Source: a virus. Taken from it: a stretch of DNA of 53,643 nucleotides. The notes beneath the pieces are model-generated. The model worked only from the letters and a program-made list of their open reading frames with translations. It was not told the origin of the DNA and searched no databases. Positions 1-53,643 of the stretch are shown here, piece after piece; positions within the stretch are counted from its first letter, which is position 1; each line of letters opens with the position of its first letter. The stretch covers positions 1-53,643 of IMG/VR virus record IMGVR_UViG_3300049477_000020. One strand, written 5' to 3'. A program made the position numbers and the translations under genes.

Positions 1-508
<508 letters not shown>

Positions 509-514
<6 letters not shown>

Positions 515-1387
515 AGACCATAGGTTACCAGCGATCCACTGAGATTGGATGTTGGCAAGCCGGTACGTCTCAAAGAATGACATCAGAGGACCAGCCAGGG
601 CATCCCCTGGCCGCGTGGGGTTGAATCCAGGGGCAGGCGCCACCTCGACGCGAGCGTGGGCTTCTCGCAGGTCAACCAGCGCGTAGTTGCGCCGCACCTC
701 ATCGAGCCTGCCATCGACCTTGGGGTGCTCGACCTCATCGAGTTGCCACTGCGCCTCTTTGAGGATCTTCACCGCAGTCTTCGGGCCGATGCCTGGGATG
801 CCTGGGACGTTGTCCCCCTTGTCGCCGGTGAGAGCCATGATCTTCGGGATGTCGTGGGGTAGGTAGCCCAACTCGGTGAAGATACGCTCCTCATCCCAGC
901 GGTCGGTCGGTGCACCACCGGCTGACAGACGGATCTGCTCAGTGCCGTCGGTGACCAACTGCATGAAGTCCTTGTCACTAGACAGGATGATGACCTTGTT
1001 GGCCCAGCGGTTCGGTCTCCAGTAGGCAGCGATGATGTCGTCGGCTTCAACACCGACCCCAGTAGCCATGAAGACGTTGGACAGAGACAGGAAGGTCTTG
1101 GCCAACGAGAACGCATCATCCTTGCGCTCTGCGTACTCCATCGAGGGCTGCGCTCGGTTGGCCTTGTACTCACTATCGAGGGCGAGCCGGTAGTCCGATC
1201 CGTACTTGCTGTCCCATGCGATGACTAGACGACCTGGCTGCTCCTCTCGCACATGCTTCGTGAGCGTGTTGATGAAGACCACGAGGGGTGCGGTGTTGAC
1301 GTCCCCCACCGACATGTCAGCACGCTCGGTGGCTTTGATGGCTCGCACAAGTAGGTTGTTGCCGTCTACGAGCAGAAGCCTATCCAT
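509..1387 (-). CDS. FEN-type 5'-3' exonuclease (Pol I N-terminal domain-like)
   Basis: A 292-residue flap endonuclease/5' nuclease, the family that removes RNA primers and 5' flaps in replication. The acidic metal-binding residues are visible: D8 in LLLVDGNN, D59 in AWDSKYG, E114/D116/D117 in VEADDIIAA, D138 and D140 in SSDKDF, and D189/D192 in TGDKGDNVPG. The last lies in the helix-3-turn-helix with GIPGIGPKTA that grips DNA. No polymerase domain follows, so it is a stand-alone nuclease as in many large phages. The start overlaps the upstream stop (ATGGATAG), and this ATG precedes the family's usual first strand; the frame stays open about 20 codons further upstream, which is not expected to be translated. 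Confidence 0.9.
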
Positions 1388-2333
1388 AGGGATCCTTGTC
1401 GCGCTGCCGAGCATCGTCCGCAGTCTCGCGCTCCACCTTGATCGCACTCTTGGTCAGCGTCACGAGAGCGATGGACTGCTCGCGGGTGTACCACCACCAG
1501 CCGTCTCCACCATGCAACTCGGGGTTGCAGTCGAGCCCGTGGATGTCCACCCCGATCATCTCGTGCTCGTTAGCACCGATGAACATCGGGTCGTGGTAGG
1601 CGTAGTGCAGATGCCCGTGGAAGAGCACCTCGGGGCGCAGGTGCTCCAGGACCTTCTGTACCTTCTCCTGGTTGGCCATGGAGGTCGGGTCATTCTTCCG
1701 GTTCCAGTCCGGCGAGGCGAACAGCGGCTTGTCGTGGGTAAGCAAGATGTCAACCTTGTCAACCTTCAGCGCCTGCTCGACCTCCTGGTCGGTGATCTCC
1801 TCTTCAGGCCACCAGAGGGTGTGCTCACCCTGGGCAACCCGTCTCACGTTGTCTGGGATCCGGGCCCCACGCTCAGCGCGACCTCTCATCTCGGCTCGGG
1901 CTTGCCGAACCTTCCGTTCCTCCCCCACCAAGCGCCCCTCCACGTCGATGGAGTAGGCGCCACCGAGAGCCATGAACCTGTAGCCGTTCCAGGTCCAGGT
2001 GTGAGCCCGAGGGGCGTGCAGGAGCCCACGACGCATGATGACGAAGCCGTCCTCGTCGCGGGGAACAGCCTCGTTGTCGATGTAGCGCTCGCGTAGCCAG
2101 GTGTGGTTCTCGTGGTTGCCGTCGAGCCAGTAGATCGGCATCCCGTAGTCGGACGAGATGGCTGAGCACTTGTCTAGGAAGGCTCCGTCGTCACTGTGCT
2201 CCCAGTAGCCGAAGTCACCCAGGACGAAGATGGCGTCAGCCTTCGCCTTCTCGGCTTGGGACGCTGCCCACTCGACGTGCCGGTGGAACCCGTGAGTGTC
2301 ACCCAGCATCAGGATCTTCTTTGGGGCTGCCAT
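1380..2333 (-). CDS. Calcineurin-like metallophosphoesterase
   Basis: A 317-residue protein with the metallophosphoesterase metal motifs in order: GDTHG (residues 11-15), GDFGYWE (about 39-45), GNHEN (72-76), LLTHDKP and GHLHYAY. These place two metal ions in the calcineurin-like fold. Members hydrolyse phosphodiesters or phosphomonoesters; the substrate cannot be told from sequence. The start is chosen at the ATG directly after GGGGAGGAAG, a strong ribosome site; an in-frame extension upstream only reads through the preceding gene in another frame. The gene overlaps the next one (nuclease) by 8 nt, suggesting shared translation. A distinct phosphoesterase is encoded at 8070-9455. Confidence 0.85.
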   Translation of the reverse strand: MAAPKKILMLGDTHGFHRHVEWAASQAEKAKADAIFVLGDFGYWEHSDDGAFLDKCSAISSDYGMPIYWLDGNHENHTWLRERYIDNEAVPRDEDGFVIMRRGLLHAPRAHTWTWNGYRFMALGGAYSIDVEGRLVGEERKVRQARAEMRGRAERGARIPDNVRRVAQGEHTLWWPEEEITDQEVEQALKVDKVDILLTHDKPLFASPDWNRKNDPTSMANQEKVQKVLEHLRPEVLFHGHLHYAYHDPMFIGANEHEMIGVDIHGLDCNPELHGGDGWWWYTREQSIALVTLTKSAIKVERETADDARQRDKDPYG

Positions 2334-2574
2334 CTTCCTCCCCCTCTCCCTGATCTTCTGGGTTGTCCCACCTGGCGTACCCACGGGCGTGGACACCATC
2401 GTGCCCAGTCCGGCGAGCACACTGGTCACCGTCTTCGTTCGTGGACAAACACCGATTGTCTTCATTCGTGGACCGAGCGTTGTGTGGGACATCAAACTTC
2501 TGACCCAGCAGTTCAGGGTCTAGCCCCATGGCTCGCATGTGCTGAGCGTTGGCTGCATCGAGTGGGTTAGGCAC
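2299..2574 (-). CDS. Small putative zinc-binding protein
   Basis: A 91-residue protein. The middle contains a Cys-x8-Cys...His...His pattern: RCLSTNEDGDQC followed by RTGHDGVHARG. This resembles the short CxxxxxxxxC-xxxGHxGxH zinc-binding modules found in many small actinophage proteins. The C-terminal third is very acidic (Glu/Asp-rich). It overlaps the previous gene by 8 nt and the following phosphoesterase by 35 nt. The function is unknown; the zinc-binding assignment is an inference from residue spacing. Confidence 0.6.
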   Translation of the reverse strand: MPNPLDAANAQHMRAMGLDPELLGQKFDVPHNARSTNEDNRCLSTNEDGDQCARRTGHDGVHARGYARWDNPEDQGEGEEDGSPKEDPDAG

Positions 2575-2824
2575 TCTTCACCAGCCGCAGCACAGGTCGA
2601 GGGATGTTCCTGGCCTCGATCTGTAGAGCGATGTGCTCGATCATGGCAGGCACCCCTTCGAGGGCCGACTCCATGTCCGGGAAGATGTTGTCCACCTTGA
2701 TGCGCTCGTCACCGTTGGCGTCGAGCAACTTGCAGATCCAGACTCGTACAGTGCCCTCTTCGGTCCAGGTCCGCAGTGTGACCTCGTTCCTCATGCACCA
2801 TTCCAGTACGTCGCCGTAGTTCAT
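2567..2824 (-). CDS. Hypothetical small protein
   Basis: An 85-residue protein beginning MNYGDVLEWCMRNE, with no domain I recognise. The start is set at the ATG preceded by GGGAGACGAC; an upstream in-frame ATG at 2872 would add 16 residues but lacks as good a ribosome site. Composition is mixed alpha/beta, with a basic C-terminus (LRLVKSA). It sits between ThyX and the small zinc-binding protein in a string of overlapping early-type genes. Confidence 0.65.
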   Translation of the reverse strand: MNYGDVLEWCMRNEVTLRTWTEEGTVRVWICKLLDANGDERIKVDNIFPDMESALEGVPAMIEHIALQIEARNIPRPVLRLVKSA

Positions 2825-2884
2825 GTCGTCTCCCTTGTTGGAACTCTCTGGCCCCGGCAGGTTACCGAGCATCGACCTAGAGGG

Positions 2885-3595
2885 TCAAGGGGCCACTCGG
2901 CCATTCGAGTGAAAGGCCTCGTAGACCAGCGGGAAGTTGTGAGCGAAGCCCTCCTCGTACCTCTCGGCCACCATCTCGATCTCGCGCTGCGGGTAGGACG
3001 GGAAGAAGGAGTCCTCGTCCTTGGTGCGCAGGCTCAGGAAGTTCATCAGCGCCCGCAGGTTCATCGTGACGTAGCAGGTCGAGTAGATGTTGACCGGCAG
3101 GCACATCCGAGCGACCTCCTTGGCAACCCCACCGTCGAGCATCCGCTCGTACTGGAAGTACGCCTCGTGGTTGGCCTCGCGGATCCCCTCGACGACCCCG
3201 TCGTACTGAGCCTTGCTCCCCAGGACGAAGGTGTAAGCACCAGGCTTGCCCTCCTGCACGATGTTGCGCTTGGCGTCGGGGACGTAGAACTCGGGCTTCA
3301 ACTTCGAGTAGCGCCCGCTCTCCTCGTTGTAGGAGGCGATGCGGTGGCGGTGGTGCTCGCGCCAGACGAAGATGGGGGCTCGCACGCGCCAGCGCATGAT
3401 GCACTGCTCGAACGGTGAGCCGTGGCGCCCCTTCATCAGGAAGGAGATCAGGCCAGCCACCTTGTCCTCGTCCTGCTCGTCCTCAGAGCGCTCTCCCTGG
3501 GTAGACACCCAGGCGCTGCGAGCCACGTCGAGGTCGGTGCCCATGTGTGACACCAGTTCGACCGGGATGTCACTGCGTAGCGTGATCTGCGTCAT
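2885..3595 (-). CDS. thyX: Flavin-dependent thymidylate synthase ThyX
   Basis: A 236-residue enzyme that makes dTMP from dUMP using FAD, NADPH and methylene-tetrahydrofolate. The family signature RHRxxSxNExSxR is complete at residues 83-95 (RHRIASYNEESGR). The length is normal for ThyX, and the C-terminal region with PVNIYSTCYVTMNLRALMNFLSLR fits the substrate-binding half that follows in the family. It keeps thymidine supply high during phage replication. The start overlaps the upstream stop as ATGA, indicating translational coupling. Confidence 0.95.
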   Translation of the reverse strand: MTQITLRSDIPVELVSHMGTDLDVARSAWVSTQGERSEDEQDEDKVAGLISFLMKGRHGSPFEQCIMRWRVRAPIFVWREHHRHRIASYNEESGRYSKLKPEFYVPDAKRNIVQEGKPGAYTFVLGSKAQYDGVVEGIREANHEAYFQYERMLDGGVAKEVARMCLPVNIYSTCYVTMNLRALMNFLSLRTKDEDSFFPSYPQREIEMVAERYEEGFAHNFPLVYEAFHSNGRVAP

Positions 3596-3924
3596 CGCTC
3601 TTGCTCCTTCATCTTGTCCTCTTGGAATCCTGCGCCCAGCAGGAAGGCTTCGTTGTAGATCGCTGCCCCGCGCATGACGTACTCCTGCATCTCCACCAGT
3701 TCGGAGGAGGTCTCTACGCCGAAGGCTCTCATCGAGCGCTGTATGGCCAGGTAGGTGAGCGACGGAGGGTCAATGTAGGCAGCGATCATCCCCTCGAAGT
3801 CGAAGGCATCAGGACCCACCTCATCCACAATCTCATCCAGCCCTCGGATAGAGGCGGCGATGACCTCGAAGTCCGGGTGGTCTGGCCGCATGGTTGCGAA
3901 CCGATCCTCGTCGCTCTCGGTCAT
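3592..3924 (-). CDS. Hypothetical protein upstream of ThyX
   Basis: A 110-residue acidic protein starting MTESDEDRFATMRPDH. I do not recognise the family. The start is chosen at 3924 because this ATG overlaps the upstream stop (ATGA) and is preceded by GGAAGG six bases away; a longer version from 3945 would overlap the preceding gene by 22 nt. Predicted mainly helical. Its stop overlaps the thyX start, so the two are probably co-translated. Confidence 0.65.
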   Translation of the reverse strand: MTESDEDRFATMRPDHPDFEVIAASIRGLDEIVDEVGPDAFDFEGMIAAYIDPPSLTYLAIQRSMRAFGVETSSELVEMQEYVMRGAAIYNEAFLLGAGFQEDKMKEQER

Positions 3925-4391
3925 CAGGACCTTCCTCTCTGCCAAATCTTGTAGGTGAGTTGCAGTAGGCGAAGCACGTCTTGCAGTTCGAGCCCGCTAA
4001 TCACGCGGTTCTGAGCGAGGGCGTGAGCCATGCGCTCGACATCAGCCAGCGTGTAGTAGCGCTGACCGCTAGGTGAGACCTTCGGCAGCAAGGGCTTGCC
4101 GTCTAGGACGAAGTACCCGTCAGGATGCTTGGGGACGTTGGGCTTGCCCGTGATCGGGCTGACCCGAGCATCCGAGGAGTACCTCCACCGCATCCACTGA
4201 GCGTTCCTGCCAAAGAAGAACTTGGCGACCTCGTTGATCGAGTAGTTCGGGATCGGCCTGCCCTTCTTGTCGCCCTCCTCGTACACATCCTTGCGGTCCT
4301 TGGGGAACTGCTCGTCGTAGAAGAAGAACTCACCGTCAGGTGGCTCCATGATGTCAGGATCGGCGAGGATGACTCGCTTGATGTTGTCCAC
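3924..4391 (-). CDS. MerR-like helix-turn-helix DNA-binding protein
   Basis: A 155-residue protein with GTG start and an AAGGG ribosome site. Residues about 50-70 (SINEVAKFFFGRNAQWMRWR) look like the first helices of a winged MerR-type helix-turn-helix, followed by a wing-like stretch (SGQRYYTLADVERMAHAL) and a C-terminal helix (LRLLQLTYKIW). Proteins of this layout are widespread in actinophages and are annotated as DNA-binding. It lies just downstream of a hairpin that ends the preceding single-gene unit. The target is unknown. Confidence 0.6.
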   Translation of the reverse strand: MDNIKRVILADPDIMEPPDGEFFFYDEQFPKDRKDVYEEGDKKGRPIPNYSINEVAKFFFGRNAQWMRWRYSSDARVSPITGKPNVPKHPDGYFVLDGKPLLPKVSPSGQRYYTLADVERMAHALAQNRVISGLELQDVLRLLQLTYKIWQRGRS

Positions 4392-4411
4392 CGATCCCTT
4401 TCCGTTAGGAC

Positions 4412-4446
4412 CCTCCCCGCCCAGGTTCGGCCCCTAGGCGGGGAGG
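4412..4446 (-). terminator. Strong GC hairpin after the 237-residue gene
   Basis: A 10-bp perfect stem (CCTCCCCGCC / GGCGGGGAGG) with a 15-nt loop lies 9 nt beyond the stop of the upstream gene and just before the HTH gene. A T tract is absent. It probably acts as a terminator or transcript-stabilising 3' hairpin. Confidence 0.55.
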
Positions 4447-4454
4447 AGTGTGGA

Positions 4455-5168
4455 TTAGGCCTTGCGGACGAACAGCGAGGCCGTGGGGGCTCCTGGAACC
4501 GCGAGGCGGGCCAGGATCTCCAGGCGCTTGGGGTCGTCGTTGATGGCCTTCAGGGCCTTGTCCTCGTCGAAGACGCGGACCTCACGGGTGAAGGCGAGGT
4601 AGTCGTCACGGCTGATCTCTCCGGCCTCGTACAGGTCGAGGAGGCGGCTGCCATCCACCGAGGCCTTACCGGAGCGGAACTCGCGGCTGAAGGCCTGGTT
4701 GGTGCCAGCGATGTTCAGGCGCTCGGGGTTGCCCTTGGTGGCGACGACGTAGTGGCCCTTGCCATCGACCGGGGTGTTGTCGTCCACCATGCCAGTGTTC
4801 TCGGCGGTCACGTCGAGGTGGTTGCGAACGTACTCCTTGATGTTCTCCTCGCGGTCGGCCATGACGCCGGAGACCGTCTTGATGACATCGCGCTCCAGGA
4901 AGAGTGCGGCGACCTCGGTGTCGCTGAGTAGGCGACGCTCAGTGGGCTGCACGGCTGCGAAGACGCTGCCAACCTGGGCGAGCGCCTCGGTGACCTCTGG
5001 GGTCAGGACGACCGGTGCAGGCACTGTGGGCTTCACGGGAGCGAGCGCCTCGACCTCGGGCATCTCCACGAGCAGCGCGGCTGCTACAGAGGCCAGGGTG
5101 GCCTTGGGGTCCTTCAGGGCAATCTGGCCCTGCTTGATGAGCGGGCTGAGTTCTGTCTGGGTGGTCAT
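4455..5168 (-). CDS. Hypothetical protein, insulated single-gene unit
   Basis: A 237-residue protein beginning MTTQTELSPLIKQG. The N-terminal third is Ala/Val/Pro-rich (EALAPVKPTVPAPVVLTPE, probably a flexible linker); the remainder is charged and looks globular. No family recognised. AGAGGAG gives a strong ribosome site. The gene is unusual here in having its own likely promoter and hairpins on both sides, so it is probably transcribed separately and perhaps strongly. Function unknown; a regulatory or abundant early protein is a guess only. Confidence 0.7.
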   Translation of the reverse strand: MTTQTELSPLIKQGQIALKDPKATLASVAAALLVEMPEVEALAPVKPTVPAPVVLTPEVTEALAQVGSVFAAVQPTERRLLSDTEVAALFLERDVIKTVSGVMADREENIKEYVRNHLDVTAENTGMVDDNTPVDGKGHYVVATKGNPERLNIAGTNQAFSREFRSGKASVDGSRLLDLYEAGEISRDDYLAFTREVRVFDEDKALKAINDDPKRLEILARLAVPGAPTASLFVRKA

Positions 5169-5198
5169 TGTGTTCTCCTCTGGCGGGGTGATGGAGAA

Positions 5199-5228
5199 AT
5201 GCTACCAACGATTGTTGCCATAAAGCAA
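5199..5228 (-). promoter_or_regulatory. Candidate sigma70-type promoter for the 237-residue gene
   Basis: On the minus strand TTGCTT is followed after 18 nt by TAGCAT, then about 30 nt to the start codon, in the only spacer between a strong terminator and this gene. Matches to TTGACA and TATAAT are partial (3/6 and 4/6). Confidence 0.45.
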
Positions 5229-5261
5229 GAGCCCCTCCCCCGGATAGATGGGGAGGGGCTC
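5229..5261 (-). terminator. Rho-independent terminator
   Basis: A 12-bp perfect inverted repeat (GAGCCCCTCCCC / GGGGAGGGGCTC) with a 9-nt loop, followed on the minus strand by TTGCTTTAT. It ends the transcript that carries the helicase and membrane-protein genes. Confidence 0.8.
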
Positions 5262-5306
5262 CGCTACAACCGGGTGCGACCTTGGGAGTTCACCCGGTTG
5301 GTCTAG

Positions 5307-5627
5307 TCAGGCAGCCTTACCAAGACCACCTGTGATGTTGCGCTGGATGACGCCTTCGGAGCCAGCGACGCGAGCAGGCTTGGTGAAGCCGTAGTACGAA
5401 GCAACGGCGGTCACGAAGATGCTGAGCGTAGCCAAGCCGACCGACTTCCAGTCCACCGGTGCATCGCTTGCGAGCAGAGTGGTGAAGTACCCACCGAGAG
5501 CCGAGAGCACCAGGAGCGCCCAGGACTTGAAGCGGGATGAAGCGTCCTGCTTGGTGACCAGGGCCACGAGCAGGGGGATCACGACGCCGACGATGGCGTT
5601 CAGGATGAGCAGATCCGTTGGGGACAT
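5307..5627 (-). CDS. Three-helix membrane protein (holin-like)
   Basis: A 106-residue protein with three hydrophobic segments at about residues 6-24, 33-53 and 62-82, short charged loops (TKQDASSRFK) and a basic/polar tail. Size and topology fit class I phage holins, which form holes in the membrane to release lysins, but other small phage membrane proteins look the same. GAAAGGAAC is the ribosome site. It is the last gene before a strong terminator. The Rpf-like lysin is about 5 kb further downstream, so no classic holin-endolysin cassette is visible. Confidence 0.5.
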   Translation of the reverse strand: MSPTDLLILNAIVGVVIPLLVALVTKQDASSRFKSWALLVLSALGGYFTTLLASDAPVDWKSVGLATLSIFVTAVASYYGFTKPARVAGSEGVIQRNITGGLGKAA

Positions 5628-5655
5628 GCGGTGTTCCTTTCAGGCGGGATGAGGA

Positions 5656-7587
5656 TCACCCCTCGTAGAAGGACTGTACCTGATCCAGGCTCGTGGTGAC
5701 AGGGCTGTCGGGGAGCGACCCTACGATCTTACGTCCGTAGGGGGTGGCGGAGAGACGGCTGTCGAGGATGGCCACGATGCCACGGTCGTTCTTGGTGCGG
5801 ATGAGCCGCCCGAATCCCTGCACCAGGGTAAGGGTCATCGCCGGGATGGTCAGGCTGTAGAAGGACTTGCCGCCACGACGCTCGATCTGGGTGGAGCGGG
5901 CCTGGAAGACCGGCTCGGTCGGGACCGGGAAGGGGAGTTTGTCGATGACCACGAGGCGGCAGGTGTCGCCAGCGAAGTCCACGCCGGTGAAGAAGGACTT
6001 GACCGCGAAGAGGACCGAGTGCTCGTCCTCCTGGAACTTGCGAGCGATCTCCTTGTTGGTGCCGTCCTCACCGTACTGAAGGATCGGCGTGAAGCCCTTG
6101 GCGCGGAGACGGTCAGAGATCATCTCGTAGGCGTTGTTCATGGCTGAGCGGCTCGTGAAGAGTAGGAGTGCGCCCCCACCAGACTTGCTCACCAGTTCGA
6201 GCGTGGTGTTGGCCGAGTAGGTCAGCCACGCGCTGCGGTCCTTGGGGCTCGGCATGTCCTTGTTGGGGACGAAGAGCATCGCCTGGGTCTCGTAGTCGAA
6301 CGGGGTGCCGACGTTGATGGTCTGGGGGTTGACCAGGCCGAGGCGGTCGGTGAGGTAGTCGAACTTGCCTGAGACCGAGAGGGTCGCCGAGATGAGCGCG
6401 GTGGGGGTGCTCTCCCAGACCGTCTCCTGGAGGAATGAGCCGACGTGCACCGGCGCGGTGTTGAGGACCTTGATGACCCGAGCGTTGCGGCCCTTGGTCG
6501 TCTCTTCCTCGACCCAGCGGACGAGCACCTCGTCATCGGCCTGGATGGCGTCGCTGATCTTCGTGACCAGGTTGTAGGCGCGGCGGGTGAGGATGGCGCG
6601 GCGACCCTCGGATTTCTTGTCCTGGACCGTGATGCCCGAGACCTGGGTGGCGAACTCGCGCAGCGCATCGAAGAGCACCATGAAGGGCTCGCCGTTCTTG
6701 ACGAACCAGCCGAGCGTGAGGCTCTGCTCGGTGGGGAGGATGGCCCAGGCTGCCTCGGTGGCGTCGAGCACGTCCTGGCCGATGTCGGTGAACTCGCGCT
6801 CCTGGTTGGCCGCGAAGTTGCGGACCTCGGTGACCAACTTCTCGATGCCGGAGGGCTTGATCTCCTCGGCGAGCGCTTCGGTGGCGATGTCCTCCAACTC
6901 GTGGGCCTCGTCGATGATGAGGGCCTCGTAGTCACCGAGCAGCGAGCCCATGCCGTCGGTGGCCTTGCGGATCTTCAGGTCCGTCATCAGCATCGCGGTG
7001 TTGGTGATGACCACATCCGAGTCGGCTGCGATGGCCTTGGCCCGCTCCGAGTAGCACTGGTCAGCGAAGGGGCACTCGCTCTTGCCGGGGCACTCGTTCG
7101 AGGAGGAGGAGACGTAGGAGAACTGGTCCTTGGTGACCGGGGTCTTGAAGTGCTCGCGGTCTCCTGAGTGCTCGGGGTCGGCGGCCAGTTCGGCCTCCAT
7201 CGCAGTCAGATCGAAGGGGAGTTTGCTGCGGTCGGCGACACTCAGAGCCTTGGCGACGCAGAAGTAGTTGGCGCGACCCTTCAGCAGCGCCCAGTTGAAG
7301 TCCACGCCGAGGTGCTCCTGGAGGAAGGGCACGTCCTTGTTGGCGTACTGCTCCATGAGCGCGATGGTGGCGGTAGCGACCACGGTGCGCTTGCCGGAGA
7401 GGATCGCGGGGATCATGGCGCCAAGTGACTTGCCGGTGCCGCAGCCAGCCTCTAGGAGGCCTTGGCCACCGTTGGTCAGCACACCCTCGACTGCTGCGGC
7501 AAGTGCCTGCTGCTGGGGGCGGGACTCGTAGCCGGGCAGGGCGCTGGCAAGCACCGTCTCGGCTTCGGCGAAGGTCTTGATCGTCAT
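5656..7587 (-). CDS. DinG/XPD-like superfamily 2 DNA helicase
   Basis: A 643-residue helicase. Walker A GCGTGKS is at residues 48-54 and the DEAH box at 225-228 (IIDEAHELED). Between them are four cysteines (C109 in NYFCVAK, then C165, C171 and C177 in NECPGKSECPFADQC) placed as in the Fe-S cluster domain of XPD/DinG helicases. QGFGRLIRT near the C-terminus is motif VI. These enzymes unwind DNA 5' to 3' and handle R-loops, flaps or repair intermediates. AAGGAG gives a clear ribosome site. Likely role: phage replication or repair. Confidence 0.9.
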   Translation of the reverse strand: MTIKTFAEAETVLASALPGYESRPQQQALAAAVEGVLTNGGQGLLEAGCGTGKSLGAMIPAILSGKRTVVATATIALMEQYANKDVPFLQEHLGVDFNWALLKGRANYFCVAKALSVADRSKLPFDLTAMEAELAADPEHSGDREHFKTPVTKDQFSYVSSSSNECPGKSECPFADQCYSERAKAIAADSDVVITNTAMLMTDLKIRKATDGMGSLLGDYEALIIDEAHELEDIATEALAEEIKPSGIEKLVTEVRNFAANQEREFTDIGQDVLDATEAAWAILPTEQSLTLGWFVKNGEPFMVLFDALREFATQVSGITVQDKKSEGRRAILTRRAYNLVTKISDAIQADDEVLVRWVEEETTKGRNARVIKVLNTAPVHVGSFLQETVWESTPTALISATLSVSGKFDYLTDRLGLVNPQTINVGTPFDYETQAMLFVPNKDMPSPKDRSAWLTYSANTTLELVSKSGGGALLLFTSRSAMNNAYEMISDRLRAKGFTPILQYGEDGTNKEIARKFQEDEHSVLFAVKSFFTGVDFAGDTCRLVVIDKLPFPVPTEPVFQARSTQIERRGGKSFYSLTIPAMTLTLVQGFGRLIRTKNDRGIVAILDSRLSATPYGRKIVGSLPDSPVTTSLDQVQSFYEG

Positions 7588-7680
7588 GGCGGGTTCTCCT
7601 TGGGGTCTCTCTGGCTGGCACCAGACTAGCCCCTAGCAATACCTCGGCACAACAGGAATCACCCGTTTGGAGTAAGGTAT

Positions 7681-7698
7681 TGAGATTTATTTATCTCA
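7681..7698 (-). other. AT-rich hairpin before the DinG-like helicase gene
   Basis: TGAGAT-AAATAA-ATCTCA forms a 6-bp stem overlapping the stop codon of the upstream gene. The following 93 nt to the ribosome site contain no ORF; I see no convincing promoter there. Confidence 0.25.
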
Positions 7699-8028
7699 GT
7701 CTTCGTCGGCATCCTCATCGGACTCAGCCTCAGAGACCATCTCTGGAGTGGCGCATCTCCGATGATAGTACAGGTCGAAGCGCTCGCCGTCCTCATCCTC
7801 GAACTCAGCCGAGAGCGTGTCGGGGTCCTGGAGGTCCAGAGCCCCTCCGCACTCATCACAGACATCCGGCTCGGCCATGAAGTCCAGAACGCTCATCTCC
7901 GAGGTGTAGGAGGCGATGTCCCCCTTCAGGGACTGGAGAAACTCCCCCAGATTGAAGCCCAGATGGACGTGGAAGTGGAAGGTGACGGCCTTCTCCAGCC
8001 TGGCTGCGAGGCTGGAAAGTGGTCCCAT
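7696..8028 (-). CDS. Hypothetical acidic protein with cysteine cluster
   Basis: A 110-residue protein starting MGPLSSLAARLEKAV, preceded by GGAG eight bases upstream. Residues about 57-92 contain CDECGG and a later HRRC, a partial zinc-ribbon-like pattern; the C-terminus is a run of Asp/Glu (AESDEDADED). The frame remains open far upstream, but there it only shadows the phosphoesterase gene, so this ATG is preferred. Function unknown. Confidence 0.6.
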   Translation of the reverse strand: MGPLSSLAARLEKAVTFHFHVHLGFNLGEFLQSLKGDIASYTSEMSVLDFMAEPDVCDECGGALDLQDPDTLSAEFEDEDGERFDLYYHRRCATPEMVSEAESDEDADED

Positions 8029-8069
8029 AGGGCCAGTCTCCGGTACGAGGAGATCGTCCGCCAGCCAGG

Positions 8070-9455
8070 TCAGAGTTGGTCGATCTTGGCCACCCTGGTG
8101 GGGAAGTGAGGGGCTACCAGGAAGCCCACGGCGCACCCCGTAGCCACGTCTCCGGTGGCGTGCTTGAAGTAGTCGCTGCCGTCGTCCAGAGACCCAGTCT
8201 GGATCATCATGGTCCCGCTCACGTCCTCCATGTGGAAGTGGTGCTTGTGGCCCAGGAGCATGACCTCCATGTCGAACTTGTCCTCTGTGTGCTTGGCTGC
8301 TGAGCCCACCTGCTTCAGGACCCACCCAGTGAGTTTCCCCTGCTTGTCGGCCTTGTGACCGTGGGTAGATCCGATCCTCACCCCAGCGAACTCGTAGAGA
8401 GTGAAGGGGTCGTCGTGGGGGATGTGCCAGGTGATCTGGTCAGCGATGGGGCTGCTGTCGAGCACCCTCTTGACCTGCTCAGCGATGATGAGGTCCCAGT
8501 TGTCTGACTCCGACGAACCATGGGGGCCACCGGTGACACCCCTCATCTCGCCGTGGTTGCTCGGGGTGTAGACCTTGGTGATCGGCAGCCCGAGCGCAGC
8601 GAAGGCCTCGGTACGAGCGATGTCGGACTCGATGGCGTAGTTGATCTGAGTCCGCATTGTCTCAGTTGTCCGATTCTGGCTGGGATAGTGACCTACGATG
8701 TTCTCGACTCTATCGCCCGCTGCGTTGTCCAGGATTGCGGTGATGTTGACGCCCGCCTTGATGTGGCTGCGGATGGCGTCTATCGACTTCTGGAGCACTC
8801 GGGACTCGCGCTCTTCGAGGTTCTTCAGTCCGCCGCCGCCACGGTTCTTGCCTGCCTGCTCGTCACCCTGGTGGTGGACGTAGCCGACGGGTTGCCCGTT
8901 CCCCATCCTCTGGGTGCCACCAGTGTGCTTGATCGGGTAGCGCTTCGTCTTCATGCGCTTGACTGCTGCTTCGATGTCCTCTTCGGTGAGGAGGACCTCA
9001 TCAGTCTTGCGCTCGATGCGAGCCCGATACGAGTAGAGCGTCTTGATGTCGCGGTCGCCGTTGTCCAGACGCTTGGAGGTCTCCCACGAACTGACGCGAA
9101 CGGGTCCGACAACATCCCAGTTCTCTGGGTCATCGAGACCCAACTTCCTCAGTATCGGCTCGTAGCCAGTGTTCGCTGTGATCTTTGCAGTCAGCGGGCC
9201 TGTCTCCAGCACACCCTTGTCGCCCTCGATCTCTAGGCTGGGCTTGATGGCGTCTTTGGACTCTTCATCCTTCTTCTTGCGACGAGGAGATGCCTCCGCA
9301 GCCGGAGTGCCCATCTGTAGCCGATAGCGACGGACTGCTGAGGTCGATGTGCCGATGCGCTTCGCCGCTTCGACGTAGGTGAGACTGAGGTCGTCTGCGA
9401 TTGCCTTTCCTTTAGGATCGTCGGCCAACTTCTCTCTGAGCCCGATTCTTCCCAC
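8070..9455 (-). CDS. Helix-turn-helix/metallophosphoesterase fusion protein
   Basis: A 461-residue protein with GTG start after GGGGAGAGATA. Residues about 24-46 (SLTYVEAAKRIGTSTSAVRRYR) form a helix-turn-helix, followed by a basic linker (RRKKKDEESK). The C-terminal half has phosphoesterase-type metal motifs: SNHGE near residue 300, STHGHK near 365 and LLGHKHHFH near 401. The layout suggests a DNA-binding domain that tethers a phosphodiesterase or nuclease to DNA, broadly analogous to Mre11/SbcD nucleases. Similar proteins occur in many actinophages. It is unrelated in length and motif detail to the smaller phosphoesterase at 1380-2333. Confidence 0.75.
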   Translation of the reverse strand: MGRIGLREKLADDPKGKAIADDLSLTYVEAAKRIGTSTSAVRRYRLQMGTPAAEASPRRKKKDEESKDAIKPSLEIEGDKGVLETGPLTAKITANTGYEPILRKLGLDDPENWDVVGPVRVSSWETSKRLDNGDRDIKTLYSYRARIERKTDEVLLTEEDIEAAVKRMKTKRYPIKHTGGTQRMGNGQPVGYVHHQGDEQAGKNRGGGGLKNLEERESRVLQKSIDAIRSHIKAGVNITAILDNAAGDRVENIVGHYPSQNRTTETMRTQINYAIESDIARTEAFAALGLPITKVYTPSNHGEMRGVTGGPHGSSESDNWDLIIAEQVKRVLDSSPIADQITWHIPHDDPFTLYEFAGVRIGSTHGHKADKQGKLTGWVLKQVGSAAKHTEDKFDMEVMLLGHKHHFHMEDVSGTMMIQTGSLDDGSDYFKHATGDVATGCAVGFLVAPHFPTRVAKIDQL

Positions 9456-9515
9456 TATCTCTCCCCTGATTCGGCGGGTGCGTTACGTCACACACTAACA
9501 GTCATCGTGGTCGAT

Positions 9516-9689
9516 TCAAGAGGGCTCGACATCGGGTTTGCCAGGGGGAACGTAATCACTCGGACGGTCGAAGAAGTTGCGCAGAATCCAATCGGCTGCG
9601 TCGTACTTGCCCATGAGGTTTGCCATCGTCACCACATCGCGCATCTGGTCGGTGACAGATCGCTGATCCTGCTGCTTGTGTGCTGACAC
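9516..9689 (-). CDS. Small hypothetical protein (57 residues)
   Basis: A short gene with GTG start and a strong ribosome site (GAAGGAGACCAA). The product begins MSAHKQQDQRSVTDQM and contains VTMANLMGKYDAADWILRNF, a convincing amphipathic helix, before a Pro-rich end. Regular codon use and the ribosome site argue it is real. It is the first gene of the leftward unit that reads into the HTH-phosphoesterase gene 60 nt away. No family recognised. Confidence 0.65.
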   Translation of the reverse strand: MSAHKQQDQRSVTDQMRDVVTMANLMGKYDAADWILRNFFDRPSDYVPPGKPDVEPS

Positions 9690-9789
9690 TTGGTCTCCTT
9701 CGTCGGCGGGTGGGCGGGAGCCCTAAGGTCTTGCTAGAGAGGCCAGAGCCCTAAGAGCAAGAAGAACGAGAACACTAGGGGTCTAACCT

Positions 9790-9814
9790 GTGAGGCGCCC
9801 GCAGGGCGTTTCAC
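9790..9814 (+). other. Hairpin in the 9.69-9.96 kb intergenic region
   Basis: GTGAGGCGCCC-GCA-GGGCGTTTCAC forms an 11-bp stem as plus-strand RNA with two G-U wobbles; on the minus strand those positions would be A-C mismatches. The surrounding 9690-9850 segment has no supported gene and contains a repeated GCCCTAAG. Confidence 0.3.
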
Positions 9815-9856
9815 CCCCAAACCCCCTACGCGAGCCAGAGCGTACACCACACCTCA

Positions 9857-9886
9857 TTGGACCTGTCAAGGACCTGGCCATAGACT
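9857..9886 (+). promoter_or_regulatory. Candidate plus-strand promoter
   Basis: TTGGAC, 18-nt spacer, TAGACT, placed directly before the hairpin and small ORF described next. Partial match to sigma70 consensus; it would start transcription near 9893. Confidence 0.4.
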
Positions 9887-9897
9887 GGTCTCCTATC

Positions 9898-9941
9898 CAC
9901 CAGAAACGCAACGGCCACGCCTGGTCGTTGCGTTTCTGGTG
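9898..9941 (+). repeat. 16-bp perfect inverted repeat (5' hairpin of the plus-strand unit)
   Basis: CACCAGAAACGCAACG and its exact reverse complement flank a 12-nt loop. The hairpin lies between the candidate promoter and the ribosome site of the small ORF, so it would form the 5' end of the RNA. It might also be an operator or protein-binding site. Confidence 0.7.
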
Positions 9942-9958
9942 CCTACAGAAGGAAGATC

Positions 9959-10042
9959 ATGCAGATGCTCGGCGTTGCGTTCGCCTACCTCCTCACACAG
10001 GAGAAGGTTCGCAAGGGGAAGGGCCGCCACAAGCGGTTCTAA
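9959..10042 (+). CDS. Candidate 27-residue peptide, only plus-strand gene
   Basis: MQMLGVAFAYLLTQEKVRKG followed by KGRHKRF; 28 codons including TAA. GAAGGAAG lies five bases before the ATG. The N-terminal half is apolar and the C-terminal half strongly basic, so the peptide could be an amphipathic membrane- or nucleic-acid-binding microprotein. It sits between a promoter-like sequence with 5' hairpin and a strong terminator-type hairpin, which supports a genuine short transcript; the RNA itself may be the functional product. Confidence 0.5.
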   Translation: MQMLGVAFAYLLTQEKVRKGKGRHKRF

Positions 10043-10051
10043 GCCCCTCTA

Positions 10052-10105
10052 CAGCCTGAGGCCGGTCCAGTGTCATCACGACACCTAGACCGGCCTCTTC
10101 GGCTG
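10052..10105. terminator. Bidirectional terminator-type hairpin between convergent units
   Basis: Core stem GAGGCCGGTC / GACCGGCCTC (10 bp) encloses an inner 5-bp stem (GTGTC/GACAC) and is extended by outer CAGCC/GGCTG. It lies just after the plus-strand small ORF and just after the stop of the minus-strand 121-residue gene. Confidence 0.7.
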
Positions 10106-10114
10106 TCTGGAGGG

Positions 10115-10480
10115 CTACATGCCCTGCCTGGGGTCTATCAGGCCGGGGAGCGGTTTGCCGTGACCGTTCTGCTGCGGCAGAGGAGTCTCCATGGCCTTCT
10201 GGGCAGCCTCTGACCGCTGGTTCTTCAGATACTCCATCATCTGATTGACCATGCTGGGGATGTCCTTGTCCACGACGACCTCCCCTTGCAACGTCTGGGC
10301 CACCATGCGCTCACCGATCCCGAGCCCTGGGATGCTGACGAGGTAGATGAGCACGGGGGCGGCTTGGCCGTTAGCACCAGGCACCACCGTCAGCGAGACT
10401 GCGTAGTGCACATCCTCTCCGAGGGCGTACGTCTCCACCGCCTCTGCCATGATCTTGGTGTTCTCTTCGAGGATGTTCAC
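10115..10480 (-). CDS. Hypothetical protein downstream of the SNF2-like helicase
   Basis: A 121-residue protein with GTG start overlapping the helicase stop (GTGA). It starts MNILEENTKIMAEAVETYA, has a central beta-rich part (HYAVSLTVVPG, VLIYLVSIPG) and a polar, Gln/Pro-rich C-terminus. No family recognised. Translational coupling to the helicase suggests a partner or accessory role; that is inference. Confidence 0.65.
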   Translation of the reverse strand: MNILEENTKIMAEAVETYALGEDVHYAVSLTVVPGANGQAAPVLIYLVSIPGLGIGERMVAQTLQGEVVVDKDIPSMVNQMMEYLKNQRSEAAQKAMETPLPQQNGHGKPLPGLIDPRQGM

Positions 10481-12054
10481 TTGCGTCCCTTCTTGTGACG
10501 GAGTCTTGCTACCTGGAGAGCCTCTTTGCGCTCCTGGGCACTCATCAGATCCTCACCGGCATCATCATCGCCGAGGAGAACGTCGTGCTGCTCGTTGCGG
10601 TCGATCACACGCTTGATGATCGGCACCTCCACTGTATCGTCCAGCAGGAAGGTCATGCAGGTGCAGGACTCAGCATCTGAGTCGATGCGGTGGATCCGGT
10701 CCAGACGCTGGGTGCGGTTGGCGAACGTGAGGGCCGACTCGTACTCCACGACGTAGGTAGCCTGTGGCAGGTTGATGCCCCGAGCCCCAGCGTCGGAGGT
10801 GAGGAACACAGCGGGCTCGGGATAGGCCTTGAAGGCGTTGCGGGACTCGGTCTGCTCCCTGATGTTCATGCCACCGTGGTTGGTGAAGACCTTGAACTTC
10901 GCCTTGGTGAGTTCCCTCTCCAGGATGGGGAGCACGCTCTGACCGAAGAAGGTGAAGACGACCACCTTGGCCCCTTGGCCGTTGACGATGGGCTTCAGGT
11001 ACTCGATGAGCCCCTCGGTCTTGACTGAGGGGATCGACTCGATGTAGCCCCTGCCCAACTCCTCCACGAGCATCCTGGACAGTTCACCCTGGGAGTACAG
11101 GAGAGACTCCGGGTGTCCGGCGATCTGCCGCATGACGGTCCAGTGCCCTGGGATGGGCTCTTCATCTGGGTCTTGCAGCCCCTCGACCATCTCATAGAAG
11201 TCCCGCTGAGCCTTGCCCATCTCGAAGTGGCGCGAGCGCTCGGTGCGCTTGGGAAACTCCTTGATGACATCGGGGTCGGTCTTGCGCTTGCGCATGATGA
11301 TGCCAGAGCACATCGAGGCGAACTCGGGCATCCGGGCCTTGTTGTAGGTCGCTCGCCCGTACATGTCCCTGTACCTGACGAAGTAGGCCTCGAAGTCGCC
11401 GATGTTCGGCATCTGCTCCGGGGCGATGAGCCGGAACTGGTTGAAGGCGTCCTCGTAGTCCTTCTCAATGGGTGTGGCTGTGAGACCGACCACCCTGGTC
11501 TCAGGGTGGACCTTACGGAGTTCCTTCTGGAGGTAGTAGTGGGCCTTGTAGTTGGCCGAGGTGCGGTTGCGCAACTTGCCGCACTCGTCGTAGACGATGA
11601 GCACCCTAAGGGGCCTCAGGATGTCCAGGAGAGGGCCTGGCTCGATCTTGGTGCCTCTCTTGCCAGGTGGCTTCACGAACCGGCTAATGTCTGCCTTCGC
11701 CGTCTCGTAGGTCGTCACCATAACTTGGGGGAGCCCGATCTTATGGAGCCGCTGCATCCGTCCCGTGCCGTGATGGAGTCGAGTGTCCAGGGTGGTGTAC
11801 TCCTGGAAGTCCTCAACCCACTCTCCCACCTTGCCCTTCTCGCAGACGACCAAGCAGAGGTCGATTAGATCGTCCTCGAAGAGGAGGGTGGCTAGACGCA
11901 TCCCGAGGTGGCTCTTGCCTGTGCCGGTGTCCCAGATGGCCGCTGCTGAGCCCCGCAGGTACGCCTCAGCGACGCCCCATTCCTGGAACTCGAAGAGCCC
12001 CAGAGGAGAGTGGTAGAGGGCGCCCTCGGGCCACCCGTCTCTTGGCGGGGTCAT
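10477..12054 (-). CDS. SNF2-like superfamily 2 helicase/ATPase
   Basis: A 525-residue protein. Walker A is DTGTGKS (42-48); motif II reads DECG (156-159) instead of the usual DEAH/DEAD; motif III is GLTATP (about 190-195). The second RecA-like domain shows SDAGARGINLPQA and RTQRLDRIHRID (motifs V and VI). This arrangement is typical of SNF2/RapA-like translocases of phages, which remodel protein-DNA complexes in replication, recombination or transcription. It begins directly after the last fibre gene, where the structural module gives way to DNA metabolism genes. No good ribosome site is seen at the start. Confidence 0.85.
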   Translation of the reverse strand: MTPPRDGWPEGALYHSPLGLFEFQEWGVAEAYLRGSAAAIWDTGTGKSHLGMRLATLLFEDDLIDLCLVVCEKGKVGEWVEDFQEYTTLDTRLHHGTGRMQRLHKIGLPQVMVTTYETAKADISRFVKPPGKRGTKIEPGPLLDILRPLRVLIVYDECGKLRNRTSANYKAHYYLQKELRKVHPETRVVGLTATPIEKDYEDAFNQFRLIAPEQMPNIGDFEAYFVRYRDMYGRATYNKARMPEFASMCSGIIMRKRKTDPDVIKEFPKRTERSRHFEMGKAQRDFYEMVEGLQDPDEEPIPGHWTVMRQIAGHPESLLYSQGELSRMLVEELGRGYIESIPSVKTEGLIEYLKPIVNGQGAKVVVFTFFGQSVLPILERELTKAKFKVFTNHGGMNIREQTESRNAFKAYPEPAVFLTSDAGARGINLPQATYVVEYESALTFANRTQRLDRIHRIDSDAESCTCMTFLLDDTVEVPIIKRVIDRNEQHDVLLGDDDAGEDLMSAQERKEALQVARLRHKKGRK

Positions 12055-12071
12055 GGAGGGAGTGTAGCGGG

Positions 12072-13949
12072 TCAGAGAGCGTAGAGGATGAACTCAGAGA
12101 TCGCAGCATCCCCAGCCCCCAGGATGTACCCATGGCGCATCCCGGTCTGGCACCAGGTCGTGACTACGCTTCCTAGGGAGACATTGTCAGCGAAGACCTC
12201 GACGTTGTTGGCATCGGCTTCGACTCGCATGACGACACCGTCCACCTGAGCCGTGTAGGCAAGCAGTGAGGTGAAGACTAGGGACGCGCCACCCTCGACC
12301 TTGTAGAGGCCGTTCTTGCCCACCAGGAGCCCGTCTATGGGGACCACGTCGCTGGAGACGTAGATCCCTCGGATGAAGAGCCCCGCGTTGGTGTTGCCGG
12401 TTCCCCAGGCCTCGATGGTGGCTTCCGAGATCACATCAGACACGGGTGTTGCATAAGTGCTTACAGTCGGGGTGGCGTCGTAGTTAGCAGACCGCTTGGC
12501 CACGCTGGTGACGATCTCTACATCCTCGCCCCAGAAGCCGTTGTTGCTGACTGCTACAGACTCTCGTACCTGACCGGTCTGGGCGTAGCCCACCAGCCCA
12601 TCCTCGCGGTTCATCGAGTCAGCCAGGAGGGGGGCCTCACCCGAAATCACCAGGCCGTACGAGGTGAGGGCGGCGATGAGAGAGAGGAGAGCAGGTGGGT
12701 CACCTGGCAGCGTAGCGATGCTGTCTCTGACCGCTCCAGCCGATCCGAAGAATCCGAGCAAGTCGGAAGTGGCGGTTGCTAGTTCCGAGTTACCCACCAC
12801 AGCGTCGCCCTGTATCTCCAGGCTCCCCGGAGCGTAGACCTCCCCTTGGCGCAAGAAGAAGGGGGTCGGGTTTGCGACCGTGGGGTCTTCGTCACCCAGA
12901 TCATAGGCATACCCATCAACGCCGTAGTCCACGAAGTTGCCCAGGAAGTCTGACACGGCTCCGTCGATGCCGATGGCGACAGAATCCACGGGGTCAGCGT
13001 TAGCCCTACCGGACCAAAGAAGGGCCTCAGGCTCGGTTCCGATGTTGACCGAGCCCTCGTACCCAAGCGTGTTGGCTGGCAGGGTGCTGACTCCGAGGTA
13101 GACCGTGTTGTGACGGACTCCGTCAGCGCTCGGGGAGGTGTGTCCAACCCAAACATGGTCGTCGCCGTAGGCGCCATTCTGCACCAGTAGCCCGCCGATG
13201 ATGGTAGCGCGAGGAGCCAAGAAGTACGCTGCCGCAGTGTTCCTCATCAGGACTGTGGTCTCACGACCCCCTTCGTCCCAGGCGTTACCACCCCGCTGAC
13301 CGACCCAGACAGACTGAGGGGTGTACGAACCGTAGTCGGCCAACAGCACCTCTTGTGAGGGCTCGCCGAAGTCGGTGTACGCATCTGGAGATCGCTCCCC
13401 TTGGCCCAACATGACCCCCTCGTCACCAGGCCCTCCATACCCCTGCCCAAGCAGCACAGCATTGGGGTAAGGCGAGTTGTACTGGGGAGTGTTGTAGTCC
13501 AACAGCGCCCCCATGCGCACGCCGTACTCACCTTGGGACTGGTGGTTGTGCACACCCCCGGCTGCTGCTGAGAAGAAGGACTGGTGAGGGTAGGCGCCCT
13601 TGGTCAATGGACTCGCGGGCTCGCTGATGCTTGTGTCGATGAGTAGGTTCTCTTCACCCCGAGCCACTTGATCCGCTGATGGCACGAAGGATGTGTAGCG
13701 GTCAAACGACCCAGGCCCATAGTCAACCCGAACGATGACATCTACGGCCTGGTCGATCCACAGGTTGACGTACCCAACAGTCACCACCAAGGGGAAGGAT
13801 GCGATCTCTGTGAGGAACCTATCCGAGTAGACGAGCCCTGTGTATTCAGCACCTGTTGAGGGGTCAATGAGCCACACGCGGGTGTTGCGGTAGACGTTGC
13901 CGTTGGCATCTTGGAGAGGCAAGTAGAGGTGTCCGGGACCGAACGGCAT
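12072..13949 (-). CDS. Tail fibre/appendage protein with C-terminal lectin-like domain
   Basis: A 625-residue protein. The N-terminal about 95 residues (HLYLPLQDANGNVYRNTRVW onward) resemble the opening modules of the two preceding proteins and probably anchor the fibre to the baseplate. The middle is Gly/Tyr-rich with repeated VLLGQG and VWVGQ type strands, as in beta-helical fibre shafts. A motif LLGFFGSAGAVRDSI near residue 398 is shared with the neighbouring YadA-like fibre. The last about 190 residues look like a beta-sandwich (lectin-like) binding domain. Probable role: host surface recognition. Confidence 0.7.
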   Translation of the reverse strand: MPFGPGHLYLPLQDANGNVYRNTRVWLIDPSTGAEYTGLVYSDRFLTEIASFPLVVTVGYVNLWIDQAVDVIVRVDYGPGSFDRYTSFVPSADQVARGEENLLIDTSISEPASPLTKGAYPHQSFFSAAAGGVHNHQSQGEYGVRMGALLDYNTPQYNSPYPNAVLLGQGYGGPGDEGVMLGQGERSPDAYTDFGEPSQEVLLADYGSYTPQSVWVGQRGGNAWDEGGRETTVLMRNTAAAYFLAPRATIIGGLLVQNGAYGDDHVWVGHTSPSADGVRHNTVYLGVSTLPANTLGYEGSVNIGTEPEALLWSGRANADPVDSVAIGIDGAVSDFLGNFVDYGVDGYAYDLGDEDPTVANPTPFFLRQGEVYAPGSLEIQGDAVVGNSELATATSDLLGFFGSAGAVRDSIATLPGDPPALLSLIAALTSYGLVISGEAPLLADSMNREDGLVGYAQTGQVRESVAVSNNGFWGEDVEIVTSVAKRSANYDATPTVSTYATPVSDVISEATIEAWGTGNTNAGLFIRGIYVSSDVVPIDGLLVGKNGLYKVEGGASLVFTSLLAYTAQVDGVVMRVEADANNVEVFADNVSLGSVVTTWCQTGMRHGYILGAGDAAISEFILYAL

Positions 13950-13951
13950 CG

Positions 13952-15637
13952 CTACACCACCGAAGAGTCAGTGATGATGCCCATGCCGTCTAGGGCTGTG
14001 AGCAGAGCGGCTAGCGCGACGTTGCCATCTCGTGACCCAGTGACCTCCTGCTTGATAGATCCCGCTGATCCGAAGAACCCCAAACGTGAAGTGGCAGATC
14101 CGAAGGCGGTGTCCCCCAGGTTACGCCAGTCCCCCTGGACCAAGACCAGGTTGCCTTCGACTCCGAGGACGACCTGGTTGGAAGAAGTAGAGGCGGCGGC
14201 TCTTCCAATGGCAACGGACCCAGCATGGGTGGTGTCCACCAAGGCGGAAGCGCCAAGTGCTATGGATTGCGAAGCAGCCGCTTGGGAGTTTGCGCCGATA
14301 GCGAGTGCCCCGGTCCCCGAAGCAAGAGCATCAGCCCCCACCGCAGTGGCCTGGGCTGCTAGAGCGCGAGCAGTGTGGCCGACTGCTGATGTGTCTGCCG
14401 CAGTTGCCTCGGAACTGTGACCCACAGCCATAGAGTCAGTGCCACTGGCTGTGGCCGCATACCCAATAGCCATGCTGCCCGAAGCGTTTGCCCGCGAGGT
14501 TGCCCCCATCGCGAAGGAGTAGTTGAGACCCTGAGCCTGTGCGTCATAGCCAACAGCGATGTTGTAGTCCTCGGCTGCATCTGCATTGACCCCGACAGCA
14601 GTAGCGAAGTCACCTGCTGCTGAGGCTCCTGTTCCAACAGCGAGGGAGGAGGCTCCGGCTCCTGGGTGATAGTGCGGAGGAATCACGCCACCAGATGTTG
14701 CTTGCAGGAAGGCGAGCGCAGTGCTCACTGCGGCGTTGGACTGAGAGTTGGTCTCACCCACCAAGACCTCGATGAGCCCGTCACTGGTGTCGGGCACCTC
14801 GATGTAGAGGTGCACCCATTTGCCGTCCTGGCTGGGGTCAAACGCGAGCCGTCGTACCCAATGGTTGCTGTAGTCATCTGGGTTCACGGGCTGCACCACA
14901 ACGACTGTCTTGGCTGATCCAGGGCTGGATGCCACCCGGACCCACAACTCGACGCGCCCTCCATCAGCCATGGTGTAGGGGTAACTGGCGAAGTTCCCCT
15001 GGGTGGTCTCGCCCACCTCGCCGTCGATGCGCACCGCTGTGGTGTAGGTGAAGAGTGGGTCTGTCGGTGGATCCGTGATGGTGTATGAGGCGAGAGCGGG
15101 AACTCCGGCTGGGGCACCAGGAACCGCTAGGTAGCCCAGGGCACCCCCTTGCGTTTCGCGCTCATCCGCTGCACCCACAGCGGCCAGGATGGTGGCCCCA
15201 GTGGCATAGGCGGTGCCTGGCACCGATGGGGTGAGCACGGAGGCTGGAGCCGTACCCCACTCAGCCTCCCCGGCGATGGCGGTGCCGAAGAGCACTTCCC
15301 CATCTGCCGGAGCGTTGGTGATCCTCAGAGGGACATCAGATTGCACGATCTCGCTGCCTGACGGAAGAGCGTCTACCACGACGACCTCATCGGGGCGACC
15401 AGCATACGAGACGATCAAGGTGAGCCGCTCAGGCTCGTCCAGCCAGAAATCTAGGATGCCGTCAGCCGCCGTGATGGGGTTGGAATACACAGTGGCGTCG
15501 GAGACATCTGGGTAGGCCCAGATGGTCTGGAGTGTTGCCACGTCCGGGGTCGCGTAGGCGTCTACCTGGACGGTGGCTCCAGACAGCAGGTTACCGGCCT
15601 CATCCTGGATGGGCCGGAGCACATGCACTCGGGACAT
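13952..15637 (-). CDS. Tail fibre with YadA-like head repeats
   Basis: A 561-residue protein. The N-terminal module (VLRPIQDEAGNLLSGATVQV) matches the 122-residue protein encoded just upstream. Residues about 330-490 are a series of roughly 14-residue repeats of the type AxAVGxxAxAxG (for example GTGASAAGDFATAVGVNADA), the left-handed beta-roll repeat of trimeric autotransporter adhesins such as YadA. It ends with SRLGFFGSAGSIKQEV and a helical GNVALAALLTALDGMGIIT, a connector seen in phage fibres. Likely a trimeric adhesive fibre at the baseplate. Confidence 0.75.
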   Translation of the reverse strand: MSRVHVLRPIQDEAGNLLSGATVQVDAYATPDVATLQTIWAYPDVSDATVYSNPITAADGILDFWLDEPERLTLIVSYAGRPDEVVVVDALPSGSEIVQSDVPLRITNAPADGEVLFGTAIAGEAEWGTAPASVLTPSVPGTAYATGATILAAVGAADERETQGGALGYLAVPGAPAGVPALASYTITDPPTDPLFTYTTAVRIDGEVGETTQGNFASYPYTMADGGRVELWVRVASSPGSAKTVVVVQPVNPDDYSNHWVRRLAFDPSQDGKWVHLYIEVPDTSDGLIEVLVGETNSQSNAAVSTALAFLQATSGGVIPPHYHPGAGASSLAVGTGASAAGDFATAVGVNADAAEDYNIAVGYDAQAQGLNYSFAMGATSRANASGSMAIGYAATASGTDSMAVGHSSEATAADTSAVGHTARALAAQATAVGADALASGTGALAIGANSQAAASQSIALGASALVDTTHAGSVAIGRAAASTSSNQVVLGVEGNLVLVQGDWRNLGDTAFGSATSRLGFFGSAGSIKQEVTGSRDGNVALAALLTALDGMGIITDSSVV

Positions 15638-15662
15638 CGACTACCTCTCCTTGGGCTCTTCA

Positions 15663-15695
15663 CCCCTTCGTGGGGCTCACGAGGGGTCAGGCAGG
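15663..15695 (-). promoter_or_regulatory. Repeated intergenic element, copy G
   Basis: CCTGCC-N20-GAAGGGG with a GCCCC/GGGG hairpin; one mismatch in the left box. The left box begins one base past the upstream stop codon. 25 nt before the YadA-like fibre start. A longer alternative stem (CCCCTCGTG with CACGAAGGGG) is possible in this copy only. Confidence 0.7.
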
Positions 15696-15696
15696 A

Positions 15697-16065
15697 CTAG
15701 ATGGCTGTGGTGGTCAGGGCGCCGTCCGTGCCTACCGTCACTTGCCAGTCCACGTCATTGTTGTCTGTGAGGATCAGCGAGGTCGATGGCTGAGCCCCCA
15801 CATCCACATTCGCGAAGGTGATGGCCGACCCCCCGCTGGGGGTGACCACGATGTCTACCCTCTTGGCTGTAGCCAGGTAGAAGTCGATGACCCCATCTGA
15901 GTCTGTAAAGGGGTTGGGGAACGTCGTCACATCAGGACTATCGAGGATAAAGAGCGTCTCAGCGATGGGATCCACAGTGCCTGGGTCGTACACCGCCACG
16001 GAGATGTCTCCCAGCAAGTTGCCCTGGGAGTCCTGGACCACCTTGTAGAAGTGGGCGCGTGCCAT
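15697..16065 (-). CDS. Small fibre-anchor-like virion protein
   Basis: A 122-residue protein starting MARAHFYKVVQDSQGNLLGD. Its layout (QDSQGNLLGDISVAVYDPGT, then FPNPFTDSDGVIDFYL) matches the N-terminal module of the following fibre gene, where QDEAGNLLSGATVQV and NPITAADGILDFWL occupy the same positions. It is therefore probably the same beta-sandwich anchoring domain without a shaft. It may be a stand-alone adaptor or a remnant of a duplicated fibre gene. Confidence 0.6.
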   Translation of the reverse strand: MARAHFYKVVQDSQGNLLGDISVAVYDPGTVDPIAETLFILDSPDVTTFPNPFTDSDGVIDFYLATAKRVDIVVTPSGGSAITFANVDVGAQPSTSLILTDNNDVDWQVTVGTDGALTTTAI

Positions 16066-16075
16066 AGAGATCCTC

Positions 16076-19000
16076 CTAGATCACGAACGGGTCGTTGAGA
16101 ACGTACTGCTCGGGCTCGATTTCGGGTGACATCACGATACCCTCTGGCAGCACAGTAATCGGCTCTGGCGTCGTCGGGATCAAGGTCGGCAAGATGTCAC
16201 GACGGAAGCGGAACCACCAATCCTGCGGGATCGGCAGATCCCAGAGCATGAAGTGTGGATCTTCATGGATCTCAGGGTAGTCATCCCAAGGAGACTGGTT
16301 GGGTCCACCGTACTGGATAGCCTCGCGGTGAGGGATGCCCAGCGAAAGCCCCGTGTACCAGGGCCGAATCAGCAAACTGGAGACCCATGCCCCAGCGTAG
16401 TACCCAGTCGCCCGCCAGACCAACTTGGTCGAGAACCCTGGTGAGGGGTCCAGCACGTCTGCGTCAGGGAAGGTGAAGACGCCATCAGCGTTGTTGCGGA
16501 TGTCGAAGACGGGGTAGAAGGTCGTCCCACCGTCGTTACTGAACTCCCAGAGGATCGGGTCGTTGAAGAGCGAGATGTTGTCTACGTCCCACTCGTCGTC
16601 AGTCAGTCCGTACTGCACGATGCGGGGCAACACTGTGGTCGCCAGGAACTGCGTCTCCTGAGCCACGTTGCCCCAAGTGCCACCAGCATCGAGCGCGTCC
16701 CAGTCAGCATAGGTGGTCTCCATGTCATCCCACGAGAGCGCAGTCGAAGGCCCACCCCCTCCGATGGTGTAGCCGGTGTACCACTCTGTGATCTGCCCTG
16801 GTGTCGGGTTGATCTCCTCCTCAGAGAGGATCTCTCCGCTGGGTGTGACGATCTGAATGTAGAGCGGCTGTGTGAGTTCTTCGTTCACATAGACGCGGGC
16901 CGCTGCGTAGGCTCGGCCTCCGGCAGAAGTGATGACGTTCTGATTGCCGGTGATGCCGCCGTAGTTGACGGTGGAGCCATCAGACTCCACGTCATCCCAG
17001 GCCACGCCCTCAATGAGGTTCCAGTTTGGGTAGAGGAACTCGGTATCGTTCCAGTCTCGACCAACAAACCCCGAGTTGCGCGAGACCCGTACGGTCGTGC
17101 CTAGATCAGTCTCTAGTTCCTGGCTGAACGTAAGTGCTGATGCGTCGCCAAAGGGATCCCAGTTGGCAAGTGTCGTGTCCAAGAAGTCCGGGTCGGAAAG
17201 CAACTGCACCGCTGGCATCTGGACTGTCGCGAACTGCACCGCCCGCACCTTGCGACGGGATCGCAACACCTTGCTCTGCATCGTAGAGCCAGGGATCTCC
17301 GACTGAATGGAGTTCTCCATCAGGTTCCACTCGTTCAGATCCAGGTTGTCTGCGTCATGGAAGACCTCGATGTACTGCTCACTATCGTCATCAACGGCAT
17401 AGTCGAGGCGGAACATCTCAATGGAGTTGAGGCCCACGAAGTATGCCACCCGGTTGACGTGGTCCATCTCCACTGTCTGGTAGGTGTGCTTCCCCTTAGA
17501 CCACTTGGTGTTGAGCGTATCGGGGAGCCACTTCACCAGGTTGAAGTACGAAGAGATTTGCCTCATCCGCTGAGCAAGGGTGGGGTCTGTGGCCACCACT
17601 GAGGTGGTAGGAGAGGTCACGTCTCGACGAGGCACGTTGCCTACTTGGCGAGCCTCATCACGGTAGTGCGTGGATGCGCTCGTCTGGTCTACCGATTGTT
17701 CGAGTCCCCCCTTAGACTCCCTCTTCCTTGGCTTGCCGCCCTTGTTCTTCTTGTTCTCCTCCAAGAGCCACTGAGGATGACGCTTGACAGTCTTGACGAC
17801 CTGAGCGTAGGTCTCATAGGGCTCAGCAACCAGTTCGGTGAACTCGAACTTGAAGTACTTGGCGTTGACCGGAGGGAAGTGCAGCATCCCGCGCTGTAGA
17901 CGGAAGTCTCGCGCAACGGGAGTCCACTCTTTGCCCTCGTACTTGTCGCCGGGGCCTCCCAAGAAGCCCAGAGGGTTGAGGGATGAGACACCCGTAGTCT
18001 GAAAGTCAGGGTGGTAACGCAACAGGGCATTGTCGGTTCTGCCCGTGTCATCATCATCGAACAGGGGCTTGACCAAGTAGTCCGTGAAGTTGTCCACGAA
18101 GTCCTCGTACAAAGCCGCTGAGTCTGATGTCGTCTCCTGCTTCAGCACCAGCCCCAGCAGGTCTGTCTCTGAAGATCCGATGAGGTCCAGCAGGTTGGAT
18201 CCCAGCCTGAAGGACTGCACTGATCCTGGAGTGCTGCCCACTGAGGCCTGACCAAACCCGACCACCGTGTGCAGCGAAAGGATCCCGCCTGAGTAGACAA
18301 CGATGAAGGGGATCTGTGTCCCTGCCGTAAAGGCGATGCTGGAGGACACACTCGTGCCAGCCACTTCTACATCCAAGACCCCATTCGTCAATGTGATGCG
18401 CACGCTGTCGGCATCAAAGAGGACTCGGGTCTGCACATCATCGTCGCCGTACTGTGGAGCGACATTCATCCCGATCCACCAGTCATGCGCGGTGCGCCAC
18501 TGAAGACCACGGTTGTCAATCGTGACGGAGGCATCGGGGGCATTGAAGCGCAGCCGGTCTGCCAACGGAGTGACAGAACCCAGAGCGTAAGAGCGCGGTG
18601 GCGTTATCAGATCATCTTGCGCCTTGAACGTAGCGTCAATCGTGTCATCGACACTCCAGTAGACGTTCATCTGGACGCCAGGCGTCAAGGGGTCGATGTG
18701 GAACCTGTCGATGATCTGGGGCTCACCATCCACATCACGAGCATCTAGGTACAGGTTCACGACCGCATCGGGGATCGGCTGCGGCTCAGATCGCCAGGAG
18801 ATGCCCTCAGTCAGATCACTTGCGCGATTCTCTCTGGTGACGTATGCCAGAGGCGACTCCAGAGCATCGAGCCCCGTCTCAAAGGGGTTGAACTCCGTGC
18901 GGATCGTGGGGTGTCTCTGGGTCTTCGGGATCGACTTCTTCGTGGTGACCTTGTAGCCAGCATGGAAGTCCCTGATCCCAAGCGAGTAGGGCACAGCGTT

Positions 19001-19522
19001 CTGGTTGGTGTCCACGGGAGGGGCCCCGATGCCACGCGACAGCAGTAGCCGTATGCGCCTGGTCTTGACGGGCCTGAGTACCATCTTGTGCTGAAGCCAG
19101 TGACCAGCACCGTAGTGCTGTGGGTGCGCTGCCCCTTGCGCAACAGCCAGGGGTGAGATGACCGCAGGTAGAGAGTCGAGCACTGACACCGCGACTGGTA
19201 CCCCGAAGAACTGACGCAGGGGTTGCCAGTTGCCATCCTTGTCCATGTACTCCGCACGGACCCGGTGGGGGAACCGAGCCACGTTGAAGGAGATGGTGTT
19301 GACCAGTTTGGAAGACGTGAAGGCAACGTCGAACACTTCGACGGTGGGATCCGCCTGGCGACGCGGAAGCGACGACCAGAACGGGACGTTGCCGCGCTGC
19401 TTCGACGAGAACTTGTCAGCCGAGATTTGGTAGAAGTTGATGCCGTCGAGTGGTGACCCATCGACATACAGAGGAGCCCCAGGGTCACTGGGGATACCAG
19501 GATCTCTCGGTTCCAGGCTCAC
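16076..19522 (-). CDS. Large baseplate/tail structural protein
   Basis: A 1148-residue protein with GTG start that overlaps the upstream stop. It follows baseplate J and a tail-protein-I-like gene, so it is probably a large baseplate or baseplate-periphery component. Several segments look like discoidin/galactose-binding beta-sandwiches (SSKLVNTISFNVARFPHRVR; repeated ...WDDMET/WDDVES strand starts). A Lys-rich linker (NKKNKGGKPRKRESK) lies near residue 600. No catalytic motif seen. Confidence 0.6.
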   Translation of the reverse strand: MSLEPRDPGIPSDPGAPLYVDGSPLDGINFYQISADKFSSKQRGNVPFWSSLPRRQADPTVEVFDVAFTSSKLVNTISFNVARFPHRVRAEYMDKDGNWQPLRQFFGVPVAVSVLDSLPAVISPLAVAQGAAHPQHYGAGHWLQHKMVLRPVKTRRIRLLLSRGIGAPPVDTNQNAVPYSLGIRDFHAGYKVTTKKSIPKTQRHPTIRTEFNPFETGLDALESPLAYVTRENRASDLTEGISWRSEPQPIPDAVVNLYLDARDVDGEPQIIDRFHIDPLTPGVQMNVYWSVDDTIDATFKAQDDLITPPRSYALGSVTPLADRLRFNAPDASVTIDNRGLQWRTAHDWWIGMNVAPQYGDDDVQTRVLFDADSVRITLTNGVLDVEVAGTSVSSSIAFTAGTQIPFIVVYSGGILSLHTVVGFGQASVGSTPGSVQSFRLGSNLLDLIGSSETDLLGLVLKQETTSDSAALYEDFVDNFTDYLVKPLFDDDDTGRTDNALLRYHPDFQTTGVSSLNPLGFLGGPGDKYEGKEWTPVARDFRLQRGMLHFPPVNAKYFKFEFTELVAEPYETYAQVVKTVKRHPQWLLEENKKNKGGKPRKRESKGGLEQSVDQTSASTHYRDEARQVGNVPRRDVTSPTTSVVATDPTLAQRMRQISSYFNLVKWLPDTLNTKWSKGKHTYQTVEMDHVNRVAYFVGLNSIEMFRLDYAVDDDSEQYIEVFHDADNLDLNEWNLMENSIQSEIPGSTMQSKVLRSRRKVRAVQFATVQMPAVQLLSDPDFLDTTLANWDPFGDASALTFSQELETDLGTTVRVSRNSGFVGRDWNDTEFLYPNWNLIEGVAWDDVESDGSTVNYGGITGNQNVITSAGGRAYAAARVYVNEELTQPLYIQIVTPSGEILSEEEINPTPGQITEWYTGYTIGGGGPSTALSWDDMETTYADWDALDAGGTWGNVAQETQFLATTVLPRIVQYGLTDDEWDVDNISLFNDPILWEFSNDGGTTFYPVFDIRNNADGVFTFPDADVLDPSPGFSTKLVWRATGYYAGAWVSSLLIRPWYTGLSLGIPHREAIQYGGPNQSPWDDYPEIHEDPHFMLWDLPIPQDWWFRFRRDILPTLIPTTPEPITVLPEGIVMSPEIEPEQYVLNDPFVI

Positions 19523-20832
19523 GAGACTGTCACCGCGATCTCGCGTGCTCCAGCGTAGGGGTGTGAGACGAGCATCCCGTCTCCAGTCGATCTGGCCCCC
19601 AGCAGCGCAGCGCCGTTGGCCACACCTGCCTCTGGTCCGTAGGCTACCAAGAAGCCCTCATCCGAAAGCGCTTGGTCGAAGTTGGCATCATCGGTGTCGT
19701 TACCATCGGCATCGAGTGTGTAGCCGGTGACGGCTGAGATCAGAGAGTTGTAGTCCCACTCGCGGCCCTGCGTCCGAGTCAGTGGGGGCTTCGGGAGGAT
19801 GCGAGGTGACTGCTCCTGCTCCAGCCCCTTCTTGACCCTCACAAGCGAGTGCGGATAGACCTGAGCCCAGCGTGTCGAAGTACCGCGAGGGGACACCTTC
19901 GGCACGATCTCCCAGTAGTCGCTGTCGGAGACAATGTTGGCCACTTGGGTGGAGCGATGCAGGGGCAGCCCATCGGGGTCTACGGTCATCAGGACGCTGG
20001 CTGGCTTCAGTTTCCCCAGCACCTGGATGAGGGCCAACTCGTCCTCAGCCCTATCGAGACGCCCCTCGGGAGTCGAGGGGTACTCCTTCTTGACGCGCAC
20101 CACGAACTCAGATCGAGAGTTGGTCCCGCTCCGACCGAAGAGCACCGCATCCTCGACCTCAGCCCAAGATGCCGGGGGGAAGTCGCTCCAGAGCGGGAAG
20201 TCCGTCTCAACATCATCCCAAGGACGCCCCGTAGAGCCCCCTCCAGCCCCGTAGGCGTCAATGAGAGGCCAGGTCTCGTAGATGTCGCAGTCCACCCCCG
20301 TCAGCGCTTCAGCGGCTGTCGTGAGCCCCGGAATGGTGCCTCCCATGGGGATAGCCCTGGCCAGAGCGATGACGCGGTTGCGGTAGGCCGCATCAGCAGC
20401 CTCCATCTCGTCCCACTCATCGGGGGTGGCTGTGGACTCCATAGGGTCCACGGGGAGAATCTCGGGGATCTTGCGGGCCACGCCAAAGATGGCGCCGTAG
20501 AAGCGGTCTAGGTCGAAGAAGCGAGAGCCTGCGAGGGTGTTCTGAAGACGTGCCACCAGGCTGCGCTTGCGCAACTGCCCGGTCCCAGCGTCGCCGAGGA
20601 GGGCACGCATCAAGCGGACCAGGTGGCTGGTCTCACTGAGGTCATACAAGGACTCGTGGAAGTGGCTCAGGCGTGCGTCGGTGCGGTAGTCAGGCACCAG
20701 CAAGCCGGTGAGGTACTCGACCGTTCCAGCCTGTGGGGTGGTGTTGCCACCTTGCAGGGGAAGCAGCGCCCCAAAGGGGATCAACTGCGTGATAGTCCCA
20801 TTGTCCTGGTTGAAGATGTCTTCAGGCAGCAT
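19519..20832 (-). CDS. Baseplate wedge protein, possibly tail protein I-like
   Basis: A 437-residue protein directly after baseplate J, the position of P2 gpI-type tail proteins. The region AAYRNRVIALARAIPMGGT and GLTTAAEALTGVDCDIYETW resembles the helical core of that family, which links J to the tail fibres. The start overlaps the J stop as TAATG. The assignment rests mostly on gene order. Confidence 0.5.
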   Translation of the reverse strand: MLPEDIFNQDNGTITQLIPFGALLPLQGGNTTPQAGTVEYLTGLLVPDYRTDARLSHFHESLYDLSETSHLVRLMRALLGDAGTGQLRKRSLVARLQNTLAGSRFFDLDRFYGAIFGVARKIPEILPVDPMESTATPDEWDEMEAADAAYRNRVIALARAIPMGGTIPGLTTAAEALTGVDCDIYETWPLIDAYGAGGGSTGRPWDDVETDFPLWSDFPPASWAEVEDAVLFGRSGTNSRSEFVVRVKKEYPSTPEGRLDRAEDELALIQVLGKLKPASVLMTVDPDGLPLHRSTQVANIVSDSDYWEIVPKVSPRGTSTRWAQVYPHSLVRVKKGLEQEQSPRILPKPPLTRTQGREWDYNSLISAVTGYTLDADGNDTDDANFDQALSDEGFLVAYGPEAGVANGAALLGARSTGDGMLVSHPYAGAREIAVTVS

Positions 20833-22649
20833 TAGGACAACCCGAAGGTGTTGGCCGCCCTGAGTTCCTTCACGGCATCGTAGACAACGGGGAACTCACT
20901 GTCTCCGAAGAAGAGGTCTTTGGGCCACCCTGCGGTACTGACGTAAGTCGCGGCCACTGCATCGTCCACGATGAGTTGGATACCGACGCTGTAGGTGTTG
21001 CGGTTGGCGTACACGAAGCCAGGCTCATCCTCAGGCCCAGACAAGAACCTCACGGCGTCTACGCCTGCTACGTTGGCCACCGTGCGGAGCACGTCAGATA
21101 CTTGCAGGGTGCCACCGATACCCAACTGGCCAATGAAGGTAATCAGGGCTGTGTCGATGTCTTGGTTGACTGTCGCGGGGACATACCCGCGCTCATACAT
21201 CACAGCGAAGTTGAACCGCAGGCTGAGCGACTTGGCGGCATGGGCCAGCGCGTCGATACCCACGAGGCGCCAACGGTCAATCCCGTCCTGCACAGCCGTA
21301 GGGATGTCGTTGTAGAGGTAGTTGTCGTTGGTCCCAATGGTGAACTGCTCGTTGTTGGCAGGCAAGAGGGTCGCGTCCCACTCCAGGCCGAAGCGTGATC
21401 GAGCAGACCATCCCTCAGCCCCATCCTCATGCACCACTCGGTAGGCATCAACGAAGTCCACGATTGCCCCTGAGTCCACCCGACCGTAAGTGTCGCCGTC
21501 GATGGTGAGGGTGTCTGGGATCGCGATGATCGGGCCCCAGGCCAAGGGGATGAAGACGTTGTTGTTGGCCGGAGCAGCACCATTCTCACGGACGAACAAC
21601 TGGCGGTACAGAGGGTCTATCACCGTGTTGTTGAATCGCCGCGTGTCGTCGAAGATCACTGACTGCACGACTGTCAAGGGGCGGCTACCAGCGCACCACA
21701 CATCGACTCGGTGCAACTCGCCAGCCTCTGGGTCATTACGCGAGGCCTCAGGGGTGTACTCGAAGTCCAACTCGACAATCAGTCCGTCGGGCATCGCGAT
21801 GGGGTTAGACACCACGACCTTGGGTGGGTTGACCGAAGTGTCCCAGTCGTAGTCATAGCCAGGCATGAACATGTCACCGGCGTCGATGTTCACTCCCACG
21901 AAGGCTGACGTGGGGAAGGAGTACAGAGCATCATCGACCGTAGAGATGGCCTCACCTGAGGCGATCTGCAACTGCTCTCGACGACGCTTTGAGGCTCCGA
22001 TGACGTTGGCTGCTGGGCAGTCGGCATCATTCAGGGCGATCCCGAGGTACATCTGCTCGGTGCCAGCGAGCGACCTGAAGACCGTAGCCCTCCAGCGCTC
22101 GCGAAGTTCCTGATCCGACTCCTGGGTGTCACCTCCCGTGATGGCCTCAATGTTGGTCACGGTGCGGACCCCAGACAGGGGCGAGACGATGCGCGTCAAG
22201 AGTCCCGGCCCGATGTTCCCGGACACCCCAGCCGAGATGGCCTGGACGGGTACGGTGACCGAAGAGACCCCTGGGGCCAGGATTCCCCCTGTGAGGGTCA
22301 AGAACGGCACTGATGGGGAGGTCACAGAGTTGACCTGGGTGTTGATGGGCACGAAGGCCGTAGAGGTCAAGGACCCTGTACGAGCGAAGGTCACTCCCCC
22401 CGAGGCCCTCCGAGCCGCGAGCCGGTAGATCCCGAAGAGGGCACAGAAGGCGTCCAGATCCGAGTCTGTCTTCGAGTCGATGTCGTACTGGTAGGACAGC
22501 ATGTGGGAGTCGATGTAGGCCTCAGAGACCGACTCAGCCACGGCGTCGATGATCTTGCGGGTCACTGAGCCGACGGTGGTGTCCAGTTCAGGGTCAGATA
22601 GGGCCAGGTTAGCCCTGATCGCCGCTACGATCTCAGTCTGAGATGCCAC
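20832..22649 (-). CDS. Baseplate J-like protein
   Basis: A 605-residue protein of the baseplate J (T4 gp6/Mu gp47) type, which forms the wedge ring around the hub. The N-terminus (DTTVGSVTRKIIDAVAE, SKTDSDLDAFCALFGIYR, ARRASGGVTFAR) and TNIEAITGGDTQESDQELRERW are characteristic of the family. The gene order gp25-J-next wedge protein matches contractile tails. GTG start overlapping the gp25 stop (TAGTG). Confidence 0.85.
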   Translation of the reverse strand: MASQTEIVAAIRANLALSDPELDTTVGSVTRKIIDAVAESVSEAYIDSHMLSYQYDIDSKTDSDLDAFCALFGIYRLAARRASGGVTFARTGSLTSTAFVPINTQVNSVTSPSVPFLTLTGGILAPGVSSVTVPVQAISAGVSGNIGPGLLTRIVSPLSGVRTVTNIEAITGGDTQESDQELRERWRATVFRSLAGTEQMYLGIALNDADCPAANVIGASKRRREQLQIASGEAISTVDDALYSFPTSAFVGVNIDAGDMFMPGYDYDWDTSVNPPKVVVSNPIAMPDGLIVELDFEYTPEASRNDPEAGELHRVDVWCAGSRPLTVVQSVIFDDTRRFNNTVIDPLYRQLFVRENGAAPANNNVFIPLAWGPIIAIPDTLTIDGDTYGRVDSGAIVDFVDAYRVVHEDGAEGWSARSRFGLEWDATLLPANNEQFTIGTNDNYLYNDIPTAVQDGIDRWRLVGIDALAHAAKSLSLRFNFAVMYERGYVPATVNQDIDTALITFIGQLGIGGTLQVSDVLRTVANVAGVDAVRFLSGPEDEPGFVYANRNTYSVGIQLIVDDAVAATYVSTAGWPKDLFFGDSEFPVVYDAVKELRAANTFGLS

Positions 22650-23077
22650 TAGATGTTCACCGTCCTGGTGATGTTCACTCGCACTCCAGCCATCGTGACC
22701 AAGCCTACCGTGACCTTGATGCGATCCAAGTAGAGTTCCGCCTCGATGCCCAGGACCTGGGCGATGACATCGGCTGTAGAGTGCCTAGCCAGCGCTCCTT
22801 GCGACGTGTCCTTGACGATCTCGCGCTGCTGGATAGCCATCTGCTGGTCGATGATCCGGGCCACCTCAGCCTTGACCAGCATGAGGGTCTCACTGTCCAT
22901 GGGCTGCCCGATGTAGGTGGGCAGGACCGAGCCCCATTCTGTGTGAAAGCGGTCATTCTTCAGGGGCTCGCCAAGGGCTAGGGCCAAGTCTTGGCGGATC
23001 TTGGCATGACCAGTCGTCGTGGCGTGCCCGTTCGGGCCCACGACGAGATCCCCATTGGCTAGGGTCAGGGTCTTCAC
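22649..23077 (-). CDS. gp25-like baseplate wedge protein
   Basis: A 142-residue protein with GTG start and a GGTGGAGG ribosome site. The stretch GHAKIRQDLALALGEPLKND followed by WGSVLPTYIG matches the gp25/GpW lysozyme-fold family; gp25 nucleates sheath polymerisation onto the baseplate in contractile tails. The size is normal for the family. It is preceded by copy F of the repeated intergenic element, the closest of all copies to its gene (13 nt). Confidence 0.8.
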   Translation of the reverse strand: MKTLTLANGDLVVGPNGHATTTGHAKIRQDLALALGEPLKNDRFHTEWGSVLPTYIGQPMDSETLMLVKAEVARIIDQQMAIQQREIVKDTSQGALARHSTADVIAQVLGIEAELYLDRIKVTVGLVTMAGVRVNITRTVNI

Positions 23078-23090
23078 TCGGCTACCTCCA

Positions 23091-23123
23091 CCCCTTCGCG
23101 GGGCTCAGATGGACAGGGACAGG
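23091..23123 (-). promoter_or_regulatory. Repeated intergenic element, copy F
   Basis: CCTGTC-N20-GAAGGGG; the hairpin loop is GC(GAA), and a second CCTGTC begins six bases inside. 13 nt before the gp25 start. Confidence 0.75.
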
Positions 23124-23127
23124 AGGC

Positions 23128-23520
23128 TCAGCCAGCCTGGACCTGCTTCCAGGAGTAGGTGTCGGCTGCGGACTTCAGGCAGACATAGAGCACATCGGCC
23201 ACTCCTGGGTCACCCAGGATCAGGACCTCTCGGCCCCTCTGCCCCTCTTCTGGGGTTGGGAGAGCATCCAGGATCGAGATCCCGGAGTTGTACCCCGTGA
23301 CGCTCTGCCAGATCGCGGCGAAGTTCCAGGTGCCAAAGGTACGGTCGATGAGCCAGACCTCTCCAACCTGGGGGAGCCCACCCTTGGCTCGTTGCGGCAG
23401 CAACGGCACCTCGATCTCCACAGCACCGCCCACGTCGATACACAGAGCCGTGCTCCGCTCAGTGATCTGCTCGACCTTCACATACTTGTGGGGAAGCCCC
23501 TGAGGGGTCATGCGCTTCAT
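23128..23520 (-). CDS. Putative baseplate spike/OB-fold protein
   Basis: A 130-residue beta-rich protein between the hub and gp25. VKVEQITERSTALCIDVGGA and QVGEVWLIDRTFGTWNFAAI have the alternating pattern of an OB-fold, as in the spike or spike-associated proteins of contractile tails. The start overlaps the hub stop as ATGA. Assignment mainly by position; it could instead be another hub cap protein. Confidence 0.5.
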   Translation of the reverse strand: MKRMTPQGLPHKYVKVEQITERSTALCIDVGGAVEIEVPLLPQRAKGGLPQVGEVWLIDRTFGTWNFAAIWQSVTGYNSGISILDALPTPEEGQRGREVLILGDPGVADVLYVCLKSAADTYSWKQVQAG

Positions 23521-26123
23521 TGTGCGCCCGCATTAGTCGGAGGTTCGGGGGTGGTCTCAATAGCAGGCCTGAGGACCTTCTGGGCCTGCTCCCTGGTCAT
23601 CCCTGGAGTGTAGCCACCGGCGAGGGGGAGCCCCATCAAGGTGTGCTGGTTGGCTCCGACCCCTTGCCCCTCTTTGCCCCTAGGTAGACGAGCCGGGGCT
23701 GCCAGGTTGACGCTCGTGTTGAAGCCACCCTGTGGGCCAAAGTTGAACGAGTGAGTGACCGTAGTGACATAGCCCTGGAAGTCGAACTTGGGGATCTGAA
23801 GCAGCATCCCAGGGAACAACTCAGGCATGAAGGTCAGGGGCACCTGGGCGTTGTACTGGTAGGCCCACTGACGCATGAAGAGGTAGAGGGCAGAGAAGAA
23901 CTCAGCGCGGTGGTCGTTGTCGGCGATCATACCGTCGATCACCTGGTAGTCAGGTCGAGCGCCGAACTTACGGTAGATGAAGTCGGTGAACTCCTGAGCC
24001 TCCTGTTTGGTGGCTTTGATGCCGAAGAGCAGTTCCATGACGGACGGAATGTCGATGTTGGCGAGCCCAAAGGTGGAGTAGGCCAGGTCGTTGGGGGTGA
24101 CGTTGGTGCCCTCGCTGCTGCCGAAGTTCACCGACGCTGCTCCAGTGGCTACGTCTAGTGTGTTCTGGATGCCCAAGACCGTGAACTGGTGAGTCACGAA
24201 GAAGTCGTCAGACCAGTCCACAGTGAAGTCGAGGACCTCGATGGGCTCGACAACCATGACCGCCGCAGTCCCCCACAGCCCGTAGTAGTCAGGGAACCAT
24301 GCGATGAAGTCACCGTTGGGGGCCGAGCAGAAGGATCTCAGCGAGGCGTTGAGGATGTTCTTCAAGAAGCCACCTAGCAGTGGCTGGTCATTCAGGAGCG
24401 CTCGGATGCCCTGGAGGGTCTGGGCAAACGTGTTCGCCTGAGTGTCCTGGACCGCAGCGACGAACCCCGAGTCCCCGAAGAGGGTGTTGAAGTCGTCCTT
24501 GGTACCACCAGGCGCCAGTGTTCCGGGGTCTGTCTGACCGGTGTAGGTCGCGCCCTGGGTATCCACCGCATACCCCTGGTTGTCCGTCTTCGCCCCGCTC
24601 GTGGTGGTGCTACCCACTCTGTTGTAGGTGATCCTCGGCAGCAGACCCCCGTACTGGTAGAACGAAGTGTCAGCCACCTTGACGCGAGCCGGTAGATCGC
24701 GGGTGTTGGTCGCGACCTCTTCGCTGTTGTTGCCGATGCTCAGGCCAATGTGCTCAGCCTGTCGAATCAGGACTGCGCCAGGTGTGACCATCGCCTCCTC
24801 CAGCGTAATGCGCTCGCACTGTGCGTCGATGTCGCTGACATCGCTGACGCCCGGCTTGATCTCTGTGCCACCCAACGTGTGGTAGTAGACGTAGCGGACC
24901 AGGTTCGAGCAGTCGAGGTGAGGGGGTGGGTATTGACTCAGGGGGAAGTCACGAGCCTGGCTGTACTCGATGTTGGGGTACTCGTCCACCAGTTGGAGGG
25001 CCCAAGAGACGAGAGCATCGCCAGTGGCCACACCCTGTGTCTGTGTGACACCCGTTGTCTTCTTCAGTTTCGCGGTCATCGCAGCGACCAGGGCCTTAGC
25101 CTGTGGGGTCGTAGCCTGATAGTTTGACCCGTCCTCGAAGGCTGAGTTCTGAATCGTCTGCCCAGCCATCCAGGTCGTCATCTTGTCGCGGTTCGTCAGG
25201 GCCTTCAGGCGCGTGAAGAACGTGGTGGCGGCGTACTCCACATTGGCGCACTGCTGCACTGACCCCCACCCTTGCGAGGGGCGCTGCTGGAAGACGCCAA
25301 CTGAATCATGGTCTACGGCGACATCTGAGTTGGTGAGATGGGACTCGGCAATAGCCACCGAGAAGGCGGTAATCATGTCCGTCTCAGTGATGCCCTTGAT
25401 GGACGACCCGACGTTCCAGATTTGCACAGCGATAGCCAACTGTGTGCGGTCAAAGGACTCGCCACCGTAGGTGCCTGGCTTCAGGTCACCCGTGTAGACA
25501 GCCGTTGAGGCCCCTGAGTAAGACGTACCAGCCATGCTGGCTAGTTGCTCCAGTACCGGCTCCAGGGAGTCCTTGGACTCTTTCCCGATCTCCGTCGCCA
25601 CTTGCTCAGCGATCTTGAACCAGTCAGCGGGGATGCGTCCGATGTGGATCTTCGAGTCAGGCCAGCCAACCACCTTGTCCAAGACGTTCTTGATGACGTT
25701 GGTGAGCCCACCATCGGTGTTGAAGGAAGACTCGTCGCTCGTACCTTCGAGAGATGTCTGAATGAGGTTCCATGCGGCTGTGGTGTACGGATCCCAGTAC
25801 CAGTACTGCAACCTCTTCAGCGTGCACGATGAGGAGACCTGGATGACCTTAGGCCAAGCCGACATCATGGGGACAGAGTTGAGATAGCCAGAGTAGACTT
25901 GGAGCCACGTCAGCCTCTTCATCAAGACGACGATGCGGTCGTTCGGGGTGAAGAGGCCATCGTACTTCCGGCGCGTGTTCTGAAGCCCGAAGGAGAAGGT
26001 GGAGACGCCATCGCTGCGCCGCACCATCGTGCCCTCAGTCAAGTCGTTGGAGAGATCCAGGGTGCCGTTGTTCTCTGTCTCGACATAGACCTTGACGCCA
26101 GGCGAGTAGACCATGGTGGGCAT
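23517..26123 (-). CDS. Baseplate hub protein with two peptidoglycan hydrolase domains
   Basis: An 868-residue tail-associated lysin. The N-terminus (MVYSPGVKVYVETENN, NDLTEGTMVRRSDG) looks like a gp27/late-control-D type hub barrel. Around residues 240-310 a lysozyme/transglycosylase-like domain shows the likely catalytic Glu in AIAESHL and the HDSVGVFQQRPSQGWG segment. Near 385-480 an NlpC/P60-like domain shows its Cys (DCSNLV, about residue 403) and His (AEHIGLSIG, about 460). The C-terminal part returns to hub-like beta structure. It would cut the cell wall during DNA entry. The start at 26123 follows the upstream stop by one base; an ATG at 26150 is a weaker alternative. Confidence 0.8.
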   Translation of the reverse strand: MPTMVYSPGVKVYVETENNGTLDLSNDLTEGTMVRRSDGVSTFSFGLQNTRRKYDGLFTPNDRIVVLMKRLTWLQVYSGYLNSVPMMSAWPKVIQVSSSCTLKRLQYWYWDPYTTAAWNLIQTSLEGTSDESSFNTDGGLTNVIKNVLDKVVGWPDSKIHIGRIPADWFKIAEQVATEIGKESKDSLEPVLEQLASMAGTSYSGASTAVYTGDLKPGTYGGESFDRTQLAIAVQIWNVGSSIKGITETDMITAFSVAIAESHLTNSDVAVDHDSVGVFQQRPSQGWGSVQQCANVEYAATTFFTRLKALTNRDKMTTWMAGQTIQNSAFEDGSNYQATTPQAKALVAAMTAKLKKTTGVTQTQGVATGDALVSWALQLVDEYPNIEYSQARDFPLSQYPPPHLDCSNLVRYVYYHTLGGTEIKPGVSDVSDIDAQCERITLEEAMVTPGAVLIRQAEHIGLSIGNNSEEVATNTRDLPARVKVADTSFYQYGGLLPRITYNRVGSTTTSGAKTDNQGYAVDTQGATYTGQTDPGTLAPGGTKDDFNTLFGDSGFVAAVQDTQANTFAQTLQGIRALLNDQPLLGGFLKNILNASLRSFCSAPNGDFIAWFPDYYGLWGTAAVMVVEPIEVLDFTVDWSDDFFVTHQFTVLGIQNTLDVATGAASVNFGSSEGTNVTPNDLAYSTFGLANIDIPSVMELLFGIKATKQEAQEFTDFIYRKFGARPDYQVIDGMIADNDHRAEFFSALYLFMRQWAYQYNAQVPLTFMPELFPGMLLQIPKFDFQGYVTTVTHSFNFGPQGGFNTSVNLAAPARLPRGKEGQGVGANQHTLMGLPLAGGYTPGMTREQAQKVLRPAIETTPEPPTNAGAQ

Positions 26124-26124
26124 G

Positions 26125-26820
26125 TCACTCAGTCCCTTCGTCTGGCTCATTGGCTGTCGTGTCAGGGGGATTGGACACAGACTCCTCGGCGCCCTGAGCC
26201 CAGTCAGAAGTCTGAGCGTTGGCCGAATCCTGGCCCACCCTCTCTACACCAGGAGGGCTGTAGATCGGGACGTAGGTGCCATCTGGAGGTACGGCGTCTC
26301 CGCTCAGTTGCACCCCTGCTGGATAGAAGTAGCGGTTCTCTCGGTAGCCGAGGGAGTTGATGGGGTCATGGTACTTCGAGTACTTGGGGCGTGCAGAGTC
26401 CCACGGCTCAGAGGTGGTCTCGAAGGAGATGAGGCGGTTCCAGACCATCGCCCCCACATGATCGCCCCACTCCCACCCAGAGACGGGCACTCCCGTGCGA
26501 GTGAAGTCGCGGGCAGGCACCCGAGCCGTCATCACGGGAAACGCAGCACGCAGGTCTGGGGTCACGGCGTAGTCGGCGTACTCAGACATCCAGTCCGAGA
26601 AGGCTCGGTGTTCGCCATACCCGACCAGAGCCGCAGTGATGCTGAACTGTGTGGGGATCCTCTTCATGGGATAGATCGCACGCTGCGTGCGCCCCTGTGA
26701 CTCTGTGTAGATCAACTCCATACCATGCGTGATGGCTATGCAACGCACTCGGAAGGCTTTGGTTCTGCCTTCCCAAGGGTAGGAGAGGGTGGCGTTCAGG
26801 CCACGGCGTTCGCTAGGCAT
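26125..26820 (-). CDS. Baseplate/tail virion protein
   Basis: A 231-residue protein: LNATLSYPWEGRTKAFRVRC, MKRIPTQFSITAALVGYGEH, then a Gly/Tyr-containing body and a disordered acidic tail (TTANEPDEGTE). The strand pattern of the first half resembles small tail or hub adaptor proteins. ATG overlaps the upstream stop (ATGA). The precise role is unknown; the position between tube adaptor and hub suggests a baseplate hub accessory. Confidence 0.55.
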   Translation of the reverse strand: MPSERRGLNATLSYPWEGRTKAFRVRCIAITHGMELIYTESQGRTQRAIYPMKRIPTQFSITAALVGYGEHRAFSDWMSEYADYAVTPDLRAAFPVMTARVPARDFTRTGVPVSGWEWGDHVGAMVWNRLISFETTSEPWDSARPKYSKYHDPINSLGYRENRYFYPAGVQLSGDAVPPDGTYVPIYSPPGVERVGQDSANAQTSDWAQGAEESVSNPPDTTANEPDEGTE

Positions 26821-27086
26821 CAGACATCAACCTGAAAGTCATCAGACTCAGACCCCTGAGACGGATGCAGATCGCCTTCATCCCCGAAGAGCACGAGTGA
26901 TGCGTCTTGCGGCAGATAGGTCGGGATTGACAGGTCATCGTGCATCGTCGCATCGAGATCATGGAAGAGCCCGTTGACGGTGAAGACGAACCCGCTCATG
27001 GGGATGCGTACCTCATCCATGACTCTGTTGGCCACAGGCTTAGGCAGAGACACGGGTACGTCGGAGGCCCAGTCGCCGTCACTCAT
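26820..27086 (-). CDS. Small baseplate protein
   Basis: An 88-residue acidic protein (MSDGDWASDVPVSLPKPVAN). No family recognised. It overlaps both neighbours by 1-4 nt (ATGA type), so it is made together with them and is probably part of the baseplate hub. Confidence 0.5.
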   Translation of the reverse strand: MSDGDWASDVPVSLPKPVANRVMDEVRIPMSGFVFTVNGLFHDLDATMHDDLSIPTYLPQDASLVLFGDEGDLHPSQGSESDDFQVDV

Positions 27087-27766
27087 CGGGTCCTCTGTCC
27101 GTCCTGCGTCTTGCTGCTCTGCTGATGCAGTTGACCGCCATTTGTGTAGTCTTGTTCTCCCGGCTTGTTGGCAAAGCGACCAGGTCCATTGTACTCACTG
27201 GCCACCCATCCAACCCCATCGCTGAGCCGTGAGATGTAGTTGTTGATGGCCTCCTGCTTCTTCGCTCCGATCACCCCGTTCTTACCGACCTTGACCACTG
27301 ACTGAGAGAGGTCTTCGACGATGAACAGCACGATCTTGTACTCGTGCGAGAAGTGGTCAGGAGAGTGAGTAATGGCGCCACCCTTGGGGTCCTCGATGGC
27401 CAGCAGGTAGACGCTGAAGCGCCACCCTTTGAGGGGGAAGTTGAACACGGGCGGGGGCTGCATCTTGTCGTAGACGGAGGCGTCCTCGGCCTGCTTGTCC
27501 ATGATGAGGCGCACGCCAGCCAAGAACTGCTCGGCCAACTCCCACGACACCTTACTGGCCGTCGTCTGCCCCGCCTTGACCTCACCGTACGAGCCGATGA
27601 GTTCGATGTTGTTGAGGGTCGCACCATTGACCTGGACGACTCGACCCCCAACGGTCGGCTGCACGAAGGTGTTGACCTGAAAGTTCCACTGGATGCTGTT
27701 GGGGTTGATCCGAAACGTGATAGACGGGCCACCCTCATAGCCAAGCGTTGCGTTGCCGCTGGCCAT
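27083..27766 (-). CDS. Tube-hub adaptor-like tail protein
   Basis: A 227-residue protein directly after the tape measure gene. TFRINPNSIQWNFQVNTFVQ, then QVNGATLNNIELIGSYGE, resemble the opening of contractile-injection-system tube/adaptor proteins (Pvc7-type, T4 gp53-like position), where a first strand pair is followed by an NP...W segment. A C-terminal Gln/Asn-rich tail is probably disordered. It would join tube to hub. ATG overlaps the tape measure stop. Confidence 0.55.
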   Translation of the reverse strand: MASGNATLGYEGGPSITFRINPNSIQWNFQVNTFVQPTVGGRVVQVNGATLNNIELIGSYGEVKAGQTTASKVSWELAEQFLAGVRLIMDKQAEDASVYDKMQPPPVFNFPLKGWRFSVYLLAIEDPKGGAITHSPDHFSHEYKIVLFIVEDLSQSVVKVGKNGVIGAKKQEAINNYISRLSDGVGWVASEYNGPGRFANKPGEQDYTNGGQLHQQSSKTQDGQRTR

Positions 27767-29742
27767 CAGAGGATCCTACCCAGGAAGGATGTCGTCTGCT
27801 CCATGAGCGATGGCTTAGGCATCCCCGTCGAGTCAGCCTCGTCAGCCCCGTTGCTGTAGGTGAACCACTTGCGAGCCTCGTCTGTCAGACCGATGAGGCC
27901 CTTCTCCCCCTCATCCTCTATGCCAGATAGCCCAGCGACCTCATCGACGCTCCTCCCTTTGAGATCCTCACCGGCCAGGTCCTCACCGTCGATGAACTCG
28001 GCGCCCTTCAGGATCTCTCCAGTCGGGTCCTTGTCGAGCGCCTCCTGCACCGTCATCTCAGAAGCGCTGCCGTTCTTGTCATAGACCTTGACCTTGGTCG
28101 TATCTGCACCAGACCCTCCGATGTTCTGGAACAAGCCATTCAGCAGGTCGCTCTGCTCACCGCCAGCGTTGACTCTATCGACGTAGGATTGAGCAGCGGC
28201 AGACTCACTGGTTGTCAAGCCGGTAGCGTCCATCACGGCACCATTCAATCCACCACCGACGAATGGCACACTTTCCAGGAGCGTGCCACCGACGTTCTTC
28301 TTCTTGCCCAAGTCTCCAAGTTCATCCGCAGAGAGTTGCGTCCCCTCCTTAGAGGCCGCCTCTGCCGTCTTGCCCGCCAACTGGAAGATGATGTCCACGA
28401 GAGCCATCTCGATGCTGGCGTACGTCTTGCCAGTCATGTTCTCAGCGACCGTCTTGATGGCGAAGAAGTCTGGTCCATCCTTGAACTTCATCATGTACGC
28501 TTTGGCGATAGCCATCGCGTCGTTCTCGTTCATGTCTGGGTACTCGGCGATCTTGCCCTTCAGCCAGTTGAGAGCCTCAGCGGAAAGATTCTGGGTGACC
28601 TGCTCCATAGCAGCATCCTGGCCCTGAGAGGCAACGTCCTCGCCATTGGCCTGCCGAGCGTAGTACTCGTTGGGGCTCATGCCGAGACGTGCCGCAGCAG
28701 CCCTCGTCTGCATCTGTGTGGTAGTTCCGCTGTAGTCCGTGGTCGAAGCAAAGGCCTGACCACGCTGGGTCGCCTGGAGCGTCATCGCCTTGGCGAACTG
28801 GCTCGATCCCTCGCCGAACCCGGCGTTGCCAGCGATCTCTGTCAAGGTAATCAAGTGCTCTTCCATCATGCTGAAGTTGACACCACTGTCCTTGGCAGCC
28901 TTGCTCAGAGACTGGATGGCAGTCTCCATGTCTTTCATGTTCAGCGCTGGGTTGCGACTCAGGGTATCCATCTGAGCCAAACCCTGATCGACAGAGAGCC
29001 CAGCACTCTTGCTCATCTCGATGAAGTTCTCTGCGTCACGGATGTTGTAGCCCGTCGTCCCGCTGCTGCCCTTGCCCTCATCTGGCCCGTCATCTCGGAA
29101 TCCAGCAGCCGTCAATCCCATGTAGGTCTTGCGCGACTCTTCGCCGGACATGATGCCAGCGGTGCTCCAGCGGTACTTCTCCTCTTCCCAGCGATTGTCC
29201 ATCGCCTGGATGTTGGTTCCACCGACGAGCGCCTGGTAGCGAGCGTTCTTGTCTCGCTGTGACCTGAACTCATCGAGCCCCTGCATCGCTGTATCGACGA
29301 ATGGCACAGCCCTCACAAGGCCCTCACCCATGCCTTGTCCCGAGCCGCCCGCGATGCCCTGGGTGTTTGCACCCTCTCCAGGCGCTGATGCAGGCGCCTT
29401 GGGCGTGACGCCACCCCCTCCGCCGCCTCCCTCGCCCCCAGGAGCAGCGGCTACCGTCTGGCCAGTCCTGGCCGCGTCGTCGGATGCAGCACTGGCACCG
29501 CCAGAGCCCAGTTGCTGAGAGGTGGTGAGTCCGGTCAAGGCGGTGTTCAGTTTGCCCAGGACACCCGTGAGCCCGGAAGATGTGGAGCCACTGGCTCCAT
29601 CCCCCAGGTTCTTGTTCATCGAGAGCAGGGTGACCATAGATGTCTGGAGGTCACGGATAGCCTGTTCGATGGCGCGGTCGCCCTCAATCATGGTCTCAAA
29701 GCCGCGAGCGAGGTCGTAACCTCCAGACTCATCCCGTGCCAT
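27766..29742 (-). CDS. Tape measure protein
   Basis: A 658-residue protein immediately after the frameshifted tail-assembly chaperones, the standard position of tape measure genes. It has an Ala/Gly/Ser-rich low-complexity stretch (about residues 75-140, including a run of eight glycines), long helical segments and apolar patches near the C-terminus (SLMEQTTSFLGRIL). At about 1.5 angstrom per residue this would specify a tail of roughly 100 nm, a plausible myovirus length. No peptidase domain is seen; the hub carries the hydrolase activity. Confidence 0.75.
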   Translation of the reverse strand: MARDESGGYDLARGFETMIEGDRAIEQAIRDLQTSMVTLLSMNKNLGDGASGSTSSGLTGVLGKLNTALTGLTTSQQLGSGGASAASDDAARTGQTVAAAPGGEGGGGGGGVTPKAPASAPGEGANTQGIAGGSGQGMGEGLVRAVPFVDTAMQGLDEFRSQRDKNARYQALVGGTNIQAMDNRWEEEKYRWSTAGIMSGEESRKTYMGLTAAGFRDDGPDEGKGSSGTTGYNIRDAENFIEMSKSAGLSVDQGLAQMDTLSRNPALNMKDMETAIQSLSKAAKDSGVNFSMMEEHLITLTEIAGNAGFGEGSSQFAKAMTLQATQRGQAFASTTDYSGTTTQMQTRAAAARLGMSPNEYYARQANGEDVASQGQDAAMEQVTQNLSAEALNWLKGKIAEYPDMNENDAMAIAKAYMMKFKDGPDFFAIKTVAENMTGKTYASIEMALVDIIFQLAGKTAEAASKEGTQLSADELGDLGKKKNVGGTLLESVPFVGGGLNGAVMDATGLTTSESAAAQSYVDRVNAGGEQSDLLNGLFQNIGGSGADTTKVKVYDKNGSASEMTVQEALDKDPTGEILKGAEFIDGEDLAGEDLKGRSVDEVAGLSGIEDEGEKGLIGLTDEARKWFTYSNGADEADSTGMPKPSLMEQTTSFLGRIL

Positions 29743-29745
29743 CTA

Positions 29746-30728
29746 CTACACCCATTCTGCTGACTGTTCTGCCTCAACCTCTCCCGTGGTCACGGGAGGA
29801 GCCTCTTCCTCGGTAGTGTCGTCTTCGATCACTGCGATGCCCGAGTCCCTCATCATCTCCTGCATCTTGGTGAACTCATCGAGGCCGTCTGACCCTGGGC
29901 TCTGCCACCTGACGCCCGAGTAGTCGTACTCGACATCTGATCCTCCAGATGCTGCCTCTTCCTCCTCCGGGTCTCCGTCGGGGTAGAACTCCGGGAAGAG
30001 CACCGCAGGCTTGTATCGGCCACTGCCGACCAGTGAGCCGTAGAACAGGTCACGACGCGCCTTGCGACCTCCCACCATGTCGAGGTGCTCCAGTATCTGA
30101 AGCCCTAGGTTCTGTACCGCTGAGACTCCTTGCCCTCGTAGTAGTCCTTGACGCTCGGCTAGACGGATGTGGCGTTCAAGCCACGGGCTCGCTCCGCCTA
30201 GCCAGATGCATTTCCCATGGCCTCGATGACCTCGCCAGCGGTCTTCTCCAGTTCCAGGTACTCGGAGTAGACCTTGTCGATGGTGTAGACGAACCAGCGG
30301 CCCTTGACGAAGTTGAACTTCTGGAAGGCCCAGGCGTAGTCGGTGCTGGCGGACTGGACGGGTGTCGGCAGAGCCTCATCATCGACAGACATAGTGGCGA
30401 GAGCGACCATGGCGGTGGAGTAGGCACGAGCGTGTCCGATGGTGTCTTCCCACTGCTTGATGAGCATGGGAACAGCGAGCAGTTCGTCGGTGGTCAGGGT
30501 ACGGATCACGAACTTGTGACCCAGCCACTCGAACTGCTTGGTGAGGGCCCCTAGGTAGAGCAGGCCCTTGAACGGCTCGACGTATCGAGGATCGAAGAGG
30601 ACTGGATCGAGTTCTGGCTCCGCGACCCCCTCTACCGGCTCTGGGGTCTCCTCATCGTCCTCAGGCAAGAGGACGATCTCTTCAGGGTCGTAGGAGCCAT
30701 ACTCCTCGCCCTCCATCGTGTCAGGCAT
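29746..30728 (-). CDS. Tail assembly chaperone GT fusion (programmed -1 frameshift)
   Basis: The frame of the chaperone G gene meets GGGAAAT seven codons from its end (counting from GGA to the stop). After a -1 slip the reading continues without a stop as CIWLGGASPWLERHIRLAER... and joins the downstream ORF at 30078 (MVGGRKARRDLFYG), ending at 29746. Predicted product about 327 residues: 173 from the first frame and 154 from the second. This is the lambda G/GT arrangement: a short chaperone in excess and a rare extended form, both acting on the tape measure during tail assembly. The gene lies between tube and tape measure, exactly where expected. Confidence 0.85.
30198..30728 (-). CDS. Tail assembly chaperone G (unshifted product)
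   Basis: A 176-residue protein with an acidic N-terminus (EEYGSYDPEEIVLLPEDDEE) and a helical C-terminal half (EWLGHKFVIRTLTTDELLAV, LELEKTAGEVIEAMGN). It is the product when ribosomes do not shift at the GGGAAAT site near its end. In lambda-type systems this form is made in excess over the fusion. Confidence 0.8.
   Translation of the reverse strand: MPDTMEGEEYGSYDPEEIVLLPEDDEETPEPVEGVAEPELDPVLFDPRYVEPFKGLLYLGALTKQFEWLGHKFVIRTLTTDELLAVPMLIKQWEDTIGHARAYSTAMVALATMSVDDEALPTPVQSASTDYAWAFQKFNFVKGRWFVYTIDKVYSEYLELEKTAGEVIEAMGNASG
30210..30216 (-). promoter_or_regulatory. -1 frameshift slippery heptamer GGGAAAT
   Basis: The heptamer is in the required phase (G GGA AAT) of the chaperone frame: X XXY YYZ with X=G, Y=A. 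The zero frame stops 9 bases later (TAG at 30200-30198), while the -1 frame is open for 465 nt. Confidence 0.9.
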
Positions 30729-30768
30729 TTGCAGCCTTCCCTTCTTGGGGGCGCAGGGGCCTCCAGGC

Positions 30769-31272
30769 TTAGTTCAACTTCTTCGAGTGGGTGTACGCCA
30801 CGGTGATGCCCTTCGTGACTGCAAGGGCTCCCACAGTGATGGTATCGCCATCGTTGATGTCCACGATGGTGCAGTTCAGATACGTCTTCCCACGCCACTT
30901 GCGAGGCTGGTTCTCCGTACCTGGGGGCTTGATGATCGTCTGGCAGGTGACGTAGGACGGGTCGTTGGCCAAGACGCGGAAGATGTCCACGATGTTCTGG
31001 GTGCCTGCGAGGCCAGCCAGTTGGTTCCAGACCGGAGCGTTCCAGAGTTCGCGGATCGTCAGCATGAGCGTGGCGCCCTGGAGCACGCGGCTCGTGGCGA
31101 TCTCCACCGGGTGGGAGTACCCCAGCGGGTGGATGAACTGGTACGGCTGTCCGAGGTCGGAGAAGGCACGCTGGCCTGAGTCCTCGACACCCTCCGCGAA
31201 CGCGATGGGCTTGCCTCGATAGTTGAAGGTAGTGAAGCCGGAGCCTACTACCCTAACGCGAGTTTGGGGCAT
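30769..31272 (-). CDS. Tail tube protein
   Basis: A 167-residue beta-rich protein directly after the sheath gene, the usual tube position and size (T4 gp19 type). Features include GFTTFNYRGKPIAFAEGV near the N-terminus and a C-terminal strand pair (GDTITVGALAVTKGITVAYT). It would form the inner tube through which DNA passes. No strong ribosome site; spacing to the sheath stop is short, so co-translation is likely. Confidence 0.75.
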   Translation of the reverse strand: MPQTRVRVVGSGFTTFNYRGKPIAFAEGVEDSGQRAFSDLGQPYQFIHPLGYSHPVEIATSRVLQGATLMLTIRELWNAPVWNQLAGLAGTQNIVDIFRVLANDPSYVTCQTIIKPPGTENQPRKWRGKTYLNCTIVDINDGDTITVGALAVTKGITVAYTHSKKLN

Positions 31273-31297
31273 CTCAGTTCAACCTTTCCCTGGGTCC

Positions 31298-32869
31298 TTA
31301 GACCGTTGCGCCTTCGCTACCAGATCCGAGCGTGTCGTCCTGGAAGTCGAGGAGTCCAGTCTGCAAGTCGATCTGGAACTGGACAGTGATGTAGTTCAAC
31401 GGCACGGCTGGCTTGTACGAGAACTTGCACTCGATGACCGTCGGGTCGCCTCCCGGCAGCGACTGCTGACGGACCTGAAGACCATCCCAGGAGACGATGA
31501 CATCGTCCTGAATGGCCTGCTCCAGGATGCCCACGAGAGAGCCCTTGACGCGGCTCGGCATCTCCTCGTCGATGGGCTCACCGATGAGGCCTGAGTTGTC
31601 CATGCCGAACTGGACCGACTGGTAGAGCGTGTCCGCGATGCGGACCAGGCTGATCTCACGGGTGTCAATCGAGGACATGTCGGTGGTGACGCCGTGTCGA
31701 ACGCTGAGGCGCTGGAGGCGGTCAGTCTCGACTACCGTGACTCCAGACCCAGACAGGGTGTCCTTGAACAACTTGGTCATGGCCTGGAAGATCACCGAGG
31801 GCAGCGACACGAAGGACGAGACGATGGAGCGCGTCAGGCCTCGCTCCACAGACTGTCCAGCCAGAATCCCCGTCAGGGCCGCAGCGAGGTAGTATCCGCT
31901 GGCCTCGATGGTCTCGTTCGCCGTGGAGTTGTAGAGGTTGATCTTGGGTGGGTACACCAGGACGATCCGCTTGCTGGCTGCGTTGACCGCCAGGGTGTCG
32001 AACCCGCCTGTGGTCTGGTCATAGGCCGCGTCGAGACCAATGAAGGCGATGCGCCCAAAGCCATCAGCAGTGGCCGCGTTGACGTGGGACAGCACATCGG
32101 TGATGAGGGCTCCGACTGCGGTGGCATCGTTGGTGTCAGAGGTGGAGTCTCCGCCGCCGTCATCCGTGGTGTAGCCGTGCACGAACAGCGGGACGATCAT
32201 GCCAGCCCGGTAGTCGGTGACCACCTTGGCGTAGGCAGCGATCAACTGATCCTTGTAGTCGCCATCGGCAGGGTCGGTGGGGAGCACCATGAGCCGTCCG
32301 GCGCCATTCTCGAAGGCCACCTTGGCCGCGAGCGAGATGGGGGAGTTGACGGCTGAGGAGGTGGAGACGAAGGGCTCGCCGTAGACGTTGGCGATGCCGT
32401 CGAACTCTTCGTACACCAGCGGTGTGTAGTAGGCCGAGTCGGCGTAGTTGTAGGAGACCGTGAAGGTGCCCCCGTCAACCACACCTCCAGGGGAGGCGAC
32501 AGCGACGTTGGTCTGGTCAACGTCGTCAGCAAGACGGGTGATGAAGACCTGAGCGGTGGCACCGGTGCCTGAGACAGAGAACTGGTAGTCGTCCCCGCGT
32601 ACGAGGAGGGTGCCAGCGGCATCGCGCACCACTGGCTCTGCGATGGCTGGGGGGCCTACGACCGGGTCCTTGAAGGCACCGAGATGTCCGAATGGGACGG
32701 CAGAAGCAGGCGTCGAATAGGCGAGGAGTACCTCGGTGACCTGCTGGTAGCCGCGACCTGGGCCGATGAGCACCGCGAGGCTACCGACCTGCTGTGCCGA
32801 GGTGACCAGCGGACGGCTGGTGTCCTCGACATAGACACCCGGTGCCTGGTACTGCGTGAAATCAACCAC
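31298..32869 (-). CDS. Tail sheath protein
   Basis: A 523-residue contractile sheath subunit. The N-terminal arm FTQYQAPGVYVEDTS and the C-terminal KFSYKPAVPLNYITVQFQID are the conserved inter-subunit handshake segments of phage sheaths, and IFQAMTKLFKDTLSGSGVTVVETD matches the conserved core. This makes the phage a myovirus. GTG start with GGGGAG ribosome site. It follows copy E of the repeated element (28 nt), consistent with high expression of an abundant protein. Confidence 0.92.
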   Translation of the reverse strand: MVDFTQYQAPGVYVEDTSRPLVTSAQQVGSLAVLIGPGRGYQQVTEVLLAYSTPASAVPFGHLGAFKDPVVGPPAIAEPVVRDAAGTLLVRGDDYQFSVSGTGATAQVFITRLADDVDQTNVAVASPGGVVDGGTFTVSYNYADSAYYTPLVYEEFDGIANVYGEPFVSTSSAVNSPISLAAKVAFENGAGRLMVLPTDPADGDYKDQLIAAYAKVVTDYRAGMIVPLFVHGYTTDDGGGDSTSDTNDATAVGALITDVLSHVNAATADGFGRIAFIGLDAAYDQTTGGFDTLAVNAASKRIVLVYPPKINLYNSTANETIEASGYYLAAALTGILAGQSVERGLTRSIVSSFVSLPSVIFQAMTKLFKDTLSGSGVTVVETDRLQRLSVRHGVTTDMSSIDTREISLVRIADTLYQSVQFGMDNSGLIGEPIDEEMPSRVKGSLVGILEQAIQDDVIVSWDGLQVRQQSLPGGDPTVIECKFSYKPAVPLNYITVQFQIDLQTGLLDFQDDTLGSGSEGATV

Positions 32870-32897
32870 TTTGGCTCCCCTGCTGAAGGCTCTGTCA

Positions 32898-32930
32898 CCC
32901 CTTCAGGGGGCTCAGAGTGGGGTGGACAGG
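32898..32930 (-). promoter_or_regulatory. Repeated intergenic element, copy E
   Basis: CCTGTC-N20-GAAGGGG with GCCCCCTGAAGGGG hairpin, 28 nt before the sheath start. Confidence 0.75.
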
Positions 32931-32938
32931 ACGTGAGG

Positions 32939-33592
32939 CTAATGCCAGTTCGTAGCGCTGTAGTCCTCGCTGGATACTGGCTCTTCGTAGTCATTGGGAG
33001 GGTAGACCGCCTTGGCCTCTGTGAGGATGATCGCAGACAGTGGCACCAGTTGCCCGGTGATGGCGTCTGAGATGAACTCCCCGATGACTTCCATGTTGAG
33101 TGTTCTCTCGTAGATTATCTCGTCAGTACCCCATGGGGTACCTGGGGCAGCAGCGTTCCCTCGGGGCTGGATCCGGTCGAAGTCGAAGTTGGCCGCGATG
33201 AAGTCGTTGTTCTCGACCAGTTGCCGGAAGGGCCGGGTCTCGGTGGATTCCTTGCCGAAGGCGATCACCCGGATCATCTCGTCGAAGAGCCGGTCCCGCT
33301 CCAGGCTGGTCAGTGCCACCACGGTGTAGGAGGCGTACCCAGCGTACTTCCACCGGGTGTAGCGGTTGACGGCCAGGTCGGTGTCTGGATCCGAGTTCTC
33401 GGTATGGTCGATCCCTGCGATCTGGAGAGGTCCAGTGTCCTCGTAGTCCACCCAGATGCCTGGGTAGTTCTGGGGCTCGATGGGGTACTCGATGGAGCAG
33501 TGGATGTTGCGAAAGTCAGGCTCGGGGTAGTCAGCGTCGAAGGTGCCCTTCAGAGACTCGACCAGCATCCCCTTCAGCCTAGTGAGGTACAT
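32939..33592 (-). CDS. Tail terminator/neck protein
   Basis: A 217-residue protein immediately before the sheath gene. LTRLKGMLVESLKGTF, DYEDTGPLQIAGI and SYTVVALTSLERDRLFDEMI have the helix-then-strands pattern of tail terminator proteins, which cap the tube and join it to the neck. Position supports this. ATG overlaps the stop of the fourth MSLLWK gene (ATGA). Confidence 0.55.
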   Translation of the reverse strand: MYLTRLKGMLVESLKGTFDADYPEPDFRNIHCSIEYPIEPQNYPGIWVDYEDTGPLQIAGIDHTENSDPDTDLAVNRYTRWKYAGYASYTVVALTSLERDRLFDEMIRVIAFGKESTETRPFRQLVENNDFIAANFDFDRIQPRGNAAAPGTPWGTDEIIYERTLNMEVIGEFISDAITGQLVPLSAIILTEAKAVYPPNDYEEPVSSEDYSATNWH

Positions 33593-34002
33593 CAGTTCGC
33601 CTCGTCCAGGTTGGTGTGGATGAGAGGCGTCTTGCGGCCCTCCAGGGTGTCAGCGATCAGCCGGTGGTGGCCGTCCAGGATGTGGGTCTTCCCCTTGTGG
33701 GTGAAGATGTGGGGCAGGAACTTCTTGGGCGGGGTCTTCTGACGATAGGAGGCCAGGGTGTCGTCGTCGATGTTCGGCTCCATGGCGTGCAAGTTGGCCT
33801 TGCCGCCGTCGATGACCTGGAACTTGCCCTTGGTGGTCCTCAGTTCCTCAGCCCGGTCCATGGCGTCGAAGTGGTCCTGGTCAAAGTTCGGACACGAGGC
33901 GTAGCCGCAGGGGCTCTCCTGGAAGCCAGCCTTGATGGCCCAGTGGTTCAGGCCGTGCTGGGTGTGGTACTCATGCATCGCGGTCTTCCAAAGGAGGCTC
34001 AC
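33592..34002 (-). CDS. MSLLWK-type ParB-like protein (copy 4)
   Basis: A 136-residue protein with GTG start. It begins MSLLWKTAMHEY, and its core ITFTHKG-like strand then ILDGHHRLIADTLEGRKTPL matches the ParB/sulfiredoxin fold, with the GHHR box that contacts nucleotide in ParB relatives. A CGYASC pair near residues 33-38 is extra. The start overlaps the upstream stop (GTGA). One of four genes with the same first six residues; see findings. Confidence 0.65.
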   Translation of the reverse strand: MSLLWKTAMHEYHTQHGLNHWAIKAGFQESPCGYASCPNFDQDHFDAMDRAEELRTTKGKFQVIDGGKANLHAMEPNIDDDTLASYRQKTPPKKFLPHIFTHKGKTHILDGHHRLIADTLEGRKTPLIHTNLDEAN

Positions 34003-34733
34003 TGTGCCCCAGCCTCCTTCAGTTCGGCCCGGAAGTTCTTGTCAGCCGCGTAGACGCGGATTGGCAGGATGCCATTCCACTGAGCGGTCAAAGTGAGTGC
34101 GTTGTTCAGGAACAGCCTAGGCGAGATCCCTGGGTGTCTCCAGCGCACCCCAGAGTTGCCTGGTCGGATTGCGCCCGCGACCTTGCCTGCGGTGGTGAAG
34201 GGACTCCCAGCCTCACGGTTGCCTATGCGCCCCGGAGCACCTGGGTAGGAGGCTGGCTTGTCCTCGTAGGTGACCACCCCGGTCTTCTTGTCCACCTTCT
34301 TCTTCTGGATGCGAGCCCCCATCTGGGCGGCCTTACGGAAGATCAGCACCTGGGTCTTGCCGGACTGGGTGGTCCTGACCTTGGCCTTGGGGTTCTTGGC
34401 TCGCTCGGCACCGGTGGGGTCGTCGATCCACATGGGGATGGTCTTGCCCGCCAGCCCCTTCATGGTGAAGGGCCGGATGCCATGGTCCTGGAACCAGACG
34501 TAGGAGTCGGGGAAGTAGATCCCGAAGAAGCCCTTGCCGTAGACCGGCTGGAGCCTGCGGGCCGAGTCGCCGGTGGCCTTGGGCATCTTGCGCCGGGCCT
34601 CGCGGACAGCCTGGTTGGCCAGCGTCCTGGCGCGTCCAGGGTTGAGGCCCTTGACCACCATCACCATGCGGTCGGGGTTCTGGGAGAGGCGCATCTCCGG
34701 CGTTTCAAGAAGCATCGCTGTCGCCCCTGCCAT
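33999..34733 (-). CDS. Head-tail connector/neck protein (HK97 gp10-like)
   Basis: A 244-residue basic protein. NQAVREARRKMPKATGDSAR, LQPVYGKGFFGIYFPDSYVW then FQDHGIRPFTMKGL resemble HK97 gp10-like neck/tail-completion proteins. It overlaps the preceding gene by about 29 nt if the first ATG is used; an ATG at residue 7 (MLLETPEMRL, 34715) reduces this. Located between two MSLLWK genes. Confidence 0.6.
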   Translation of the reverse strand: MAGATAMLLETPEMRLSQNPDRMVMVVKGLNPGRARTLANQAVREARRKMPKATGDSARRLQPVYGKGFFGIYFPDSYVWFQDHGIRPFTMKGLAGKTIPMWIDDPTGAERAKNPKAKVRTTQSGKTQVLIFRKAAQMGARIQKKKVDKKTGVVTYEDKPASYPGAPGRIGNREAGSPFTTAGKVAGAIRPGNSGVRWRHPGISPRLFLNNALTLTAQWNGILPIRVYAADKNFRAELKEAGAQ

Positions 34734-35085
34734 CCCAAACCAGCACCTTGACTTTGCGGTCGCCCCACCCGAGTCGGTGCATCGCCTCGATGCGGTGATT
34801 ACCGTTCATCACGAAGGATGAGTGGGGCTCGTGCACCACATGGATGTGGGTGATGTGGTCGGGCTGAAAGTGGCCTGCTGGATTGCCGTAGTGCTTCTCG
34901 GGACGGTACCCACGGTTGGTGAGAGACCCCATCAGGTCCCGGACGTTCCGCTCCGTGTTGAGGTGATCCTTGCCTCCGTCCATGTCGGAGCCCCTCACCT
35001 CAGAGATCGCGTGTAGGTCGTTGACGCTCATGCGGTCGAAGTGTTTGTCGTACCTGGACGTTGCGGTCTTCCAGAGGAGGCTCAT
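34705..35085 (-). CDS. MSLLWK-type ParB-like protein (copy 3)
   Basis: A 126-residue protein, MSLLWKTATSRYDKHFDRMS..., with the box MNGNHRIEAMHRLGWGDRKV (ParB-like GxHR variant GNHR) and a preceding HITHIHVVHEPHSS strand. Start overlaps the upstream stop as ATGA; the frame is open further upstream but would only shadow copy 2. Related to copies 1, 2 and 4. Confidence 0.65.
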   Translation of the reverse strand: MSLLWKTATSRYDKHFDRMSVNDLHAISEVRGSDMDGGKDHLNTERNVRDLMGSLTNRGYRPEKHYGNPAGHFQPDHITHIHVVHEPHSSFVMNGNHRIEAMHRLGWGDRKVKVLVWDGRGDSDAS

Positions 35086-35600
35086 GGCTTCAACCCCTCG
35101 AAGTGGTGGGGGTGGATCGCCGGGGGGATGTAGCGCTCGCCCATGCCGCCCTTGAAGTGGGTGGTCATGCTCAGCGGGGCGCCTGTGCCCTCGGACTTGT
35201 TGTCCTCCAGGTCGGCTCGGCCATAGACCCTCACGGGGACGTGACTGAGACCCATCTCTGACGCAGCGCGGAGCCGGTGGTTCCCTTCCCCGAGGCTGCC
35301 CCACTGGTTCTTGTGGTCGTAGTCCAGCATCAGCGGAGTCTTGATCCCCGAGCCGTTGCGGATGTCGTCCTTGATGGACTCGATGCGACGGCGCTCAGCG
35401 TCATGGGCGAGCCCCTCGCCACCGTAGGTCTTCTCCCAGGTGCCGTCGTGCTCGCGGTACTTCTCCAGGGCCTTGACGGGCACCATGCCGACCACCGAGC
35501 GGCTGTCGTCGCCTTCTAGGTGGCCGATGCCACCGGACATGTAGTGCTCGACCGAGTCGGGGACCTCGGGGGTCGAGGCGACCTTCCAGAGGAGGCTCAT
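35082..35600 (-). CDS. MSLLWK-type ParB-like protein (copy 2)
   Basis: A 172-residue protein, MSLLWKVASTPEVPDSVEHY..., with ALEKYREHDGTWEKTYG, IESIKDDIRNGSGIKTPLML and LGEGNHRLRAASEMGLSHVP: the order strand, helix, GxNHR box, helix of the ParB/Srx fold. ATGA overlaps at both ends link it to its neighbours. Confidence 0.7.
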   Translation of the reverse strand: MSLLWKVASTPEVPDSVEHYMSGGIGHLEGDDSRSVVGMVPVKALEKYREHDGTWEKTYGGEGLAHDAERRRIESIKDDIRNGSGIKTPLMLDYDHKNQWGSLGEGNHRLRAASEMGLSHVPVRVYGRADLEDNKSEGTGAPLSMTTHFKGGMGERYIPPAIHPHHFEGLKP

Positions 35601-36349
35601 CAGTCGTCCCTAGGCGGGAAGCCGTGCTTGTCGGCGTCGTAGTGCCAACCCTCGATGTGCTTGTCCCCGCGCTGGAGAGCAGCAGCGACCCGGTGGTGTC
35701 CCTCTGTGACGTGCAGGCGCCCCTGGTGGGTGACGAACATCGGGTGGGAGTCCCCGAGATAGCCCATGGAGTTCTGGAGCGGCTTCAGGTGGCCTGGCGT
35801 CTTCTGACGCTGCCAGGACTCGTCCTCGGGGTTGTCGAGGTAGCGGTTGATGTGCGTCTGGCCGACGTGGCTCTGGGTCGCGTAGACAGGCCCCTGGAGG
35901 TTGACCTTGCCGAGGCTGCCCTTGTTCTGCCAGGTCTTGCTCTCAGAGCCGTGCTCTCCCACGAACTCGTGGAGGTCGGGGTCACGGTGGTCGGGGGTGG
36001 ACTCAGCCTTCTTGGCCTCCATGGCATCACCGTAGGCCTTGTCGTGGCGCTCGTAGAAGGAGTCGGGGAGGTCACCGTACTTGTCCGCAGCAGCGTGTGC
36101 CTTCTCCTCCTCATTGGGTTCAGGCCGCGTGGCTTCGTGGAGGTCCTCATCGAACTCGTAGTGATCTTCCCCAGGCGGACGCGAGCCGACCCCTGCGTCG
36201 CGCATCTCCTGTTCGTAGTCCTCGGAGTGTCCGACGTATCCAGCGAACCCAGCCTGCTTGACCGGCTTGGCCTGGGCGTCCTGAGCACTCATGCCGGTGT
36301 CGCCACCGAAGTCGTGCCAGGCCATCGCCTGCTTCCAGAGGAGGCTCAT
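35600..36349 (-). CDS. MSLLWK-type ParB-like protein (copy 1, longest)
   Basis: A 249-residue protein starting MSLLWKQAMAWHDFGG. A long acidic, helical insert (about residues 40-120, rich in Glu/Asp/His) precedes the C-terminal ParB-like core: GYLGDSHPMFVTHQGRLHV, then TEGHHRVAAALQRGDKHIEG. The start is set at this ATG, which overlaps the upstream stop (ATGA); in-frame sequence further upstream only shadows the connector gene. Confidence 0.7.
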   Translation of the reverse strand: MSLLWKQAMAWHDFGGDTGMSAQDAQAKPVKQAGFAGYVGHSEDYEQEMRDAGVGSRPPGEDHYEFDEDLHEATRPEPNEEEKAHAAADKYGDLPDSFYERHDKAYGDAMEAKKAESTPDHRDPDLHEFVGEHGSESKTWQNKGSLGKVNLQGPVYATQSHVGQTHINRYLDNPEDESWQRQKTPGHLKPLQNSMGYLGDSHPMFVTHQGRLHVTEGHHRVAAALQRGDKHIEGWHYDADKHGFPPRDD

Positions 36350-37071
36350 CAGTCGTCGTCCGCAGGGATCAGTGCTTCCTTGATCTCCTCGTAGGCCGAG
36401 AAGTTGGTCGGCACGCGCTCGATCTCTTCGAGGATCACAGCGAGGCTCGACTCCGACGGAGGGATCAGGTAGGAGACGGTGCCCCTGTCTTCGAGCCCAG
36501 CCCGAGCGAGGTTGTAGTGGATCGAGTGAGTGGTCTGGAGTGGGGTCTCGAAGCCCGTGCGCAGCGTGGTGCGCGTGGGGGTACGAAGGTAGAAGCGGTC
36601 CCCGTTGGACCGGAACATGTAGTCGCCGGAGCGGAGCCGGAAGTCCGAGACGGTCTCCACGTCCAGTGACATCGAGTGGGTCACACCGCGAGCCTGGTTG
36701 GCGTCGTCCTTGTCGGAGTCGGTCAGGATGGCCGGGCGGATGATGCGGGCCTTGTAGCCGCCCTCGAAGGTGGTGCCAAAGCAGGTGGGGCACTTGTTCT
36801 GGGTCGGCTGGTTGTAGGCCGCTGTGACCCGGTCGTTGACGGTGGTGCCGTTCCCGTAGCACTCGGTGCAGCGGGTGATCCGGCCCTCTTCGAGGTCCTG
36901 GATGTGCCACATGAGGATGAACATGACGTACTCGCCGTACCAGTAGATGGCCTGGTTCTGGCGCAGCCGCTCGTTCTCGATGGCGAAGTCCTGGCGCTCC
37001 CGGACATAGAGACGCCGGTCAGGCAGTACGGGAGCCGGGCTCGGCACCGGTGCGGGGATCGGCAGAGGCAT
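36349..37071 (-). CDS. Neck/head-tail connector protein with zinc-ribbon motif
   Basis: A 240-residue protein with a Pro-rich N-terminus. Residues about 67-105 contain CTECYGNG and CPTCFGTT, a CxxCxGxG pair as in zinc ribbons or DnaJ-like fingers. The following part (KARIIRPAILTDSD, SDFRLRSGDYMFRSNGDRFY) is beta-rich. Proteins with this layout sit at the start of neck modules in myoviruses, hence the tentative connector call. Confidence 0.5.
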   Translation of the reverse strand: MPLPIPAPVPSPAPVLPDRRLYVRERQDFAIENERLRQNQAIYWYGEYVMFILMWHIQDLEEGRITRCTECYGNGTTVNDRVTAAYNQPTQNKCPTCFGTTFEGGYKARIIRPAILTDSDKDDANQARGVTHSMSLDVETVSDFRLRSGDYMFRSNGDRFYLRTPTRTTLRTGFETPLQTTHSIHYNLARAGLEDRGTVSYLIPPSESSLAVILEEIERVPTNFSAYEEIKEALIPADDD

Positions 37072-37102
37072 TTATTTATCCCTCTCCGGGCAGTCGGTAT
37101 CC

Positions 37103-38263
37103 TCACCCCTTCAGGGGCGTCGCACCTGCTGCGACAGGAGGCCGGTAGACCGGGGCGTTCCAGCCGTCCGAGCCATCCCGCAAGGTACGGATCCTCCAGA
37201 GCCACTCAGCGAACTGGGGAGCCACTGCTTCGAGGGAGAACCGCTCCAGGGTGCGCTCACGGAGTTCGGGGCCTCGGAGGCCCAACTCCTGGATCATGCC
37301 GATCTGCTGAGCCGCCTGAGCCGGGGTCCGGTAGCGGAAGCCGTCCTCGAAGGGGGTGATGGTCTCGGTGAAGACCCCGTAGTCGGGAGCGACCACTGGG
37401 ACACCGGACGCCATGGCCTCGACGTGCACGGTGCCGAAGGGTTCGATGTAGAGGGTGGGGGTGATGAGCACGCTGGCGTGCGACATGATCTCAGCCCGCT
37501 TCACTGGGTTGGCCACCCCCTCATAGGCAGCGACGGGGTCGATGACCGTGCCGTCGGTGGCTGTAAGCACCCCGTCCTCGTAGGTCTTCATGCCAGCACC
37601 CATGGCCACCAGGCGCAGCCCTGCTCGCTTGGCGATGTCGGCAGCGACGTGTGGGCCCTTGCGCATGATGAGGCGACCAGCGAAGAGGGCGTACCCCTCG
37701 TCGGAGCCAGTCTTGAACTGCTCGCGCCGGACGAAGTTCGGGATCACCGCGTCGAAGGCTCGACCGTCGTTGACGCCGTAGGCACCGTACCGGTGGTGCA
37801 TCCAGGCGTAGGACTCGAAGCAGGCGAAGGTGCCGTGCGGGGCGATGCCCTCGTAGCCCACGGCGGGCTCGATGATGGCGTGGTCGTTCTTGAAGGTGTC
37901 GGTGACGTTCTGCATCAGGGCGCCCATCCAGATGGCGATGATGTCGCCGGGCTGGATGCGCTTCTTGATCTCGCGGACAGCGCGGTAGAGGAAGACGGCC
38001 CAGTAGTCCTTCTCGGTCGTCCACTCGATGTCGGGGAGGCGGGTACCTACGTCGGCCCCGAAGAACTTGATGCGCTCGTCATTGGAGAGGAGTTCGACGA
38101 CCTCGCAGTTGACGGTGTTGGGACCACCACCCCAGTAGGCCGTGACGGGCTCGTCCAGGAGCCCCATGATCTTCGTCCATCTGGCTGCCTTGGTGGTGAA
38201 GGCGCAGGTGGAGTAGAGGTCTTCGTTCAGGCTGGTGTGCGGGAGACCAACGAGATGAATCAT
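37103..38263 (-). CDS. Family 1/4-type glycosyltransferase
   Basis: A 386-residue glycosyltransferase of the GT-B fold. The C-terminal nucleotide-sugar site shows EPFGTVHVEAMASGVPVVAP (about residues 272-291; E-x7-E pattern), preceded by YALFAGRLIMRKGPHVAADI. The N-terminal half (MIHLVGLPHTSLNEDLYSTC) is the acceptor domain. It lies between virion proteins, so the acceptor may be a fibre, capsid or tail protein (inference). The start MIHLVGLP is chosen; an in-frame ATG at 38311 would overlap the preceding gene. The last codons overlap copy D of the repeated element. Confidence 0.85.
   Translation of the reverse strand: MIHLVGLPHTSLNEDLYSTCAFTTKAARWTKIMGLLDEPVTAYWGGGPNTVNCEVVELLSNDERIKFFGADVGTRLPDIEWTTEKDYWAVFLYRAVREIKKRIQPGDIIAIWMGALMQNVTDTFKNDHAIIEPAVGYEGIAPHGTFACFESYAWMHHRYGAYGVNDGRAFDAVIPNFVRREQFKTGSDEGYALFAGRLIMRKGPHVAADIAKRAGLRLVAMGAGMKTYEDGVLTATDGTVIDPVAAYEGVANPVKRAEIMSHASVLITPTLYIEPFGTVHVEAMASGVPVVAPDYGVFTETITPFEDGFRYRTPAQAAQQIGMIQELGLRGPELRERTLERFSLEAVAPQFAEWLWRIRTLRDGSDGWNAPVYRPPVAAGATPLKG
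37106..37138 (-). promoter_or_regulatory. Repeated intergenic element, copy D
   Basis: CCTGTC-N20-GAAGGGG; the loop is one base shorter and the spacer one longer than in other copies, keeping the box-to-box distance at 20. It overlaps the last codons of the glycosyltransferase gene and lies 34 nt before the connector gene start. Confidence 0.75.
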
Positions 38264-38273
38264 GTTGGCGATG

Positions 38274-39053
38274 CTACCAGGATCCGGCACCCCGAGGCCA
38301 CGTCTGGCCATCCAGAGGCACTACCCCTCCTGCATCAAGCCGGGTGGGGGTTCGGACAAGAAACGTGGGCAGAGAGTCCTTCAACGACAACTGGTGAGCG
38401 AAAGTGATGGTGTTGCTCAACTCGATCCATGGGGTGGCATCTGTGGTGGCCGTCTCATCCTCTGCGAGATCGGTCCCTGCTGTTTGCCCACAACGTAGGG
38501 ACAAGGTCCGAGAAGATGCTGTGACGTTGTGGTAGCGCCAGCCAACTTCGATGACGAGAGCATCACCGGCAGTAGCGTCCACACTGGACATCGCTGATCC
38601 AGATCCCGACCAGCCCGGAGGCAGTTTCCTGTTGGTCAACGCTGTGGCGATCTCGTAGTTATCGGTGCCAGCGCTGCCTGAGATCGCCACCGAGGTGTTC
38701 TGAGAAGAGAAGAGGGTGCCCCTCTCCGTGCCAGTTGGGCTGACTACCCGCAGGTGGAGTTGCAGGCAACCATCAGCATCTGCGGCGCTCTCTAGCGCCA
38801 GGATCTGCCCCTTGACGTTGCCTGTGATCGTCTGGGTGGCTAGCCCTGGCATCACCCACTGCGTATGCAGAGAGTTGCCAGCGACAGAAGCAGTCTCACC
38901 AGCCCCAGACAGCGTGGAGTAGGCGTAAGGAGCCTCGTTGGTATCTGTTGCTCGACGCCTCACCGCTCCACCAGTGGCGCCCCAGTACGCGCCATAGGCT
39001 GGAGCGATGATCGTTCCCGGTGGGCTGTACGGCAAGTAGATGCGAGTTGCCAT
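38274..39053 (-). CDS. Minor virion (tail/fibre-associated) protein
   Basis: A 259-residue beta-rich protein (MATRIYLPYSPPGTII; QWVMPGLATQTITGNVKGQI; GDALVIEVGWRYHN). This is a common actinophage minor tail/virion protein type whose exact location is not known. It lies directly between the preceding virion gene and the glycosyltransferase. Confidence 0.55.
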   Translation of the reverse strand: MATRIYLPYSPPGTIIAPAYGAYWGATGGAVRRRATDTNEAPYAYSTLSGAGETASVAGNSLHTQWVMPGLATQTITGNVKGQILALESAADADGCLQLHLRVVSPTGTERGTLFSSQNTSVAISGSAGTDNYEIATALTNRKLPPGWSGSGSAMSSVDATAGDALVIEVGWRYHNVTASSRTLSLRCGQTAGTDLAEDETATTDATPWIELSNTITFAHQLSLKDSLPTFLVRTPTRLDAGGVVPLDGQTWPRGAGSW

Positions 39054-39056
39054 CGT

Positions 39057-39968
39057 CTACTCGAAGATCAGCAGGGCTGAAGCAGAGGCTTCGGCACCCT
39101 GACTGGTGCCCTTAGGAGACCCGGAGCCTGCGGTGTTGTTGTTGAGGCAGATGTGGGTGCGCGAGGTGCCGAAGGGGCTGAAGGCCACCCGCTGTCCCAG
39201 AGCGAAGTCGTAGTACCAGACCCCGAAGATGCCACCTAGACGTTGGAACGACGCACCGTTGTAGACCGAGTAGTTCCACACCGGTACTGTGCCGGACACA
39301 GCCAGTGACGCCGCGTAGGAGGTCGGAACAGTGGCTGCCCACCCCCCGCGTTCGGACGTTCTGGCAAGACCTGTGCTCGTAGAATAAGTGACCCTCGTGG
39401 TGTTGGAGGCGGCGTTGGTGTTGTAGATAGCATCCCACCCAGTCGTGTCTGGGACGCCGCTGTCATTGACATGCCGGAAGACCCCAAAGAACATCCCCGG
39501 CCCACCAGCAGAGGCAGAGTCAACCCCCTTGATGGCAAACCAGAGTGAACCCGTGTCGGTGTTGTAGCAGAGGAAGTTGTTGGCTGCGCTGGAGGCACCC
39601 GTCCCGGTGGTGTTCAGCGCTGTTGCGGCCAGTACAGACACCCCTGTCAGCGTGCCTGCTCCGTTGGAAGCCGTGGCCGCAGAGACGCGCAGGTTGGGGC
39701 GCGTGCCATCCGTGGAGCCGGAGCCGTACTCGATCTTGATGAAGATCGGTGCAGTCGCGTGCGCGGTGTCGTTGAACCTCCAAATCTCGTATCCCTGGTA
39801 GGTCGTGGCAGTGGGTGGGGTGGCGACAGTGGTCCAGTCGATCTGCCCCGTGTCACTCGTCTTGGTCAGCCCTACCGCAGCGAGGTTGTCAGACAGCGCC
39901 TTCCCCCAAAGCCTGAACTGCGCGTCTGTCGTCTGCACCGTGAGGGTGTTCCATACGGCGGTAGCCAT
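39057..39968 (-). CDS. Minor virion protein
   Basis: A 303-residue beta-rich, Thr/Ala/Ser-rich protein (MATAVWNTLTVQTTDAQFRL; VPVWNYSVYNGASFQRLGGI). It resembles minor tail/appendage proteins of actinophages that follow fibre genes. No enzymatic motif. Confidence 0.55.
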   Translation of the reverse strand: MATAVWNTLTVQTTDAQFRLWGKALSDNLAAVGLTKTSDTGQIDWTTVATPPTATTYQGYEIWRFNDTAHATAPIFIKIEYGSGSTDGTRPNLRVSAATASNGAGTLTGVSVLAATALNTTGTGASSAANNFLCYNTDTGSLWFAIKGVDSASAGGPGMFFGVFRHVNDSGVPDTTGWDAIYNTNAASNTTRVTYSTSTGLARTSERGGWAATVPTSYAASLAVSGTVPVWNYSVYNGASFQRLGGIFGVWYYDFALGQRVAFSPFGTSRTHICLNNNTAGSGSPKGTSQGAEASASALLIFE

Positions 39969-39970
39969 AC

Positions 39971-41899
39971 CTACTCCGTCCTGATCCAGCCGAGGATGAC
40001 CTCGACCGTGCTTGTGCTGCCCGAGCGGTTCTCGATGGCGTAGTACACGTCCGTACCTGTCGGGCAGTAGCCATCCACGAGCGGCGACAGGTCGTAGTCT
40101 ACGGCCCCGGTGGCGACGAACTCGAACATGAGCCCATGATCCCCAGTCGGATCTGTGCCGACGGAGCGAGCCGCATCTGCGGTGCGCTTAGCGCTCGTGG
40201 TGTAGAGGCGCACTCGGCAGGCCCGGTCGGTCTCGATGGTGTGGAGGCGGTAGCCCGACGCCATCGCCTTTGTTCCATTCTCGGTCGCGTTCACTGCGAG
40301 TGAACCCGTCGTGATAGTGGACGTGTCACGAGTGAAGTAGGAGGGGCCAGTGGACCCAGTAGGACCGAAGGGGCCAGGCACTCCATCCTCACCATCTGAG
40401 CCATCTAGCCCAGGGACTCCAGAAGGCCCAGTGGCTCCGGTAGCCCCGGTGACTCCTGTGACTCCTGTGACACCGGCGCCCGTGACTCCGATGTCTCCAG
40501 TTGGACCCGTGGGACCTGTGTCGCCAGTCACCCCGGTGATTCCTGTGACCCCAGTCGTCCCTTGTGGTCCCGTCACCCCGGTCACACCGGTGACCCCGCT
40601 GATGCCCGTCGGTCCTGTGGGTCCAGTGTCGCCCGTGACTCCTGTCACGCCGGTGACACCTGTAGGGCCGACTTCTCCCGTGGCTCCTACAGGACCAGTG
40701 GCTCCAATGGGCCCTTGTACCCCGATGTCGCCGTCAAGCCCATCTGCCCCGTCTACCCCAGGAGGCCCAGTCGCTCCGGTCACTCCTGTGACGCCTGTCG
40801 TGCCAGCCCCAGTGACCCCCGTTGCCCCTGTGACGCCAGTGACACCCTTCACGCCAGTGGCTCCGGTGGTACCTGCTCCGGTGGCTCCCGTGACTCCTGT
40901 GACCCCGGTGATGCCTCGGGCACCAGTGCCCCCCGTGCCACCCGTGGCTCCGGCTGCGCCCGACACCCCAGTTGGTCCTGTGGCGCCAGTGACACCAGCA
41001 CCAGTGGCTCCAGTGACACCCGTGATGCCCGTGGCTCCGGTAGGACCGACATCTCCGGTGGCTCCAGTCGGACCTGTGGGGCCGCCTGCGGGGCCAGTTG
41101 CTCCCGTGGTGCCGGGGGCTCCAGGAGGCCCTGTGACGCCCGAAGGGCCGGTTGCACCTACGAGCCCAGTGTCGCCAGTCTGGCCAGCCACACCTATGCC
41201 CATCGGCCCGGACGGGCCAGTAGAGCCGGTGGGGCCAGTAGCGCCTGTCACTCCGACAGGGCCAGAGGTGATGGGGATGCCCGTCGGCCAGGGCTGGCCG
41301 TCCACCTTGGGTCCGTAGAGTGTGGGCGGGTCATCGAGGAGGTAGTAGTCGCCCTCGTTCCCGAGCCCCTGCTGGGGCACAGTCGAGCCGTGGCGCAGGA
41401 GTGTGCCCTGGACTCCCTGGACACCCGTTGGTCCAGTCGGGCCTGTTGGGCCAGAGGCTCCCGAGCCACCCGTGTTGCCGGTGGGGCCAGTCGGACCAGA
41501 GGGCCCCGTGGATCCCGCGACCCCCGAGACACCTGTGGGTCCGGTGGCGCCCTTGGGGCCGATGAGGACCTCGGTGCCAGCATCGAAGAGGGCCTGCTCG
41601 ATCAGGTCGAGCCGCTGGTCGAGTTCAGCGAACATGGGGTAGGTCGGTCCTGAGCCCGCCTTGGCGTAGAGAGTGTCTACGTCGTCGGGGCCGAGGAAGC
41701 GGGGGATGAGCGCGTCAGCGCCGATGGTCAGCGTCGAACTCGGGATGGGGGTCGAGTCGAGTTCCTGGATGTCAGCCAGGATGGTGCCAGCCTCGTCCTC
41801 GTAGACGACGACGGGGTCAGCATCAGGGGTCAGGATGGGGTCGCCTGGGCCTTGGTAGACAAAGGCGATGCGGTCCTCGGGGAAGATGAACCTCGTCAA
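39971..41899 (-). CDS. Collagen-like tail fibre
   Basis: A 642-residue protein with TTG start after GGAGGTGAG. The N-terminal about 115 residues ([30 protein letters not shown]) match the N-terminus of the giant fibre and probably anchor it to the virion. Residues about 120-520 are Gly-X-Y collagen repeats with two Asp-rich breaks ([20 protein letters not shown]). The C-terminal about 115 residues form a globular beta domain (ending [13 protein letters not shown]), probably the receptor-binding tip. It should trimerise as a triple helix. Confidence 0.8.
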
Positions 41900-41932
41900 G
41901 AGCCGCTCACCTCCATCTGTTGGGCGCTCCTA

Positions 41933-41965
41933 CCCCTTCGTGGGGCTCGGTCGAGCAGGGACAGG
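41933..41965 (-). promoter_or_regulatory. Repeated intergenic element, copy C
   Basis: CCTGTC-N20-GAAGGGG with GCCCCACGAAGGGG hairpin, 33 nt before the 642-residue fibre start. The left box begins one base past the stop codon of the upstream gene. Confidence 0.75.
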
Positions 41966-41966
41966 G

Positions 41967-42797
41967 CTACCAGGAGTAGACTATGACTACGCCGGATGCG
42001 CCGTCACCGCCCGCTCCAGACGCGGTCCCGTTGGTAGAGCCACCGCCTCCACCTCCCCCACCACCGGCTGAGCCTCCGTCGCCGCCTGCGAACCCAGCCG
42101 CAGCACCACCGCCACCACCAGTGCCTGGCTCCAAGGAGTTGTTGACGCCAGGATCGCCTGGGTTGCCTGCGGTACCAAACGCTCCCCCATCATCCAGGCT
42201 GCTACGACAAGTGTTGCCAGTAGCACCGTCCGAGTTGGTGTTGTCAGCCTTGATCCCACCCCCAGCGCCTCCCGCACCGGCACCAGGTCTAGGCGAATCG
42301 ACGCCAAAGCCATTGGCGACGCCAGCGGCAGTAGAATCTCCCCCATCAGATCCGTCGTACATCCCCCATCCACCGCGACTTCCTGTAGTGGCTCCGTTCT
42401 TGCCAGCGACTCCGCCAATACCCCCTCCAGCCTTCAGGTGGTCATCAAAGGAAGAGGGGTCTCCATCGTTTCCGGCGATACCATCAGTGGAGTTGGTGGT
42501 CTGCCCATTGGCCCCGGTGCCGCCAGCACCAACGGTAATAGTAGTGACCGAGGAGGGTAGCGCTGAAGCGGGGAAGATTCTCACACTGTAGGAACCACCA
42601 CCACCACCGCCTCCGCCACCTCGTACAGTGCCAGCCAAACCCCTTCGACCACTACCGCCACCGCCACCGCCGCCGATGCAGTGCACTTCGACAAACTTGA
42701 TGCCCGGAGGCTTCGTCCATGTGTAGCCAGTGCCGGGTACGGAGAAGGCAGCCCTATCCACGATCTCACTGGTCAGCCCCGCGTACTGCTCACCCAT
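41967..42797 (-). CDS. Glycine-rich adhesin-like virion protein (paralogue 3)
   Basis: A 276-residue protein: after a short N-terminus, GYTWTKPPGIKFVEVHCIGG leads into long glycine runs (GGGGGGGSGRRG) and repeated GG-x-G strands, ending GDGASGVVIVYSW. This pattern is a glycine-rich, polyglycine-II-type sandwich fold used by phage adhesins (T4-like gp38 tip proteins are an example of the principle). It overlaps paralogue 2 by 8 nt. Confidence 0.7.
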   Translation of the reverse strand: MGEQYAGLTSEIVDRAAFSVPGTGYTWTKPPGIKFVEVHCIGGGGGGGSGRRGLAGTVRGGGGGGGGGSYSVRIFPASALPSSVTTITVGAGGTGANGQTTNSTDGIAGNDGDPSSFDDHLKAGGGIGGVAGKNGATTGSRGGWGMYDGSDGGDSTAAGVANGFGVDSPRPGAGAGGAGGGIKADNTNSDGATGNTCRSSLDDGGAFGTAGNPGDPGVNNSLEPGTGGGGGAAAGFAGGDGGSAGGGGGGGGGSTNGTASGAGGDGASGVVIVYSW

Positions 42798-43698
42798 ACC
42801 AAGTCACCACCATGACGCACCCAGACGCCCCGTCTCCGCCAGCACCAGAGTCGCTGCCGCCACCACTGCTTCCGGCTCCTCCTCCACCGCCACCACCTCC
42901 GTAGAGACCACCGTTCCCACCGGCTCCCGCAGCCACGGCTGTGGTGTTGTTGGCCGAAGACCCACCACCACCACCGTTACCAGCATTAGCCCACCCGGTA
43001 CCAGATGAGTAGGTGGGGGACGCTGCGCTGGTGCCAGCCCTAGTGCCGCCCAGTGTGCCTCCAGGAGTGGTAGCAAAGGCTGTTGCCCTCGTGGGGCTGC
43101 CATTACCGCCATCCGATCCTGTGTTCCCCGAGTTGATTCCACCAGCACCACCACCCGAACCAGCGCCAGCCGTGCGCAACGAAGTCCCCAGCCCTGACCC
43201 AGCGCCACCTGTTGCGGAGGTATCTACACTGGCGCACCCAGGGAACTCACCGAAGCCACCTCGCACCCCTGCGGCTTCGGGGTTGGGTCTCGATCCGTTG
43301 CCTCCACCGCCGTTGCCTCCCAGAGCAGCACCCCCTCTGATGTGAGTCCCGAAGGATGAGGTTTGCCCGTCGAGCCCTGGGTTGCCGTCGTTGTTAGCAG
43401 ACCTGCCTGCGCCCCCTGATCCGCCGCCGCCCACAGTTACCGTCACCGTTTGTCCTACGTCCATCGCAGCGAACAAGCGAGAGTTCATCCCACCGCCGCC
43501 ACCACCAGACCCCCCACATCTTTCAGAACCACCACCGCCACGACGACCGCTCCCACCACCACCGCCTCCACCAATGCAGACGACGTAGATCACGCTAGCG
43601 TTGGCTGGCTTGTTCCAGGTGTAGGCGTCGGTGCCGTCCAGGGGGGCTCCGCCGTAGAACTGAACATCGACACGGTCTGGAAGTACTTGGCTACTCAA
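42790..43698 (-). CDS. Glycine-rich adhesin-like virion protein (paralogue 2)
   Basis: A 302-residue relative of its neighbours with the same framework: DAYTWNKPANASVIYVVCIG, Gly-rich body, ending GDGASGCVMVVTWYG. The conserved ends and divergent, Gly-rich middle suggest the middle loops carry receptor specificity. Confidence 0.7.
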   Translation of the reverse strand: MSSQVLPDRVDVQFYGGAPLDGTDAYTWNKPANASVIYVVCIGGGGGGGSGRRGGGGSERCGGSGGGGGGMNSRLFAAMDVGQTVTVTVGGGGSGGAGRSANNDGNPGLDGQTSSFGTHIRGGAALGGNGGGGNGSRPNPEAAGVRGGFGEFPGCASVDTSATGGAGSGLGTSLRTAGAGSGGGAGGINSGNTGSDGGNGSPTRATAFATTPGGTLGGTRAGTSAASPTYSSGTGWANAGNGGGGGSSANNTTAVAAGAGGNGGLYGGGGGGGGAGSSGGGSDSGAGGDGASGCVMVVTWYG

Positions 43699-44503
43699 AC
43701 CAACTCACCACCATGACGCACCCCACCGCTCCATCCCCGCCATTCCCTGCTCTTCCTGTGCCGCTCTGGTACGCCGCTCCTCCACCGCCGCCACCGCCTC
43801 CGTAGAGACCACCGTTCCCTCCATCACCAGCGTTTCCGTTGGCAGCGGTGCGAGATGCTCCACCACTACCGCCACCACCGGTGTTAGCAAAGTTGGCTCC
43901 CGATGACTGGCCAGCGCTTCCATTACCAGAAGGGGCCACCCCTCCTGCGACGTTGCTGAAGATGGTACTGGCGTTGTTGAGGCCTTGGCCACCGTTGTAC
44001 GCCGTGAGGGTCGAGATACCACCACCACCACCACCTGACATCGCCCCTCCCGTGCGCAGGCTGATGGCCAACTCGTCTCCCGTGCCAGTAGACCTGGCAG
44101 AAGGAGCACACCCATCGGTCTGGGCTCTGCCACCAACGGTGTTGCCCCCACCTCCCGCTTTCAAGAATGTCCCGAATGAACTTTGGCCACCGGTCGTTCC
44201 TAGGGTTCCAAAGCCTGTTGTTCCTCCTGCGCCACCCCCGCCTCCTGCCCCAACTGTCACCGTGATGACGGTTGAATCGACCCAAGACCGCACGATAAAC
44301 AACTTCTTCGAGATGCCACCACCACCACCGCTCTCACCACCGCTAGCCGAACTGGAGGCTGGGCGCTCACCACCTTCACCACCCGCACCACCGCCGATGC
44401 AGACGACGTAGATGTAGTGGCAACCCGTCGGCTTGATCCAATCGTAGGTGCCCGCAGTCGCGAAGAACGTCGTCTGCGTCCTGAGGTAACGACTGAGAGT
44501 CAT
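43691..44503 (-). CDS. Glycine-rich adhesin-like virion protein (paralogue 1)
   Basis: A 270-residue protein, first of the tandem triplet: GTYDWIKPTGCHYIYVVCIG then Gly-rich strands, ending GDGAVGCVMVVSWFE. The start overlaps the upstream stop (TAATG). Three related genes in a row suggest recent duplication and diversification. Confidence 0.7.
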   Translation of the reverse strand: MTLSRYLRTQTTFFATAGTYDWIKPTGCHYIYVVCIGGGAGGEGGERPASSSASGGESGGGGGISKKLFIVRSWVDSTVITVTVGAGGGGGAGGTTGFGTLGTTGGQSSFGTFLKAGGGGNTVGGRAQTDGCAPSARSTGTGDELAISLRTGGAMSGGGGGGISTLTAYNGGQGLNNASTIFSNVAGGVAPSGNGSAGQSSGANFANTGGGGSGGASRTAANGNAGDGGNGGLYGGGGGGGGAAYQSGTGRAGNGGDGAVGCVMVVSWFE

Positions 44504-44829
44504 TAGAAGGCGACCCCATGGATCGAGACGGTGATGTTGGTTCCTGAGTCTGAGATGCCTGCCACAAAGTCGTTCAGGTTCATCACCAGCATGACATCTA
44601 GGGTGATGATCGAGTTCCCAGGAACAGACAGGTCAGGGACGATCATGTTGTTGTTGGCAGCCGATCCTCCTGATGGGACCAGGTACAAGGTAATGCCCGA
44701 TGCTGTAGCCCCCGTGTTCGTCAGCATGATCTGCTTCAGGATGGCCCGCAAGCCCGTGGAAGTGAAGAGGGTCGTCGTTGATGTCGTTGGCATCGCATGG
44801 TAGAAGCGCGTGGGGGTGTAGATGCTCAC
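44503..44829 (-). CDS. Small beta-type virion protein following the giant fibre
   Basis: A 108-residue beta-sandwich-like protein (GTG start). The stretch ILKQIMLTNTGATASGITLY parallels IMRHIHITNSNASAITFRLQ in the 123-residue protein on the other side of the giant fibre gene. Probably a related cap or structural protein. Confidence 0.55.
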   Translation of the reverse strand: MSIYTPTRFYHAMPTTSTTTLFTSTGLRAILKQIMLTNTGATASGITLYLVPSGGSAANNNMIVPDLSVPGNSIITLDVMLVMNLNDFVAGISDSGTNITVSIHGVAF

Positions 44830-44845
44830 TTCAAGATCCTCCTCA

Positions 44846-51688
<6,843 letters not shown>

Positions 51689-51721
51689 GGGTGTGTCACC
51701 TCCCGCCGTTGTTGGTCTCTA

Positions 51722-51754
51722 CCCCTTCGTGGGGCCGGGGAGGGTAGGGACAGG
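51722..51754 (-). promoter_or_regulatory. Repeated intergenic element, copy B
   Basis: CCTGTC-N20-GAAGGGG with GCCCCACGAAGGGG hairpin, 33 nt before the giant fibre start and just downstream of a strong terminator. Confidence 0.75.
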
Positions 51755-51767
51755 AGCAAGACTAAAG

Positions 51768-51802
51768 CCGTGGTCTCCGGTGGGTTGCACCAGAGACCAC
51801 GG
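51768..51802 (-). terminator. Rho-independent terminator before the giant fibre gene
   Basis: A 15-bp stem with one G-U pair (CCGTGGTCTC... / ...GAGACCACGG, 5-nt loop), followed on the minus strand by CTTTAGTCTT. Any transcription of the giant fibre gene from upstream must pass this, so a promoter is expected between it and the gene. Confidence 0.8.
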
Positions 51803-51842
51803 CCCAGGCTACCTGCTAAGACTGTGCTACGCCGGAGAGCGG

Positions 51843-52214
51843 TTACTGCATCCCGAGTTCGCCCCAGGCCATGATGTTGACCAGGGTCGTTGACGCGGCG
51901 CCGGTAAGGAACGTCGTGCCACCGAGGAGGCGGATGCCGCCGTACCACTCGAAGGTGGACTTGGCAGCAACGCTCTGGTCGAAGAAGATTTCAGTGCCAG
52001 CCGCAGCCGCACCAGTCGCACCGACCTGGAGGCGGAAGGTGATCGCAGAGGCGTTCGAGTTGGTGATGTGGATGTGACGCATGATCGCGTAGGGCGTGGC
52101 GGCAGCAAGGCCGACGTTGCCGGTGATCGTGCCAGGAGAATAGACGTTGGTCGTGTAGGTCGGCGTCCCGTTCAGGGCCGCGTTGACCAGAAGGGCCAGG
52201 GAGTTGGAAGCCAT
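51843..52214 (-). CDS. Small virion protein upstream of the giant fibre
   Basis: A 123-residue beta-rich protein: MASNSLALLVNAALNGTPTY, IMRHIHITNSNASAITFRLQ, FDQSVAAKSTFEWYGGIRLL. A common phage structural type of unknown location; resembles the 108-residue protein after the fibre. Preceded by repeated element copy A and followed by a strong terminator. Confidence 0.6.
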   Translation of the reverse strand: MASNSLALLVNAALNGTPTYTTNVYSPGTITGNVGLAAATPYAIMRHIHITNSNASAITFRLQVGATGAAAAGTEIFFDQSVAAKSTFEWYGGIRLLGGTTFLTGAASTTLVNIMAWGELGMQ

Positions 52215-52250
52215 CAGTCACTTCGCTTTCGGGTAGAGAGGGCGCCGTCA

Positions 52251-52283
52251 CCCCTTCGTGGGACTCAGCCCATGCCCGACAGG
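52251..52283 (-). promoter_or_regulatory. Repeated intergenic element, copy A
   Basis: CCTGTC-N20-GAAGGGG with GTCCCACGAAGGGG hairpin (one G-U pair), 36 nt before the 123-residue gene start. Confidence 0.75.
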
Positions 52284-52284
52284 A

Positions 52285-52785
52285 CTACTTGATGCCCCAT
52301 AGGGTGGGCAGGAGGTCCTTCAGGCGCTTGCCCGTGGTCCCAGCCGTCCCGTGATCGTTCAGGGGCTCGTCCCAGACGGCGTCAGCGATCTCAGCCGGGG
52401 TGGCGGCGACCCCTCCGTCCAGGACGATCAGACCGGCTGAGTTCTGGGCGATGATCTGGACCTGGTTCTGGACCAGGACCCCATTCTCCACGTCGAAGAT
52501 GTTGTTGTTCGAGCCCGCCAGCCGGACGGTGTAAGCCCCGTCCTCGAACTCGACGGAGTACCCGTTGATGATCTCGATCACTCGGGCGAAGGTGGTACCC
52601 GCCACCGTGACCTCGGTGTTGTGGCGATGAGTGTCGAGGAAGGGGATCCCCTCGTCGTCCTCGATGTCCTTCAGTTGCAGCCTGAACCAGTCCGTGTCCA
52701 ACTCATAGAGCGTGCCAGAAACCAAGGTCAGGTCGGCCTGCGGCACGAAGATGACCTTGGTGTTCCAGTTCACGGAGATGGCCAT
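52285..52785 (-). CDS. Phage virion structural protein
   Basis: A 166-residue protein (MAISVNWNTKVIFVPQADLT; LYELDTDWFRLQLKDIEDDE; VIEIINGYSVEFEDGAYTVR). This is a recognisable conserved minor structural protein of many tailed phages. The C-terminal helix carries a typical ending (AEIADAVWDEPLNDHG). Role in the virion not defined. Confidence 0.7.
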   Translation of the reverse strand: MAISVNWNTKVIFVPQADLTLVSGTLYELDTDWFRLQLKDIEDDEGIPFLDTHRHNTEVTVAGTTFARVIEIINGYSVEFEDGAYTVRLAGSNNNIFDVENGVLVQNQVQIIAQNSAGLIVLDGGVAATPAEIADAVWDEPLNDHGTAGTTGKRLKDLLPTLWGIK

Positions 52786-52788
52786 GGG

Positions 52789-53037
52789 CTACTCGGTCGT
52801 CGGACCCGAGCCCCGGTCCACCATCTGGGTGGCAAAGAGGTTCTGGAGTTGAGCGATCTTCTGGTCCTGCATGGTCACTCTGTTCTCCAGCCTGGTGAAC
52901 CGCTCCTCTGTGTCAGCACGCAGACGCTTGATCTCCTGAGCCAGGGCAACAGCGTTCATGTGCTGAGCCGAGCCCTCGCGGACGAGGCCTTCGCCGATCT
53001 TGACGGCGCGGGCTGGTTCAACTTCTTCGGTGGACAT
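52789..53037 (-). CDS. Small coiled-coil protein
   Basis: An 82-residue protein with a central heptad pattern (IKRLRADTEERFTRLENRVT, MQDQKIAQLQNLF), so it is probably an oligomeric linker or trimeriser in the fibre module. AGGAGAGAG precedes the ATG. No family recognised. Confidence 0.6.
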   Translation of the reverse strand: MSTEEVEPARAVKIGEGLVREGSAQHMNAVALAQEIKRLRADTEERFTRLENRVTMQDQKIAQLQNLFATQMVDRGSGPTTE

Positions 53038-53044
53038 CTCTCTC

Positions 53045-53643
53045 CTATGCGTCGGGGATCATCTGAATCGTAGCGGAGAACCCCGCAACGGAGTCGATGG
53101 TTCCGGTGATCGGCGCGGACTTGTAGTACGTCGATGCAGACCCCTTGCGCGCTCTACCTGTGATGGGTTGGTCAGACGGCCAGGAGCGTGTGTCCGAGGC
53201 ATCTCCCGATCCGTCCACAGCAGCGTCGATGACCACGAGCGAGGCCTTGATGGTCCCGACTGCGGGGGAGGCCGGAGAGGACCCCATCGTGTAGGTGTAA
53301 GCGTTGGCGCCCGTCACGGTGATGGTCTTGACCCCGTTGTACGCAGCCAAAGTCGCGCCCTTGATGAGGACCTTGTCACCAGTGGACAGTCCGTGAGCGG
53401 TGTGGCTGACTGTGGCTGTGGTGGCCGCTGCGGTGATCGTCACCGTCACGTCTCCCGGCTTGCCTCCACCGGCAGCGCAGTAGACCAGCACCCGAGCGCT
53501 GGTGATGGCCGCTCCAGTGTTCACGTCCTGGACGTGGATGGCTGTGGTGACCGGGTCGGTGACGACGGTGTAGGTGTCTCCCGAGCGGGTCTTCTTGACG
53601 CTGACTGTCCCCGAGCACCCGACGGCGTTGATCGTCCAGGCTC
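53045..53643 (-). CDS. Beta-rich virion protein with phage-type adhesive repeat domain (partial, 5' end outside window)
   Basis: Reading is open to the right edge, so the gene is cut (about 199 codons visible); a GTG at 53524 lies inside it and is not taken as the start. Upstream residues read AWTINAVGCSGTVSVKKTRS. The stretch TATVSHTAHGLSTGDKVLIK, then YNGVKTITVTGANAYTYTM, is a widespread phage virion domain resembling the FCCH-type beta domain. Likely a minor tail, capsid-decoration or fibre-linked protein. Confidence 0.65.
   Translation of the reverse strand, partial: AWTINAVGCSGTVSVKKTRSGDTYTVVTDPVTTAIHVQDVNTGAAITSARVLVYCAAGGGKPGDVTVTITAAATTATVSHTAHGLSTGDKVLIKGATLAAYNGVKTITVTGANAYTYTMGSSPASPAVGTIKASLVVIDAAVDGSGDASDTRSWPSDQPITGRARKGSASTYYKSAPITGTIDSVAGFSATIQMIPDA

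Follow-up and report, generated by a model that had tools for sequence, protein, structure and literature searches.

Candidate micro-moron in a compact rightward unit between two leftward operons of a probable actinophage

A compact unit at positions 9858-10105, reading rightward between genes that read leftward, raises the question of whether it is a small gene, a regulatory RNA, or a site acting as DNA. The stretch analysed (hereafter the window) is an entire virus record of 53,643 bases, and its protein set includes tail sheath, baseplate and tape-measure-like proteins, two helicases, and an MRE11-like exonuclease, with distant matches to proteins of phages of Mycobacterium, Gordonia, Streptomyces, and Rhodococcus, among others. 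Because of this protein content and the distant actinophage matches, the window most likely belongs to a contractile-tailed actinophage, and because related contigs reach 103-155 kb it is probably a genome fragment; GC skew gave no usable origin signal. A first-pass annotation had placed all other genes on the minus strand, and this holds for every gene identified by profile or synteny. To the left of the unit are a gene for the MRE11-like exonuclease / metallophosphoesterase (8070-9455, minus strand; phrog_284, E 2.2e-33) and a 57-aa ORF (9516-9689, minus strand) that is the first in the leftward operon and has gene-like codon use. To its right is a converging gene of 121 aa (10115-10480, minus strand), which is conserved downstream of the SNF2 helicase. 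The unit is real and statistically exceptional, and is best filed as a candidate micro-moron, because extra DNA with one ORF between a promoter and a terminator fits the published definition of a moron (PMC3029335).

Synteny and sequence comparison with the three closest syntenic relatives (L005, L022, and L027) show that a 245-bp segment, from 9870 to 10114, is absent from the site in all three. The 121-aa gene follows the SNF2 helicase in these relatives as well as in L003 and L004; in the three relatives, as in the window, it is followed by the exonuclease. The stop codon of the upstream gene and the leftward promoter are separated by 0-6 bp in these three genomes versus 245 bp in the window, such that the segment – as with morons – is present here and absent from relatives at the same place. 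Read from the sequences, six bases lie between the TGA (7947-7949) and TTGACA (7956) in L005, and the TGA overlaps TTGACA in both L022 and L027. The segment may have been gained in the lineage of the window or lost from the relatives; the comparison leans towards gain, because the matching gaps of the more distant relatives examined also contain no comparable stem or peptide.

The segment abuts a conserved leftward promoter, TTGACA-N19-TACGCT (9839-9869, minus strand, with TTGACA at 9869-9864), recognised by alignment and by matrix and predicted to drive the operon of the 57-aa ORF and the exonuclease. It is the best promoter match in the window (18.2 bits with a matrix derived from the nearest relative), and is followed by a conserved G-tract leader, GTAGGGGGTTTGGGGG (9814-9829, minus strand), that is found at a single place per genome. 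The promoter and the GCGTrGGGGGTTTGGGGG leader align across the window (9814-9869, minus strand), L005 (7956-8015, its version being GGGGGTAGGGGGG), L022 (4871-4930), and L027 (6859-6918), and GGGGGTTTGGGGG occurs once each in the window, the L022 contig, and the L027 contig. This arrangement is kept upstream of the exonuclease operon across genomes of about 43% and 64% GC, and the G-tract leader could form a G-quadruplex or an R-loop.

The promoter initially proposed for the rightward unit, TTGGAC-N18-TAGACT from 9857, is present but weak, matching the consensus at 3/6 and 4/6 positions. With 85 sites in the window scoring at least 7/12 to the general consensus it stands at chance level, and a generic promoter scan listed no rightward promoter there. 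Moving the parse one base rightward gives TGGACC-N17-TAGACT (9858-9886, plus strand), a candidate promoter that scores 10.9 bits and ranks 14 among all positions on both strands, compared to rank 186 for the original register with the same relative-derived matrix. The matrix was built from 14 promoter-like sites of the nearest relative (G003, locus L005), each located before a Shine-Dalgarno sequence and start codon; these have the form TTGAC-N17-TAnnnT (with exactly TAGACT as the -10 in two of the 14), and because they were picked by that pattern the matrix favours TTGAC/TAnnnT by construction. The rank suggests that the 50 nt preceding the hairpin described below would be expected to contain about 0.007 sites of this quality, although the true expectation is somewhat greater because the register was chosen after the site was seen. 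The rightward promoter has a poor -35 that shares bases with the stronger leftward promoter. Transcription of the unit is predicted to start near 9893.

Directly after the predicted start there is a hairpin with a 20-bp stem and a 4-nt loop (9898-9941, plus strand), identified by folding and by stem searches. A perfect hairpin of 16 bp had been noted here and is confirmed as 16 Watson-Crick pairs, and the stem extends to 20 pairs that include one G-U on the plus strand, which on the minus strand is an A-C mismatch. No other perfect stem in the window is as long (the maximum was 12 pairs in ten simulated sequences), and the hairpin is slightly more stable as plus-strand RNA (-36.3 versus -33.4 on the minus strand). 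When 26,792 60-nt segments were folded on both strands, the segment at 9897 was the second most stable, and the most stable was that at 10048-10107 (-42.3 kcal/mol on the minus strand and -37.7 kcal/mol on the plus strand), around a second hairpin (10050-10105) that lies between the converging genes and is probably a terminator for both strands. This second hairpin, initially proposed as a shared terminator, is strong, but it has no U-run on either strand and is not listed by a generic terminator scan. The predicted plus-strand transcript (9893-10108) folds at -112.6 kcal/mol, with a z of about -8.7 relative to shuffles.

No copies of the 5′ hairpin with 12-bp arms are present in viral contigs. 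Four viral contigs with 10-bp arms were judged to be chance matches, having different surroundings and 32-44% GC, and more than 118 genome-scan matches in unrelated bacteria were taken collectively as noise. No Rfam covariance model matches the unit above the gathering score, and identity of the hairpin with a microRNA family was rejected, the matches being sub-threshold, biologically senseless, and expected of any long hairpin. The sequence CGTTGCGTT in the 3′ arm (9921-9934) is repeated at the start of the ORF (9968-9981), making either copy a potential pairing partner of the 5′ arm.

Downstream of the hairpin are a Shine-Dalgarno sequence, AAGGA (9949-9953, plus strand), and, 5 nt further, the ATG of a 27-codon ORF, MQMLGVAFAYLLTQEKVRKGKGRHKRF (9959-10042, plus strand); both had been reported from the first inspection and both are present, with gene-like codon use in the ORF. 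Its codon score of 0.28 per codon is within the range of real genes (mean 0.34, sd 0.23 for equal-length gene pieces of the phage), at the 34th percentile of 27-codon gene pieces, whereas 420 out-of-frame ATG ORFs have a mean of -0.24 (sd 0.24). It would rank seventh against these 420, and the six that score higher have no comparable Shine-Dalgarno sequence. Codon use alone, over 26 codons, is weak evidence for a gene. Eight other ORFs in this intergenic stretch were scored, and all are negative except the leftward 57-aa ORF (0.21); alternative frames of 89, 49, and 45 codons were rejected for their negative codon scores. The Shine-Dalgarno core is predicted to be mostly paired in the fold; its sequestration by an upstream UCUCCU is not favoured, because it would require a transcript beginning no later than about 9890, ahead of the predicted start.

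The peptide has an apolar front and a strongly basic tail with a charge of about +6. As to a type I toxin, the apolar stretch is about 12 residues by eye, which is short for spanning a membrane, and the sole strong leftward promoter is not within the ORF and directs transcription away from it; an antisense partner could still come from weaker promoters or be a trans-acting RNA. No homologue of the peptide or the hairpin was found in the collections searched. Whole-contig searches of 14 relatives with the peptide gave no match (the second set having no positive control), comparing it to the gaps downstream in nine relatives gave nothing above the level of shuffles, and pattern searches returned either no match or one unrelated frame.

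The initial description of the unit as a microprotein gene or a regulatory RNA named the right pair of options, but missed that the DNA is extra, that a leftward promoter is present, and that a better register exists for the rightward one. Codon use and the Shine-Dalgarno sequence favour a microprotein, with the exceptional fold keeping the RNA alternative in play. With moderate confidence, we interpret the unit as a micro-moron – a single-gene cassette specific to this lineage, located between two leftward operons and transcribed independently – that would encode a cationic microprotein on an mRNA beginning with a protective hairpin. We infer a course of transcription, mRNA protection, translation, and peptide action in which a host-type RNA polymerase starts near 9893, and the first product of transcription would be the 20-bp hairpin, leaving few unpaired 5′ bases; the short mRNA may therefore be protected from 5′-end-dependent decay. 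A 5′-proximal stem stabilises some bacterial mRNAs, such as ompA of Escherichia coli. Translation from the ATG at 9959 would yield the 27-residue peptide, whose charge pattern would suit binding to membranes or nucleic acids and which could be a host-takeover factor, and the hairpin at 10050-10105 would end rightward transcription and also stop the converging leftward transcript. The leader excluding the hairpin would have a length of about 22 nt, not far from the 27-36 nt usual for units in the nearest relative, and single-gene units are normal in this group, since many genes of that relative have individual promoters of the same type and short leaders.

The folding results also accommodate a small structured RNA (about 215 nt), either non-coding or dual-function, acting through its hairpins as a sponge, decoy, or antisense RNA, with the ORF being incidental. 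The stability of the transcript relative to shuffles (z -8.7) and the presence in it of both stability extremes of the window are as such an RNA would predict, but gene-type codon use and the Shine-Dalgarno sequence are not, there is no fitting Rfam family, and the microRNA matches are sub-threshold; we regard this reading as unlikely. Less probable still is a dual-function RNA in which the 5′ hairpin is an effector and the 27-residue cationic peptide is also made, which would be among the smallest phage morons. The hairpin is upstream of the leftward -35 box (part of the strongest promoter there and a conserved one) by about 30-70 bp, and this location would be consistent with a role at the DNA level, whether as an operator, a cruciform, or an architectural site regulating the exonuclease operon, with the plus-strand transcript being unimportant. 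However, the relatives keep this promoter without an inverted repeat, the only imperfect pair is a G-U on the plus-strand RNA, and the ORF and its Shine-Dalgarno sequence are left unexplained, and we consider such a role very doubtful. The two hairpins, placed as they are after the stop of the upstream leftward gene and ahead of the next leftward promoter, could instead be a double terminator that insulates the SNF2 operon from the leftward operon that follows, with the plus-strand ORF present by chance. We consider this equally doubtful: neither hairpin is followed by a U-run, the relatives have no terminator at the site, and the two are separated by over 100 bp containing a gene-like frame.

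If the unit is a micro-moron, it resembles the morons of mycobacteriophages and lambdoid phages in being extra DNA between genes that are adjacent in relatives, with one ORF flanked by a candidate promoter and a candidate terminator. It differs in being only 27 codons long and reversed relative to its neighbours, and in having a promoter that partly overlaps an older one and a long hairpin in its leader. It is also similar to the predicted phage small genes described in a review (PMC11323111, citing Fremin et al. 2022), as a very short gene that annotation would miss, although no family members were found for the unit here. Small RNAs of the Cluster A mycobacteriophages D29, L5, and StarStuff were seen by RNA-seq and taken as non-coding (PMC5712189); these are likewise compact transcripts from intergenic regions of actinophages, but the transcript here is a candidate read from the DNA. 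ORFs as short as 27 codons are thrown out by gene callers. If real, the unit would indicate that about 245 bp is enough to hold a complete moron, and its signature of promoter, hairpin, short ORF, and hairpin could guide a hunt for similar micro-cassettes.

Several other features were observed in the related contigs. In L010, about 650 bases (7940-8640) downstream of the small gene that follows SNF2 have no obvious gene and are rich in paired G+C segments; the region matched neither an Rfam family nor any phage record, and could be an unrecognised structured RNA. L009 likewise has no obvious gene over a long stretch at the equivalent position (7956-8610), which contains an 11-bp terminator-like hairpin. 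From 16 to 36 kb in G003 (the L005 contig), many genes are each preceded by a TTGACA-N17-TAnnnT promoter of their own, and their leaders are short, frequently closing with GAGGAG ahead of the start codon. At 27.5-32 kb, G008 (the L027 contig) has four long hairpins of 13-15 bp whose stems are related and built around CCGGTGG or CCGGAGG; these are possibly terminators of a repeated type.

Follow-up and report, generated by a model that had tools for sequence, protein, structure and literature searches.

A shared MSLLW N-terminus on diverse small neck-locus proteins of related phages as a putative virion-loading tag

Why should four neighbouring genes in the neck region of a phage open with the same short peptide? 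The window analysed here, a viral stretch of 53,643 nucleotides (IMG/VR record IMGVR_UViG_3300049477_000020), carries four minus-strand genes starting MSLLWK, with the lengths that the original prediction had given them. P0001 (249 aa, 35600..36349) begins MSLLWKQAMAW and has a C-terminal ParB/sulfiredoxin (Srx) domain at about residues 145–242 with a GHHR motif; P0002 (172 aa, 35082..35600) begins MSLLWKVA and has a ParB/Srx domain with GNHR; P0003 (126 aa, 34705..35085) begins MSLLWKTA, with a ParB/Srx-like body and GNHR; and P0004 (136 aa, 33592..34002), which has a GTG start, also begins MSLLWKTA and has a GHHR core. Core neck genes adjoin them, likewise on the minus strand: one flanks the accessory site (36349..37071, phrog_2806, homologue of I3 gp128) and one lies inside it (33999..34733, phrog_2819, in the position of I3 gp130). 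The site is closed by a probable tail terminator (32939..33592, phrog_2748, homologue of I3 gp131), and the tail sheath gene lies at 31298..32869 on the same strand. The untagged genes of the neck-to-tail-terminator interval resemble small membrane proteins. No partition context is seen.

Pfam returned only sub-threshold ParB and VapB-like matches for the four bodies, so profile and fold searches were needed. A profile of P0002, P0003 and their relatives matched sulfiredoxin 6ky4 (E 1.4e-5) and ParB 6t1f (7e-5), as well as SbnI and a serine kinase, and the profile of the P0001/P0004 group reached at best only ParB 4umk (E 0.05). The fold was examined in separate models of the P0001 domain and of P0002. 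The P0002 model gave 16 PDB matches at E<0.001, every one of them ParB, Srx, Noc or PadC, and the P0001 domain model, with pLDDT around 90 in most strands, matched Srx and ParB best (E 0.02–0.08). The ParB/Srx fold anticipated for these proteins was thus found in both models, and a core containing G(H/N)HR is present in the body of each of P0001–P0004. Profile similarity and predicted fold together support placing the four bodies in the ParB/sulfiredoxin superfamily, whose fold and G(H/N)HR motif are common to them. For the tag itself, AlphaFold2 gave only a low-confidence helix.

Protein searches with P0002 and P0003 in viral contigs, and with P0001 and P0003 in cultured phages, returned no relatives, and the tag itself was therefore taken as the probe. 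Matches to the tag DNA pattern were mostly chance hits in short or unrelated ORFs, and those were dropped. The remainder comprised 20 genes starting MSLLW or MSTLW in eight contigs (this phage and seven related ones), all situated between equivalent neck and tail-terminator genes; two of the 20, in contig L177 and likewise at this neck site, came from a second scan with another codon pattern. Wherever SLLW or STLW occurs in the proteins predicted from the eight contigs, it is the N-terminus of a tagged gene, and the search for further MSLLWK-type proteins placed SLLW nowhere else in them. Over the 20 genes, residues 2–5 are S (20), L (19) or T (1), L (20) and W (20), encoded by several synonymous codons; MSLLW is the fixed part, with [KR]xA mostly immediately after it or one residue on. 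With one close pair excepted, homologous pairs agree at three to four of the four tag residues versus zero to seven of the 32 ungapped positions directly after. The constancy of S-L-W while codons vary between phages indicates that the peptide is under selection.

The bodies behind this N-terminus are of at least three kinds: ParB/Srx domains, present singly or up to three times; ADP-ribosyltransferases, both of Arr type and others; and an unknown body of 157 aa. Tagged relatives matched PF12120 (Arr-ms ADP-ribosyltransferase) at 26.5, 31.8 and 33.5 bits against a curated cut-off of 25, and some combine a ParB-like with an Arr domain or carry two to three ParB-like domains. P0003 can be aligned to the tagged Arr proteins over their N-terminal part, and P0004 has an MSLLW-tagged homologue at L049 1828-1367. 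The tagged Arr proteins found no match by tblastn against cultured phages, nor did the exact tag strings in the phage literature searched.

We consider it probable that MSLLW-[KR]xA acts at the N-terminus as a virion-loading tag on exchangeable small effectors, which would be the unfused equivalents of polyvalent-protein modules. The original prediction had likened the tag to the capsid-targeting peptides of T4, and a targeting signal of this sort emerged from the comparison as the best-supported reading, because one N-terminus precedes bodies of ParB, ADP-ribosyltransferase and unknown type and because homologous bodies bear other tags in other lineages. The internal proteins of T-even phages form a varied defence set whose only common feature is the capsid-targeting sequence (PMC3012670). 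As in T4, one short N-terminal peptide here precedes otherwise diverse proteins, many of them counter-defence proteins in the T4 case, and maturation cleavage may occur here too; the likeness is one of analogy, however, as the two differ in the sequence of the tag, in the candidate cleavage motif and in where the genes lie, and several lineage-specific tags exist. According to the searched passages of Iyer et al. (2017; PMC5512222), ParB-like and ADP-ribosyltransferase modules of phage polyvalent proteins lie beside structural genes and are predicted injected effectors. Both the module types and the siting beside virion genes, with neck synteny maintained, match that pattern for the tagged genes. 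The modules here are instead separate small genes that each open with the same tag, and P0001–P0004 have one recognised domain each, not the several disparate domains per polypeptide of polyvalent proteins; those passages make no mention of a shared N-terminal tag on the modules.

Overlapping genes of the neck operon encode the effectors (ParB/Srx here, also ADP-ribosyltransferases in relatives). Under the virion-loading reading, the tag would direct them into the assembling head, a head-maturation protease may remove it after [KR]xA, and the effectors would reach the next host together with the DNA. A literature search for virion proteomics, with E3, Bxz1 and Myrna among the phages, yielded nothing usable for any of these phages. 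If correct, the reading provides a sequence rule for proteins that phages are likely to bring into cells, in which a common N-terminus in the structural region is sought first and the bodies are inspected afterwards. Applied in this way, the rule would expose the counter-defence and host-takeover effectors of unannotated uncultivated phages. The tag of about eight residues could also be put to use as a handle for encapsidation in actinobacterial myoviruses, and the reading has a bearing on how polyvalent multidomain proteins turn into sets of single effectors and the reverse.

Other lineages have analogous tags, of different sequence, on bodies of similar kinds. Mycobacterium phage I3 gp129, a ParB-like nuclease domain protein, is likewise ParB-like and at the equivalent neck position, but its N-terminus is of the ARxQ..PW type. 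In I3 and Skog, [TS]AR[ED]Q..ExLxPW or a degenerate form of it stands on differing late proteins and is absent elsewhere in the sequences scanned, and a motif-free search returned gp110/gp111 as the top-scoring shared N-terminal pair in I3. LSxxQ[FL] was N-terminal in all 128 occurrences among the ORFs scanned (50 loci), on five unrelated body clusters, and M[TN]HLRQAW is a shared N-terminus on similar body kinds in one further lineage. A P0002 homologue in contig L137 has the tag LNQKQF (the L137 proteins had no tblastn match in cultured phages), and another, in contig G003, lies as a module inside a giant polyvalent (multidomain) protein of 1494 aa. In our estimate it is an even call whether lineage-specific N-terminal address peptides (MSLLW-KxA, ARxQ..LxPW, LSxxQF, HLRQAW) evolved more than once and load fast-exchanged solo effectors into the virions of many phages, with recombination passing tags between effectors and tags being swapped when a family changes lineage, so that the tags would give away the injected arsenal of uncultivated phages.

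The tag is perhaps cleaved at [KR]xA, judging from the sequence pattern. The motif, which was picked after the tags had been inspected, follows the tag in 16 of the 20 genes versus 2% of other genes; the remaining four read MSLLWARVG, MSLLWVRSL, MSTLWAQA and MSLLWVHA. In I3, [KR]TA[GA] occurs only in the head-gene cluster (11 vs 0), one [KR]TAG being in gp95, a small protein with no evident cleavage; Skog too has [KR]TA[GA] enriched in its head cluster. Of five genomes examined for [KR]TA enrichment, I3 and Skog show it strongly and G007 and G001 marginally, and in G005 it is not significant; in the window's own clade it is weak (p 0.05–0.26). In the giant phage SPN3US, a prohead protease strips N-terminal propeptides off head proteins, two of them just 20 and 24 residues long (PMC10052503); those propeptides belong to other proteins and have another cleavage motif, whereas the MSLLW tag has about eight residues and its removal is putative.

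The gene location equally fits docking at the neck or portal, as the MSLLW genes are all neck-sited and none lies beside capsid genes. The tagged proteins would then be minor head–tail connector parts, a plug or a gate, not cargo of the head lumen, a reading that we judge unlikely. It draws on the position of all 20 genes between neck and tail-terminator genes and on I3 gp129 and Skog gp173 at equivalent or adjacent sites. Variable bodies with common N-termini are also found on tail-fibre-like genes of these genomes, for which anchoring through the N-terminus is an established principle, so sharing alone is no proof of cargo. However, the analogous tag of I3 and Skog also occurs away from the neck (I3 53.9–57.2 kb; Skog 87.9–91 kb), and the neck accessory site holds no such gene in six relatives (G009, G010, Finch, Myrna, E3 and Stormageddon), which argues that a neck can be assembled without these proteins.

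Less likely still, the tag might work in the infected cell, as a short amphipathic peptide that, once an effector has been made or injected, takes it to the host membrane or to a single host protein. Its hydrophobic character with a basic residue would suit this, as would the membrane-protein-like neighbours, but tags vary by lineage while effector families are common to them, a better fit to phage-specific virion proteins as recognisers; since hosts differ as well, this argument is not decisive.

At the DNA level, tag-codon matching agreed with the original prediction that the first 18 nucleotides are the same in three copies and two bases off in the fourth. On the minus strand, ATGAGCCTCCTCTGGAAG stands at 36332..36349 (P0001), 35583..35600 (P0002) and 35068..35085 (P0003), and GTGAGCCTCCTTTGGAAG, with one of its two differences in the start codon, at 33985..34002 (P0004). 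With up to three mismatches, four tag-codon matches were observed in the window versus 0.14 expected, and none of 100 shuffles had four. P0001 is flanked by both copies of a 26-nt minus-strand direct repeat (36332..36357 at the P0001 start, 35583..35608 at the P0002 start), which takes in 8 nt upstream of the start and consists of GACGACTG plus the tag codons. Tagged-gene starts in G005 share runs of 19–22 nt, and near-identical start DNA is general inside any one genome; the tag thus also spreads by copying, and recombination that copies start DNA may be how new effectors acquire it. That the starts have no peptide function, and are instead a joint for recombination and a signal for translational coupling (TGATG/ATGA overlap) that were duplicated along with the genes, is very unlikely, for although it draws on these near-identical starts, the repeat around P0001, the G005 runs and a codon bias described below, S-L-W is retained through differing codons between phages, TCC-serine starts exist without overlap of the upstream gene, and other lineages retain other peptides. 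The recombination joint first proposed as an alternative nevertheless holds in part, in view of the near-identical starts and the repeat formed by two of them. The accompanying anti-Shine-Dalgarno remark found no support: the CCTCCT core is gone in relatives with CTG leucine codons, though the peptide is retained. AGC is much commoner in the tag than genome-wide, an excess tempered by the gene overlaps, as ATGA itself forces a second codon beginning AG in some tag copies.

The four minus-strand genes of the window that begin with MSLLWK (P0001–P0004) have the lengths (249, 172, 126 and 136 residues) and common start sequences of the original prediction, and chance can be excluded as the origin of the latter: with up to three mismatches, the shared start DNA is matched four times in the window against 0.14 expected, and none of 100 shuffles gave four matches. 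Within the neck operon, these genes occupy an accessory site bordered by a core gene (phrog_2806, 36349–37071) and the probable tail terminator (phrog_2748, 32939–33592), with the tail sheath gene also among the bracketing core genes. A further core gene (phrog_2819, 33999–34733) lies inside the site; P0001–P0003 are located between it and the phrog_2806 gene, and P0004 between it and the terminator. The core genes share ~30% identity with those of actinobacterial myoviruses (for example Finch, E3, Skog, Stormageddon, Myrna and I3), and because such genomes measure 135–165 kb, the 53.6-kb IMG/VR virus record is probably a fragment. In I3, the ParB-like gene gp129 lies between the homologues of the phrog_2806 and phrog_2819 genes, and in Skog the neighbouring slot is filled by gp173, whose annotation reads ParB C-terminal domain; inspection of the site in Finch, Myrna, E3, Stormageddon and contigs G009 and G010 revealed no such gene. 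Three small untagged genes at the site in relatives G004, G005 and G006 (L047 6327–6581; L049 984–1370; L058 10586–11011) look membrane-protein-like by eye. A glycosyltransferase gene (phrog_3408, 37103–38311) adjoins the window's neck genes inside the structural operon.

Viral contigs were scanned with the tag DNA pattern and their ORFs then read, using our own gene calls for uncultivated contigs. In each relative of the window that this yielded, the tagged genes are bracketed by the core genes named above: five in G005 (L013), two each in G004 (L010), G001, G002 and G007, and one in G006, where G001 and G003 are the same phage and G002 and G007 close relatives. When the scan was repeated with another codon pattern, it added L177 (part of a 155-kb contig), which has two at this site as well. 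Including the window, this amounts to 20 tagged genes in eight contigs, a lower bound since the codon patterns searched were restricted. Tag residues 2–5 are S (20/20), L (19/20), L (20/20) and W (20/20), and SLLW or STLW in the predicted proteins of these contigs, the window included, is without exception the start of a tagged gene.

The predicted ParB/sulfiredoxin (ParB/Srx) fold is supported, most firmly for P0002: a profile built from P0002, P0003 and relatives hits structures of sulfiredoxin and ParB, all structure matches of the P0002 AlphaFold2 model at E<0.001 are ParB/Srx-type folds, and for P0001 the C-terminal domain, which is well modelled, matches sulfiredoxin and ParB more weakly. 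Other tagged bodies contain an Arr-type ADP-ribosyltransferase (ART) domain scoring above the Pfam cut-off, two to three tandem ParB-like domains or, in one case, nothing of a recognised kind; two further tagged proteins, of 97 and 165 aa in G005, are judged ART-like by motif. P0003 is alignable to the N-terminal part of tagged Arr proteins. A P0002 homologue forms part of a 1494-aa multidomain protein in G003; some tagged genes, at least, are thus polyvalent modules in unfused form.

Different tags mark such genes in other lineages. I3 gp110, gp111 and gp129 and Skog gp166 and gp173 have in their N-terminal region the motif [TS]AR[ED]Q..ExLxPW, intact or degenerate, and Skog gp165 has it in part; the motif is absent elsewhere in the sequences scanned. 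A search for common N-termini in which no motif was specified placed gp110/gp111 at the top in I3 and gp166/gp173 in second place in Skog; in G009 it also gave M[TN]HLRQAW, shared by an Arr homologue and the gene next to it. Because the same search lists tail-fibre-like genes, such sharing is not confined to effectors. An LSxxQ[FL] start was found on 128 genes of L137 and 49 related loci (not a count of independent events, many contigs being near-identical), whose bodies fall into five unrelated clusters (two of them ART-like, the others ParB-like, GNAT-like and unknown); the motif appears nowhere else in the ORFs scanned at these 50 loci. That one body bears different tags in different lineages argues most strongly for the N-terminus as a module of its own, which machinery specific to the phage would read; the L137 homologue of P0002 (41% identity over 175 positions) has LNQKQF in place of MSLLWK. 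In this different phage group (L137 has 40% GC), the LSxxQF-tagged sets of L282 and L287 lie within a few genes of a probable CHAP-type amidase gene, on its upstream side. Two collagen-like, tail-fibre-like genes of the window (39971–41899; 44846–51688, 2280 aa) have the N-terminus MTR(F/Y)xFPxDR..F in common.

The original prediction offered a targeting peptide or, alternatively, a recombination joint in the DNA, and each retains a part. Within one genome the starts are near-identical as DNA: P0001 and P0002 have 26 nt in common, eight of them upstream, and the G005 copies up to 22 nt. AGC makes up about one-fifth of the serine codons used by the window and G005, yet it encodes the serine of all nine tags there, in part because it is required by ATGA overlaps. 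From genome to genome, the peptide is retained through differing codons (among them AGC, AGT and TCC; CTC, CTG, CTA and CTT), and homologous pairs keep three to four of the four tag residues and mostly only 0–7 of the 32 positions just behind (ungapped). Together, these patterns show that the tag is copied as DNA and maintained as a peptide, and that both levels count.

The closest working parallel is phage T4, whose diverse internal counter-defence proteins have only a capsid-targeting sequence in common (PMC3012670); in giant phages, N-terminal propeptides are taken off head proteins (PMC10052503). [KR]xA just behind the tag occurs in 16 of 20 tagged genes against 2% of other genes. In I3, the head-gene cluster (30016–51169; L100/L101) contains 11 copies of [KR]TA[GA], a candidate head-protease site, against none elsewhere among the annotated plus-strand proteins examined; Skog has seven in its cluster versus six elsewhere, and the trend is weak in the window's clade. 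From these parallels and counts, we consider loading of the tagged proteins into the virion somewhat favoured and tag cleavage by a protease a lead. By motif only, a protease-like stretch is fused to large multidomain proteins in G005, G007, G001, G006 and G009. The 3116-aa ORF of G009 (L069/L070, 98031–107381) has a protease-like N-terminus followed by a string of ParB-, ART-, GNAT- and Nudix-like modules, and the repeated linkers between them, of the type [KR][TQ]AGLxAF(V/I)AA, may be processing sites.
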